Shown here in pieces: positions 1 to 52,817 of a stretch of DNA of 52,817 nucleotides (the stretch's first letter is position 1; each line of letters opens with the position of its first letter). The notes beneath the pieces are model-generated. The model did not search any database, had not been told where the DNA came from, and saw only the letters and a list, made by a program, of their open reading frames with translations. A program made the position numbers and the translations under genes. This stretch comes from Leptolyngbyaceae cyanobacterium SM1_4_3 (GTDB lineage Bacteria; Cyanobacteriota; Cyanobacteriia; Elainellales; Elainellaceae), in assembly GCA_012031415.1 (NCBI GenBank), contig JAAUTN010000011.1, forward strand, positions 1-52,817, given 5' to 3'.

Positions 1-140
1 TCAAGCTAATCTGCGACTTTTGCCGCCACCACTCTGATCAGGAAGTCCCCGATCCTTACTACGGCGGCACTGAAGGCTTTAACTACGTGATCGACCTGCT
101 GCTAGATGCCTGTGAGGGCTGTTGGAAGGATGAGGGATGA
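1..140 (+). CDS. Low-molecular-weight protein-tyrosine phosphatase, C-terminal fragment
   Basis: The reading frame is open from base 3 to the TGA at 138-140 and enters from outside the window, so only the last 45 residues are seen. The segment [20 protein letters not shown] is the conserved C-terminal part of the low-molecular-weight tyrosine phosphatase (Wzb/ArsC-fold) family, which contains the Asp general acid of the catalytic cycle. The Cys-X5-Arg loop would lie upstream. Family members dephosphorylate tyrosine residues on proteins. The substrate cannot be told from this piece. Confidence 0.85.
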
Positions 141-155
141 AGGATGAAGAGTAGA

Positions 156-183
156 TTCATCCCTCATCCCTACTCCCTACTCC
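156..183. repeat. Heptanucleotide tandem repeat (STRR-like)
   Basis: Degenerate seven-base units of the type ATCCCTC / CTACTCC follow one another just after the phosphatase stop and run over the stop codon of the convergent response regulator gene. Short tandemly repeated repetitive sequences of this kind are typical of cyanobacterial genomes. A cleaner copy lies at 37462-37496. Confidence 0.7.
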
Positions 184-839
184 ACTAGGTGATGCTCCAT
201 TGCAAACCGGACTAGCTCTGCCCGATTGTTTGTGTCGGTTTTGCGGAGCAGGCTGCTAACGTATTTTTCGACGGTGCGGGAACTGAGGTGGAGGCGATCG
301 CCAATTTGAGAATTAGACAGCCCATCGGTTAGCAGGTCTAGCACTTCCCATTCACGCGGGGTGAGGTCGAGGGCGGTGGCGATCGCGCTGGTTCTGGGTT
401 GTTCGGCTGGATGATGGTTCTCGACTTCTGGGGTGGGCGATCGCATCCGCCACTCAAGCTGAACCATCTGCACCCGCTCTAGCAAATTACGAATGACGGC
501 TCCTAGTTCTTCCAGGTCAAAAGGCTTCGGTAAATAAGCATCGCAACCTAGCTGATAAGCCAAAATCCGCTCCTGAGTGTTGGTGCGGGCTGTTAAGAAA
601 ATCACAGGCAGCAGCCGAAACGCGGGCTGTCGGCGTACCTGCCTCACCAACTCATAGCCGTCCATCTGCGGCATTGTAATATCCGTCACAATCAAATGGG
701 GTTGATACTGATCAACCATAGACAAAGCCTTTCGACCATCCTCAGCCGAAACAACCAAATATCCAGAAAGTTCAAGGTAGTCGCTGATTGACAAACGAGT
801 GCCAGGGTCATCGTCAGCAACAAGGATGGTCAGGGGCAT
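177..839 (-). CDS. rre1: Response regulator, Rre1/Ycf29 type (receiver plus LuxR/NarL HTH)
   Basis: A 220-residue two-component response regulator. The receiver domain (about 3-120) has the acidic pocket at Asp9-Asp11, the phosphoacceptor Asp53 in VTDITMPQMDGYEL, Thr83 and Lys105. A linker leads to a LuxR-type helix-turn-helix (about 157-216, LTPREWEVLDLL then SNSQIGDRLHLSSRTVEKYV). Length, the start MPLTILVADDDPGTRLSISDYLELSGY and the motif DAYLPKPFDLEELGAVIRNLLER match my memory of the cyanobacterial and red-algal plastid Rre1/Ycf29 family, a stress-linked transcription factor partnered with Hik2/Hik34-type kinases. The gene name is family recognition, not proof. It is monocistronic here, convergent with the phosphatase gene, and has no kinase beside it. 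Confidence 0.85.
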   Translation of the reverse strand: MPLTILVADDDPGTRLSISDYLELSGYLVVSAEDGRKALSMVDQYQPHLIVTDITMPQMDGYELVRQVRRQPAFRLLPVIFLTARTNTQERILAYQLGCDAYLPKPFDLEELGAVIRNLLERVQMVQLEWRMRSPTPEVENHHPAEQPRTSAIATALDLTPREWEVLDLLTDGLSNSQIGDRLHLSSRTVEKYVSSLLRKTDTNNRAELVRFAMEHHLVE

Positions 840-1350
840 GAGGTGCAGACAAATACATAATCACTCTAAGACTAAGCCAAGATCGTCCTACGGAGATGCC
901 AGGGAGAAGACTTTTCTAAATCGTTAACACCAAAGCAATCAAGACGAGTTGCAGGAGAATTGCTGCATCTCCCCTCAGGGTAGCGCATCCCTTCAATCTT
1001 CAAACTCACCGTCTGCCCTGATAGCCAAACCCAATGCTTGCGCTGATTCCGTTGGGTTCCGCTTTGCTTCACCCCGACCTACGGTGCATTGATGGTTTTA
1101 GGAGTTTTGTCAGGCAATCCAGGAAATTTAGCAATCCAGGAAATCTAGTGTAGACAGGAAGAAAACTGACACACCTTTAGCAGGTCAGGTCAGGTCGCGT
1201 TGCACAATAAACTGGAAGTGGCGCTATTGAGTCTAAACCAAACTTCGGAATTCTTCACACAAAAGACCATCGTGATACTATCTGGTTGGTTTGACGACTG
1301 CATAGCGGTCATCCTCTTTGCGTGATTTCATGGTGTAGGAGACAACAGGA
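840..1350. other. 511-base intergenic region with repeats
   Basis: No convincing gene. It holds a half copy of the dispersed GTTGGGTT..CCTACG repeat (1049-1084) and a 17-base tandem duplication (1114-1147). It must also contain the promoters of the divergent response regulator and oxidoreductase genes, but I see no clear -35/-10 pair. A 66-codon minus-strand frame at 872-1072 runs through the repeat and resembles no protein. Confidence 0.5.
1114..1147. repeat. 17-base tandem duplication
   Basis: The unit GCAATCCAGGAAATTTA is followed directly by GCAATCCAGGAAATCTA, two copies with one mismatch, in the intergenic region upstream of the oxidoreductase gene. Confidence 0.8.
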
Positions 1351-2424
1351 GTGCAAGAGAGTACCTCTGCGGGCTGTGGTGCCCACTTACAGCGCAGCCA
1401 GCCTGAACCGATTCGGATTGGCGTGATTGGGGTCGGCAGCATGGGACAAAAGCATACTAGAGTCCTCAGTCTGCTAAAAGATGTCGAGCTTGTAGGTGTT
1501 TCAGATGTAAACGTCGAGCGAGGTTTGGATACTGCTAGTAAGTATCGCGCCCGCTTTTTTGAAGACTACCGTGAATTACTCAAACACGTTGACGCAGTTT
1601 GCATTGCCGTTCCGACTCTATTGCACCACGCCGTGGGAATCACCTGCCTTCATGCAGGTGTACACGTGCTAATTGAGAAACCGATCGCCGCCAACATTTC
1701 TGAAGCCGAATCACTGGTTAATGCTGCTGCGGAATCGCACTGTATTTTGCAGGTCGGTCACATTGAACGCTTTAACCCTGCTTTTCAAGAACTCAGCAAG
1801 GTACTGAACGCTGAAGAACTGCTAGCCCTAGAAGCTCATCGCATGAGTCCTTATTCTGACCGCGCCAATGATGTCTCGGTGGTGCTAGATCTGATGATTC
1901 ATGACATCGATCTGCTGCTAGAACTGGCAGGCGCACCAATCGCCAAACTGACCGCCAGTGGCAGCCGAGCGGCGGATTCTGGCTATCTAGACTATGTGAC
2001 TGCCACGTTAGGTTTTGCCAATGGTATTGTTGCAACTTTAACGGCGAGTAAGGTAACGCACCGCAAGATTCGCCGGATTGCCGCTCACTGCAAAAATTCC
2101 TTGACCGAGGCAGATTTCCTTAACAATGAAATTTTGATTCACCGTCAAACGACGGCCAACTGCCTGACGGATTATGGGCAGGTGCTTTATCGGCAAGATG
2201 GGCTAATCGAAAAGGTGTATACCAGCAATATTGAACCGCTTCACGCTGAGCTAGAGCATTTTGTTCACTGTGTTAGAGGGGGCAATCAGCCTTCTGTAGG
2301 AGGGGAGCAGGCTTTGAAAGCTTTGCGGCTTGCCAGCCAAATTGAGCAAATGGCGATGGATGGTCAGGTGTGGGAACGCTGCGACGTTAATCTTAGCGCC
2401 AATGCTGCTGTCAAAATTTCATAG
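1351..2424 (+). CDS. Gfo/Idh/MocA family NAD(P)-dependent oxidoreductase
   Basis: A 357-residue protein with an N-terminal Rossmann fold, GVGSMG at 27-32 binding the dinucleotide. It has the family EKP signature in HVLIEKPIAANISEAESL near residue 108 and a C-terminal dimerisation/substrate domain with MIHDIDLLLEL near 182. The best start is GTG at 1351, with an AGGAG about 8 bases upstream; an ATG at 1330 runs into TAG after two codons. The family oxidises or reduces sugar ring carbons, often of UDP-sugars, or inositol or biliverdin. The cyanobacterial branch is often near cell-surface polysaccharide genes, but nothing here fixes the substrate. It looks monocistronic and is followed by a repeat hairpin. 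Confidence 0.88.
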   Translation: MQESTSAGCGAHLQRSQPEPIRIGVIGVGSMGQKHTRVLSLLKDVELVGVSDVNVERGLDTASKYRARFFEDYRELLKHVDAVCIAVPTLLHHAVGITCLHAGVHVLIEKPIAANISEAESLVNAAAESHCILQVGHIERFNPAFQELSKVLNAEELLALEAHRMSPYSDRANDVSVVLDLMIHDIDLLLELAGAPIAKLTASGSRAADSGYLDYVTATLGFANGIVATLTASKVTHRKIRRIAAHCKNSLTEADFLNNEILIHRQTTANCLTDYGQVLYRQDGLIEKVYTSNIEPLHAELEHFVHCVRGGNQPSVGGEQALKALRLASQIEQMAMDGQVWERCDVNLSANAAVKIS

Positions 2425-2478
2425 CTCGTTTAAGCACATTCTTACAGCAGTTTTCACCTGCATAAGACACAGATTCCG

Positions 2479-2506
2479 GTAGGGGCGAACGACCGTTTGC
2501 CCCTAC
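2479..2506. repeat. Dispersed GTAGGGGCGAA hairpin repeat, copy 1
   Basis: An imperfect palindrome whose arms GTAGGGGC and GCCCCTAC can form a strong stem. A near-identical element lies at 7878-7905, also just after the 3' end of a plus-strand gene. Either could serve as a transcription terminator or be a mobile repeat. Confidence 0.75.
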
Positions 2507-2648
2507 CTGTGGTTTATTCATCTGCAAGACGCTGTAGAGATTGTGAATTAATTAACCTGCGACATTTTTGGGGTTCATGCTTCTAAGCAACGGTGCCTGG
2601 ACTATTTGCTGGTTAAACTTGGCGTAGGCGGCAATACTGGTGCAAACG

Positions 2649-3209
2649 ATGGCGATTCAGTTACTCAGACGACGTTTCACGGTAGACCAATATCACCGGA
2701 TGGCTAAAGCTGGCATTCTCAAACAGGATGACCGAGTAAAGTTGATTGAAGGGGAAATTGTCGAAATGTCGCCGATTGGTAGACGGCACGCAGCTTGTGT
2801 AAATAGATTGACTGCTCTGTTTTCACAACGCTTGACTACTTATGCGCTAGTTGGCGTTCAAAATCCGGTTGTGTTGGGCGATCGCTCTGAGCCTCAGCCT
2901 GATCTCACGCTGTTGAAATTACGCTCAGATTTCTATGAAGCGAGACATCCCCAACCTGAAGACGTGTTGTTAATTGTGGAAGTAGCAGACACGACAGCAG
3001 AGGCAGATCGCGAAATAAAAATTCCTCTGTATGCCAGGAACAGTATTTTAGAGGTTTGGCTAATTGATCTAAACAAACCTGCTGTTGAGGTTTACCAAAA
3101 TCCCTCGTTGGGCAAATATCAAACTATTCAAATATTCCGGTCAGGGGAAAGTTGTTTTATTTCAGCTTTTCCTGAAATTGAGTTGAAAGTAGATGAACTG
3201 ATAGGATGA
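2649..3209 (+). CDS. Uma2 family (DUF820) endonuclease
   Basis: A 186-residue protein of the Uma2 family, a PD-(D/E)XK nuclease fold strongly expanded in cyanobacteria. The entry RRFTVDQYHRMAKAGILKQD is the usual N-terminus. SEPQPDLTLLK (catalytic Asp) and LLIVEVADTTAEADREIKI (Glu plus Lys in the ExxxxxxxxxxxK arrangement) supply the active site, and YARNSILEVWLIDL is the conserved C-terminal strand-helix. An in-frame GTG at 2640 is possible, but ATG 2649 gives the family-typical start. The biological role of Uma2 proteins is unsettled; nuclease or transposon-linked functions have been proposed. It is a single gene between repeats. Confidence 0.85.
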   Translation: MAIQLLRRRFTVDQYHRMAKAGILKQDDRVKLIEGEIVEMSPIGRRHAACVNRLTALFSQRLTTYALVGVQNPVVLGDRSEPQPDLTLLKLRSDFYEARHPQPEDVLLIVEVADTTAEADREIKIPLYARNSILEVWLIDLNKPAVEVYQNPSLGKYQTIQIFRSGESCFISAFPEIELKVDELIG

Positions 3210-3418
3210 GTGCGATCGCTACTCATTTGGGCGATCGCCATCGTGAGACTTTATCTCAACCTGGAATATTCTTGGCAAGCAGCACTCCATCTAGATAAAA
3301 GTTTAGTTTTGCTGCACTAAATTAGCCTGCATTTGTCTTAGGCTTTGGGCAAAACTTATGCCCCTACCCTGGATATTTTTGACTGATTAGAGATTGGCGA
3401 TCGCTCAAAAAAATAAAC

Positions 3419-3682
3419 TTAATCATCGCTTGCACCATCCTTGCTGACTACAAAACGATTGGCGACGGTTTCAGGTTGAATGGCAGAAAGAATAATGTGA
3501 CCAGAATCCGTAATAATCACTGCCCGGGTGCGACGGCCGTAAGTCGCATCAACGAGTTGGCCGCGATCGCGAGCATCAGTAATGATACGTTTAATAGGGG
3601 CAGATTCTGGACTCACAATAGCTATCACTCGGTTTGCAGATACGATGTTGCCAAAACCGATGTTGATCAGCTTAATGTCCAT
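3419..3682 (-). CDS. remA: RemA/DUF370 family regulatory protein
   Basis: A short 87-residue protein that starts [27 protein letters not shown] and continues with [47 protein letters not shown]. This is the complete DUF370/RemA domain. In Bacillus RemA is a DNA-binding activator of biofilm-matrix operons that forms rings. In cyanobacteria the target genes are not known to me. The arginine cluster DARDRG and YGRRTRAV fits DNA binding. It is transcribed toward the Uma2 gene, with its start facing the divergent rqcH gene. Confidence 0.88.
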
Positions 3683-3932
3683 AATTAAATAGAATGACCT
3701 AGCCGAGTAAGGAGTCTAAAAAGTCTTAGCTTCAATGGTATCGACAAAAAAAATGACCAACAAGCTTAAAATCCCAAAAATCTCCGTTCTGTGGTTTTAT
3801 TCCTCGTTTTTTCTACCTTTTGGCATAAATTCTTTGACTTAAGAGCCTATGATCAGCTAGCCATTCTGATTGAAACTTCTCAGATTGAATAAAGCGACTG
3901 GCTCAATTTTGTTGTGATTGGAAAGATTTGCT

Positions 3933-5645
3933 TTGCAACCCGTTGACTTTACGACTCTCATGGCTGCCTGCGCGGAATTGCAGACAGATTGGTTGCCCGC
4001 TCGACTGGAGCAGGTCTATCAGCGCGATCGCCACACCATCGCGCTGGCCCTGCGGACGTTAGATCAGCGGGCCTGGCTGACGCTATCCTGGCATCCTCAG
4101 GCGGCTCGTGTTTGCATGGGCGACGCGCCGCCGCGTGTGCCCGATACCTTTACCTTTAGCCAGCAGCTTCAGCATCAGCTAAAAGGATTGGCGCTGGTGT
4201 CGATTGAGGCGATCGCCCCCTGGGAGCGTGCCCTTGACTTGCAGTTTGCCCGTCGTCCTGGTGAAGCCGCGCTCTGGCACCTTTACGTTGAGATTATGGG
4301 CAAATACAGCAACGTGATTTTGACCAACCAGGACAACCTCATCGTCACAGCGGCGCATCAGGTTAGTTCTCAACAGTCAAGCGTGCGCCCGATTCAAACG
4401 GGTCAGCCCTATGAGGTTCCGCCTGCGCTGACTGATCCTGCTCCCAGTTTGAGTGAGGCTCAACCCCGTTGGCGTGAGCGAATTAGTCTTGTTCCTGGCT
4501 CGTTGAAGCGCAATATCCTGAAAAGCTATCGGGGACTCAGTTCTACTCTGATTGCTTCGATGGCACAGGTTGTTGAACTTGATCCCGACCAATCGACGGA
4601 TAGCTTGAGCGATCGCCACTGGCAACAGCTATTTGACTGCTGGCAAACCTGGCTACAAGCGCTGGAGCAACAGCAGTTTCAACCTGGCTGGCTAACGCAG
4701 GGCTACACGGTCATGGGCTGGGGCACGGTTGCACCTGTTAAGACGGTGCAGGATTTGCTCAACCGCTACTACACCGACCAGCTAAACCAGCAGGAATTTT
4801 CACAACTGCGCCACCAGATTAGCCAGAAGCTAAGCAACATTCTGAAGAAGCTGAACGTTAAAGCGCAAGACTTTCAAGCTCGACTCCAGCAGTCCGACCG
4901 GGCAGATGACTATCGAGAACAGGCAGATTTGCTGATGGCGCATCTGCACGAATGGAAACCGGGAATGAAGGCGATCGCCCTGGCTGACTTCACCACCGAA
5001 AAACCCGTCACCATTCCACTCAACCCAGAAAAGAACGCGGTTCAGAATGCCCAGGCGCTTTACAAACGGCATCAGAAGCTGAAGCGATCGCGGGCGGCTC
5101 TAATTCCTCTGCTAGAAGCAGTCCAATCAGAAATTGCTTACCTGGAGCAAGTTGAGGTTGCCATTTCCCAGCCAGAGCAGTACCAGGTTCCTGATGATCT
5201 GCTTTCCCTCGCCGAAATCCGCGATGAACTGATTCAGCAGAACTATCTTGAAGTTCGCGATCGCCGCAGTTCTGCCCCTCCTAGCACCGACTTTCGCCGC
5301 CAGCAAACGCCCGGTGGTCACGAAATTTTGATTGGACGCAACAACCGCCAGAACGATCAGCTAACTTTCCGCTTAGCGGGGGACTATGACCTCTGGTTTC
5401 ACGCCCAAGAAATTCCTGGTAGCCATGTGCTGCTCAGGCTCCAGGCGGGTGACGTTCCCGATGAAGCAGACCTCCAGTTCACGGCTAACCTGGCTGCATA
5501 CTACAGCCGCGCTCGTCAGAGTGAACAGGTTCCCGTCATTTATACAGAACCCAAGCACGTTTACAAACCCAAAGGCGCAAAACCTGGAATCGCCATCTAT
5601 AAGAATGAACGGGTACTCTGGGGGCAACCTCAGCGAGTGAAGTAG
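3933..5645 (+). CDS. rqcH: RqcH/NFACT family ribosome quality-control protein
   Basis: A 570-residue protein of the Rqc2/RqcH (NFACT, formerly fibronectin-binding) family. The NFACT-N domain covers the first third and includes LHLYVEIMGKYSNVIL-like text near 110. A long coiled coil lies in the middle (about 270-440). The C-terminal NFACT-R domain has GHEILIGRNNRQNDQLTFR and the conserved DYDLWFHAQEIPGSHVLLR near 490-510. Known members bind stalled 50S-peptidyl-tRNA complexes and recruit tRNA-Ala to add C-terminal alanine tails to nascent chains. TTG at 3933 gives the usual cyanobacterial start M-Q-P-V-D-F-T-T; a TTG at 3918 in the same frame is also possible, and there is no ATG before 3960. 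Confidence 0.88.
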   Translation: MQPVDFTTLMAACAELQTDWLPARLEQVYQRDRHTIALALRTLDQRAWLTLSWHPQAARVCMGDAPPRVPDTFTFSQQLQHQLKGLALVSIEAIAPWERALDLQFARRPGEAALWHLYVEIMGKYSNVILTNQDNLIVTAAHQVSSQQSSVRPIQTGQPYEVPPALTDPAPSLSEAQPRWRERISLVPGSLKRNILKSYRGLSSTLIASMAQVVELDPDQSTDSLSDRHWQQLFDCWQTWLQALEQQQFQPGWLTQGYTVMGWGTVAPVKTVQDLLNRYYTDQLNQQEFSQLRHQISQKLSNILKKLNVKAQDFQARLQQSDRADDYREQADLLMAHLHEWKPGMKAIALADFTTEKPVTIPLNPEKNAVQNAQALYKRHQKLKRSRAALIPLLEAVQSEIAYLEQVEVAISQPEQYQVPDDLLSLAEIRDELIQQNYLEVRDRRSSAPPSTDFRRQQTPGGHEILIGRNNRQNDQLTFRLAGDYDLWFHAQEIPGSHVLLRLQAGDVPDEADLQFTANLAAYYSRARQSEQVPVIYTEPKHVYKPKGAKPGIAIYKNERVLWGQPQRVK

Positions 5646-5659
5646 GTTAGTAGCCAACT

Positions 5660-5746
5660 GTAGAATGGGCAAAGCAAAGCGTGCCCATCCAATTGCTCAT
5701 CTCTCATGAAAGATGGGCACGAGTTTACACTCTTTGCCCATCCTAC
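5660..5746. repeat. Dispersed double-hairpin repeat, copy with GTAGAATGGGCAAAGC arms
   Basis: Outer arms GTAGAATGGGC and GCCCATCCTAC pair with each other. Inner segments GTGCCCATC and GATGGGCAC also pair. The layout and the CAAAGCAAAGCG motif match the copy at 26595-26677, so both belong to one cyanobacterial repeat type. It sits between the convergent rqcH and psaJ genes. Confidence 0.75.
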
Positions 5747-5767
5747 GTTTGCTACCTTTGCTTACAG

Positions 5768-5828
5768 CAACGCCATAGATAAAAGCACATCACGTTTCAA
5801 TGCAACATACTCTTTATCTATGGCGTTG
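5768..5828. terminator. 16-bp perfect inverted repeat between convergent rqcH and psaJ
   Basis: CAACGCCATAGATAAA (5768-5783) is matched exactly by its reverse complement at 5813-5828, separated by 29 bases. The position between two converging genes suits a bidirectional terminator or an mRNA 3'-end stabiliser for the abundant psaFJ transcript. The long loop and lack of a clean T-run make a simple intrinsic terminator uncertain. Confidence 0.5.
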
Positions 5829-5860
5829 ATTTCTAAAAGCTAACGAAATCGTGTCAAAAC

Positions 5861-5995
5861 CTACGGCAGCGGATGAAACAGCAGGTCAGGGAAAAAGCGA
5901 TTAAATTCAATCAAAATTCCAGCAATGATAAACAGCCAAATTGCTGCTAACACCGGAGCCGTCGAAAGATATTTCAGGAGATACTGCGCTTGCAT
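5861..5995 (-). CDS. psaJ: Photosystem I subunit IX (PsaJ)
   Basis: A 44-residue single-pass thylakoid protein, [20 protein letters not shown] and onward, ending [14 protein letters not shown]. This is the complete PsaJ sequence. One transmembrane helix spans about residues 12-32. PsaJ lies beside PsaF in the photosystem I reaction centre and binds a few chlorophylls and carotenoids. A longer frame runs upstream to 6070, but it reads through the 6041-6074 repeat and is not family-like, so the ATG at 5995 is the start. It is the second gene of the psaFJ operon, about 157 bases after psaF. Confidence 0.97.
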
Positions 5996-6040
5996 GAATA
6001 TGCTCCAAACTTCAGAAAATGAATTAGAGGGTCGGGTCGC

Positions 6041-6074
6041 GTAGGTTGGGTTAGCGCTAGCGTAACCCAACGAA
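6041..6074. repeat. Dispersed repeat, GTAGGTTGGGTTAGCGC palindrome, psaF-psaJ spacer
   Basis: GTTGGGTTAGCGCTAGCGTAACCCAAC folds into a near-perfect hairpin. It is a short form of the repeat seen at 26595 and 29988 and lies inside the psaF-psaJ intercistronic spacer, where it may change the ratio of the two messages. Confidence 0.7.
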
Positions 6075-6152
6075 ACTAGAAATTAGTGATGGTTTTCACA
6101 AGAGTTTGATCCAACCTAAATCAGCCGATTTGTCAGCCAGAAGTTAACCCAA

Positions 6153-6635
6153 TTAGCGAGGTGAAATTGGAATTTCTTCCTCTTTCGCAACTAATTCGCC
6201 ACTCACTAACTCTTTGAAAGCCGCCAGCGGCCAAATGAAGCCAGATGCCATCACGCCAAGAGCGCGAGGGACATCAATAATGATTTCATTCATTTCAGGC
6301 TCTTTTTCATTACGCACTGAAATCAGGTAAGCGCGACCGACCCAGCCAATCCATCCAGCAATGTAAAGGAAAAGAATGCTAGGAATCAGGAATTCACCTG
6401 CGTGGTTTAACCGACCATCCACAATGAGATGGGGTAGACCTTCAGGGCCACAAAGCAAATTGTCACCGTAGAAAGCAAATCGATTTTTAGCTTGTTCTGT
6501 CTTGGCGTTAGAGGCACGCTGTTGAAAAGCAGGAGAGTCAGCGCAAGGGGTTAGCCCAGCGACATCGGCAGAGGCAGGCGGTGCAAAACCTGCCCATAGG
6601 AAAAGAACTAGCACTAGAGCAAACAATCGTTGCAT
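6153..6635 (-). CDS. psaF: Photosystem I subunit III (PsaF)
   Basis: A 160-residue precursor starting [20 protein letters not shown] with a cleavable lumen-targeting signal peptide and predicted cleavage after ASA at about residue 24. The mature part [18 protein letters not shown], the Cys pair (TPCADSP and [20 protein letters not shown]) and a transmembrane segment [23 protein letters not shown] are diagnostic for PsaF. It is a core photosystem I subunit on the lumenal side, near the plastocyanin/cytochrome c6 docking site. The start at 6635 has an AAGGG about ten bases upstream; a longer frame to 6665 has no family support. First gene of psaFJ, divergent from tsaD as in many cyanobacteria. 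Confidence 0.97.
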
Positions 6636-6670
6636 GGAATTGTTTCCCTTTATTACAAAAAGCAAAGACT

Positions 6671-6702
6671 TTTGTACAAAAAAATTAAGTTATTTGTACA
6701 AA
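6671..6702. promoter_or_regulatory. Paired TTTGTACAAA palindromes upstream of psaF
   Basis: The ten-base perfect palindrome TTTGTACAAA occurs at 6671-6680 and again at 6693-6702. The centres are 22 bases apart, about two helical turns, in the 170-base spacer between divergent psaF and tsaD. The first copy starts 36 bases before the psaF ATG, so the pair overlaps the likely psaF promoter or leader. It looks like a dimer-binding operator, but the regulator is unknown. It does not match the RpaB HLR1 direct-repeat layout. Confidence 0.5.
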
Positions 6703-6805
6703 CAAAGTTGAACTTCAGAGCAATCATACTCTCACAGGGAAACCCAGTAAAGTTAAGCTTTTAAAAGAAATGGATGAAATAGAAATTTGGGCTTTTTAGC
6801 AGCGT

Positions 6806-7849
6806 ATGGCAACGATTTTGGCCATTGAAACGAGTTGTGATGAAACGAGCGTTGCGGTGGTGCGCGATCGCCAGGTGTTAAGTAATATTGTTTCGTCTCA
6901 AATTGCCATTCACCAGCAGTACGGCGGCGTGGTGCCAGAGGTAGCATCCCGTCAGCACGTCGAGATCATTAACTGGGCGATCGCCCACTCTCTAGAACAG
7001 GCTCAGCTTGATTGGTCTGGCATTGATGGAATTGCCGCAACCGCTGCACCGGGTTTAGTCGGGGCGCTGCTAGTTGGCTTAACGGCTGCGAAAACGCTGG
7101 CGATGCTTCACCAAAAGCCATTTCTGGGTGTGCATCACCTGGAAGGGCACATCTACGCTTCCTACCTGAGCGAACCAGACCTCCAGCCGCCGTTTCTCTG
7201 TTTGCTTGTCTCTGGTGGACACACCAGCCTGATCTACGTCAAAGATTGCGGTCACTATGAAACGCTGGGGCAAACCCGCGATGATGCTGCTGGAGAGGCT
7301 TTTGACAAAGTAGCAAGGCTGATGAATTTGGGCTATCCGGGCGGGCCAGTGATCGATCGCTTAGCGGCAGAAGGCAATCCCCAGGCATTTCCCCTGCCTG
7401 AAGGTCAGGTTTCTCTACCCGAAGGCGGCTACCATCGCTATGACTCCAGCTTCAGTGGCTTAAAAACGGCGGTGCTGCGGCTGACCCAAAAGCTTCAGCA
7501 GTCAGATGGCTCTTTGCCTGTAGCAGACCTGGCAGCCAGTTTTCAGGATACGGTGGCGCGATCGCTCACGAAACGGGCGATCGCCTGTGCCCTTGACTAT
7601 GGGCTGGATACCATTGCGGTGGGTGGTGGAGTTGCTGCCAACAAGGGGTTGCGCTGTCGCCTCCAGGCTGCTGCTGTGGAACACCATTTACGGGTGCTAT
7701 TTCCGCCCATGCAGTTTTGCACTGATAATGCTGCGATGATCGGCTGTGCCGCTGCCGAGCATTTCAACCGGGGGCATCGATCGTCGCTAAACCTGGGGGC
7801 GCAATCTCGAATGGCGATCGCCAACGTTATGCAGCTTTATTTGCCCTAG
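6806..7849 (+). CDS. tsaD: tRNA threonylcarbamoyladenosine transferase TsaD
   Basis: A 347-residue Kae1/TsaD protein with the ASKHA ATPase fold. [20 protein letters not shown] is the phosphate-1 motif. The metal-binding HxEGH box is [10 protein letters not shown] near 110, and GVAANKGLR and [12 protein letters not shown] are conserved C-terminal elements. With TsaB and TsaE it transfers the threonylcarbamoyl group from TC-AMP to A37 of ANN-decoding tRNAs in the cytoplasm. The ATG at 6806 is the family start. Head-to-head pairing with psaF is a conserved cyanobacterial arrangement as I recall it. TsaB and TsaE are not in this window. Confidence 0.96.
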
Positions 7850-7877
7850 AAATTTTCTGGGAAAAAGTTTCATTTCT

Positions 7878-7905
7878 GTAGGAGCAAACAGCCGTTCGCC
7901 CCTAC
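7878..7905. repeat. Dispersed GTAGGAGCAAA hairpin repeat, copy 2
   Basis: An imperfect palindrome with arms GTAGGAGCAAAC and GTTCGCCCCTAC, closely related to the element at 2479-2506. It lies between the convergent tsaD and hydrolase genes and could act as a terminator. Confidence 0.7.
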
Positions 7906-7909
7906 TTAG

Positions 7910-8903
7910 TTATGATTCATGCTTGGTTACAATTCTTTGAATCTGAGCCGCTACTGCCTCTGGCTGTTCAACCATTGCCAGATGCCCACAGTCGGGAATT
8001 TCAACTACATTATTGCCACAGCACTCAAACGAGGTATGAAAACTGGCCAGGTGGCGAACGTATTGAGGTTCCATGATCGTATCCTGCGCCCCAGCAATGA
8101 AATAGACAGGCTGCTGTAGCCGAGAAACGACCTGCGGCAAACTGTGAACCTCTGCCTCGGTGGTTGAGTCTAACAGGGTTCCCAGAGCGGCTTCTGGGTG
8201 GGCCGCCACCCAGTCTAGCAGCCGTTGCTTACCCCAGTGACGTGACAACGGACGCGCTACGTTCATCCGCGACATCGGCAAATCGAGCAACGGCAAATAG
8301 CAAAGCCAGCGTGGACGCAACTTGACTAGCTGCTGTCCTGCTGCCCGAAATCGCTCAAACTCTTCTTTGAGATAGATGCCGCCCCCTGAATTCACGCAGA
8401 CGACCCCTCTAATTTTTGTGGCATCTGGTCAGCCGCCCACAGTGAGATGCTGCCTCCTAACGAATGCCCCACCAGCCAGACATTCGATATTTCAAGCTGC
8501 TCCAGCAAAACGGTCAAATCTTGCGCGTAAGCCGCTGGCGCATACCGAGATGTTGCGATCGCGTTCGGTTCTAGCACACTCGATTTAGTAGATGCATTGG
8601 AGGGACTGGGCTGAACCGAATCAGGCTGAATCGGGCGATCGGACTGAGCTAAACGCTCAACGACAGACATTTGTGGTAGCGAATTCTGATTTGGCGCACT
8701 AGAGGACCCAGTCTGTGAGCTACCAAATCCTCGCAAGTCATAGGATAAGCACTGATAGTGAGGCGATAGCTGCTGAATGGCAGGCTGCCAATATTCACGG
8801 CTCAGCAGCCAGCCGTGAACAAAACCAGGACAACAAAACTATCCCTGGGAGGAGTTAGCTCATAAGCATGGGGAACTCCCAGGACATCAACGGTTTTGAC
8901 CAT
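7910..8903 (-). pseudogene. Alpha/beta hydrolase, broken by two single-base frameshifts
   Basis: Read across two frame breaks, this is a 331-residue alpha/beta-hydrolase. It has the strand-3 HGW box, a DLRGFGSS segment, the nucleophile elbow GHSLGGS, the catalytic Asp in FIAGAQDTIM and the catalytic His in DCGHLAMVEQP, so the whole triad is intact. The first break is at the A-run 8821-8824 (one base short), the second near 8404-8407 (GGGG on the coding strand, one base short). The stretch between residues about 75 and 120 is low-complexity and Ser/Pro-rich. Start at 8903 is tentative. Both errors are one-base losses in runs, so miscalled bases are as likely as true decay. No substrate can be inferred. 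Confidence 0.8.
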
Positions 8904-8953
8904 ATCTCTATGGTATCTTGAAGCGCCCTAAAATCCAGTGCTTCTATATCGCT

Positions 8954-10324
8954 CTACTCATTCATGGTCTTGTAGGTTGCGACGGCGGAAGGCGAAATCC
9001 GATTGAGATACCGGAAAATCCAATACTTAAATACCGTATCCAAAATTACAGGGAAGGTGGCAATAAATAAGAAAATAAAGTCTCGGTTAGCAGGCAATCC
9101 TAAGTGCCTGGAAACTCCTTCCAGGATTACTTCCCACCCGTGCGGTGAGTGAAATCCAACAAAGGTGTCAGTTAGCAAAATGATAATAAAAGCTTTAGCG
9201 CTGTCGCTCAGCCCGTATACTAATTCATCAAAAAATGACTTTAAAACTTCAATCTCTCGCTTGCTAAAGTAGATAACGCCTGTAAAGGCAATTAAAGAGA
9301 TTAAATCAGAAAAAACATTTTTGATTGCATTAGAGCTTCTTTGTCGATATTCTTCCTCAATTTCAGCAGCCCTGTCTCGTAGTAGGTTGGCGATCGCCCC
9401 TTCAGAAACAGGTGGAGCTTTACCAATAAAGCTTTCAAATCTAATTCTTTCCTCATATCGATGCAGTTCATCCAGCGCCTCCTCTTCCATCTCCTCATTG
9501 AGGAAAACCTCAGCCTGCTCCTCATCTCGAAGCGAATCGACTAAAGGCCCGATGAGAAAATTTTTCGAGATTTGCTGAGTCAGCAGCGGAATAATAATTA
9601 ACAGCAGAATGAACCTTAATGAAATAACGGTTCTAGCCTTAGAGTTACGAAAGCTATCAACAACCTGCTCTTCAGCTTTAGGATCAAGTTCACGCTTAAT
9701 TCTATCGACCGTTCTTAAAATTGACCTGGGTAAAACTCCGGTTTTATCAGAAATGGATTCGCCATCGGTTGCCAGTTCTGGCTTAGACTGTTTTTTATCT
9801 GATTGATTTTGCGAATTGTTTTGATCCTCAAACCGCCTTGCTTGTCGCATCTTTACATCAGTGATCTGGGTAGATTCTGAAATTGAAATTAAGGAGGAAG
9901 CTTTTTGTCTCACAGAACTGTAACGAGCAATGACTTCATCTACAAGTCTGAGCTTCTTTAGGATAAGATTAGGTTTATCTATAATATTAATTGCCCGTAA
10001 GTCGGCAGTTTCTTCCAACTGAATTTCAGTGATTTTCTGATTAGAAACTTGCAAGATTGAACTGCTGGTCTTGAATTCCGTCAGCCTCACTTTTGCAATA
10101 TTTAAGTATTTCGTCAGTTCAGATTGAAAGTAGTCTTGTGCGCTTTTACTATAGGTGCCGTAGTCGGTTGATATTTTGCTGCCGCCAAAGTGAGCATCTT
10201 CGATAGCTTTGATTCTCAAAGCAGCTTCATAAGCCTCATCTAAGGCACGTTCTGGTGTTTTCAGGAGCCACTGACTAGCACCCTGCAAGTACCCTTTAAT
10301 CGTTGTTAGAAGAGATGTTTTCAT
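8954..10324 (-). CDS. pcxA: Proton extrusion protein PcxA (CemA/CotA family)
   Basis: A 456-residue membrane protein. The long, polar, partly coiled N-terminal half (about 1-230) starts MKTSLLTTIKGYLQGASQWL and contains an acidic linker. The C-terminal CemA domain has hydrophobic segments at about 233-252, 334-352, 375-395 and 420-440, with DTFVGFHSPHGWEVILEG and the ending FKYWIFRYLNRISPSAVATY typical of PcxA/CemA. In Synechocystis PcxA is needed for light-induced proton extrusion and helps inorganic carbon uptake; the plastid homologue CemA sits in the envelope. Single gene, divergent from the helicase-like gene. It is richer in A+T than its neighbours. Confidence 0.93.
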   Translation of the reverse strand: MKTSLLTTIKGYLQGASQWLLKTPERALDEAYEAALRIKAIEDAHFGGSKISTDYGTYSKSAQDYFQSELTKYLNIAKVRLTEFKTSSSILQVSNQKITEIQLEETADLRAINIIDKPNLILKKLRLVDEVIARYSSVRQKASSLISISESTQITDVKMRQARRFEDQNNSQNQSDKKQSKPELATDGESISDKTGVLPRSILRTVDRIKRELDPKAEEQVVDSFRNSKARTVISLRFILLLIIIPLLTQQISKNFLIGPLVDSLRDEEQAEVFLNEEMEEEALDELHRYEERIRFESFIGKAPPVSEGAIANLLRDRAAEIEEEYRQRSSNAIKNVFSDLISLIAFTGVIYFSKREIEVLKSFFDELVYGLSDSAKAFIIILLTDTFVGFHSPHGWEVILEGVSRHLGLPANRDFIFLFIATFPVILDTVFKYWIFRYLNRISPSAVATYKTMNE

Positions 10325-10548
10325 AGTGTGGCTTGGTGGGCACCTGGCACGTTTGCTAACATTTGATGCAAAAAATATTCAATTTTGTATCCAAACAATC
10401 CAATTTTGGTTTGCCTCAACATTTCGATGAACTTCAGGCTTAATAAACTGTGATAATGCCTAACTTATAATAGGTGCTGAAAACTCCCTACTATTTAAAG
10501 GTTAAGGTACGTAGTATCATATCAAATTCGCCTCTAGCCTCATCGGTC

Positions 10549-12675
10549 ATGACGGACTCTGTTTGGATTATTGGCTCAACCCGCAGTGGTAAGACAAGCC
10601 GCCTGATTGAGCAGTTTCAAGGCTTGGCGCAGGTGTTTGCGGAGCAACCTCATCCGCATCCGGTTCCCGCTATGCTGGTGTTTGCTGCTAATGGAGATAA
10701 CCGAATTGAACTGGCAGACCGAATTACGGTAGCCACTCAAGCTCAGTTTCCGTTTGATTCCACAACGCCGCTGGGTTTTTTTCAAAGTGAAGTTATTTTG
10801 TTTTGGCCATTACTGGCACAGCAATTAGATCTCAAGACGCAGTTTCCGCTGCGGTTGCGCCCAGAAACTGAGCAAGAATTGGCGACGCGGCTGTGGCGAC
10901 CTGAGCTAGAGGACGGCAGGCTCAGTCAGGAAGGCGTAAATGAATATTATCTGGTGCGGCGATCGCTAGATTTACTGCAACTAGCCGCGAGTGGAGGCAT
11001 TCCGACAGAAGACATCGCGAGTATTTTGAAGGATGGGTTAGCGGGGCAGGAAGGGGCGGCTGACCTGTGGGACTGCATTCAGGACGTGCTGCTGCGCTGG
11101 CAGGCGTGGTGCCTGGAACGGGGGCTACTGACCTACGGGATCATTTCTCAGCTTTACTGGCGCTATTTGCTGCCGCATCCAACCTATCAACAGCAGCTTA
11201 AACGTCGCTACCGAGCGATCGCTGCTGACGATGTAGACGAATATCCTGCGATCGCCCGTTTCCTCTTCGAGTTTTTGCTAGATCAGGGTATCCCTGGCGT
11301 GTTTAGCTACAACCCGAACGGTGCAATTCGCCTGGGGTTAGGTGCTGACCCTGAGTATCTATCTGGGCTAGCCGCCCGCTGTCAGGTTGAAATGCGATCG
11401 CCACAGCTACACAGCCTGGGCGCAACCTGGGGTGAAACGATGGTGAACTGGATTCAGGAACCGCTGTCGCTGCCAGAGTTGCCAGATTCTATCTATTCAA
11501 TTCAAACCACTTCCAGGGCACAACTGCTGCGTCAGACCGCAGAAGTCATTACTACCGCAATTCACTCCGGGCAGGTGCAGCCTCAGGAGGTAGCGGTGAT
11601 CGGTCCAGGTTTGGATGCGATCGCCCGTTACACATTGCGCGAAATATTGACCAGTCGGGCGATCGCTGTCGAGTCACTCAACGACCAGCAGCCGCTCAAC
11701 AGTTCCCCCATGATTCGTGCCCTGCTGACCCTGATGGCCTTTGTCTATCCAGGACTAGGGCACCTCATCAATCGCGATGCCGTTTCTGAAATGCTGGTGG
11801 TGCTAAGTCAGACTCCTTCCCTGGATACGGGGCGATCGGGACTCGACCTGGCAAAAATTGACCCCGTTCGTGCAGGGTTGCTGACTGACCATTGCTATCT
11901 ACCCGATGCCGAACAGCCTCGCCTGATTCCTGCTAACGCCTTTCCCCGTTGGGATCGGCTGGGTTATCAGGCAACTAGCTTCTACGCCGACCTGCTGCAA
12001 TGGGTCGAAACACAGCAACTCCAGCAGCAGCAACGCCTGATCCCCAATCCTGTTGTTCTACTCGATCGCGCCACCCAGCGCTTCCTGTCCGGCGGCAGCA
12101 ACTTGCCCTACGACCAGTTAGCTGCCCTGAGAGAGCTAATAGAAACCGCCCAACATTACTGGGAAGTAGACAATCGGCTGAGACAAGCTGATGCTGCGGG
12201 TTCTGCATCGAGTCGGGCAGATCCGGTATCTGCCAGCGTCGGGCACTTCATTCAGCTATTGCGCGATGGAACAATCACAGCAGACCCTTTCCCCGCCCGT
12301 CCAATCGGTCCAACCGGGCAAGCTGTCACCCTCGCAACAATTTTCCAATACCGTTCAAACCGTCGCTTTCACCGCTGGCAGTTTTGGCTTGACGCAGGTT
12401 CCGCCCTCTGGCTCACAGGTGGCGGTCCCCTCTTTGGCGCACCTCTATTCCTGCAATCCTGGTCAGGTCGTCCCTGGACAGCCGCTGAAGCCACCGAAGC
12501 CGATCAGCAACGCCTCCAGCGCCAAATCCTAGACCTGCTGGGGCGCGTAGGTGAACAGATTTACTTCTGCCACAGCGAACTAGCCACCAACGGGCAAGAG
12601 CAAAACGGACCGTTGCTCAGTCTGGCAAACTCTGCCACCGCTATTGCTCCTGAGTATGCGCTAGAAATAGGTTAA
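10549..12675 (+). CDS. Superfamily 1 helicase-like P-loop protein (UvrD/AddB-like, cyanobacterial)
   Basis: A 708-residue protein from ATG 10549; an upstream TTG at 10474 would add 25 residues with no family look. It opens MTDSVWIIGSTRSGKTSRL, a Walker A loop at 9-16. Near residue 225 the text AADDVDEYPAIARFLFEFLL matches the Walker B/motif II region of UvrD-type helicases. It is followed by GVFSYNPNGAIRLGLGAD in the place of motif III (GDDxQSIYxFRGA). Near 385-395 VAVIGPGLDAIARYTLREIL resembles the AddB/RecB motif before the second RecA domain. Later helicase motifs are not clear, so it may be a degraded or non-translocating relative. I recall homologues in databases as recombinase family proteins, but no function is proven. 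Confidence 0.65.
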   Translation: MTDSVWIIGSTRSGKTSRLIEQFQGLAQVFAEQPHPHPVPAMLVFAANGDNRIELADRITVATQAQFPFDSTTPLGFFQSEVILFWPLLAQQLDLKTQFPLRLRPETEQELATRLWRPELEDGRLSQEGVNEYYLVRRSLDLLQLAASGGIPTEDIASILKDGLAGQEGAADLWDCIQDVLLRWQAWCLERGLLTYGIISQLYWRYLLPHPTYQQQLKRRYRAIAADDVDEYPAIARFLFEFLLDQGIPGVFSYNPNGAIRLGLGADPEYLSGLAARCQVEMRSPQLHSLGATWGETMVNWIQEPLSLPELPDSIYSIQTTSRAQLLRQTAEVITTAIHSGQVQPQEVAVIGPGLDAIARYTLREILTSRAIAVESLNDQQPLNSSPMIRALLTLMAFVYPGLGHLINRDAVSEMLVVLSQTPSLDTGRSGLDLAKIDPVRAGLLTDHCYLPDAEQPRLIPANAFPRWDRLGYQATSFYADLLQWVETQQLQQQQRLIPNPVVLLDRATQRFLSGGSNLPYDQLAALRELIETAQHYWEVDNRLRQADAAGSASSRADPVSASVGHFIQLLRDGTITADPFPARPIGPTGQAVTLATIFQYRSNRRFHRWQFWLDAGSALWLTGGGPLFGAPLFLQSWSGRPWTAAEATEADQQRLQRQILDLLGRVGEQIYFCHSELATNGQEQNGPLLSLANSATAIAPEYALEIG

Positions 12676-12975
12676 ACATAAGAGCCAGCAGCCCCTTGCT
12701 ACCCACCGATGCGAAGCGCGTTATGCCACCCATTCAAAGACTCTTGCGGAGGGGGTCTGGGGGACGCGCTTCGTCCCCCAGTGGGGGGTTGGGCGCAAAG
12801 CCCCCCAAAAGTCTTGGCTATCAACCAGAGATTCTGAAAAACAGAAATTTTAATGAGTAAAAATTTCTTCATCCCTCCATTGCCGCCTCTGCTGCCATCT
12901 GTATAATGTCAGGATGTCCTCTAGGAGGAATAGCACAGCATCCGGTAAAATCGCTTCAGCGAGTCAAGATAAATC
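12676..12975. other. 300-base intergenic region with G/C-rich hairpins upstream of coaD
   Basis: No gene is seen. Bases about 12748-12822 form strong nested inverted repeats: GGGGGACG pairs with CGTCCCCC, and GGGGGGTTGGG is followed by AAAGCCCCCC. This is a dispersed repeat or terminator after the helicase-like gene. The distal 80 bases should hold the coaD promoter and leader, including TCTAGGAGGAATAG near 12918. Confidence 0.5.
12748..12808. repeat. G/C-rich nested inverted repeat
   Basis: CTGGGGGACG at 12758-12767 and CGTCCCCCAG at 12772-12781 form a perfect ten-pair stem around a four-base loop. A second block GGGGGGTTGGGCGCAAAGCCCCCC follows at about 12783-12806. Together they could terminate transcription of the upstream gene in either orientation. 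Confidence 0.65.
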
Positions 12976-13539
12976 GTGATTGCAGTGTATCCTGGTAGTT
13001 TCGATCCGATTACATTGGGTCATTTGGACATCATTGAGCGCGGCTGTCAGCTCTTTGAGCAGGTGATTGTATTAGTATCGACAAATCCTAATAAAACACC
13101 GCTGTTTTCGGCGCAGAAGCGGATAGAGCAGATTAGCTGGTCTACCCGTCATCTGCCCAACGTTGAAGTCGATAGCTTTGATGGTTTAACTGTAACCTAT
13201 GCAAAAGTGCGAAAAGCTGGGGTGCTGTTGCGGGGTCTTCGAGTCCTTTCTGATTTTGAAAAGGAACTCCAGATGGCTCATACGAACAAAACGCTCTCAG
13301 ATGACGTTGAAACCGTTTTTCTAGCCACTTCAAACGAGTACAGCTTTCTGAGTAGCAGCCTAGTTAAAGAAATCGCCAGGTTTGGTGGTCCTGTAGATCA
13401 TCTTGTCCCTCAACCCGTTGCCCTGGATATCCATCAATGTTACGCCAAGACTCCGACCGTATTAGCCCCGACCGTAGCGGAACTACCCCCCACACCGGAG
13501 TCTCCGCTGGGGGTTCCTACGGAGATGCAGCCCGAATAG
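12976..13539 (+). CDS. coaD: Phosphopantetheine adenylyltransferase CoaD
   Basis: A 187-residue nucleotidyltransferase of the CoaD family, starting at GTG 12976. [20 protein letters not shown] holds the T/HxGH motif (TLGH at 13-16). [39 protein letters not shown] and the C-terminal [13 protein letters not shown] (ISSTxxR-type motif) complete the active site. It makes dephospho-CoA from 4'-phosphopantetheine and ATP in the cytoplasm. The enzyme is normally about 160 residues. Here the last 25-30 residues are a Pro/Thr-rich tail encoded by a DNA repeat that also underlies the start of the next gene. The tail is probably not functional. Confidence 0.95.
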
Positions 13540-14180
13540 GAGGCATTGACATTCAGCGAGAACTGAACAAGCTGGAAGAGATGATTCTCGATAGTCCCCG
13601 CATTCCTCTTAGCAGACGCACTCTCGTAGATGAAGAGCAATTGCTCGACCAGCTTGACCTGATTCGGCTAAATTTACCAACAGCGTTTCAAGAAGCGGCA
13701 GAGGTTGTTCATCACAAGGAGGAGTTGCTGTCAGAAGCGGAGCAGTACGCCCAGGAAATTTTGGAAACGGCAGAGCGACGAGCCGCTCAAATTTTAGATG
13801 AGATGGGGCTACTCCGGCAGGCGGAACTAGAAGCACAGCAGATTCGACAGCGGGTGCAGCAGGAATGTGAAACTGCTCAAGAGCAAACAATGGCAGACAT
13901 TGAGCGAATGCGCCGTCAAGCTCAGCAAGAATTAGAGGAAATGCGCCGACGGGCGATCGCCGAATCCGAAGAGATCCAGCAGGGCGCAGACGACTACGCC
14001 GATCGCGTCCTCAAAGAGATGGAGCAGCAGCTTAGCGACATGATCCGCGTGATTCGCAACGGTCGCCAACAGCTTCAGCCAGAACCACCGCCCCAAAAGC
14101 CGCGTGATAGCGCCACTCCGTCGGTAAATCGCTCATCGCAAGCTACAAAATCTCCGTCAGAGCGCTCGAAAAGCCAATAG
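13437..14180 (+). CDS. Coiled-coil protein, ATP synthase subunit B/DivIVA-like, cyanobacterial
   Basis: A 247-residue protein with a long charged coiled coil from about 75 to 210 (repeats of [21 protein letters not shown] and [18 protein letters not shown]). It is preceded by the conserved block [44 protein letters not shown]. No membrane segment is present. Related cyanobacterial proteins are labelled F0 subunit B-like, but the true ATP synthase b subunit has an N-terminal helix in the membrane, so this is something else. ATG 13437 overlaps coaD by 103 bases in another frame. The conserved part begins near 13545, right after AGGAGG (13538-13543), so the first 36 residues may be repeat-derived or untranslated. 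It runs directly into proS. Confidence 0.75.
13470..13526. repeat. Repeat element inside the coaD/coiled-coil overlap
   Basis: CCACACCGGAGTCTCCGCTGGGGGTTCCTACGGAGATGC-like text, of which CTACGGAGATGC recurs at 889-900 (CCTACGGAGATGCC) and in altered form near 49033. It supplies codons to two overlapping reading frames, the CoaD tail and the N-terminus of the coiled-coil protein. Confidence 0.55.
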
Positions 14181-14221
14181 TCTAGACTGCTGTAGGAAGA
14201 CAATTTGTAGGAAAGTAAACC

Positions 14222-16027
14222 ATGCGGCTGTCACAGATGTTTTTTTTAACCCTGCGGGAAGATCCGGCAGAGGCAGAAATTCCCAGTCACAAGCTGCTGC
14301 TGCGGGCGGGCTATATGCGGCGAATCGGCAGTGGTCTTTATGCCTACCTACCGTTGCTGTGGCGTGTCCTTAAAAAAGTTTCACAAATTGTCCGGGAAGA
14401 AATGGACGCTGCCGGGGCGCAGGAGTGTCTGTTGACTCAGCTACAGCCGTCAGAGCTATGGCGTGAATCGGGACGGTGGGATACTTACACCAAAGCCGAA
14501 GGCATTATGTTTGCCCTCAAAGATCGACAGGATCGTGAATTGGGGCTAGGCCCAACCCATGAAGAAGTGGTGACGGCGATCGCCCGTGACATGATTCGCT
14601 CTTACCGCCAGTTGCCCGTTAACCTTTATCAGATTCAGAGTAAATTTCGGGATGAGATTCGCCCCCGGTTTGGCTTGATGCGCGGGCGAGAATTCATCAT
14701 GAAAGATGCCTACTCCTTTGACCTGGATGAGGCAGGCATGAAACAGTCCTACGAAAAGATGTATCACGCCTACAACAATATCTTTCGGCGATCGGGGCTA
14801 GCATTTCGAGCGGTGGAGGCAGATTCCGGGGCGATCGGCGGCTCCGGCTCCCAAGAATTTATGATTCTGGCAGACGCAGGTGAAGACGAAGTTCTCTACA
14901 CCGAGGACGGTAAATATTCTGCCAACGTCGAAAAAGCAGTCTCCCTGCCGCCCGATGCCGAACCTTCTGCCTTTAAAAAATACGAGAAACTAGATACCCC
15001 TGGAACGCCCACCATCGCTACCCTCTGCGACTTCCTCAAGTGTTCAGCCACACAAATTGTTAAGAATGTGCTTTACCAGGTGACATACAACAACGGCATG
15101 AACGTTTTGGTGTTGGTCAGCATTCGGGGGGATCAGGATGTTAACGAGGTGAAGTTGCAGAATGAACTGGTTAAACAGGCAGACCAGTACGGCGGCGAAA
15201 CGGTCATTGCGCTAACCGTTCCCGATGCCGAAGCACAGCAAAAGTGGGCTGCGAAACCGTTGCCACTGGGCTATATTGCTCCTGACCTGAGTGACGATTA
15301 CATTCAGCCGTCTAAAAGTTTGGCACCCAAATTTCTGCGAATGGTAGACCCAACCGCAGTGGAGCTGAAAAACTTTGCTACGGGCGCAAATGAATCGGGT
15401 CATCATGTCGTTGGAGCCAATTGGGGAGAGCAGTTCCAGCTTTCGAAGCTGGTTGTGGATTTGAGGAAAGCTCAGGCAGGCGATCGCGCCCTCCACAACC
15501 CCAGCCAAACGCTCAAAAGCGCCAGAGGCATTGAGGTAGGACACATTTTCCAGCTTGGGCTAGAGTATTCTAAATCGATGGGCGCGACCTACACCAACGA
15601 GCAGGGTGAACCCGCCCTAATGTACATGGGCTGCTATGGCGTGGGTGTGTCTCGACTGGCACAGGCTGCTGTTGAGCAATCCTATGACAAAGATGGAATT
15701 ATCTGGCCGGTGGCGATCGCCCCCTACCATGCGATCGTTGTCATCCCCAACGTCACCGACGCTAATCAGGTGCAGACCGCCGAAAAGCTATATGCCGACC
15801 TCAATCAAGCTGGCGTAGAAACCTTGCTTGACGACCGTGACGAACGAGCCGGGGTGAAATTCAAAGATGCTGACCTGGTAGGCATTCCATTTCGGATTGT
15901 GACAGGGCGATCGCTCCAGTCTGGCAAAGTTGAAGTGGTCAAACGCGCTACCCGCGAATCTCAAGAAATCGTCCTGGAGCAGGTATTGCCGACCCTAAAA
16001 CAGTGGATTGCTGAAGCCATCTCTTAA
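14222..16027 (+). CDS. proS: Prolyl-tRNA synthetase
   Basis: A 601-residue class II synthetase of the bacterial ProS type. [20 protein letters not shown] is the standard start. Motif 1 lies around [20 protein letters not shown]. Motif 2 follows, with [16 protein letters not shown] and [25 protein letters not shown]. The inserted YbaK-like editing domain spans about 225-400, and motif 3 is [15 protein letters not shown] near 480. The C-terminal anticodon-binding domain starts near 505 ([13 protein letters not shown]). It charges tRNA-Pro in the cytoplasm. A GTAGGAAAG lies 7-8 bases before the ATG. It follows the coiled-coil gene by 41 bases and precedes the DUF2993 gene by 6, so an operon is likely. 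Confidence 0.97.
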
Positions 16028-16033
16028 TTCAAC

Positions 16034-16849
16034 ATGGAATTTTTCACAGTTCTGCTGTCTGGACTACTGGGCATTCTTGCCCCAGCAGGTTTAATCATCG
16101 ATAGTGTGGCTGAAAATGCCATCCGCGATCAGCTCGAAGACGTTGAGCAGCTAGAAGTTCGGGTAGATAACGCACCCAGCTATCAGATCCTACAGGGCAG
16201 AGTTCAGCGAGTCAGAATTGCCGGACGCGGACTCTTTCCTATAGAAGGGGTACGAATCGATACACTAGAACTAGAGACAGATGCGATCGCCCTTGATCCC
16301 AATCGTCTCCAGGAAGGACAGTCTGCCCTGGAACAGCCTTTACAAGCGGGAATTCGGCTGGTGCTGAAGTCGGCAGACTTGAATCAGGCTTTGCAGTCCC
16401 CTGAAATTACCGAACGATTACGCGACCTTAGCCTCAATCTCGTTAGCCGCTCAAGAGCCGAGCAGTTGCAGCGCTACGACTTTATCGACCCGCAGATAGA
16501 ATTTTTAGAGGGACACCCCACAGGAAACGTTTCCCCTCGTCTACGGGTTCAGGTCATCTTACGGGAACAAGAAGCCCAGGAAGATTTGCAGATTATTGCA
16601 GAACTTGGGTTAAAAGCGATCTCAGCTCAACAAATTCAAATTGTCGAGCCAACCATTAGCGCCAATGGGGAACCCGTTCCTCAAGCGCTGATTCAGCCGT
16701 TGATTGATGGCATCAACCAGCAGCTAAACCTCGGCAGTTTAGAAACTTTTGGTATCACAGCCCGACTTCTACAATTAGAGGTAAACCCTGAGTCCTTAAG
16801 TCTGGCTGCATTCATTCGGGTTGAGCCAGCCCAAAACTCCGGAAACTAA
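16034..16849 (+). CDS. DUF2993 (LmeA-type) putative phospholipid-binding protein
   Basis: A 271-residue protein with a hydrophobic N-terminus (MEFFTVLLSGLLGILAPAGLIIDSVAENA) that suggests export or membrane attachment. The DUF2993 body contains QLEDVEQLEVRVDNAPSYQILQGRVQRVRIAGRG. Repeated short beta-strand segments follow, with the C-terminal LNLGSLETFGITARLLQLEVNPESL. Actinobacterial LmeA of this fold binds phosphoinositides and works in lipomannan elongation; the cyanobacterial role is unknown. It starts six bases after proS and is probably cotranscribed. Confidence 0.8.
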   Translation: MEFFTVLLSGLLGILAPAGLIIDSVAENAIRDQLEDVEQLEVRVDNAPSYQILQGRVQRVRIAGRGLFPIEGVRIDTLELETDAIALDPNRLQEGQSALEQPLQAGIRLVLKSADLNQALQSPEITERLRDLSLNLVSRSRAEQLQRYDFIDPQIEFLEGHPTGNVSPRLRVQVILREQEAQEDLQIIAELGLKAISAQQIQIVEPTISANGEPVPQALIQPLIDGINQQLNLGSLETFGITARLLQLEVNPESLSLAAFIRVEPAQNSGN

Positions 16850-16954
16850 CTCGGTGCCGCTGTAGTTACAAAGCCGAGATGAATTCAACCCCTTTTGAGT
16901 CAAATCAGGGTTCCCTCACCTTTCACGCTGTCCGTTATCCAGGAGGAACCTGCT

Positions 16955-17710
16955 ATGCGTGATCACCAGTCAGATTCAGACTTTCAGCCAAATCCGCTGC
17001 CAGAGGCAACGGACCTGCATCAGCCAGAAGTGGACTTGTTGCCTGAGAGCAAACCTTCCCGCCGCATACCCATTGGACTGTTTGCAGGAATATCTGCCGT
17101 TCTCGTACTGACGGGTAGCGCTACAGCCTGGTGGACATGGAACTTTGCAGCCAGAAATGCTGATCCTAATAAAACGGCTCCTGCTACGGTGCAGCCTTCT
17201 CCGGTAGAGCCACCTGTAACGAACATCCCGACAGAATCGCCTGCCGCTCAAGTGCCCGATCCGCAGCCCAGTAGCCCTGTCGAAGAGCAAACAGCCGAAG
17301 TTTATTGGCTGGACGTTAATGCTGAGCAGCTAGAACTAGTCGCCACTCCCGTTTCCCTGCCAACCGATCAACCGGATGAAGCACTGAAAGTAGTATTTGA
17401 AAATCTGCTGCAAGGGCCCAGCGAACCAGCCGCTTTTTCTGAAATTCCTGAGGGTACTGAACTGCGAGAGGTGACGGTCGAGAGTGATGGAGTTCACATT
17501 GACCTGTCCGAAAGCTTTACCGTCGGCGGCGGTAGTGCCTCCATGACGGGCAGGTTGGGGCAAATTGTTTACACTGCTACTAGCCTTGAACCGGAAGCTA
17601 AGGTTTGGATCTCAGTAGAAGGAGAACCATTAGAGGTATTGGGCGGAGAGGGACTGATCGTTGACCAGCCGATGACCCGCGATGATTTTGAGCAGAATTT
17701 TGCTCTTTGA
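16955..17710 (+). CDS. GerMN domain-containing membrane-anchored protein
   Basis: A 251-residue protein. ATG 16955 follows AGGAGG (16941-16946) at good spacing; an upstream in-frame start at 16895 is unneeded. A short acidic N-terminus leads to one membrane helix (about 36-56, IPIGLFAGISAVLVLTGSATAWW). A Pro/Thr/Glu-rich linker then leads to a C-terminal GerMN domain (about 120-240) with DEALKVVFENLLQGPSEPAAF, GVHIDLSESFTVGGGSASMTGR and LGQIVYTATSL. GerMN domains occur in spore-coat GerM and in cell-wall-associated proteins and may bind peptidoglycan or protein partners. In cyanobacteria the function is unestablished; location is probably periplasmic. Confidence 0.85.
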   Translation: MRDHQSDSDFQPNPLPEATDLHQPEVDLLPESKPSRRIPIGLFAGISAVLVLTGSATAWWTWNFAARNADPNKTAPATVQPSPVEPPVTNIPTESPAAQVPDPQPSSPVEEQTAEVYWLDVNAEQLELVATPVSLPTDQPDEALKVVFENLLQGPSEPAAFSEIPEGTELREVTVESDGVHIDLSESFTVGGGSASMTGRLGQIVYTATSLEPEAKVWISVEGEPLEVLGGEGLIVDQPMTRDDFEQNFAL

Positions 17711-17741
17711 GGGGTAATCGAGAAGTAGTCGGCAGTAGACA

Positions 17742-18095
17742 CTACTGCCTGCTAGCTAGGGTAAAGGCGCGGAAGTGTCGGGCCTGTTGCTCAATGCGAG
17801 TGGCGAGGCGATCGCACACCAAGTTGCACAATTCAAAGATCAGATCGTCTTCCACGCTGTAGTAAGCTGAGGTGCCAACGCTGCGGCGGCTGAGAATGCC
17901 AGCTTGCAACATCACCTTCAGGTGCTTAGAAACGTTGGCCTGGCTGGTTGCGGTTGCTTCAACCAGGTCTTGAACACACTTTTCACCGTCTCGTAGCGAG
18001 TTCAAGAGTTTCAAACGCATCGGTTCGCTCAACACACCGAAATACTCAGCAACTTGCTGCACGATTTCTGGCGGTACAGACTCGGCTGGTTTCAT
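17742..18095 (-). CDS. ArsR/SmtB family transcriptional regulator
   Basis: A 117-residue winged helix-turn-helix protein. The helix-turn-helix reads MRLKLLNSLRDGEKCVQDLVEATATSQANVSKHLKVMLQAGIL (about 25-68), followed by the wing RRSVGTSAYYSVEDD. Metal-sensing family members repress resistance genes when metal-free. One cysteine is in the alpha-3 position (EKCVQDL), but the full ELCVCD-type pair is absent. The C-terminal text FELCNLVCDRLATRIEQQARH offers two more cysteines and a His. Which effector it senses, if any, cannot be told. No obvious target gene lies beside it. The convergent neighbour is the GerMN gene. Confidence 0.9.
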   Translation of the reverse strand: MKPAESVPPEIVQQVAEYFGVLSEPMRLKLLNSLRDGEKCVQDLVEATATSQANVSKHLKVMLQAGILSRRSVGTSAYYSVEDDLIFELCNLVCDRLATRIEQQARHFRAFTLASRQ

Positions 18096-18207
18096 GCAAA
18101 TCTAACCCCGAAAGGACTGATCCCAAATTGTACCAGTCAACCCCTCTATGCCAATAGAGTAATAGAACACAAGCGAAACGTGCCTATAGGCAACATCCGA
18201 GCCGGAA

Positions 18208-18486
18208 CTAAGTTAAATCACTGGAATTTCGCAGGCGAATGAGTTGACGACGCATCTGAGGAGACGCTTCTACCTCAGGAACTTCCTTGGCCTCGGCATG
18301 AACCTGGACGGGTTCTAAATACTCATCGGCTCCACAAGCAAACGCATCTAACAGCATTTCTAGAAGCTCTTCGCGATCGCACAGAGCGCCTGTTTCCTCG
18401 ATCAGCCTAAACTTGAGGCGAATTTCGCAATCGTAAACGCTCACTTTAGGGCTAACGGATTGATACTCTAAAGAACTAGATTTCAT
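18208..18486 (-). CDS. Npun_R1517-type small regulator (heterocyst-differentiation family)
   Basis: A 92-residue cytoplasmic protein. SVYDCEIRLKFRLIEETGALCDREELLEMLLDAFACGADEYLEPVQVHAEAKEVPEVEASPQMRRQLIRLRNS matches my memory of the Npun_R1517 family, named for a heterocyst-differentiation regulator in Nostoc. The family is also present in non-heterocystous cyanobacteria, so this does not prove heterocyst formation. No DNA-binding motif is recognisable. The highly conserved last third (SPQMRRQLIRLRN) is the family hallmark. It has its own promoter region upstream in the long gap at 18487-19457. Confidence 0.8.
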   Translation of the reverse strand: MKSSSLEYQSVSPKVSVYDCEIRLKFRLIEETGALCDREELLEMLLDAFACGADEYLEPVQVHAEAKEVPEVEASPQMRRQLIRLRNSSDLT

Positions 18487-19457
18487 CTGATAAGCAACAC
18501 CTATTGTGCTGCGATTAGGAGAGTGGTTTTCAGATCTGGTTCAACAAAAGTTTTATCAATTTTGCTTTTGCAATTGACCTACTGTTTGAGACTGAATACT
18601 CAAGAGTAGGAGGTCACTCGTGCTGCGGGGGCTTGGACGTTTGTTGCTTAGGCTTAAAGTAGCATTCCCTTTGAGGTGAGCAAATCCGCTAATTAGCTGA
18701 ATTCAAATTGTTTGGTCTTAAAGCTTCTGTATTGGTTCAGCGATAGCTTTACCATTGCTAACATGAGCGGATTTGTATCGCCAAGTCGCCCACAAACATC
18801 TGCCAATATTATTCTCTGCCTTTAAGGAGAGACACTTGATAAAATCTCTGTGAGGACTGGCTATTGTCTTCACAAATGCTTCAAGTCAGCTTTCGAGCTG
18901 TGCCTTCGATCGCCCAAATGATAGCTGGTTTGGTAGCTGCACCTTCGTCTCAAGGCGATCGCCGACTGAGGGTTCATGTGATTATTTTAACTTCCCTTTT
19001 CTGGAGACTTTCTCTATTAAAAACAGATTGGCTTACTCCCAGCAGAACTAAGTTCAGTACCTCCTAAACGGGACTAATTTTCTGATACAGAGATTAACCG
19101 TTGGCTGAGAAGTTAGTTTGCCATAAGCGAAGCTTACATTATGCAGAGTTTCTACCAGCTTGAAGAGATATTTGAGAAATCCCCCTAGCTGATAGACCAA
19201 GAGAGATTAGTTTTGAGCTTTGAGCGGTGCGCTAAGTAATTTGTGAGACTTGGATGGCTGCCAGAAGCTTGTGAGGGTAGCACTCACAAATTCTGTTTCA
19301 GACAAATCACTCAGGACAACTAAGGTCAGAATTTTGCTTACCTGTGGCTCCAAGATTTTGGTAGCTTTTATAAATACGTTTGCCAAGCTCAATCGGTTTG
19401 GATGGGAGTTGGCTTTTTTGGAAAAAGGTTTAAGTAAAAGGTAAGGCTCCTGGCTTT
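18487..19457. other. 971-base gap without a recognisable gene; possible structured RNA
   Basis: No frame on either strand reads like a protein; the best, 18864-19067 plus, has no protein-like composition. Two fold signals stand out. CAAATCCGCT (18681-18690) is matched by AGCGGATTTG (18766-18775), enclosing 75 bases. AATTTGTGAG near 19239 and CTTGTGAG near 19269 both can pair with the same CTCACAAATT near 19282, so two hairpins compete. The gap must also hold the promoter of the Npun_R1517-type gene. A small RNA is possible but unproven. Confidence 0.4.
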
Positions 19458-19763
19458 TCAGTAACCCAACTCTCTAGGGCGATAGTGCGAGCAGTCTTGA
19501 CAAGGACCGAGTGGATTGACAGCGCAGCGAATATAGCTGGATCGAGCATTATATTGGCAGGTAATGTCGCCGATGATATAGCCAACGCCTTCAATATAGT
19601 ACTGGTCAGGAGCAAGACGGAAATTGGGCAAACCACGACTGGCGGCCGAGTGTAGTGCTAGTCGAAGCCTTTCTTGGGCTTGGGCATCGACTCGACGCAT
19701 GACCCAGAGTGAGAATAGGGAAGGGGTCAAGCCAAAAATGAGAATTAGAAATGCAGCTAACAC
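19458..19763 (-). CDS. DUF6464 family protein
   Basis: A 101-residue protein with an N-terminal hydrophobic helix (MLAAFLILIFGLTPSLFSLWV) that could be a membrane anchor. A conserved C-terminal block follows: LAPDQYYIEGVGYIIGDITC, then QYNARSSYIRCAVNPLGPCQDCSHYRP. The four cysteines (C-x13-C, then C-x2-C) could bind a metal or iron. I recognise the family from cyanobacteria only and know of no function. It lies just upstream of mgtE's 3' end on the same strand, with a 109-base spacer. Confidence 0.75.
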   Translation of the reverse strand: MLAAFLILIFGLTPSLFSLWVMRRVDAQAQERLRLALHSAASRGLPNFRLAPDQYYIEGVGYIIGDITCQYNARSSYIRCAVNPLGPCQDCSHYRPRELGY

Positions 19764-19872
19764 GGCTTTCTGATTTGGCGATGAGCTACGTGAGGGACAG
19801 GGCTGAATTTTACTCGCTTGTTAAAGCTTTGAGATAGAAAAAGCTCTGTTTGAGATTATTTTGAGTCTAAAG

Positions 19873-21276
19873 CTACTGAATTTGCAAGATTAGCCGTGCC
19901 AGGTTGAGATAGATTAGAACTCCTAATACATCTACGGCTGTTGTAATGAATGGGGCAGACATCAGCGCTGGGTCAAGACCAATCGCCTGAAACAGGAATG
20001 GCAAAGTCGATCCAGCAACTGATGCCAGGATGGAGATAGCAACTAGGCTAACTCCAACGGCGATCGCCACGACCCAACTCCCTTGCAGCACAAAAGCCCA
20101 GATCAACACGACGACTCCCAGCATCAAGCCCAGGAATGCCCCTGCGATCGCCTCTCGTCGAATCACCCGCAGAGCCTTGCCACTCCGGATTTCATCGGTG
20201 TTTAGTCCTCGAATGACCACAGTAGAAGACTGGGCCCCGACGTTGCCACCCGTGCCAATCAATAGGGGAATGAACGCCGCTAACGCCACAACCTGCTGCA
20301 AAATCTCCTGCTGACTGCTAATTACAGCGCTAGTAGCCGTGTTTGTAATCAACAGCACAAATAGCCAAACGACTCGCCTGCGGGCTACGGTGAGCAGATT
20401 GGTTTGAAAGTAGCTATCATCGCCAGACTGTACGCCGCCCAGGGTATAGATATCTTCCGTAGTTTCTTCTTCCAGGATATCGAGTACGTCGTCTACGGTG
20501 ATGATTCCGACTAGACGCTGTTCTGCATCGACGACGGGCACTGCCAAGAAGTCATAGCGCTGAATGATGCGAGCGGCTTCTTCCTGGTCGGTGTCGGTCT
20601 GGACGTAAACAATTTCACGAGTGAGGACATCGCCAATTTTCTGTTCTGGCTGAGCCATCACCAGGGCACGCAGGGAAAGGGTGCCAATTAAGCGACGAGC
20701 CGCGTCAGTGACGTAGAGGTAATAAATTGTTTCGCTAACGTTTGCTAGACTGCGAATTCGTTCGAGTGCCTGAGCGACCGTCCACCCCTCTTTGAGAGAA
20801 ACGTACTCCGGAGTCATGATCCGTCCAGCGGTGCCAGATTCGTAGCCTAAGAGTAAAGCGGTGGCGCGGCGTTCTTCTAGGCTAAGCTGCGCCAACAGGC
20901 GGGTAACAATTTTAGCAGGCAGTTCATCAAACAGGCGTACCCGGTCGTCGGGTGACATCTTATCAACAATATCCAGCACGTCCTGGCGCTTGAATTCTTC
21001 AATCAGCGTTTGCTGGACGGTGGAATCGAGATATTCGTAGACTTCGATCGCCTCACTTTTAGACAGCAGCCGAAAGGCGATCGCCTGCATTGCTTCGGGT
21101 AGACCTTCGATTGCCTCGGCAATATCGGCAGGCTGAACGGGTACGAGTAGCGCTTTGGCTCCTTTCAGATTTTCCTGTTCTAAAAGAGCCTGAAGCTGCG
21201 ATCGCACTAGATCCCGTAATTCTCTACGAGAAAAACCTTGAAGAGCGGTCGATGAATTGTCGTGATCAATAGCCAA
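19873..21276 (-). CDS. mgtE: Magnesium transporter MgtE
   Basis: A 467-residue transporter. The cytoplasmic MgtE-N superhelical domain spans about 25-130 with ALLVPVQPADIAEAIEGLP and MSPDDRVRLFDELP. Two CBS domains lie at about 135-260, including YLYVTDAARRLIGTLSLRAL and FLAVPVVDAEQRLVGIITVDDVLDIL. The five-helix membrane domain is at about 285-467, with the pore-lining PLLIGTGGNVGAQSSTVVIRGL. In known MgtE the N and CBS domains bind magnesium and close the pore when cytoplasmic magnesium is high. Length and all domains are normal. No M-box-like leader is evident in the 218 bases upstream. Confidence 0.95.
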   Translation of the reverse strand: MAIDHDNSSTALQGFSRRELRDLVRSQLQALLEQENLKGAKALLVPVQPADIAEAIEGLPEAMQAIAFRLLSKSEAIEVYEYLDSTVQQTLIEEFKRQDVLDIVDKMSPDDRVRLFDELPAKIVTRLLAQLSLEERRATALLLGYESGTAGRIMTPEYVSLKEGWTVAQALERIRSLANVSETIYYLYVTDAARRLIGTLSLRALVMAQPEQKIGDVLTREIVYVQTDTDQEEAARIIQRYDFLAVPVVDAEQRLVGIITVDDVLDILEEETTEDIYTLGGVQSGDDSYFQTNLLTVARRRVVWLFVLLITNTATSAVISSQQEILQQVVALAAFIPLLIGTGGNVGAQSSTVVIRGLNTDEIRSGKALRVIRREAIAGAFLGLMLGVVVLIWAFVLQGSWVVAIAVGVSLVAISILASVAGSTLPFLFQAIGLDPALMSAPFITTAVDVLGVLIYLNLARLILQIQ

Positions 21277-21515
21277 CGCTCTAAATCTCTGCTTCTATGA
21301 GTTTCTGCTTACCATAGCTCTACCCATAATTTCCCACAACACCTGTTGCCTGACTATAGCAACCACTCATTAATTTGGTAAACCAGGACGTAGTTTACAG
21401 GTTCTTACTTTAGCCCGATGCTGTGTAGTTTGATCGCAAGCTAATGTATTAGTGAGGTCATTATTATCCTTGAGATGAGTTTGCTTGAACTGATGTGACT
21501 AAAGGAGAAACGCAC

Positions 21516-21950
21516 ATGAACTCCGAGACTAAAACTCCTGAGACAACTGCCATTACTACGACTCCTGAGACAACTGCGGTAGTGCAAATTAGTCCTGAAA
21601 CTGAGGCTTTAGTAAAGCAAGAAATGCCAGACAAGCCGGAAGAAGCTCAGCGTGAAACAATGGCTTTGATTGAAGCAATTAGACGGCGTGCCCAACTGTC
21701 AGTGCAAGAGGCAAGGGATGTCACGCTTGATTCTTACCTGAAAGCAGTGCGGCAAGCCAGGGAAGCGGTAGAGCAAAATAAGCCGCTTATCGATCCGGCG
21801 CAAATCGAGAAGTCTGTTGAGTTAGTTCAGCGTCAGGCCGAAATGAACTGGAGCGTGATCGTTTCTGAAATTGAATCGTTAGGAGTGCAGTTAGTTGATG
21901 CAGCTAAAGAAGCTTGGAATATGCTGATGCATTCAGACCAGAAGCGTTAG
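21516..21950 (+). CDS. Uncharacterised helical cyanobacterial protein
   Basis: A 144-residue soluble protein. The start ATG 21516 is set by the strong AAAGGAG at 21501-21507; a longer frame from GTG 21495 overlaps that site. The first 40 residues are a low-complexity Thr/Pro/Glu tract with a repeated TPETTA motif. The rest is predicted helical, with EEAQRETMALIEAIRRRAQLSVQEARDVTLDSYLKAVRQAREAVEQ and a final helix WSVIVSEIESLGVQLVDAAKEAW. It is not recognised as a named family. It lies 86 bases upstream of aspS on the same strand. Confidence 0.7.
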   Translation: MNSETKTPETTAITTTPETTAVVQISPETEALVKQEMPDKPEEAQRETMALIEAIRRRAQLSVQEARDVTLDSYLKAVRQAREAVEQNKPLIDPAQIEKSVELVQRQAEMNWSVIVSEIESLGVQLVDAAKEAWNMLMHSDQKR

Positions 21951-22036
21951 CTGTCCAATTTTTCTGATCGGGATCGCAATGAATGCTAGATAATGGAAGG
22001 GTTTTTACTTACGCCCTTCAGTTCCAACTCATAGCC

Positions 22037-23833
22037 ATGCGAACCCATTACTGCGGTCAAATCCGACCTGAACACATTGGAGAGACGGTGACTCTGTTTG
22101 GTTGGGTAGACCGTCGCCGCGATCATGGCGGAGTGATTTTTCTAGATTTGCGCGATCGCTCTGGCATTGCTCAAATTGTTAGCGATCCCGAACGCACCCC
22201 TGCCTCTTATGAAACCGCAGGCGATTTGCGAAACGAGTATGTCGTGAAAATCACGGGGCGCGTTACCCGCCGTCCTGACGAGTCGCTCAATCCTCGCATT
22301 CCCACTGGCGAGGTCGAGGTGTATGCTGACCAGATTGAACTGCTGAACGCGGTGCGAAAGCAGTTGCCGTTTCAGGTTTCTGTTGCTGATGCGGAGCCTG
22401 TGCGAGAAGAGTTGCGGTTGAAATATCGCTATCTCGATTTGCGACGCGATCGCATGACGCGCAACCTGCAACTGCGTCACCAGACGGTTAAAGCGATTCG
22501 CCGCTACTTGGAAGACCAGGAAGGCTTCATCGAAGTCGAAACGCCACTGCTAACTCGCTCCACTCCAGAGGGCGCACGGGATTTTCTGTTGCCCAGTCGG
22601 GTCAATCCGGGAGATTGGTTTGCGCTGCCGCAGTCGCCGCAGTTGTTTAAGCAGATTTTGATGGTTTCGGGGTGCGATCGCTACTACCAAATTGCCCGCT
22701 GCTTTCGTGATGAAGACCTGAGAGCCGACCGTCAGCCCGAATTTACCCAGCTAGACATGGAAATGAGCTTCATGTCTCAGGAAGAAATCATCGACCTGAA
22801 TGAAAAGCTGGTCTGTCATATCTTCAAAGCTGTCAAAAATATTGACCTTCCGCGCCCATTTCCGCAACTCACCTATGCTGAAGCGATGGATCGCTATGGC
22901 TGCGACAAACCCGACACCCGCTATGACCTGGAACTGGTAGACGTTTCTGATCTGGTCAAAGATTCTGGCTTTAAGGTGTTTTCGACAGCCGTTAGCAGCG
23001 GTGGAATTGTCAAAGTTTTGCCGATTCCCAATGGCAATGCGGCAATTTCTAACGTGCGAATCAAGCCCGGTGGTGACTTGTTCAAAGAAGCCAGTGAAGC
23101 CGGAGCCAAAGGACTTGCCTACATTCGAGTGCGTGAAGACGGCGAAATTGACACCATCGGCGCAATCAAGGACAACCTCACTGACGCGCAAAAGCAAGAA
23201 CTCTTGAGCCGCACCGGAGCCGCCCCCGGACATCTCTTACTGTTTGGCGCGGGAGAAATCGCAACGGTGAACAAAACGCTCGATCGCCTGCGTCAGGTCG
23301 TAGCACGTGAACTGAAGCTAATCGATCCCGACAAAATTAATCTGCTCTGGGTGACAGATTTCCCCATGTTTGAATGGAACGCTGACGAAAAGCGGCTGGA
23401 AGCACTGCATCATCCCTTCACTGCGCCTCATCCTGACGATGCCCACGACCTGAAAACTGCTCGTGCCCAGGCGTATGATCTGGTTTACAACGGTTTTGAA
23501 GTTGGCGGCGGTAGCCTGCGAATTTATCAGCCCGACTTGCAGCGACAGGTGTTTGAAACGATTGGTTTGTCGCCCGAAGAAGCACACAGCAAATTTGGCT
23601 TTTTGCTAGAAGCGTTTGAGTATGGCACTCCGCCGCACGGCGGCATCGCTTATGGGCTAGATCGGCTGGTAATGCTGCTGGCAGGTGAAGAGTCGATTCG
23701 AGATACGATCGCTTTCCCCAAAACTCAGCAGGTCCGTTGCCTACTCACCAATGCTCCCGCTGGCGTAGACGCAAAGCAATTAAAGGAACTGCACGTCGCC
23801 TCAACCTACAAGCCGAAGCCAAAAGCTGAGTGA
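22037..23833 (+). CDS. aspS: Aspartyl-tRNA synthetase
   Basis: A 598-residue class IIb synthetase of the long bacterial type. The N-terminal OB-fold anticodon-binding domain (about 1-110) begins [20 protein letters not shown]. Motif 1 is [33 protein letters not shown]. Motif 2 is [24 protein letters not shown] bacterial GAD insertion occupies about 290-420, and motif 3 is [21 protein letters not shown] near 545. It charges tRNA-Asp; without tRNA-Asn specificity data I cannot say if it is non-discriminating. ATG 22037 is the family start; a frame reaching back to 21983 is not family-like. Confidence 0.97.
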
Positions 23834-23897
23834 GTCTTCTCGTAGGAGTCGTGGTGCTCTGCCGTCTCGCGCAGAAAGCGTCTGTTCGTGGAGAGTT

Positions 23898-24365
23898 TCA
23901 CAGGCGACCGGGAAGCCGCGTTTGGATTTCCCGGAGCAGCCAGAGGTTCCCATCCGGATCTGCAAACGCGGCAAAGGAGAAGTAGGAACGGACTTGTGGG
24001 TTGCGTCCAGGGAGGCGTGGGTTCTCCACCGCGTTGTTAAAGGGTCCGCCAGGATAGTGGAAGATCTCGCTGACGTTGACACCACGATCGATCAAGTCTG
24101 CGCGAACAGCATCAAGGTCATCCACAGCGAGGACCAGGTTTTGCACGGAACCAGCATTGTTCGGGGCGACTCCCCTGCCAAAGATGATCGAGGCTTACAA
24201 GTTGAGCGGTGTCATCTGTATTCCCCGGAAGTCACCATCCACTACGTCGATGTCAAACCGCCAGCCGAGATTTTCGTAGAATGACTTGGCGCGATCGACA
24301 TCAGAAACGCTGAACACTACAACTTCGAGTTTCATGTTTGGGCTGTTTACAGGATTGCTGCTCAT
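23898..24365 (-). pseudogene. VOC (glyoxalase-fold) family protein, interrupted by an in-frame stop
   Basis: An otherwise complete 155-codon VOC-family gene whose frame is cut by TAA at 24195-24197. The part before the stop reads MKLEVVVFSVSDVDRAKSFY then NLGWRFDIDVVDGDFRGIQM, the classic first VOC half. The part after reads VQNLVLAVDDLDAVRADLIDRGV then FHYPGGPF and ends FADPDGNLWLLREIQTRLPGR. An AAAGGAGAACAAG precedes ATG 24365; a second in-frame ATG is at 24335. The frame is kept on both sides of the stop, so this is a nonsense change, not a frameshift. The family covers dioxygenases, glyoxalases and resistance proteins. Confidence 0.8.
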
Positions 24366-24695
24366 CTTGTTCTCCTTTAGCTCAATGGAGTTAGTTGCTC
24401 ACCTCGGTCAATCTCATTCTTCTGCGATGCGAAGCAGTTTCCCTGCGGGGTAATCGCCCCATTCACACTACTCAAGTTCTTTTGCCATGAAGGTGATTTA
24501 CTTGGCGATCGCCAACATCTCGAAAAAGTGGACGATACCCATTCGAGATTGGAAAGCAGCCCTCAATCGCTTTGCGATTGAATTTGAAGGCAGATTCCCA
24601 ATCTAATATTTCTCTCTTGACACAAACTACTTTACAAACCCAGGCGCACCCGGAGAGGTATCCCTCTCATAACTCACTCGTCTTAAGAACCCTCC
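24366..24695. other. 330-base interval with a transposase scrap
   Basis: Besides the IS256-type remnant at 24487-24606 I see nothing recognisable. The interval separates the broken VOC gene from the glnQ-type gene. Both that gene and the VOC gene are on the minus strand. Confidence 0.5.
24487..24606 (+). mobile_element. IS256 family transposase, C-terminal remnant
   Basis: A 39-codon open stretch ending in TAA reads MKVIYLAIANISKKWTIPIR then DWKAALNRFAIEFEGRFPI. This matches the C-terminal end of IS256-family (MULE/DDE) transposases, where KALYLAIQNISKKWTMPIxNW...AxxxFxIxFEGR is conserved. Everything upstream of it in the frame is lost. No terminal inverted repeat was identified nearby. It marks an old insertion and deletion event between the broken VOC gene and the ABC transporter. 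Confidence 0.75.
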
Positions 24696-25466
24696 TTAAG
24701 TTTTGGCAAAGTTCATGCGGCTGAGAAATGCCTGAAGGCGATCGCTCTTGGGATAGGTCAACACCTGCCGCGCCACGCCTTCTTCTTCCACAAAGCCCTT
24801 ATTCAAAAACAGCACCCGATGGGCCACCTCCCGCGCAAACTGCATTTCGTGCGTGACAATCACCATCGTCATGCCCTCTTCAGCCAACTGCTGCATTACA
24901 GTCAGCACCTCGCCCACCAGTTCTGGGTCGAGGGCGCTAGTAGGTTCGTCAAATAGCATGATTTGCGGCTTCATACAGAGGGCACGGGCGATCGCCACCC
25001 GCTGCTTTTGCCCGCCCGAAAGCTGGTCAGGATAAGCCTCTGCCTTTTCTGACAGCCCCACCTTATTCAGATAGAACCGTGCCATCCTTGAGCTTTCCTT
25101 AGCAGGCTGATTTAGCACCTTGCGCGGCGCTAGCGTCAGGTTGTCTAGCACCGTCATGTGGGGAAACAGATTGAACTGTTGAAACACCATCCCCACATTG
25201 GCTCGAAGCTGCTTCAGCTTGCCTGTACTTAAATTGGGGTGCGATAAATCAATTCCATTCACGATTAGCCGCCCGCCGTTGATTGCCTCCAGTCGGTTAA
25301 AGCAGCGCAGCAGAGTGCTTTTGCCACAGCCCGACGACCCAATCACGGCAACGACCTCGCCTGAATTGATATGTCCACTGATGCCCTGTAAGACTTGCAG
25401 TGCACCAAATCTTTTTTCTACTTGCTCAAAAATAATGGCTGGGGCAGCGCTATTGTTATCTTTCAT
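24696..25466 (-). CDS. glnQ: Polar amino acid ABC transporter, ATP-binding protein (GlnQ type)
   Basis: A 256-residue ABC ATPase. Walker A is GSSGCGKST (43-51), the Q-loop is MVFQQFNLFPHMTVLDN, the signature is LSGGQKQRVAIARAL, Walker B is IMLFDEPTSALDPELVGEVL and the switch His is in VIVTHEMQFAREV. The sequence belongs to the GlnQ/HisP/ArtP branch that energises uptake of polar amino acids. The matching binding protein and permease are transcribed the other way from 25731 and 26708, an unusual divergent split of one transporter. The gene symbol marks the branch, not a proven glutamine specificity. Confidence 0.9.
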   Translation of the reverse strand: MKDNNSAAPAIIFEQVEKRFGALQVLQGISGHINSGEVVAVIGSSGCGKSTLLRCFNRLEAINGGRLIVNGIDLSHPNLSTGKLKQLRANVGMVFQQFNLFPHMTVLDNLTLAPRKVLNQPAKESSRMARFYLNKVGLSEKAEAYPDQLSGGQKQRVAIARALCMKPQIMLFDEPTSALDPELVGEVLTVMQQLAEEGMTMVIVTHEMQFAREVAHRVLFLNKGFVEEEGVARQVLTYPKSDRLQAFLSRMNFAKT

Positions 25467-25730
25467 CTGGATTTAGAAGTCTTCTAACGGAGGGAGTGAT
25501 TCTAAAACTGTTCTCACCTTTAATAGTTGCTAACACACTTAGCGCTGCTAGATAGATGGAATGACTACCAACACGCTAGTTTTTAGTTTGTAGAATTAGG
25601 CGATCGCAGTGTGGATTTTAGATAATTCTTCACCTTGTGATTCCTGATGCCCGTTTAGTTTTGGGTTTGAATCCAAAAGTCTAAGACTGCTGTACGTGAC
25701 GGTGTGACGGTTAGAGAGAAAAATGTTGGT

Positions 25731-26585
25731 ATGAAGAAAATTGCTTGTATGTTCAAATTCACTCGATCTCGGTTTTTACGCCAGTTTGTCATTGGCTTAG
25801 TTTGTGTTTTCATGGTTGCCGCCTGCGGTCCCAGTGCGGAAGAAGCTCCCGAAGCAACAGAAGGCGGTACTTCAGAAGCCGCTGCCACAACGCTAACCGT
25901 TGCTACAGAGCCAGCCTTTCCACCTTTTGAAGCTCAGGCTGAAGGAGGTGGTTATGAAGGGTTTGACATTGATTTGATGAATGCGATCGGAGAAGCCGCT
26001 GGGTTCACCGTTGAGTTTCAGGCGCTTCCCTTTGATGGCATCATTCCCGCCCTGCAAGCCGGAACGGTGGACGCTGCAATCAGCGCCATGACCATCACCG
26101 CAGAACGGGCGCAAACTGTCGATTTTTCTCGCCCCTACTTTAAGGCAGGGTTGGCGATCGCCGTTCCAGAAGCCAACACCGACGTTACCTCCCTGGAAGA
26201 TCTAGCAGGCAAACGCATTGCGGTACAAATCGGCACAACAGGCGCAGGTCAGGCCGCAGAAATTGAGGGAGCAACCGTCAGCACTTTTGACTCAGCCCCA
26301 CTCGCCCTGCAAGAGCTAGCAAACGGCAATGCCGATGCTGTGATCAACGACGCTCCGGTTACACTCTACGCAATCCAGACTGGCAATATCGGCGGTGTAA
26401 AAGTCGTAGGGGAACTGGTCACTGAGGAATTCTACGGAATTGCGCTACCCAAAGACTCACCCAATTTAGAAACGATCAACTCAGGTCTGGCTACCATCCT
26501 GGAAGACGGCACCTACGAGGAGATCTACCAGAAATGGTTTGGTGAGGCTCCACCAGAGCTACCCGAAGAAGCCCCGCTAGAATAG
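25731..26585 (+). CDS. Polar amino acid ABC transporter, substrate-binding lipoprotein
   Basis: A 284-residue SBP_bac_3 (PF00497) protein. A positively charged start and hydrophobic segment (QFVIGLVCVFMVAAC) end in a lipobox with Cys32, so it should be lipid-anchored in the periplasm. The binding domain starts near 50 with TTLTVATEPAFPPFEAQAEG then YEGFDIDLMNAIGEAAG. It includes DGIIPALQAGTVDAAISAMTITAERAQTVDFSRPYF, the ligand-carboxylate and hinge part. ATG 25731 is chosen; ATG 25749 (MFKFTRSRF) or GTG 25704 would also keep the lipobox. Substrate is an amino acid, but which one is not visible. It forms an operon with the permease. Confidence 0.9.
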   Translation: MKKIACMFKFTRSRFLRQFVIGLVCVFMVAACGPSAEEAPEATEGGTSEAAATTLTVATEPAFPPFEAQAEGGGYEGFDIDLMNAIGEAAGFTVEFQALPFDGIIPALQAGTVDAAISAMTITAERAQTVDFSRPYFKAGLAIAVPEANTDVTSLEDLAGKRIAVQIGTTGAGQAAEIEGATVSTFDSAPLALQELANGNADAVINDAPVTLYAIQTGNIGGVKVVGELVTEEFYGIALPKDSPNLETINSGLATILEDGTYEEIYQKWFGEAPPELPEEAPLE

Positions 26586-26594
26586 CCCGAATTT

Positions 26595-26677
26595 GTAGGT
26601 TGGGTGAAGCAAAGCGCAACCCAACACAGCCTTTCCCTTTCACCCTTGTTGGGTTTCGTGCCCTCAACCCAACCTAC
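26595..26677. repeat. Dispersed double-hairpin repeat, GTAGGTTGGGT...ACCCAACCTAC
   Basis: Outer arms GTAGGTTGGGT and ACCCAACCTAC are exact reverse complements. Inside, AGCGCAACCCAAC and GTTGGGTTTCGT can pair. The element fills most of the spacer between the binding-protein stop and the permease start. It should fold strongly in the transcript and may lower permease expression relative to the binding protein. Confidence 0.85.
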
Positions 26678-26707
26678 GCCTTACTCACGCACTTAAGGAA
26701 TTCCCCC

Positions 26708-27447
26708 GTGCTTCAATCCCTAGAAATCATCCTGGATGCCCTCCCTAATCTTTTGCGCGGCGCACTCGTAACCCTTCAACTCACCGCCCTGTCGGTTGTA
26801 TTGGGCATGGTCGGCGGCTCACTCATTGGTATCGTCCGGCTATCTGCATCTCCTATCGTTAGTTTTGCTGCAAGGGCTTACATCGACTTCTTCAGAGGTA
26901 CGCCCTTGCTAGTGCAAATTTTTATGATTTACTTTGGTCTGCCTGCTGTGATTACCAACATTGCCGACAGACAGTTTTCCTTCGATCGCCTCACCGCTGC
27001 CGTCTTAGCCCTCAGCCTGAATAGCGCCGCCTACATCGCCGAAATCGTGCGAGCGGAATTCAATCTATTGAACCGGGACAGAGAGAAGCCTCTCAGTCAT
27101 TGGGTCTAGGTCCAATTCAAACGATGCGTTACGTAATCTTCCCGCAAGCCCTGCGTCGAATGATTCCACCATTGGGGAATGAATTCATCACGCTGCTCAA
27201 AGATACCAGCCTGGTTGCAATCATTGGCTTTGAGGAACTGTTTCGTCGCGGTCAGCTAATCGTGGCGCAAAACTACCGCTCCTTTGAAATTTTTGCCTCC
27301 GTTGCGCTGGTTTACCTGGTGTTGACGCTGCTCTCTTCCCAGGCATTTAGCTGGATAGAGCGCTGGATGAATCCCGTAGAACGAGCTAGAGCAAAAGCTG
27401 CACCGCCACTCAACCCAGTTTCAGCCAGCGGAGATCATTTGTCGTAA
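26708..27447 (+). pseudogene. Polar amino acid ABC transporter permease, one-base frameshift
   Basis: Read across one frame break near 27055 this is a 246-residue HisM/GlnP-type permease, starting at GTG 26708. The N-terminal helices (NLLRGALVTLQLTALSVVLG) lead to the conserved FRGTPLLVQIFMIYFGLP. The break follows AAYIAEIVRA, where a single G is missing from the expected GCGGGA. The frame resumes with QREASQSLGLGPIQTMRYVI, then FPQALRRMIPPLGNEFITLLKDTSL, the EAA loop that contacts the ATPase. The EAA loop and all helices are intact. Either a sequencing miscall or a recent mutation is likely. Confidence 0.85.
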
Positions 27448-27511
27448 GCTGCATGAGTTGGCACGGTTCACAGTCCTCTAGAATGGGGAATGTTCCGATC
27501 GCACACAGGTT

Positions 27512-28102
27512 ATGACGCACTCTACCAACATCAATGCGCTAGCCCGCTGGATGGCAGCAGACTTTAGCAATCAGGCACAGGCGTTTGAGAATCCGCCCTT
27601 TTTTGCTCACATTCGCGTCTGTATGCGTCCGCTGCCGCTAGAGTTGCTGTCTGGGGTCAGCTTTTTGGTTGAGCAAGCCTATGACTACATGCTGAACGAC
27701 CCCTATCGGCTACGGGTGTTGAAGCTGATTGGACAGGGCGATCGCATCGAAATTGAGAACTACACCGTCCAGGATGAGCAAGACTTCTATGGTGCATCCC
27801 GCGACCTGAAGCGTTTGCAGCAGCTTGGCGGCGATCGCCTGGAAAAACTTCTCGGCTGCAACATGATCGTAGACTGGACAGGTCACAGCTTCAAAGGACA
27901 CGTCGAACCCGGCAAAGCCTGCATGGTCGTGCGAAAAGGCAAAACCACCTACCTCGACAGCGAATTTGAAATCGACGACCAGCGCTTCATCAGCCTTGAC
28001 CGAGGCCGTGACCCAGAAACCGACGAGCATATCTGGGGGTCAGTGGCAGGTCCGTTTGAGTTTGTGCGAGTTGCGAGTTTTGCAGACGAAGTAAAGGTCT
28101 GA
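27512..28102 (+). CDS. cpcT: Phycocyanobilin lyase CpcT (CpcT/CpeT family)
   Basis: A 196-residue lyase. ALARWMAADFSNQAQAFENPPFFAHIRVCMRP is the family N-terminus and AYDYMLNDPYRLRVLKLI, FYGASRDLKRL, LLGCNMIVDWTGHSFKGHVEPGKACMV and TYLDSEFEIDDQRFISLDRGRDPETDEHIWGSVAGPFEF follow. CpcT attaches phycocyanobilin to Cys-153/155 of the beta subunit of phycocyanin or phycoerythrocyanin. The related CpeT acts on phycoerythrin. Close similarity to remembered cyanobacterial CpcT text favours CpcT. No phycobiliprotein structural gene lies in this window, so this is a stand-alone maturation gene. It implies a phycobilisome-bearing organism. Confidence 0.93.
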   Translation: MTHSTNINALARWMAADFSNQAQAFENPPFFAHIRVCMRPLPLELLSGVSFLVEQAYDYMLNDPYRLRVLKLIGQGDRIEIENYTVQDEQDFYGASRDLKRLQQLGGDRLEKLLGCNMIVDWTGHSFKGHVEPGKACMVVRKGKTTYLDSEFEIDDQRFISLDRGRDPETDEHIWGSVAGPFEFVRVASFADEVKV

Positions 28103-28356
28103 GCGAATTTTGCTTGATGGGTGATGCCTACCTTATGAGACTGAGGTAAGTAGCAATTGTTGAGGGGGCGATCGCCCCAATCAAATCTGCTGTAGTCACG
28201 ACACAAACTTCTGTGGTCACGACAGCGGCTCCTGAATTCATCACAAAACCTGCTGTCGTAAAAGCCCTAGACGATCCATCAGTTCTACTCAGCAGCCACC
28301 GCTGTCTAAATTGCTCTAAAATTGGCTTTAGTCGCCAAACTCGAACAAGTGTACTA

Positions 28357-29259
28357 ATGTCAGGAAACGACTTCAACTCAAATCAAGCTGTAGACAGTAG
28401 CTCTACTCAAGAAATTCAAACAAGCATTTTACTGGGTGACTGTCTGGAAAAGCTAACCCACTTTCCAGACAACACATTTGATTTGATCGTCACCTCCCCT
28501 CCCTATGCCGATAGTCGCTCAAAAACTTACGGCGGAATCAAACCGGATGAATACGTTGAGTGGTTCCTACCCAGAACTGAAGAATTTTTGAGAGTACTTA
28601 AACCCAGCGGAACATTTATTTTAAATATTAAAGAGAAAGTAGTTAACGGCGAAAGACATACTTACGTCCTAGAGCTAATCCTGGAGATGAAGAAACAGGG
28701 ATGGCTGTGGACCGAGGAGTTTATATGGCACAAGAAAAATTGCTATCCAGGCAAGTGGCCAAATCGATTTAGAGATGCCTGGGAAAGGTGCTTACAGTTC
28801 AACAAGAGCAAAAAATTTAATATGTATCAAGAGTCTGTCATGGTTCCAATGGGGAACTGGGCTGAGACTCGATTAAGAAACTTGAGCGAAACAGACAAAA
28901 TTAGAGATGAATCAAAAGTTGGAAGTGGATTTGGAAAAAACATTTCTAACTGGTTGAACAGAGATAAAGTTTATCCAGCTAATGTTATTCACTTATCAAC
29001 TGAATGCGGCAACAGAAAACATAGCGCAGCCTTTCCAAAAGCTTTACCAGAGTGGTTTATCAAGCTTTTTACAGAAGAAGGAGATTGGATACTTGACCCT
29101 TTTCTAGGATCTGGAACGACCTGCCAAGTTGCTCAAGAGCTACATAGAAATTCTGTTGGAATTGAGATTTCCTCTGAATACTATGACCTGGCTTCATCTA
29201 GCCTAAAGCCCATTCAGCATAAGCTTTTTGAGAGACCCTCACAGTATGCCGCCCATTGA
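28357..29259 (+). CDS. DNA methyltransferase, m4C type, of a restriction-modification pair
   Basis: A 300-residue amino-methyltransferase. The catalytic motif IV TSPPYAD is near 46-52 and SAM-binding motif I DPFLGSGTT is near 246-254, so the order is beta class. SPPY indicates N4-cytosine modification. SILLGDCLEKLTHFPDNTFDLIVTSP and the C-terminal VGIEISSEYY are typical. ATG 28357 is preferred; a longer frame reaches 28213 but its first 48 residues resemble no methyltransferase. It overlaps the downstream endonuclease gene by 14 bases, so the two are translated together. Base composition is A-richer than cpcT and proA on either side, a sign of transfer. The recognition sequence cannot be read from the protein. 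Confidence 0.9.
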   Translation: MSGNDFNSNQAVDSSSTQEIQTSILLGDCLEKLTHFPDNTFDLIVTSPPYADSRSKTYGGIKPDEYVEWFLPRTEEFLRVLKPSGTFILNIKEKVVNGERHTYVLELILEMKKQGWLWTEEFIWHKKNCYPGKWPNRFRDAWERCLQFNKSKKFNMYQESVMVPMGNWAETRLRNLSETDKIRDESKVGSGFGKNISNWLNRDKVYPANVIHLSTECGNRKHSAAFPKALPEWFIKLFTEEGDWILDPFLGSGTTCQVAQELHRNSVGIEISSEYYDLASSSLKPIQHKLFERPSQYAAH

Positions 29260-29983
29260 GCAACAGGAAATAGTTCGGTATGTTGAGGAAAACATTCCTC
29301 AATTTCACCAAAGCCGCATCAATGGTTTGAGGAATTTAAAGTTACAGACAGTTCTCAGAAGAAAAAACCCATATCTCTTTAGAGCCAAGAATGTGATTAC
29401 TGCTAGTGATCTTGTTAAAGGATTATTGGACGCTCATCTATCGTCCTCCGAAGAAGGGTTATTTGGAGGATTTATGGAGGGACTTGCTGTATTTATCTGC
29501 GCTAGAGTATTTAACGGCAGAAAATCTTCTTCTGAAGGAATAGATTTAGAATTTGAACGAGAGAAGATTAGATATATCGTCTCTATCAAATCTGGACCCA
29601 ACTGGGGTAACAGTTCTCAAATTAGGAGAATGGTTGATAACTTTAGTAGAGCCAAGAAGGTACTGAGAACTAACACGTCCTCAGTCAATGTAGTTGCTGT
29701 GAATGGATGTTGCTACGGGAAAGATGATCAGCCCGACAAAGGTGAATATCTCAAGTTATGTGGGCAACGTTTCTGGGAATTCATCTCTAACAATGAATTC
29801 CTATACACAGATATCATTGAGCCTCTTGGATACAGAGCTAAAGAAAACAACGAACAATTTGAGCAGGAATATGGCAAGGTAATCAACCGATTTACCCTTG
29901 AGTTTATGCAAAACTTCTGTGATGCAGAAGGGCAGATTGTTTGGCAAAGAATTGTTCAATTAAATTCAGCAAAGAAAATTTGA
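29246..29983 (+). CDS. PmeII family type II restriction endonuclease
   Basis: A 245-residue protein that I recognise as the PmeII restriction-endonuclease family from IVRYVEENIPQFHQSRINGL, RRKNPYLFRAKNVITASDLVKGLLDAHLSSSEEGLFG and VVAVNGCCYGKDDQPDKGEYLKLCGQRFWEFIS. The probable nuclease core is SSEGIDLEFEREKIRYIVSIKSGPNWGN near 95-120, a PD-(D/E)XK variant with Asp, then Lys in VSIKSG. ATG 29246 lies inside the methyltransferase gene; a TTG at 29228 is also in frame. PmeII-like enzymes cut DNA unmethylated at a short site. The overlapping methyltransferase supplies host protection. Confidence 0.87.
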   Translation: MPPIEQQEIVRYVEENIPQFHQSRINGLRNLKLQTVLRRKNPYLFRAKNVITASDLVKGLLDAHLSSSEEGLFGGFMEGLAVFICARVFNGRKSSSEGIDLEFEREKIRYIVSIKSGPNWGNSSQIRRMVDNFSRAKKVLRTNTSSVNVVAVNGCCYGKDDQPDKGEYLKLCGQRFWEFISNNEFLYTDIIEPLGYRAKENNEQFEQEYGKVINRFTLEFMQNFCDAEGQIVWQRIVQLNSAKKI

Positions 29984-29987
29984 AGGC

Positions 29988-30062
29988 GGATTGGGTAGAG
30001 CAGCGAGACCCAACGCCTGCATGGAGTCTGCTGGGTTCCGCTCTGCTTCACTTAGCCTACGG
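29988..30062. repeat. Degenerate copy of the double-hairpin GTTGGGTT repeat
   Basis: GATTGGGTAGAGCAGCGAGACCCAACGCC and its partner CTGCTGGGTTCCGCTCTGCTTCACTTAGCCTACGG keep the arms of the repeat seen at 26595. Together with the flanking repeat it borders the restriction-modification pair on its 3' side. A half copy at 1049-1084 shares GTTGGGTTCCGCTTTGCTTC. Confidence 0.65.
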
Positions 30063-30105
30063 TATATCAATAACTCTAGGAGCTTTGTTAAGCAACCAGT
30101 GAATC

Positions 30106-30170
30106 AGGACTTACGCATTCTTCTGTGGAACAAGAGGCTTAAGCCCTTTGTTAACGTGGCGATCGCCTGA
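30106..30170. repeat. GGACTTACGCA repeat, copy 1
   Basis: CAGGACTTACGCATTCTTCTGTGGAACAAGAGGCTTAAGCCCTTTGTT followed by GGCGATCGCCTGA resembles the element at 37323-37412. In both, a GGCTTA(A/G)GCCC palindrome lies in the middle and a GGCGATCGCCTGA in the same place on the right. Confidence 0.6.
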
Positions 30171-30368
30171 CATACGTTCTACTTGCGTCCAGCCCTGTAG
30201 ATCAAACATTTTCAATGGTGAATCTATAAAAGCTTAGGATAGGAAGGCAGGGGGTTGGTCATTGGTCATTAGTTTCTGCCTGGTGCTAAAGAAGCGCTCA
30301 TGATGCATCAGTTACCAGTGCCTACCTCAAAAACAGCCTACAGCCTGACTACTCCACTTCTATAACCT

Positions 30369-31673
30369 ATGACAGCTTCTCAAGTAGCTTCCCTTCCTCT
30401 GACTGACCTGGCACAGCAAACTCGCAAGGCAGCGCGTAAGCTGGCGGTTTTGCCAACAGATGTTCGCGATCGCGCAATTGAGGCGATCGCCCACTCCCTC
30501 GAAACCTCTGCTCCAGAAATTTTGGCGGCAAACCAGGCAGACTGTGAAGCGGCTCTGGCAGAAGGGTTGGCAAAACCGCTGTACGGAAGGCTGAAGCTGG
30601 ACGCAGATAAGCTCCAGGGGGCGATCGCTGGGGTACGCGATGTCGGCAAACTACCTGATCCCGTTGGCAAAGTTACGATTCATCGAGAACTGGATGACGG
30701 GCTGGTAATGCAGCGGGTTGCCTGCCCCTTGGGTGTGCTGGGCGTAATCTTTGAGTCGCGTCCTGATGCGCTCGTGCAAATTGCGACACTGGCGATCAAG
30801 TCTGGAAACGGGGTCGTTCTTAAAGGCGGCAGAGAAGCGGTGCGTTCCTGTACTGCATTAACTCAGGCAATCCACCAGGGATTAACTCAGGCTGGAATCG
30901 ATCCGGCGGCTGTGCGTCTGCTTACGACTCGTGAAGAAACGCTGGAACTCTTGCGGCTCGACCAATATGTTGACCTGATCATTCCCAGGGGGTCAAACTC
31001 ATTTGTGCGTTTTGTCCAGGAAAATACTCGAATTCCAGTGCTGGGTCATGCAGATGGCATCTGTCACTTGTATGTAGACAAAGCCGCTGATTTAGAGAAG
31101 GCAGTAGCGATCGCCATTGATGCCAAAGTCGGATATCCCTCTGCCTGCAATGCGATCGAAACGCTTTTGGTTCATCAGGCGATCGCCGCAGATTTTCTCC
31201 CGAAAGCTGTTCAAGCACTGCAAGCCAAACAGGTAGAGCTACGGGGAGATGAATCTAGCCGCAAAATTGTCGAGATGGTAGCCGCAACGGAGGAAGATTG
31301 GTTAACCGAATATAGCGATTTGATTTTGTCGATCAAAGTGGTGGATTTTTTGGAAGGGGCGATCGCCCACATCAACACCTACGGCTCTCGTCATACAGAG
31401 GCGATCGTCACGGAAGACGATACGGCCGCTGCGACTTTCATTGCTCAAGTCGATGCCGCAGGCGTATTTCAAAACTGCTCAACCCGCTTTTCCGATGGCT
31501 TCCGCTATGGCTTTGGCGCAGAAGTTGGCATCAGTACCCAAAAAATGCCGCCCCGTGGCCCCGTTGGTCTAGAAGGACTCGTCACCTATAAATATCAGAT
31601 CAGGGGAGACGGGCACGTTGTAGCAACCTATTCCGGTGAAAACGCGAAACCCTTTACTCATCGGGATCTGTAG
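30369..31673 (+). CDS. proA: Gamma-glutamyl phosphate reductase
   Basis: A 434-residue enzyme of the ALDH superfamily. The N-terminal [20 protein letters not shown] leads to the NADPH domain, with [41 protein letters not shown] in two parts. Catalytic Cys260 lies in [15 protein letters not shown]. The C-terminal [32 protein letters not shown] is the family oligomerisation signature. It reduces gamma-glutamyl phosphate to the semialdehyde in proline synthesis, with ProB supplied elsewhere. It stands alone between two accessory cassettes, a usual situation for a core gene used as an insertion flank. Confidence 0.97.
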
Positions 31674-31805
31674 CACTTTGCCATAGCCTCAAACTTTTGC
31701 ACAAATCAGGTTAGCGCAACCTAAACCCACTGTCCAGTAACCAGTACGTTATAGCTTGGCTTGTTAATGACTATGATGAACAAAAAGAACTAAAAGAACC
31801 GATGC

Positions 31806-32493
31806 ATGGATGATCAAGAACTAGCAGCACTTCTGTTTGATCTTGAGTCTGATCGAGTTGAGCGTAAAGCATCAATTTCAGACGGAAAAAAAACGGCAGG
31901 CAATTTGTGCTTTTGCTAACGACTTACCAAACCACAAAAAGCCTGGAGTTCTTTTTGTAGGAGTGAACGATGACGGCACCTGCGCTGGCTTGTCAATTAC
32001 AGATGAGCTTCTTCTAAGTCTTTCCAATATACGCTCTGAGGGGAAGATACTACCCTTTCCAGTATTGCAAGTTAATAAGCGTATTCTAAATGGGTGTGAA
32101 TTGGCAGTCATAATTGTGCAACCATCAGATGCTCCTCCGGTACAGCCTGACTACCCCATCGTAGCGTTGCAGCAGCTTGTACGAAACGCAGTTATGCATC
32201 GTTCCTATAAGGAAACTAATGCTCCAGTTCGAGTTTATTGGTTTAATGATCGAATTGAAATTCAAAGTCCAGGTGGATTATTTGGGCAAGTAAATCGTCG
32301 AAATTTTGGTCAAGGTGTTACTGACTATCGAAATCCCCATTTGGCAGAAGCTATGAAGAACCTAGGCTATGTTCAACGCTTTGGCGTTGGCATTCCGACT
32401 TCTCAAAAAGAGTTAAAAAAGAATGGGAATCCACCAGCGGAATTCATTATTGAGGATTCTTATATGTCAGTCACTATCAGGAGGCAACCATGA
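31806..32493 (+). pseudogene. AlbA_2/HATPase_c_4 ATP-binding protein, frameshifted and internally deleted
   Basis: The start ATG 31806 gives MDDQELAALLFDLESDRVER KAS, the Schlafen-like AlbA_2 entry, split here only for length. The frame breaks in the A-run 31886-31893, eight A where seven would keep the frame. It continues QAICAFANDLPNHKKPGVLFVGVND and stops abruptly at QPSDAPPV near 32140. There it jumps straight to LQQLVRNAVMHRSYKETNAPVRVYWFND and GVGIPTSQKELKKNGNPPAEF of the C-terminal HATPase_c_4/winged part. From memory, full members carry about 150-200 extra residues at that point. The last codons overlap the start of the ParA-like gene by four bases. Family members are often labelled putative DNA-binding or transcriptional regulators; the function of this pair is unknown. 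Confidence 0.75.
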
Positions 32494-33560
32494 CCACACC
32501 AATTATTGCCTTCTTCAATAACAAGGGAGGAGTCGGGAAAACATCTCTCGTCTATCATTTAGCTTGGATGTACTTCGATTTAGGGTTACAAGTAGTAGCA
32601 GCAGACTTAGATCCTCAAGCTAACTTAACAGCGGCTTTCTTAGATGAAGATCGATTGGAAGAAGTTTGGGAAAGTAGTAATTCAAATAACTACAATACTG
32701 TCTTTCGATGCGTTAGACCCTTATTAAGTGGCATAGGTGATATCGCAACTCCGAATTTAGAAAAAATAGAAGATGGATTAAGCCTTTTAATCGGAGATTT
32801 ACAACTTTCTGGATTTGAAGATGAGTTATCGTCTCAGTGGTCTGATTGCCTTGATCGCAAAGAACGAGCGTTCAGAGTCATTTCAGCTTTTTGGCGGGTT
32901 TTGAGTCAAGCTGCTTCCAGTACTAGTGCTGATGTTGTCTTAGTTGATTTAGGACCTAATTTAGGAGCAATTAATCGGGCGGCTCTTATTGCCTCAGATT
33001 ACATTATCGTCCCCCTCTCACCAGATCTTTTTTCATTGCAGGGTTTGAAGAATCTTGGGCCGACCGTAAAGCGTTGGAGAGAAGAATGGCGAGAGCGAAT
33101 TCCTAAAAATCCAGCTCTAGACCTCGCTTTGCCTCAAGGGAAAATGCAGCCTGTTGGTTATGTTATTCTCCAACACGGTGTGAGATTTGATCGACCTGTA
33201 AAAGCATTTCAACGATGGATAGAAAAAATTCCTGGGATCTATAGAGAAAAGGTGATTGAGAACCCTAAATCTGACAACGAGGAGTTAACTCAGAAACAAG
33301 ATGAAGTGGCTTTAGCCCCTTCAAGTGATCCAAATCGCTTGGCGTTGCTTAAACATTATCAAAGCCTAATGCCAATGGCTCAGGAATCTCGCAAGCCCAT
33401 CTTCCACCTCAAACCTGCGGATGGAGCGATCGGTGCTCACATTGATGCTGTAAGGCTAGTGTATTGGGATTTCAAGGATTTAGCCCAGAAGATTGCTAAT
33501 CGAACTGAATTACTATTGCCTAGTTCCCAATCCTCTCTTGAACTGGAATTAAAGAAATAG
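32490..33560 (+). CDS. ParA-like (MinD/ParA) ATPase paired with the AlbA_2 protein
   Basis: A 356-residue ATPase. The deviant Walker A is KGGVGKTS (12-19, signature Lys12), followed by VVAADLDPQANLTAAFL and by the Walker B/motif DVVLVDLGPNLGAINRAALIASDYIIVPLSPDLFSLQGLKNL near 150-190. The C-terminal third is unlike plasmid ParA, and no parB or centromere-like repeat is nearby. So chromosome segregation is not implied. The ATG overlaps the AlbA_2 stop codon (ATGA at 32490-32493), so translation is coupled. Base composition is A-richer than the flanking core genes. The partner may act with it in a mobile or defence-type module, but this is inference. Confidence 0.85.
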   Translation: MTTPIIAFFNNKGGVGKTSLVYHLAWMYFDLGLQVVAADLDPQANLTAAFLDEDRLEEVWESSNSNNYNTVFRCVRPLLSGIGDIATPNLEKIEDGLSLLIGDLQLSGFEDELSSQWSDCLDRKERAFRVISAFWRVLSQAASSTSADVVLVDLGPNLGAINRAALIASDYIIVPLSPDLFSLQGLKNLGPTVKRWREEWRERIPKNPALDLALPQGKMQPVGYVILQHGVRFDRPVKAFQRWIEKIPGIYREKVIENPKSDNEELTQKQDEVALAPSSDPNRLALLKHYQSLMPMAQESRKPIFHLKPADGAIGAHIDAVRLVYWDFKDLAQKIANRTELLLPSSQSSLELELKK

Positions 33561-33630
33561 CTCAGTTGCATGAGAGTTTTAAGTGCCAGTCCAACTGTGT
33601 TTGTACTTCAGTATTTCTGTATCAATATCA

Positions 33631-33998
33631 ATGGACTCTATTCAAGTAACTGGAATTCGAGCGTTTGGGTATGTTGGACTGCTGCCGGAGGAGCAGGTTT
33701 TGGGGCAGTGGTTTGAGGTTGACCTGACGGTGTGGTTTGACTTGGCGAAGGCGGGGGAGAGCGATCGCATTGAAGACACCTACGACTACCGCTCAGCTAT
33801 TACCGCAGTGCAACAGCTAATCAAAGCTGAGAAATTTGCCCTGATTGAGAAACTGGCGGGGCGATCGCCACCCTAATTCTAGAATCTGGCGTCGAGCAAG
33901 TCCGGGTGCGCGTCACCAAAGTAGCGGCTCCCATTCCAGATTTTGACGGCAGGATTGCTGTAGAAATTACCCGAACTCGTAACCCTGTAGCTTCGTAA
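33631..33998 (+). pseudogene. folB: Dihydroneopterin aldolase FolB, one-base frameshift
   Basis: Read across a break in the G-run 33858-33861, this is a complete 122-residue FolB. DSIQVTGIRAFGYVGLLPEEQVLGQWFEVDLTVW is the family start, DTYDYRSAITAVQQLI and FALIEKLAG carry the catalytic Lys region. After the break IATLILESGVEQVRVRVTKVAAPIPDFDGRIAVEITR is the expected C-terminus. One G is missing (four present, five needed). FolB cleaves dihydroneopterin to 6-hydroxymethyl-dihydropterin and glycolaldehyde in folate synthesis. The rest is intact, so the break may be a sequencing error. Confidence 0.85.
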
Positions 33999-34224
33999 GT
34001 TTGCGCTATTGTCTGGCGGCACGGAAGGCAGCTTGAGTTTCTGAATCTAGCAAACCCCACAGCCCCAACCTGCCCAAAATTACAAAGGCGCTTGTAATGT
34101 GACGCTATGGCGCTTTAGAGTTGCGATTTTTAAGAATGGGGCTTAGACTTTCCTTACCCTTTGTGCTTGTCAACATTGTTCAGCACTTGTTTTGCATCCC
34201 ACTAGTTTTTAGCTCTAACTTTTT

Positions 34225-35532
34225 ATGAAGCCTGTCTTGACTCGATTTGGCAATCAGATGTCTCACCTGAGCGGCGTTCGTGCCGTAATGAAGGACATTG
34301 TAGAAGCAACGCGGGCAGGCAAGGATTTTATTAACCTGAGCGCTGGCAATCCGGTAATTCTGCCAGAAGTTGAGCAGATGTGGCGTGACTGCACCGCCAA
34401 ACTTTTGAGCAGTGCGGAATATGGGGAAGTGGTTTGTCGCTATGGCGCTAGTCAGGGCTATCGCCCTTTGATTGAAGCGGTGCTAACGGAGTTTAATCGG
34501 CGGTTTGGGCTGAATTTGAGCGATCGCAACATTCTCATCACCCCCGGCAGTCAGGCGCTCTATTTCTATGCCGCAAATGCGCTGGGCGGCTATACAGATA
34601 ATGGTGAACTTAAGCAGATGGTTTTGCCGCTAAGTCCTGACTACACGGGGTATGGCGGCATTTCCCTCACTCCAGAAGCTGTAAGAGCCTACAGACCAGC
34701 AATTGAAGTAAATGAAAAGGAACATTGGTTTAAATATCGGCCTGACTTTACTCAGCTAGAAGTTAACGAAAAGACCGGATTCGTGCTGTTTTCGCGTCCG
34801 TGTAACCCGACAGGCAACGTACTATCTGAGGATGAGGTAAAGCGAATTGCAGCAATGGCTAGCGCTTACCATGTGCCCGTGCTGGTTGATTCTGCCTATG
34901 CGCCGCCCTTTCCGGCGCTCAACTTTACAGAGATGACTCCCATTTTTGGCGATAACATCGTTCACTGTACGAGTTTGTCAAAGGCAGGGCTGCCTGGAGA
35001 ACGACTGGGAATTGCGTTGGGTGGTGAGCAGGTGATTCAGGCGCTGGAGTCGTTTCAAACCAATCTTTGCCTGCATTCTTCGCGCTATGGGCAGGCGATC
35101 GCCGCTCACGCCATTCGCTCTGGGGCACTGGCAGACCTTTCAACGCGGGTCATCCGTCCTCACTATCAGGCAAAGTTTGCCGTCCTGGAGTCAACCCTGC
35201 AAGACGTAATGCCCGATGTACCCTGGTTTTTACATCGCGGTGAAGGCTCAATTTTTGGCTGGCTCTGGCTGCAAGATTTACCCATCACCGATTGGGAATT
35301 TTACGAACTGCTGAAGCAGAAGGGAGTTTTGATTGTTCCAGGAAGTCCCTTCTTCCCCGGCATTCGAGAAGACTGGAGCCACACTCGGCAGTGCTTCCGC
35401 ATTAGCCTGACTGCTAGCGATCAAGAACTGGTGACAGCCATGCAGCGGCTGGCAGAGGTGACAGAGCAAATCTATCGGCAGGGTTTGGGTTCCCAACCGA
35501 GTGAGCGGATGGCTAATTTGGTGGCAGGTTGA
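34225..35532 (+). CDS. avtA: Valine-pyruvate aminotransferase AvtA-type
   Basis: A 435-residue fold-type I PLP enzyme. [21 protein letters not shown] then [21 protein letters not shown] is the AvtA-type opening. [17 protein letters not shown] and [14 protein letters not shown] carry the Asn and Asp that contact PLP. Lys253 in [21 protein letters not shown] forms the Schiff base, and the C-terminal FRISLT holds the carboxylate-binding Arg. The E. coli enzyme exchanges amino groups between valine and pyruvate; substrate range in cyanobacteria may be broader. It overlaps rimM by one base, so cotranslation is likely. Confidence 0.88.
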
Positions 35533-36062
35533 TGGTTGATACGGGCTGGCTAGAAATCGGTAAGATTGTTGGGGTGCAAGGGCTAAAGGGTGAAGTTCGG
35601 GTTTACCCCAACTCCGATTTTCCTGAGCGATTTGAGCAACCTGGACGGCGCTGGCTGCTGCGACCGGGAGCAACAGAGCCAGAGCAAATCGAACTGGTGT
35701 CAGGTCGCTATCTCAACGGTAAGGGGCTATACGTGTTGCAGATCAAGGGAATTGGCGATCGCACCCAAGCTGAAGCGCTAAAAGATTGTCGCCTGCTCGT
35801 GCCAGAGAGCGATCGCCCTCCTTTGGAAGAAGGTGAATTTCACGTCTCTGATCTGTTAGGTCTAAAAGTTTTTGATCAGGCAACCCAGGCTCTAGTGGGC
35901 ACGGTTGTAGATGTGTTTGCGGCAGGAAACGATTTGTTAGAAGTAGAGCTAAGTGAATCTGGCGCAAAAACTCTAATTCCCTTTGTTAAAGCGATCGTGC
36001 CTGTGGTGGATTTGCAGCAAAGACGCATTGAAATCACTCCACCCGCTGGATTGATTGAGTAG
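35532..36062 (+). CDS. rimM: Ribosome maturation factor RimM
   Basis: A 176-residue RimM. The N-terminal beta-barrel starts [28 protein letters not shown]. The C-terminal PRC-barrel includes [39 protein letters not shown] and [26 protein letters not shown]. RimM binds S19 and assists maturation of the 16S 3' domain in the 30S subunit. ATG 35532 overlaps the avtA TGA by one base; a TTG at 35529 is also possible. It converges with dxr, leaving only eight bases between the rimM stop and the dxr stop. Confidence 0.96.
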
Positions 36063-36070
36063 CAACTCAA

Positions 36071-37263
36071 TTAAACGGCGATCGCCTGCCCACCTTTGTT
36101 CAATTTCTGGCAAAATTCCAGCACGGACTGTCTGGCCCACTGGTCAGCCGCCACGATGTCTTCCAGTAACGGAGCCGCATGATTATCAGCCTGGTGCGAT
36201 CGCACACTTGCTCAATCAGCCGAGGAATATCCAAAAACTGAATTTTTTCCTCTAGAAAGAGCGCAACAGCCTGTTCGTTAGCGGCATTGAGAACGGCAGG
36301 CATTGAACCCCCGGCTCGCCCCGCTGCATAGGCTAGCTGCATACACGGGTATTTCTGATGGTCAGGCTCTCGAAACGTTAGATTCCCCGCTTTAACCAGG
36401 TCTAGCCGCTCCCAGTCCGTTGAAATTCGCTCTGGGTAGGAGAGGGCATACAGCAAGGGCAACCGCATATCGGGCAAGCCAAGCTGTGCCAGCACAGAGG
36501 TGTCTTCTAGCTCGATCAGCGAGTGAATAATGCTTTGAGGGTGGATTACGATTTCGATATGGTCATAATTCAACCCAAATAGAAAATGCGCCTCGATCAC
36601 CTCCAACCCCTTGTTCATCAACGTGGCAGAGTCAATGGTAATCTTGCGCCCCATCGTCCAATTGGGGTGCTTTAGCGCGTCGGACACTTTCACAGTCGCC
36701 AACTTCTCAACGGGCAAGTCTCGGAATGCGCCGCCAGAGGCAGTTAGCAAAATTCGCCGCAACCCTCCTTCAGGAACCCCTTGCAGGCATTGAAAAATGG
36801 CGGAGTGTTCTGAGTCGGCAGGCAACAGCTTGATCCCATGCTTTTCGACCAGGGGTAAAACGACTGGGCCGCCTGCAATTAGGGTTTCTTTATTGGCTAG
36901 AGCAATATCTTTCCCAGCTTCGATCGCTGCAATGGTGGGCAAAAGTCCGGCACAGCCTACAATTCCAGTGACGACAGCTTCCGAGTTGCCGTAGCGGGCA
37001 ACCTCGACCACGCCTGATTCGCCTGCTAGCAATATGGGTTGGGGATCAAGGTCAGCGATCGCCTCCTGCAAAACGCCCAACTGAGTTGTGTCACAAATCG
37101 CTGCAATTTGGGGGCGAAACTGGCGAATTTGCTGAGCCAGCAGTTCAGCATTACGTCTGGCTGCCAATCCGACGATCTGAAACTGATCGGGATATTCAGC
37201 CACAATATCCAGGGTTTGAGTGCCGATAGAGCCAGTGGAGCCAAGCAGAGTAATCGGTTTCAA
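36071..37263 (-). CDS. dxr: 1-deoxy-D-xylulose 5-phosphate reductoisomerase, frameshift near the C-terminus
   Basis: A 397-residue Dxr when read across one break near 36196. [20 protein letters not shown] is the NADPH-binding start. [25 protein letters not shown] and [15 protein letters not shown] hold the metal- and substrate-binding residues. The break falls after LIEQVCDR, where a G is missing on the plus strand (GGTGCGATCG instead of GGTGGCGATCG). The true end then reads [23 protein letters not shown] in two parts and finishes at the TAA 36073-36071. Without the correction the frame ends at 36100 with a non-family tail. Dxr makes MEP in isoprenoid, carotenoid and chlorophyll phytol synthesis and is essential in cyanobacteria, so the break is probably a base-calling error. 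Confidence 0.93.
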
Positions 37264-37322
37264 AATTGTTTAAGAATTAAGCAGCAACTCCACTATAGGA
37301 CGCTCTGGGGGCAGGAACCAAG

Positions 37323-37412
37323 CAAACAGGACTGACGCACTTCTCTGAGGACTGACGCACTTCTCTGAGGAACAAGGGGCTTAGGCCCCTTGTTTGCATG
37401 GCGATCGCCTGA
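37323..37412. repeat. GGACTGACGCACTTCTCTGA repeat with tandem 20-base duplication
   Basis: The unit ACTGACGCACTTCTCTGAGG occurs twice in a row, followed by AACAAGGGGCTTAGGCCCCTTGTTT, a 25-base near-perfect palindrome that would fold into a strong hairpin. It is a second copy of the element at 30106-30170, ending in GGCGATCGCCTGAG. It lies between the dxr and metalloprotease genes. Confidence 0.8.
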
Positions 37413-37461
37413 GTTAGGACGGATGGAAAGCGGCAAAGCTTTGACCAGCAAGGTTCGACTC

Positions 37462-37496
37462 CATCCCTCATCCCTCATCCCTCATCCCTCATCCCT
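37462..37496. repeat. Heptanucleotide tandem repeat (CATCCCT)5
   Basis: Five exact copies of CATCCCT. The 3' end of the metalloprotease gene on the minus strand lies inside it, so its last residues (GMRDEG) are encoded by the repeat. Other instances occur at 156-183 and, weaker, near 38803. Confidence 0.9.
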
Positions 37497-38719
37497 ACCG
37501 CCATATCAAGCTGAGCATAATAGACTCCAGCAAAGACGGCAAAACAGTAGATCAAGATGCCAATGGTGTAAACAAAATTGCCGAAAGGCTGGGCTTTAGT
37601 TAAAGAATCTGTTTCTAGCAGCAAGTAGTGCCAGTCGTGATAGCTAGCTTCACCGCCCAACAGCGGCAAGATTCGCTCCTGAGCATCCTTGACGTAGATG
37701 GAGACATCCCAGAAATTTTCTCCAGCCCAGCAGAGAGCGATCGCACTGGCATAGCGTTGTTTTGTATAGAAAAAGTAACCACAGATACCCGCAGGTACCA
37801 AAATCTGCATCAGTGAACCTCCCAAGACATAGATAAATTGTCCAAAGGGAATGAACAGAACGTGTCCTGCCTCGTGAAAAATCAGGTTAACGCCATGCAT
37901 GAACATCATGATGCCGTTGTTGGCAGCTAAAAAGCCGTTGATGGTGTAATCTGAAGCGCTAAACAGCCCATAAAATGCCAGTGCTGAGATGAATCCTAGC
38001 TTGAAATAGTTAAACTTAAACGTCCATTCTGCTGGTGGGGCAGTTTGTTGCACAGAGACAGGTAGAACTTTCGCCGATTTTGGTCGAGCCGCTGGGGAGA
38101 TAGCTTCTGCTACGGACAAAGGAGCTAACAAATCTGCTGCTGGAGCCTGACGCACAAATTCTTCAGTCCAGTCTGGGAAGTCTGCCTCAGTTCGCTTCCC
38201 AAGAACTTGAACTTCTGCAATTAGATCGGTGCTGAATCCAGCCAGTTCTCGCTCGATCAGCGTTACAGCAGCCGTTTGATTTGGGGCTTGGTCAGAACTT
38301 AAATAAACGTGCAAACGGGAGTTTTGTAGCTGAGCTTTGACTTCTACGTTCTGGTGAGCTAGAGCGCGAGTCAGCAGAGCAGCGATCGCCGCTTCATCTC
38401 CCTGTTTCGCTAGTCGCTTGAGCAAGCCCGATCGGTTTGCAGAGCATTGGTCACACCACTCAGGCGGCTGGTCTTGCTGGCAACCATAAACCTGAACAGA
38501 TTTGACCAGCGGCATCTGCAAATCTAGCAACGCACGGTAGATCGGACTGAGACAATCCATTCGCTCAGGCACCTCAGCCGCTTCTAGCATGATCCGCAGA
38601 CAGCCATCGGTCAGAGTTGCTTTTGTGGCGATCGCCTCAGTCCTAAGCGCTCTTTTGATGAATAGGGCGATCGCCTGCTCATTTCCCTGCTTAGCGAGAT
38701 GCAAATCGGGCTGTTCCAT
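37475..38719 (-). CDS. HEAGH-motif membrane metalloprotease with duplicated N-terminal domain
   Basis: A 414-residue protein from ATG 38719; the frame is open to 38830 without family support. Two related units of about 75 residues make up the first 185 residues. Unit 1 starts LAKQGNEQAIALFIKRALRT and ends SVQVYGC, unit 2 starts LAKQGDEAAIAALLTRALAH and ends AEVQVLGK. A proline-rich linker leads to a membrane half with about six hydrophobic segments. It contains LIFHEAGHVLFIPFGQFIYVLGGSLMQILVPAGI near 280-315, an HExxH zinc site of the kind in M50 site-2 proteases. A possible third ligand is Asp in GENFWDVSIYV. Function is unknown. The last six residues come from a heptad repeat. Confidence 0.7.
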   Translation of the reverse strand: MEQPDLHLAKQGNEQAIALFIKRALRTEAIATKATLTDGCLRIMLEAAEVPERMDCLSPIYRALLDLQMPLVKSVQVYGCQQDQPPEWCDQCSANRSGLLKRLAKQGDEAAIAALLTRALAHQNVEVKAQLQNSRLHVYLSSDQAPNQTAAVTLIERELAGFSTDLIAEVQVLGKRTEADFPDWTEEFVRQAPAADLLAPLSVAEAISPAARPKSAKVLPVSVQQTAPPAEWTFKFNYFKLGFISALAFYGLFSASDYTINGFLAANNGIMMFMHGVNLIFHEAGHVLFIPFGQFIYVLGGSLMQILVPAGICGYFFYTKQRYASAIALCWAGENFWDVSIYVKDAQERILPLLGGEASYHDWHYLLLETDSLTKAQPFGNFVYTIGILIYCFAVFAGVYYAQLDMAVGMRDEG

Positions 38720-38838
38720 ACACCCAAACCGTGAAGTATAAAACCCAACTATAACCTCACTCAAATTGCAGATCGCCAGCTTTTGCAGTGAGAGGGACTC
38801 AGATCCATCCCTCATCCTTACTGCTACCATCGCCGTTT

Positions 38839-39393
38839 CTAAGCAAGCCGCTTCTCCAAATACTGTCCGATCATCTGCTGTTCCCCTTCACGGGAAATGA
38901 TGGTTTGGCGGGTGCGATATTGCTGCCCAATTAGCTTGAGTTCTTCCTCAAACACTGAGCCTTTGTACTCCGTTCTGAGACAAAGCGTTTCTGGATTGGA
39001 AAAGTAGAAGTCAGCAGTGACAGGTTTAGAGGTGGCAAAGCCGCGATCGCGATACAGCACGTCTCCCAGCGCACCAAACAGCGTTAACCCTTTGGACTGC
39101 TTCTTCCCAGATACCGAATCGGCGCTATCCCAAGTCACTTCAGCCCCACAGACCATAGACTGGCGATCGGACAACTCATGCAGATCTGCCAGGTGGCACA
39201 ACTCATCACAGCCCTGCTGCAAAAAGCGGATAGTAATGTTGCTAACTATCTCTTTTGTTTCACCATCCGGTAGCGTGTAGTAGCGACGTTCCGAGCGCCA
39301 CTGCCCCGCCGAGCGGCGAAAAAACTTGCTAATTAGAGATTCGCTTGTGGTAGCGATGCTTGAAGATACAATCACCCGACTCATTCCTTTCAT
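38839..39393 (-). CDS. Phycobiliprotein lyase, CpcS/CpeS family
   Basis: A 184-residue member of the CpcS/CpeS (DUF1001) lipocalin-like lyases. ESLISKFFRRSAGQWRSERRYYTLPDGETKEIVSNITIRFL is the typical beginning. CHLADLHEL, EVTWDSADSVSGKKQSKGLTLFG, VYFYFSNPETLCLRTEYKGS-like text and ERLWF-equivalent FEEELKLIGQQYRTRQTIISREGEQQMIGQYLEKRL complete the fold. Family members attach phycocyanobilin or phycoerythrobilin to Cys-82/84 of allophycocyanin or phycocyanin subunits, sometimes as S/U heterodimers. Which subfamily this belongs to is unclear. ATG 39393 is chosen; ATG 39384 is also possible. Together with cpcT it points to a phycobilisome-containing organism. Confidence 0.85.
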   Translation of the reverse strand: MKGMSRVIVSSSIATTSESLISKFFRRSAGQWRSERRYYTLPDGETKEIVSNITIRFLQQGCDELCHLADLHELSDRQSMVCGAEVTWDSADSVSGKKQSKGLTLFGALGDVLYRDRGFATSKPVTADFYFSNPETLCLRTEYKGSVFEEELKLIGQQYRTRQTIISREGEQQMIGQYLEKRLA

Positions 39394-39629
39394 AGAAGCA
39401 ACTGGATTGAAAGTTGATACACAGTTACGGATCAACTTCCAGTACTCTGTTATTTTTCTTAATACTATTCATACTGTCCTGGAATAGCAATGGTTGACAG
39501 GTAGATTTACAGCTTGCCTGGTCTATGCCCAGAGGTAAGTTTGAGCCGGACAACCGATGTAGCGCCGTACTGCAATTCCTGAAAGAAGCTTAAATGTCTT
39601 GAAAAGAGAAATATCTGCACAGGTTATTC

Positions 39630-40355
39630 ATGAAACCCTATCAAAGAATCCCCATTTTGGAATGTGGAGAGCCGCTAATTCCCATTCCACTGGAATTGTT
39701 TGCCGTAGAAGAGCCACACCCTTATGCTAAATTATCTGCACCCTACGGTGGGCGATCGCCTTATTACTTGCGTCAGGCTGTGTTGGAAGGATTAATTACA
39801 GCGCAAGACCATCTGCAACAGCTATATCCCCGCTGGCGGGTTCAAATTTTTGATGCTTACCGACCGATTGCCGTGCAACAGTTTATGGTGGACTATACCT
39901 TCGCTGAAACTGCACGGGCACAGGGGTTCAGTCCCGATCGCCTGACGAATGAACAGCGTCAGGCAATTTTAGAGCAGGTCTATCAGTTTTGGGCACTGCC
40001 CAGCGACGACCCAACCATGCCCCCGCCTCACAGCACGGGTGCAGCGGTTGATGTAACCCTGGTCAACGATCAGGGACAGGTCGTAAACATGGGTTCTCCC
40101 ATTGACGAGCTTTCTCCTCGCTCCTATCCTGACCATTTTGCGACCGTCCCAGTTGATCAGAGTCCACAGCAGCAAAGCTTACGCGAAACGTTTCATCGTA
40201 ATCGTCAGTTGCTACGCAATGTCATGATTAGAGCCGGGTTTCGGCAACATCCCCGTGAGTGGTGGCACTTTTCTCAAGGGGATCAGATGTGGGCCTGGCT
40301 GATGAATCTAGAAAGCTCTGACACAATGCTGATTGCTCACTATGGAGCGGTCTAG
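39630..40355 (+). CDS. VanX-like D-Ala-D-Ala dipeptidase (peptidase M15D)
   Basis: A 241-residue zinc peptidase. IFDAYRPIAVQQFM holds the substrate-binding Arg near 77. The metal-binding PPHSTGAAVDVTLVN (His and Asp of SxHxxGxAxD) is near 132-146. REWWHFSQGDQMWAWL near 209 gives the catalytic Glu and third zinc ligand His. VanX-type enzymes cut D-alanyl-D-alanine, which outside vancomycin producers suggests peptidoglycan recycling. There is no vanA/vanH partner here, so resistance is not implied. No signal peptide is visible, which favours a cytoplasmic site. Confidence 0.88.
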   Translation: MKPYQRIPILECGEPLIPIPLELFAVEEPHPYAKLSAPYGGRSPYYLRQAVLEGLITAQDHLQQLYPRWRVQIFDAYRPIAVQQFMVDYTFAETARAQGFSPDRLTNEQRQAILEQVYQFWALPSDDPTMPPPHSTGAAVDVTLVNDQGQVVNMGSPIDELSPRSYPDHFATVPVDQSPQQQSLRETFHRNRQLLRNVMIRAGFRQHPREWWHFSQGDQMWAWLMNLESSDTMLIAHYGAV

Positions 40356-40425
40356 ATGGAGCGGTCTAGATGGGAGTTTGATGAGAGTTTAAGGGAATGG
40401 CGATCGCCCTCACTCCAAAATCATC

Positions 40426-40872
40426 TCAATTACCAAAGGCACCACTACTACAGTAATTATTTACCTCCGTAACCAGTTCAGGTTCTTCAGAAACCGCCTG
40501 CTGAAGCGCATCATAAGCTTGCTGGGCGGCCTGATTGTCCTGTGCATTGACGGCCTCAACCAAATTACGGGTAGACTCGCTCGTGCTGGTATAGATGGCG
40601 ATAAAAGATTCCTGGTAAGTCTGAAGCTGCTCATCTGTTAGCTCAATTGCCTCCAGATTTGTCCTTGCCTGCTCAGCTGTGTCCGCAATTCGCAAAAAAG
40701 CCGCCGGATCGTCTGGACTCGCATTCTCAGTAATTGCCTGTACATCTGTCACCGCTTGATTGGCAACTTCAATGAGTTGGTTACACTGCGCTACTTTGTT
40801 CTGGCTACAGCCGACCGCAGCAATTCCCAGCGCAGCCAACCAAATAACCGCCCGTTTTCGGGAAAAGAGCAT
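40426..40872 (-). CDS. Putative lipoprotein, helical
   Basis: A 148-residue protein. MLFSRKRAVIWLAALGIAAVGCSQNK is a lipoprotein signal with a lipobox at AAVGC, Cys22. The mature part is helical and acidic, with two cysteines (AQCNQLI and NYCSSG) that could form a disulfide. Heptad-like Ala/Gln patterning such as QAVTDVQAI and QDNQAAQQAYDALQQAV is present. It is not recognised as a named family. It is likely anchored in the outer or plasma membrane facing the periplasm. Single gene. Confidence 0.75.
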   Translation of the reverse strand: MLFSRKRAVIWLAALGIAAVGCSQNKVAQCNQLIEVANQAVTDVQAITENASPDDPAAFLRIADTAEQARTNLEAIELTDEQLQTYQESFIAIYTSTSESTRNLVEAVNAQDNQAAQQAYDALQQAVSEEPELVTEVNNYCSSGAFGN

Positions 40873-40968
40873 CTAGAATTCTCCTGAACGTTCATCAACG
40901 GTAGCTTTAAAGATTAAATCAGGAGTTTGGAGATTGAGAGAAGGGCATATCAATTCCTTGCTTCTTGT

Positions 40969-41445
40969 CTACACTTCCTGGGGATTAAGTCGCATCAATT
41001 CCCAGGTGGTGTAAGTGCCAACTGGACTCCACAGCAGGTAAGGTACTAACAAAACCGATGCCCAAACTGAGATGGGCAGGACCAAAATTGCTAAAATCGC
41101 CCCAATGACAAAGCCTATCCCCCCGATGATGGTTCCGGCTTTGAGACTCCGCAGGGTCAACATTACTGAGTTGTAGGACAGCGTGACAAGCTCTAGCAGG
41201 AGGTATAGCCCCATCAACAGCCAGGTTTTACGGCTGCCAGGGTCATGTTCCCAAACAATGTAGGCAGACCATGCGCCGCAGATGAAAACGGCTGTCCAAA
41301 TTAGCGGAATCAGCGACTCAAAGGTTAGCCAGTAGGGACGACGCAGCCGCCTGAACCACTTCACACCGCCAGGTGGCACCAACGATCCACCGATTCCACC
41401 CAAAATCAGCGCGACTCCCCCAATAATCATCCAGGATCTGATCAT
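40969..41445 (-). CDS. tspO: TspO/MBR family protein
   Basis: A 158-residue membrane protein with five hydrophobic helices. RPYWLTFESLIPLIWTAVFICGAWSAYIVWEH has the family W-rich helix pattern, later WASVLLVPYLLWSPVGTYTTWELMRLNP ends it. TspO binds porphyrins and related ligands. In cyanobacteria it has been connected to stress and tetrapyrrole handling, though the mechanism is unclear. ATG 41445 is preceded by AAGGGTGAGG; a 222-codon frame reaching to 41637 would read through the palindrome at 41595-41647 and is not family-like. Confidence 0.88.
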   Translation of the reverse strand: MIRSWMIIGGVALILGGIGGSLVPPGGVKWFRRLRRPYWLTFESLIPLIWTAVFICGAWSAYIVWEHDPGSRKTWLLMGLYLLLELVTLSYNSVMLTLRSLKAGTIIGGIGFVIGAILAILVLPISVWASVLLVPYLLWSPVGTYTTWELMRLNPQEV

Positions 41446-41971
41446 GACCTCACCCTTAGCTGCTCTTGCCCTGTAATGTTTGGGGTTGCAGCCGTAGAAT
41501 AGCTTAATTGCATCGCTATAGTTGCAGGTTTGAACCAATCTGTAATCAATCTCTAGAGGTGTGTGGAGTTTAAGGATCACAGATTGAATAAAACCTGATA
41601 TTTTTTGGAAGTGCCGCGCTGAGTGCAGCACTTCCAAAAAATATCAGATTAATTAATTCGCGATTTTTAGGATTGAGAATCAGGTGATGTTATAACCTCA
41701 ACTGCAAGTGGCAACCGATTTAGAGAGTTGGCAGAATAGAGGGAAGAAGACGGTTTTTGGCGATCGCGCCGCTTTGTGATTTACAAACTGTTTTGCGCCT
41801 CACCACAATGACCTGGGATAAGTCAATGGCTCTGAAGCTGATGAGTCTAATTCTGTTTAAGCCCGTCACTTAACGTGATGTGTAGAAGCATTTTTAAGCG
41901 TTTACAGTACAGTTCTAGCCCGACTTCCTGGGATACAATCACTCCCTGACCCAAGAACTGAAGTAGGAAGG
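41446..41971. other. 526-base divergent intergenic region between tspO and the glycosidase gene
   Basis: It contains the 20-base perfect inverted repeat at 41595-41647 and otherwise only noncoding sequence. It must hold the promoters of both divergent genes. I did not find a convincing -35/-10 pair. Confidence 0.5.
41595..41647. repeat. Perfect 20-bp inverted repeat with 13-base loop
   Basis: CTGATATTTTTTGGAAGTGC (41595-41614) is exactly complementary to 41628-41647. The 13 bases between are CGCGCTGAGTGCA. It is about 150 bases before the tspO start and 325 before the glycosidase start, so it is unlikely to be a simple terminator. It may be a structured RNA, a dimer-binding site or a MITE-like insertion. 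Confidence 0.8.
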
Positions 41972-44317
41972 ATGTCAGACATTCTCGAGATCGATGGTAG
42001 AACTTTCATTCCCGCTGATCAGGCCCCTCTTCCGGAGTGGCCTTGTGTTCTGGTAGAACGCCCTCAGCCCACACTGACTCTCAAAGACGATGACCTGTTT
42101 TTAGTGACCGACACACTTGGCAACATTGGTGGATGTTTGGTCAATGAGCAAACCACCAGCATGGGATTGTTTTGTCGAGACACGCGATTTCTCAGTCGTC
42201 TGGAATTGCAGCTTGAAGGTCGTGCGCCAATTTTGCTAAGCAGCGATGCCCGTAAGGGGTTTGCCCTTTCGGTGTTGTGTGCTAACCCCCATCTAGATAG
42301 CGGCATTTTGGCAGAAACAATTGGCATTCAGCGAGATATTGTGCTGAATGGTGGCTTGTTTGAAGAGTTGACCATTACCAACTACAGCACCCGTCCCGTC
42401 AAGTTTGAGTTAACTCTCAGTTTCGATGCTGACTTTGTTGACCTATTTGAGGTGCGGGGTGCGGATCGCGAAAAACGCGGGCAATTGCTATGGCTCACGC
42501 AAACCCCAGAGGAGAAACCTACTTCTACTGAGCTACCCGTGCTGACAAACGTGGGCGATCGCTTTCGGGGCGCATCTGCTGAAGAGTTAGCCATGTTGGA
42601 AGAACTGGCGCGATCGCAGGATATTCCCTGGAATGGCGATGTCGATCGCCCTCCCCAAGAGTTGACCATTGCCTATCACGGGCTAGACGGCGCTCTGATG
42701 GAGTCTCGCATTCAGTTTTGCCATCGCCAGCCCGACTCCTTTAAAGGATTTACAGCAATCTGGCAGCTAGAGCTTGCGTCTCATGAAACACAGCGCCTGG
42801 GCTATCGGCTTCAGCTATTGACCAACAACCGCCACGCCTCAACGGTGAGCGTACCTATGACGTTGATGCAGGCCAAGGCCGCAGAACTATTGGAGGAACA
42901 AAGCTGGCGATCGCTAGTGACCCAAATTCGCACCGACAATCGGGGCTTTAACCAGGTGATTGAGCGGGCAGAGCAAGACGTTTATCTGCTGCGGCAAACC
43001 TTTGGTAAAGGCAAGATTTTGTCGGCTGGAGTGCCCTGGTTTTCGACTTTGTTTGGACGCGACTCGATTATTGCGGCTTCTCAAACGCTGATTCTTGACC
43101 CTACGATCGCCAAAGAAACGCTGACCGTCCTGGCTCAGTATCAGGGTAAAACGGACGATGACTGGCGCGAAGAAGAGCCGGGTAAAATCCTGCATGAGTT
43201 GCGCCTGGGCGAGATGGCTCGCTGCCATGAGGTTCCCCATACGCCCTACTATGGCACTGTAGACGCAACTCCGCTGTGGCTAATGCTCTACTCTGAACAT
43301 TATGCCTGGACCCACGACCGGGAAACCCTCGATCGCCTGTGGCCAAACGCACTGGCAGCGATGGATTGGGTTGACTATAACTGCCAGGAGACGGGCTACC
43401 TCAGCTACAACCGCAGATCAAAGCGAGGACTGGCCAATCAAGGCTGGAAAGACTCGAATGATTGCATTGTCAACCGCAAAGGAGAACTGGCAACCGGGGC
43501 GATCGCTCTCTGCGAAGTCCAAGCTTATGTCTACGCAGCTAAAGTTCGCCTGAGCGAAATCGCCCGAATGAAGAAGCGGCTTGACCTGGCAGATCGCTGG
43601 CAAGAAGAAGCCAAAGAACTGAAAACTCGGTTCAATCAAGACTTTTGGATGACCGATCAAGACTACTGTGCGCTAGCGCTCGACGGCAACGGCAACCCAG
43701 TAGACAGCATCACTTCTAACCCCGGTCACTGTCTCAACTTAGGCATTCTAACCCCTGAGCAGGCTCAGAGCGTTGCAGAACGGCTTCACGCGCCAGATAT
43801 GTTCAACGGCTGGGGCATCCGCACTCTCAGCAGCCTTTCCCCTGCTTACAATCCGATGGGCTATCATGTTGGCTCTGTCTGGCCGCATGACAACGGCATG
43901 ATTGTGCAAGGGTTGCGATCGCTAGGTCTAGTCGATCAGGCGCTAGAAGTTGCTCAGGGCTTAGTAGACATGACCCTCCAGCAGCCTTACCAGCGTCCGC
44001 CAGAGCTATTCTGTGGTTACGATCGCACCGATGACAGCGGCCCCGTGCAGTACCCCGTCGCCTGCTCACCTCAGGCCTGGGCAACGGGCACTATTTTTCA
44101 ACTGCTGCAAATGATGATTAATCTGGTGCCCGACGCACCCAGCAACTACCTGCGGGTAATCGACCCGAACCTACCAGAGTCGATCAACCACCTGTCTTTG
44201 CACAACTTGAGAATCGGGCAAACGCTGTTAGATCTGGAGTTTGAGCGCTCTGGCAATGCCACCGCCTGTCGAGTCACTCGAAAGCGGGGCAACCTGCGAG
44301 TCGTGATCGAGGCTTGA
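41972..44317 (+). CDS. Glycogen-debranching-type amylo-alpha-1,6-glucosidase family protein
   Basis: A 781-residue protein. An N-terminal glycogen-debranching domain (about 30-290) has TDTLGNIGGCLVNEQTTSMGLFCRDTRFLSRLEL. A C-terminal six-hairpin glycosidase domain spans about 320-740 with GVPWFSTLFGRDSIIAASQTL, GWKDSNDCIVN and WPHDNGMIVQGLRS. Members of this group are annotated as amylo-alpha-1,6-glucosidases or trehalose/glucosylglycerate hydrolase relatives. The acids in RDSI and the DSND region are likely the catalytic pair. It is probably cytoplasmic, with a role in glycogen or compatible-solute turnover. Single gene with a hairpin after it. Confidence 0.85.
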   Translation: MSDILEIDGRTFIPADQAPLPEWPCVLVERPQPTLTLKDDDLFLVTDTLGNIGGCLVNEQTTSMGLFCRDTRFLSRLELQLEGRAPILLSSDARKGFALSVLCANPHLDSGILAETIGIQRDIVLNGGLFEELTITNYSTRPVKFELTLSFDADFVDLFEVRGADREKRGQLLWLTQTPEEKPTSTELPVLTNVGDRFRGASAEELAMLEELARSQDIPWNGDVDRPPQELTIAYHGLDGALMESRIQFCHRQPDSFKGFTAIWQLELASHETQRLGYRLQLLTNNRHASTVSVPMTLMQAKAAELLEEQSWRSLVTQIRTDNRGFNQVIERAEQDVYLLRQTFGKGKILSAGVPWFSTLFGRDSIIAASQTLILDPTIAKETLTVLAQYQGKTDDDWREEEPGKILHELRLGEMARCHEVPHTPYYGTVDATPLWLMLYSEHYAWTHDRETLDRLWPNALAAMDWVDYNCQETGYLSYNRRSKRGLANQGWKDSNDCIVNRKGELATGAIALCEVQAYVYAAKVRLSEIARMKKRLDLADRWQEEAKELKTRFNQDFWMTDQDYCALALDGNGNPVDSITSNPGHCLNLGILTPEQAQSVAERLHAPDMFNGWGIRTLSSLSPAYNPMGYHVGSVWPHDNGMIVQGLRSLGLVDQALEVAQGLVDMTLQQPYQRPPELFCGYDRTDDSGPVQYPVACSPQAWATGTIFQLLQMMINLVPDAPSNYLRVIDPNLPESINHLSLHNLRIGQTLLDLEFERSGNATACRVTRKRGNLRVVIEA

Positions 44318-44345
44318 GCTCAGGCGATGGGAGTGTATTCAGATC

Positions 44346-44384
44346 TTTATGTAAATGCGGACATTCTGCCCGCATTTACATAAA
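44346..44384. terminator. 15-bp perfect hairpin after the glycosidase gene
   Basis: TTTATGTAAATGCGG (44346-44360) is the exact reverse complement of 44370-44384, with a nine-base loop. It lies 28 bases past the glycosidase stop and is a plausible transcription terminator, although the following bases are A-rich rather than T-rich. Confidence 0.6.
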
Positions 44385-44497
44385 AATAGAATCGGTCTTG
44401 CGATGGGGAATGGGTTGTCCGCTCCCCATTTGCTGGCCCAAAGTTAAAGCTGAAAACATAAAAAACACGTAGCCGTATATCGTGCCAATCGTTCAGG

Positions 44498-45289
44498 TCA
44501 AGCTTCTGCTTCAGGATTGACATCTAACGCCCGTAGTCTTGATGCTAACTGTTCACTGCGCTGTCTTTCAGCTTCTGCCCGCTGTCTTTCAGTTTCTGCC
44601 CGCTGTCTTTCAGTTTCTGCCCGCTGTCTTTCAGTTTCTACCATTGCCTCAGCCGCTCTCGCTGATTCCTCTGGAGAGGGGATTATCTGTCCATCTGAAG
44701 TAAAGAATCGCAGTTCACGGTTATAGATACCCAGGTAAAGACTTAGCTGTTGGCTCCAGAGTTGATCTTGTTGATTGGGCTGTAACTCATGATACTCTCC
44801 ATCAAGAAGGTGAAACCCCTGCAATTCCAGTGTGTTTGGGTCGAACCAGAAATAGTCCGGTGTACGGAAGGTATCTTGATAAATTTGCTTTTTTAAGCCT
44901 CGGTCGGTCTTAGCGGTCGAGTCTGAGAGTAGTTCAATAATTACGTTTGGGTATTTACCTTCCTCTTCCCACACTACCCAGCTTTTGCGCGGCTTGCGTT
45001 CTGTATCCAGCACCACAAAGAAATCTGGCCCGCGAAAGTTTTCTGACTTGCGCTGGTGAGGACTGTAGTAAATCGTAATATTTCCCGAAACGTAAAAGTC
45101 CTGCCGTTGCTGCCAGTGCCACTGGAGCAATCGAATCAGCAGACTAATTTGGTCACGGTGCAGGTCACTTTCCAAGGGAGGTTCGTTGCTGTAGAGGTCG
45201 CCTGGAGGAAAGCAAACGCCGTTTATTTTCGCCTCCTCAAGAACAGTTTGCACGACTTCGGCAGTTGGGGAAGACATAGGCGCGCTCAT
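44498..45289 (-). CDS. Uma2 family endonuclease with C-terminal coiled-coil repeats
   Basis: A 263-residue protein. The Uma2 domain (about 35-200) has GPDFFVVLDTERKPRKSWVVWEEEGKYPNVIIELLSDSTAKTDRGLKKQIYQDTF, with Asp, Glu and Lys of the PD-(D/E)XK core. YFWFDPNTLELQGFHL follows. The C-terminal 50 residues are a charged repeat of seven-residue units RQRAETE encoded by near-identical 21-base tandem repeats, followed by ASRLRALDVNPEAEA. That tail is common in cyanobacterial Uma2 proteins. ATG 45289 is used; ATG 45277 or GTG 45292 is also in frame. Its role is unknown. Confidence 0.85.
   Translation of the reverse strand: MSAPMSSPTAEVVQTVLEEAKINGVCFPPGDLYSNEPPLESDLHRDQISLLIRLLQWHWQQRQDFYVSGNITIYYSPHQRKSENFRGPDFFVVLDTERKPRKSWVVWEEEGKYPNVIIELLSDSTAKTDRGLKKQIYQDTFRTPDYFWFDPNTLELQGFHLLDGEYHELQPNQQDQLWSQQLSLYLGIYNRELRFFTSDGQIIPSPEESARAAEAMVETERQRAETERQRAETERQRAEAERQRSEQLASRLRALDVNPEAEA
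44566..44640. repeat. 21-base tandem repeat encoding the Uma2 coiled coil
   Basis: Three full units of TTTCAG(C/T)TTCTGCCCGCTGTC and a partial fourth, 21 bases each, so the unit adds seven residues and keeps the frame. Differences between copies are single bases, suggesting recent expansion. Confidence 0.9.
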
Positions 45290-45580
45290 CACATACGTTA
45301 CGTTATGGCTACATCAGTATGGCCGTATCAGTATGGCTATATCAATCCAGGTTAAGACAAAGTTGGGGTAAAAACGTCTGAATCGCGGCACATAGCACTA
45401 TAAGTTTTTCTAATCTACATATTGGATTGTTTCCTTGTGGGGAAGATTTTCTGAGATTTGCATCGGAATATGGCTTTATGAACAGGTCAACGCGATCGCC
45501 ATCTAGCGAGACGTTGACAAATTTGTATTGGAATATTGCCGAATCAAATTCAGCACAGCAGTTACGCCCCCTAAGACTTT

Positions 45581-48500
45581 ATGTTTGCTTCTCCAAATGC
45601 CGCCCCTACAAACCGCCGCCGCTGGTGGATTGTAGTACTGGTGGGAACTTTGGCGTTAGTTGCGGCACACTGGGTAGCGCTGATCTATCGAGTTCAGCCT
45701 TCTGTTTCCCTTTGGTTTGTGCCATCGGGAGTAGCGATCGCCCTCACCTTTTGGTTTGGACCAGTTGGCGCTGTCCTGGCAGGCGCAGTCGGCGTTCTGG
45801 TTGCACCGCTGTGGGGACACACAGGCTGGAGCAGCTTGCTGGGAATCGTAGATGCAATTGAGCCGCTAGTCGCCTGGGTGCTTTACCGCCGCACATGGCA
45901 AGGCTCACTTACGCTAAAACAACTCAAAGACGCGGCTGCCTTTATTCTCAGCGTGCCGCTCTCGGCCTGCATTTTGTCAGCTTTGCTAAGCCTTGCAATT
46001 CTGGGTGTGCAGGGACAGCCAGAAAGTAACTCATCTCAAGGAATTGTGCTGTGGTGGCTGGGTAATGCGCTGGGAGCCTTTGCAATTACCCCCATTCTGC
46101 TGCTGGTGTTGACACCCCTGTTGCAACGATGGGAACTGCTTTCGCCCACCAATTCATCAGACTCTGCACAGTTTTTACGCCTTCCCAGTTGCCGTAGCGT
46201 GTGGTTAGAAACCTTTATCATTCTCGTCCTGTTGACTAGTACAGCTTTGCTTACGGTGTGGAAAACGAGCGAAGCAGGTCTAGTGTTTCAGCAGTTTTCA
46301 TTTCTTAGCTTTGTGCCCATCGTGTGGGCGGCGACGAGGTTTGGGGCAATAGGTGGCATTCTCACCTCTGGACTTTGTGTGCTGGTAACGCTCCTAGCTT
46401 ACCTGCTGAGCTACGGCGATGCCTTCAGTCTGGATCAGTTTCCGATCCCAGAAGAAGTATTGAGTGTTCACGCGCTGAGTTTGTTAGTGCAGTGTGCGGT
46501 GGGTTTGCTGATTGGCACCGCTACGACTGAGAGATCTGTCAGTCAGGTAGCGCTGGCGGTTGAGCGGGTGCGCTTGGGTGAATATGAAGCAAGAGCGCAA
46601 ATGTCTGAGCAGTTGATTCGGCTCAACCATTCCCTCTCGGAAGCAAATGCCCGCCTGGAAGACTCTAACGACGAAAAAGATGAGCTACTTAGACGAGAAC
46701 AGGTAGCCCGCTCAGAGGCAGAGAGCGCTAAGGAGCAAGTATCTCAAATTCTTGAAAGCATTACGGATGGATTTGTTGCGGTCGATCGAGACTGGCGATT
46801 TACTTACATCAACGCTGAGGGGGCGAGAAATCTCTGCCGTACTCCTGAATCGCTGTTAAGCAAAAATGCCTGGGCAGAGTTTCCAGAATTGGAATGTACT
46901 AACTTTGGTCGTCTTTGTAAACGGGCGATCGCCGAGAGAATCTCGATTGAGGATGAAGGTTACTATCCGCTGCTTAACGCCTGGTTCAGCGTCCGGGGCT
47001 ATCCTTCCAAAAACGGATTTTCGCTTTACTTCAAAAATATTACCGAGCGCAAACGCGCTCAAGAGGCGCTGCGTAAGAGTGAAGAACGCTTCCGGGTTGC
47101 ACTTCAGGGCAGTTCGATTGTGGTTTTCTCGCAAGACCTGGAACTGCGCCACAATTGGATTTACAACCCCCACCCGGAGATGGCGGCTGAGGCAATTCTA
47201 GGCAAAACCGACCAGGAAATTTTGCCGCCGGATGCCGCCGAAAAAATTACTGCAATTAAGCGATCGGTGATTGAGCAGGGTGTTAGAGCGCGTACTGAGG
47301 TAGAGATTGAGATCAACGGACAGATCACCACCTATGATGTCGCACTGGAACCGCTTCGTGCCCCGTCAGGGGAAATGGTGGGGCTAACCGGAGCCGCCAC
47401 GAACATTACTGAGCGAAAACAGGCAGAGCAGATTTTGCAGGACAGTGAGGAACGGTTCCGGCAACTGGCTGAGAATGTGGATGTTATCTTCTTTATCTAT
47501 GAGGGATTTAACGCCGTTTCTCAAGGGCAATTGGTCTATGTCAGCCCTGCTTACGAGAGAATTTTAGGGCGATCGCCCAGCAGCTTTATGCCAATCCTCA
47601 AGACTGGCTGGATGCCATTCACCCGACCGACCAGGCGCGAGTTCGAGCAGCACTGGCGGGCTTTGCTCGGGCCGACTTTGACGAGCAGTTCCGCTTTGTC
47701 CGTCCGAGTGGTGAAATTCGCTGGGTGCATTATCGCGTCTTTCCCATCTACGATACACAGGGCAATCTATATCGCATTGCTGGAATCGTTGAAGATATCA
47801 GCGAACGCAAATGGGCAGAGGAAGCACTTCAGGCGAGTGAGTCACTCTACCGCACCTTAGGAGAAGCGGTGCCTGATTTTGTCTGGTCTGCGAATGCAAA
47901 CGAGCAAGTCGATTATGTCAATTTGCGCTGGGTTGAATATACGGGCACGGTCATGGAGCAACTGAATCAACCCGGTGCCATAGCGCAATTGATTCACCCA
48001 GACGATTTTCGTACCCATCGACGACGGTGGCGACAGGCTAAACAAGCCAGAGAGCCATTTGAGGTAGAACTGCGGCTGCGACGACACGATGGTGAATATC
48101 GCTGGTTTATTGGTCGGGCAGTACCGCTCAAAGACAGTGCAGGCAACCTGATGAAGTGGATTGGCTCTGCCACTGACATTCACGCGCTCAAGCAAGCGGA
48201 GGCAGAACGTGAAGAGCTTTTGGCACGAGAACAAGCAGCCCGGACGGAGGCAGAGGCGGCAAACCGCGCTAAGGATGAGTTTTTGGCGATTCTTTCCCAT
48301 GAATTGCGATCGCCCCTGAACCCCATCCTGGGTTGGGCAAAACTGCTGCGAACGCGCCACCTCGACCCCTCAACCATTGCCCGTGCGATTGAAACGATTG
48401 AGCGCAATGCCAACCTGCAAACTCAGCTAATCGAAGATCTGCTAGATATCTCTCGAATTTTGCGCGGCAAGCTTAGCCTTGATGTTGCCCCAGTCAATCT

Positions 48501-49464
48501 GGTGTCAGTCATTGAGGCAGCAATGGAAACAATGCAGCTAGCTGCCGATGCAAAAACAATCGATTTTAGGTTTTGGATTGCCGATTTTGGCTTGGAAGCT
48601 AACGCAAATCCATCAGCCGATGCAGGTTTGGATTGGTCCAACGCTCAACCTTCAACCTTGAACCTTCAGCCTTCGCAGTATTGGGTAATGGGGGATGCCA
48701 ATCGGCTTCAGCAAATCGTCTGGAATTTGCTGTCTAATGCAATCAAGTTCACACCTGAAGGTGGAAAGGTGTCAATTCGGCTGGGATGTAGTGATACCTA
48801 TGCTCAAATTCAGGTGAGCGACACGGGCAAAGGCATTCGCGCTGACTTTCTGCCCTACATTTTTGACTACTTTCGACAGGCAGACGGCTCAATCACCAGA
48901 CGGCATGGCGGTTTGGGAATTGGGTTAGCAATCGTGCGACACCTGGTTGAACTGCACGGCGGCACCGTTACCGCAGCCAGTTCTGGCGAGAAGCAAGGGG
49001 CAACCTTGAGTGTGCGAATTCCCCTGATGGCTACGGTTCCGGAGATGCGATCGCCCACCAAGCGCTCTGAGCCATTTCCCAGCCTGCACAATTTAAGAAT
49101 TCTAGTGGTTGATGATGAGGCTGATACCCGCGAATTTCTCACCTTTATGTTAGAGAAGTACGGCGCGACGGTGTTTGCGGTTGCCTCCGCCCAAGCTGCT
49201 CTGGATGCGATCGCCGCCATTCAACCCGATCTGCTGCTCAGCGACATTGGCATGGCTAATGTTGATGGCTACGAACTGATTCGTCAGATTAGAGCTTTAG
49301 CGCCAGATCGGGGTGGACAAACTCCGGCGATCGCTCTCACCGCCCACGCCAGCGAACACGACCAGCAGCTTGCCCACTCAGCCGGATTTCACCAGCACAT
49401 TGCTAAACCCGTTGAGCCAGGAATATTAGTAGGAGCGATCGTAGCGTTGGTTAAAGGTCGTTAA
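45581..49464 (+). pseudogene. MASE1-PAS hybrid sensor histidine kinase, one-base frameshift
   Basis: Read across a break in the C-run 47576-47578 (one base short) this is a 1294-residue hybrid kinase. An eight-helix MASE1 sensor (about 10-315) is followed by a coiled coil (340-385) and four PAS domains (about 385-490, 500-620, 625-755, 760-880). The HisKA domain has the phosphoacceptor His in ILSHELRSPLNPILGW near 906. The HATPase has NAIKFTPEGG, DTGKGI and GLGIGLAIV. A C-terminal receiver has phospho-Asp near 1220 in LLLSDIGMANVDGYEL. All catalytic boxes are present, so the gene is probably functional apart from the break. A heptad-repeat insertion is at about 993-1033. No response regulator lies beside it. 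Confidence 0.85.
48560..48680. repeat. Repeat insertion inside the histidine-kinase coding region
   Basis: Text like ATTTTAGGTTTTGGATTGCC then heptads AACCTTC / AACCTTG / AGCCTTC near 48644-48674 are in frame. They replace the short linker normally found between the N-terminal ATPase strands and the GDANRLQQIVWNLLSNAIKF box. They add about 35-40 residues, FRFWIADFGLEANANPSADA then GLDWSNAQPSTLNLQPSQYW. The repeat style is that of cyanobacterial STRR elements. Confidence 0.7.
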
Positions 49465-49487
49465 ACCCCTGACCTCCTGACCTATCC

Positions 49488-50801
49488 CTAATGCTCTATC
49501 TCTCCGATCGCCTTCGGCACACCCGCCGTCAGCACCTCATGTCCGGCTGAAGTCACCAGCACATCATCTTCAATCCGGATGCCAATACCGCGCCAGCGAG
49601 GGTCAACTTCGGGCTGTCCTTCTACAGGTTTGATATCGGGCGCGATATAAATTCCCGGCTCTACCGTGAGAACCTGCCCCGGTTCTAGATTGTGAGGCGT
49701 TTCACCATGCTGATACACGCCAACATCATGCACATCCAGCCCCAGCCAGTGTCCGGTACGGTGCATATAAAAAGGCTTGTACTTCTCTTCTTTGATGATT
49801 TCTTCAATGTCGCCTTGCAGTAGCCCCAAGTCCATTAGCCCTTCCACGATGACGCGCACGGCGGTGTCGTGAATCTGACCATAAGGGTTGCCGGGATGCA
49901 CCTGGGCGATCGCCTCCAACTGAGCCTTTAACACAATCTCATACAGCGTTTTTTGCTCTGGCGTAAACTTGCTACCCACCGGAAAAGTGCGCGTGATATC
50001 AGCGTTGTAATAGCCATAAGTGCAGCCTGCATCAATCAGCAACAGTTCGCCGTCCTGCATCTGACGCACGTTCTCGGTGTAGTGCAGCACACAGGCATTT
50101 ACCCCCGAAGCCACGATTGACGGATAGGCTGGCCCTATGCCCCCTCGCAGTCGGAAGGTATGCTCTATTTCCGCCTGCACCTGATATTCATAGCGCCCCG
50201 GCTGGGCAAATTCCCGTGCCCGATTATGAGCATCCACAGAAATGTTTGCAGCCGTTCGCATTAGCTCTAGCTCAGCCGGACTTTTGATTTGCCGCAGAGA
50301 ATGCAGTGTCGGAGCCGGATCTTCAATGGCGATCGGGCCAGTACCGCGCTTGGGATAAGTCCACATGAGGCGCTGCCAGTGCTTCAGGATGGTGTCGTTA
50401 AAGGAGCGATCGCGCCCCATCCGGTAGTAAATCCGGTCGGCTTTCTCCAGATATTGAGGCAGCTTCTCATCGAGTTCGGCGATCGGATACACCTCATCGG
50501 CTCCAAACCGTTTCTTTGCGGCCTCAACTCCCACCCGGTAGCCCGTCCAGGTTTCTCGCTCTGGGTCTTTCGGCTGCACAAACAGCACAAACTTGTGTTC
50601 TTCATGGTGCGGTGCCAGAACTGCGACCGCCTGCGGCTCATTGAAACCCGTCAGGTAAAAGAAATCGCTGTCCTGCCGAAAGTTATATTCCACATCGTTG
50701 TGCATTACCGCCATCGGCGCACTGCGAAATACCGCTGTTCCTTTGCCAATCCGGGTCATCAACTGCTCACGCCGCTGAGCATACTCCTGTTGCATTGCCA
50801 T
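49488..50801 (-). CDS. pepP: Xaa-Pro aminopeptidase (aminopeptidase P)
   Basis: A 437-residue M24B peptidase. The N-terminal creatinase-like domain includes SDFFYLTGFNEPQAVAVL. The pita-bread catalytic domain has Asp ligands in LLIDAGCTYGYYNADITRTF, then His in HRTGHWLGLDVHDVG, Glu in VLTVEPGIYI and Glu in GIGIRIEDDVLV. It removes an N-terminal residue before proline using two manganese ions. MAMQQ is used as the start; MQQ at 50795 is possible. Expected in the cytoplasm. Single gene convergent with the histidine kinase. Confidence 0.94.
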   Translation of the reverse strand: MAMQQEYAQRREQLMTRIGKGTAVFRSAPMAVMHNDVEYNFRQDSDFFYLTGFNEPQAVAVLAPHHEEHKFVLFVQPKDPERETWTGYRVGVEAAKKRFGADEVYPIAELDEKLPQYLEKADRIYYRMGRDRSFNDTILKHWQRLMWTYPKRGTGPIAIEDPAPTLHSLRQIKSPAELELMRTAANISVDAHNRAREFAQPGRYEYQVQAEIEHTFRLRGGIGPAYPSIVASGVNACVLHYTENVRQMQDGELLLIDAGCTYGYYNADITRTFPVGSKFTPEQKTLYEIVLKAQLEAIAQVHPGNPYGQIHDTAVRVIVEGLMDLGLLQGDIEEIIKEEKYKPFYMHRTGHWLGLDVHDVGVYQHGETPHNLEPGQVLTVEPGIYIAPDIKPVEGQPEVDPRWRGIGIRIEDDVLVTSAGHEVLTAGVPKAIGEIEH

Positions 50802-50943
50802 GTACTGAGGTAGTGCGAGTTAGTTAGGGGGGAATTGACGCAATGTGCAACAAAGTCCTGAAACTCTTATGTTTCTCTGAAGCAGACATCTTGCCTGCTT
50901 GATCTGGACGGGCAAAGCGCTCATCCCACAAGAGGCTATTGAA

Positions 50944-51720
50944 CTAGAAACTGTAGCTCAGGACTGTTACGCTTGTACCGCTTTCGGGCAAATCGGCGCG
51001 GCTGATAGAAGTGGTGTCACCATTCACCCGCTGAATCGTCGAGCCTTCCATTAGCGTCAAAAAATCGTCCAATGCTACGATGTCGCAGGCGTTTGCATCT
51101 GCTGCCTGAGTGCGATAGTGCGTCGGAATTACAATTTTAGGATTGAGCGTCTGTACTGCTTGCACCGCTTCTTCAGGAGTATAGGCCTTCGGCCCACCGC
51201 CCACCGGAATCAGCGCCAAGTCAGGACGACCGATTAGAATTTGCTGTTCAACCGTAATTGGGGCAGCAATGCCACCCATGTGAACGACATTAACGCCAGA
51301 CTGATTCCACTTCCACACGACGTTAACCCCAAATCGCCTTCCGCCCTGGCGATCGTGGTCAGTGGCGATGCCTGATACTTCTAAGCCGTTGAATTGGTAA
51401 ATACCTGGTTCAGCCAGCAAACGCGGATTGCCAGGAATCCCCTCAACTACGCCTTCATCTAGCAGCCGACTGCTAATCATGACTAGATCGGTTGCCACCT
51501 GGGGGGCACGATATCCTGCGGTGCAGCCAACTGGACGGAAGGGGTTAACTAGAATGCGCCGCCCCCCGCCTGTAAACCGAAAGCAGGTATGTCCTAACCA
51601 CTGAACTGAAAGTGCTTCATTCGACTGGGCTTGAGCAGGCTGAAAGTGGGCGATCGCCCCGGTCGTTGTTGCTGCTGTCAGCACTGCCCCTGTATAACGG
51701 ATCAACTGTCGCCGCTTCAT
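50944..51720 (-). CDS. MBL-fold metal-dependent hydrolase (UPF0173-like), exported
   Basis: A 258-residue protein with an N-terminal export signal. MKRRQLIRYTGAVLTAATTTGAIAHFQPAQA has the paired basic residues of a Tat-type signal, though RR is not followed by the full consensus. The metallo-beta-lactamase fold contains LSVQWLGHTCFRFTG, ISSRLLDEG, ATDHDRQGGRRFG, VVHMGG and IVIPTHYRTQAAD, the UPF0173-style metal sites. No substrate is known. It would act in the periplasm or lumen if exported. Single gene. Confidence 0.85.
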   Translation of the reverse strand: MKRRQLIRYTGAVLTAATTTGAIAHFQPAQAQSNEALSVQWLGHTCFRFTGGGRRILVNPFRPVGCTAGYRAPQVATDLVMISSRLLDEGVVEGIPGNPRLLAEPGIYQFNGLEVSGIATDHDRQGGRRFGVNVVWKWNQSGVNVVHMGGIAAPITVEQQILIGRPDLALIPVGGGPKAYTPEEAVQAVQTLNPKIVIPTHYRTQAADANACDIVALDDFLTLMEGSTIQRVNGDTTSISRADLPESGTSVTVLSYSF

Positions 51721-51834
51721 AATCTCCTCACTTATGCTGGCTACTATGCAAGTCTTTACCGAGTAGTTCAGCTAAAATCAGCAATTCTAAGCTTACCGCT
51801 AGGAGATGGCAATCGGGGCAGTCTGAGTTTTGGC

Positions 51835-52623
51835 TTATTCTCCAATTAGATAGCGAGTTGCGGAGAGCAAATCGCTATAAATGCAGGTTGGGGTAAATTT
51901 CTCTAGATAGGTGCGGCTGCGAATGCCACAGGTAAGGGCGATCGTCGGAACACCCGTTGCCTGCCCTGCCAGAATGTCTGCTTCCGTATCACCAATCATC
52001 CAGGCACCCATCGAAAACTCTGAAGCTGCTTCCTGTTGGGATGCTGCCAAAGCCGCCATCAACAATCGCGTTTTTTGGTCAGCATAGTTGCAGTAAGCTG
52101 CCGTCTCGTCTTGAGTGCCCCAAATCGAGCTAAACAAGTGAGTTAGCCCGTAGCTCTGCAAAATTTGAATGGCTTGCGTCTGACAGCGCAGCGTCACCAG
52201 CACTAACCGAATGCCCTTCGCATGAAGCATCGCCAGCGCCCAGCGCACACCCAACTGAAGCTGGTCTTTGTGCAGCAGAGTAGGCTGATTTACAATCTGA
52301 CCGACTCGCTGCAAAAACAGATCAATTTGCGCCTGCTGCAAGCCCGATCGCATGGCAATTTCTAAATCTGGCACCCGATCCTGCTTCATCTGCCAGAATT
52401 GCGTTTTACTCAAAACCCGAACGGGTAAGGTTATCCCCTCAGCCTCATAGGTCGCCTGCACGTCTGCTAACCCTAGCTGATAGGTGCTGTAGTAGCGTTC
52501 GGAGACATCGACTATTGGGCCATCAAAGTCACAAAATACAGTCGAGCCAGATGTTAACACTGGGGTAAATTGATCTCGGCAGCGCTGAAACTGAGATAAT
52601 CCCGAAGCTGCAACACCTGTCAT
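51835..52623 (-). CDS. HAD superfamily hydrolase (phosphatase-like)
   Basis: A 262-residue HAD protein. Motif I is VFCDFDGPIVDVSERYY (nucleophile Asp32 and Asp34), motif II is near LVLVTLRCQTQAIQILQSYG and motif IV is WMIGDTEADILAGQATGVPTIALTCG. The helical cap between about 60 and 135 marks a type C1 cap. It is a probable small-molecule phosphatase related to phosphoglycolate phosphatases, but the exact substrate is unclear. It ends the minus-strand cluster and faces a divergent gene that leaves the window at the right edge. Confidence 0.88.
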   Translation of the reverse strand: MTGVAASGLSQFQRCRDQFTPVLTSGSTVFCDFDGPIVDVSERYYSTYQLGLADVQATYEAEGITLPVRVLSKTQFWQMKQDRVPDLEIAMRSGLQQAQIDLFLQRVGQIVNQPTLLHKDQLQLGVRWALAMLHAKGIRLVLVTLRCQTQAIQILQSYGLTHLFSSIWGTQDETAAYCNYADQKTRLLMAALAASQQEAASEFSMGAWMIGDTEADILAGQATGVPTIALTCGIRSRTYLEKFTPTCIYSDLLSATRYLIGE

Positions 52624-52698
52624 TGAATGTTACCTATAGCAAGCATTATGAAATACTTCTTCACATTATTCGATCGAATATAAGCCGTCAACAATTCC

Positions 52699-52726
52699 TT
52701 GACAAAAACACATCAATATTTCTAAT
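52699..52726 (+). promoter_or_regulatory. Sigma70-type promoter with embedded palindrome
   Basis: TTGACA (52699-52704) is an exact -35 and TCTAAT (52721-52726) a five-of-six -10, spaced by 16 bases. The arms AAAAACACAT (52704-52713) and ATGTGTTTTT (52725-52734) are exact reverse complements, so a hairpin or operator covers the -10. It points toward a gene starting near 52782. Confidence 0.5.
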
Positions 52727-52781
52727 GTGTTTTTATGCCAACCTGATTTACTTACCTCGTCTACTTCATCACCTCGTTGCT

Positions 52782-52817
52782 ATGTTTTACCTGGAAATGT
52801 CCGTAGGAGGCTCTGCC
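52782..52817 (+). CDS. Possible start of a gene running off the right edge
   Basis: An ATG at 52782 opens twelve codons (MFYLEMSVGGSA) that leave the window; an in-frame ATG at 52797 is the alternative start. It is downstream of the promoter at 52699, but the fragment is too short to recognise and has no clear ribosome-binding site. Confidence 0.25.
   Translation, partial: MFYLEMSVGGSA

Follow-up and report, generated by a model that had tools for sequence, protein, structure and literature searches.

The window, a stretch of 52,817 nucleotides from Leptolyngbyaceae cyanobacterium SM1_4_3, carries a broken SLFN_AlbA_2/HATPase_c_4 gene followed by an intact ParA-like gene at positions 31806-33560 of the + strand, as seen in Table 1. 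The coordinates and anatomy given in a preliminary description of this DNA were right: SLFN_AlbA_2 (PF04326, 9e-9) and HATPase_c_4 (PF13749) both fall within one shortened gene, and the TGA of this gene and the ATG of parA share the bases ATGA (32490-32493). The same description called the ParA gene full length with no parB nearby, and this holds, with the KGGVGKT motif intact and parA flanked by albA_2 and folB. It also placed the pair correctly between proA and folB. The block is an insertion, since only 3 bp separate the proA stop from the folB ATG in a congener of the same genus (G002), compared to 1,957 bp in the window. The pair is absent from both congeners, and the left 100 bp of the insert has no match in them. 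Just upstream of proA, the window also holds a complete-looking type II restriction-modification pair (28213-29983), made up of an N4/N6 methylase and an EcoO109I-like endonuclease (PF14511, 6e-90).

Table 1. Features of the albA_2-parA locus, in window coordinates
Feature	Position	Strand	Basis
Inserted block with the pair, proA stop to folB ATG	31674-33630	+	proA-folB spacing in congener G002 (L105)
Conserved cassette leader	31764-31805	+	DNA homology to intact cassettes starts at 31764
TATGAT, plausible -10 of the pair's own promoter	31772-31777	+	Motif in aligned flanks; putative promoter function
albA_2 (Schlafen) start: 37-aa frame with conserved ATG, E14 and E19; stop after frameshift	31806-31919	+	
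A8 tract; gene 2 bp shorter than in relatives directly 3'	31886-31893	+	Possible assembly error
Remaining SLFN_AlbA_2 domain, residues 31-113, with D56/D57; frame differs from 31806-31885	31894-32141	+	
Deletion junction, one base in place of 502 bp of relatives (residues 114-280)	32142-32142	+	blastn against L061, L053, L062, L065 and L068
albA_2 3' part: HATPase_c_4 (GHKL-like) C-terminal domain	32143-32493	+	PF13749, 8e-19; 93-95% identity to relatives
parA/soj-like ATPase gene, 356 aa, intact, ATGA overlap with gene 1	32490-33560	+	PF13614, 2e-27
GTCCAAC, cassette-end core (RYYYAAC); homology to other cassettes ends exactly here	33589-33595	+	

In its intact form, the first gene encodes an AlbA_2 domain at the N-terminus and a GHKL-like HATPase_c_4 domain at the C-terminus, separated by a middle region. 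PF04326 scores 36.3 bits with the window copy and 53.1 bits with an intact relative (G053), against a curated cut-off of 25.3. Across 10 intact relatives, an ExxxxE pattern is seen in which E14 and E19 are invariant, together with at least one D at residues 55-57. We take the spacing of this pattern, E-x4-E followed by a D some 38 residues later, to agree with that of SLFN11/13. The AlphaFold models were poor (pLDDT 54), too poor for the middle domain, with the AlbA_2 part mostly at 70-87. With the low-confidence model of gene 1, Foldseek matched DIP2311 (3lmm) and, weakly, SLFN5/11/12/13/14 and the tRNase domain of SAMD9. The preliminary description assigned the AlbA_2 domain a role in DNA binding, but the ExxxxE pattern and the downstream D are better read as signs of a putative Schlafen RNase domain.

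The product of the second gene has a deviant Walker A motif, KGGVGKT, at residues 12-18, falls in PF13614 and matches 3pg5, Soj and ParA. Its nearest solved structure is DIP2308 (3pg5), and it has a long C-terminal part. The NCBIfam partition models scored far under their cut-off with it, and the partner gene is albA_2, not parB, in all of the 38 more similar loci described next.

ParA matches were found in 32 of 390 sampled cyanobacterial genomes, or 29 of 160 genera. Two of the 32 matches (G009 and G201) have only 38-40% identity and no albA_2 alongside. Among all distinct loci with a ParA of more than about 50% identity, albA_2 or a remnant of it lies directly upstream of parA, on the same strand and overlapping or nearly touching it, in 38 of 38. 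The hosts are 30 of the 390 cyanobacterial genomes, an archaeal Methanosarcinales MAG, an Omnitrophota MAG and two viral contigs. The linkage on which the earlier cassette proposal depended is thus universal above about 50% ParA identity, and the genes around the pair vary from genome to genome. By eye, the flanks look housekeeping in most cyanobacterial loci and not like defence islands. One ParA (L055:8149-9207) has KGRVGKT in place of KGGVGKT at Walker A and is possibly an inactive ATPase, judging from this motif; the Schlafen gene beside it is intact. Two ParA homologues lack a Schlafen partner (L107:5248-8071 and L031). Nearly identical RelE-like toxin genes lie near both, and the L107 homologue is also near an integron integrase fragment. 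These two loci are perhaps further cassettes.

Lesions in the upstream gene

Alignment to 396-aa relatives showed that the window albA_2 lacks 167 residues, which agrees with an earlier estimate of 150-200. The net loss is 501 bp, in frame overall. It takes the end of the AlbA_2 domain, including an invariant R-V-G motif. There is also a second lesion, the 2-bp loss after the A8 tract, which was overlooked when the internal deletion was first noticed. This frameshift splits E14 and E19 from the rest of the frame, so that the ATG at 31806 opens only 37 residues.

Two other genes of the window, folB (33631-33990) and dxr (36074-37263), are each frameshifted by one base compared to the two congeners, at about 33858 and 36196, respectively. 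Since dxr is presumably essential, indel errors are likely in this draft assembly and the 2-bp lesion is uncertain. The folB and dxr frameshifts are likely assembly errors, other frameshifts in the window need care, and the 2-bp frameshift in albA_2 may be an error of the same kind. The 502-bp deletion does not resemble such an error.

Homologues of equal length without the middle segment were looked for and none was found; no homologue has the same deletion, and the 27 intact copies of the pair all have a full-length albA_2. Two other copies with internal deletions (L070 and L088) break at different points. The window gene is a damaged copy, not a natural variant. Programmed frameshifting at the A8 tract was considered and rejected as the main reading, since the frame is uninterrupted in most relatives, several relatives have no slippery run and the lesions of broken relatives lie elsewhere, except in L074.

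Across the 38 loci, 27 pairs are intact, seven have lesions in albA_2 only (the window, L057, L058, L063, L070, L088 and L102), two have lesions in both genes and none in parA only; two were not judged. The imbalance is modest, with p about 0.013 under the assumption that genes are hit in proportion to their length, and draft frameshifts may inflate it, although assembly errors would hit both genes alike and so dilute the bias. A costly or toxic effector would be expected to be lost in this way, with the ATPase retained. Purifying selection acts on both genes, with dN about 0.03-0.09 and dS about 0.5-1.6 in most close comparisons, and the window parA has dN about 0.07-0.09 and dS about 0.9-1.4 against its nearest relatives. 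The remnant pieces of the window albA_2 are as constrained as intact genes and evolve no faster, suggesting that the inactivation was recent or that the short product is still used.

Integron cassette ends

An 87-bp attC-like site lies upstream of the pair in five close relatives (L053, L061, L062, L063 and L065). In each, the R and L boxes that mark the end of the cassette are paired. The site in L063 reads GCCTAAC (R''), GTTCG, CGCTCACCGGA ... TCCGGTGCAGCG, CGGTT and GTTAGAC (R'), with the extra base in one L box that is typical of attC. The downstream limit of homology in the relatives is GTCTAAC, and the conserved unit spans from just past one RYYYAAC core to the next. Since the unit ends at these cores, the genes must face opposite to those of normal cassettes. 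The extra L-box base is on the side that we presume, from attC anatomy, to be expected for the reverse orientation. In L062, intI adjoins the pair and the pair reads toward the integrase. The integron of the window's own genome lies on contig C32 (L167); there, the genes of the cassettes point away from intI and the attC sites have the same orientation. The pair in these five relatives is carried as an integron gene cassette, inverted relative to attC.

Integron integrases (TIGR02249, above cut-off) were found in 12 of 32 searched genomes, including that of the window, where the match is on contig C32. A covariance model of attC detected 101 sites in this genome (G000), often lined up on one strand at intervals of about 1 kb; the comparison genomes had 0-3 sites, but G004 had 23. 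In an alignment of 24 sites (21 from the host and three from G002), the pairing showed covariation, with 73 double-changed cells compared to 28.6 after shuffling, and slid versions lost the signal, though the alignment was fitted to the model and so leans towards it. The window copy retains only its right-end core (Table 1), and no attC match was found at its left end near 31674. The integron origin, to which the attC sites beside the pair in five relatives and the GTCCAAC end in the window point, was not recognized in the preliminary description.

Rows of cassettes were seen in the host on contigs C32, C73, C276, C616 and C473 (L164-L168). Among their genes are one for a Dcm-type methylase, probably with its restriction partner, and, as judged by eye, HicAB-like and VapC/PIN-like genes. 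The two-gene unit beside the Schlafen-ParA cassette of a Limnothrix MAG (L063:2875-3546) recurs near attC in the window's genome (L166:404-1076), suggesting that cassettes are common to different genera.

Partners of the ATPase and interpretation

Related ParA genes in prophage-like contigs overlap or just precede a SIR2_2 gene (L132 and most of L134-L149); this partner was found in 14 viral contigs and one plasmid (Spirosoma, L155). In five or six cyanobacteria (L032-L037), a related ParA gene likewise overlaps or just precedes a HEPN gene. A maximum-likelihood tree of 45 ParAs placed those linked to Schlafen, SIR2 and HEPN in one strongly supported group each, with some long branches and an unsure deep order. 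HEPN partners are confined to the clade of L032-L037, and the window ParA is paired with AlbA_2. On one contig classed as viral (L129:550-10342), the Schlafen-ParA pair lies between PglX and PglZ-BrxL in a BREX operon. A D12 adenine methyltransferase gene is next to the pair or one gene off in L128 and L071. PADLOC has no dedicated family for either window protein or for the ParA-SIR2 pair, and assignment to a known defence family was rejected because PADLOC and NCBIfam gave only weak or generic matches.

We conclude, with a probability of roughly 0.6, that the locus is a mobile two-gene cassette of the toxin-antitoxin or abortive-infection type, present in the window as a damaged copy and made up of a Schlafen effector and a ParA-like antitoxin or sensor. 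It is from the exchange of partners and the lesion bias that we infer such a role. In an intact pair, the Schlafen-type effector would combine its AlbA_2 RNase domain with the middle region and the GHKL-like HATPase_c_4 domain. The translationally coupled ParA/Soj-like ATPase would restrain this effector and release it, or else activate it, upon a cue of infection or stress. Cleavage of RNA, probably tRNA, by the effector would then stop growth. Interchangeable effectors, namely Schlafen, SIR2 and HEPN proteins, could be served by the same ATPase family. In cyanobacteria, the pair moves as an integron cassette; since it faces the other way from attC, it would carry a promoter of its own. The window cassette landed between proA and folB, after which the internal deletion, and possibly the frameshift, would have knocked out the effector while the ATPase stayed intact.

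The preliminary description had offered a two-gene cassette with a regulatory, mobile or defence role. Mobility and defence fit the 38 of 38 linkage, the empty site in the congener, the attC ends, the exchange with SIR2 and HEPN and the BREX copy; a purely regulatory role found no support. More generally, we see an even chance that ATPases of this ParA/Soj-like family act as a common switch for defence effectors of several kinds (Schlafen RNase, SIR2 NADase or HEPN RNase, depending on the clade), and that the Schlafen version spreads among cyanobacteria as an integron cassette, which would connect integron arrays with Schlafen-based immunity.

Another possible explanation, though an unlikely one, is that the pair is a plain addictive toxin-antitoxin cassette that stabilizes integron arrays and has no dedicated anti-phage role. 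Integron arrays are rich in toxin-antitoxin cassettes (PMC9668308), HicAB-like and VapC/PIN-like cassettes were seen by eye in the host arrays, and the pair, with its leader, is short and self-contained. However, some copies of the pair have no detectable attC, one of them in the BREX operon of L129 and others in viral contigs, and partners of the SIR2 type are typical anti-phage effectors.

It is less probable still that the AlbA_2/HATPase protein binds nucleic acids to regulate the ParA gene or genes close by, which would make the pair regulatory and not toxic. Proteins with AlbA_2 and HATPase_c_4 domains are often annotated as putative DNA-binding regulators, and translational coupling would suit a regulator and its target. 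Against this, the SLFN carboxylate pattern is conserved, the neighbors vary between genomes, so that there is no common target, and the same ATPase family partners SIR2 and HEPN enzymes.

We give similarly low odds to the window gene being a functional miniature. Provided that the frameshift stems from misassembly, the deletion would have left this variant in frame, with its C-terminal domain retained and still coupled to ParA. The overall frame of the deletion, the lack of relaxed constraint in the remnants and the assembly indels nearby would be consistent with this, and the deletion copies L070 and L088 also retain the C-terminal end. However, one third of deletions are in frame by chance, the deleted copies each have their own breakpoints with none in common, and the window deletion removes the end of AlbA_2 with its R-V-G motif. 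Finally, the ParA/Soj fold and the frequency of ParA genes on plasmids could suggest that ParA serves in the partition of an integrated plasmid or mobile element, with the Schlafen gene as a passenger, but we rejected this reading as very improbable because no ParB gene lies beside parA, no plasmid record has the Schlafen protein, plasmid ParA matches are below 40% identity and the ParA belongs to a distinct family whose extended C-terminal part is common to the SIR2- and HEPN-linked relatives.

Relation to known systems

In animals, Schlafens are antiviral proteins that cut tRNA, and they now turn up in bacterial immunity as well. A dedicated ParA-like partner common to Schlafen, SIR2 and HEPN effectors would, if true, be a testable shared control switch. 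In the published papers searched, no description was found of the Schlafen-ParA and ParA-SIR2 pairs or of the integron mobility of the former; ParA-HEPN pairs and Schlafen effectors have already been published.

The ParA/Soj-HEPN (MAE_18760) dyad was proposed as a toxin-antitoxin system (Anantharaman et al. 2013; PMC3710099). Like the window pair, it has a ParA/Soj-like ATPase beside an RNase-type effector, and the HEPN-linked ParAs found here are of the same family as that of the window, at about 30% identity. In contrast to the dyad, the effector of the window is a Schlafen AlbA_2-HATPase protein encoded upstream of parA instead of downstream, and the ParA belongs to a separate clade.

Bacterial Schlafens with a C-terminal histidine-kinase-like domain have been described as BREX-linked or BREX-related effectors (PMC12839542). 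As summarized in that paper, which cites a 2025 preprint, Schlafen-linked systems are able to act in phage defence via tRNA cleavage; the terms Soj, MinD and SIMIBI are absent from it. The proteins studied here share the combination of AlbA_2/Schlafen with a C-terminal GHKL/HATPase domain, and the pair in L129 sits within BREX genes, but most of the pairs are alone or in integron cassettes.

DIP2311 (3lmm) and DIP2308 (3pg5), the solved structures nearest to gene 1 and gene 2, respectively, are both from Corynebacterium diphtheriae and belong to one genome, three locus numbers from each other. This suggests a related pairing in C. diphtheriae, although the numbers are not directly adjacent, the sequence identity to our pair is low and both proteins are uncharacterized.

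Integron toxin-antitoxin and restriction cassettes, such as those of Vibrio superintegrons and archaeal integrons (PMC9668308), resemble the pair in being short and mobile, in their attC sites and in carrying cargo of the toxin-antitoxin or defence type. The pair differs from them in the type of cargo, in the inversion of its genes relative to attC and in its cyanobacterial host. If the interpretation is true, little-studied cyanobacterial integrons ferry Schlafen-ParA modules between genera.
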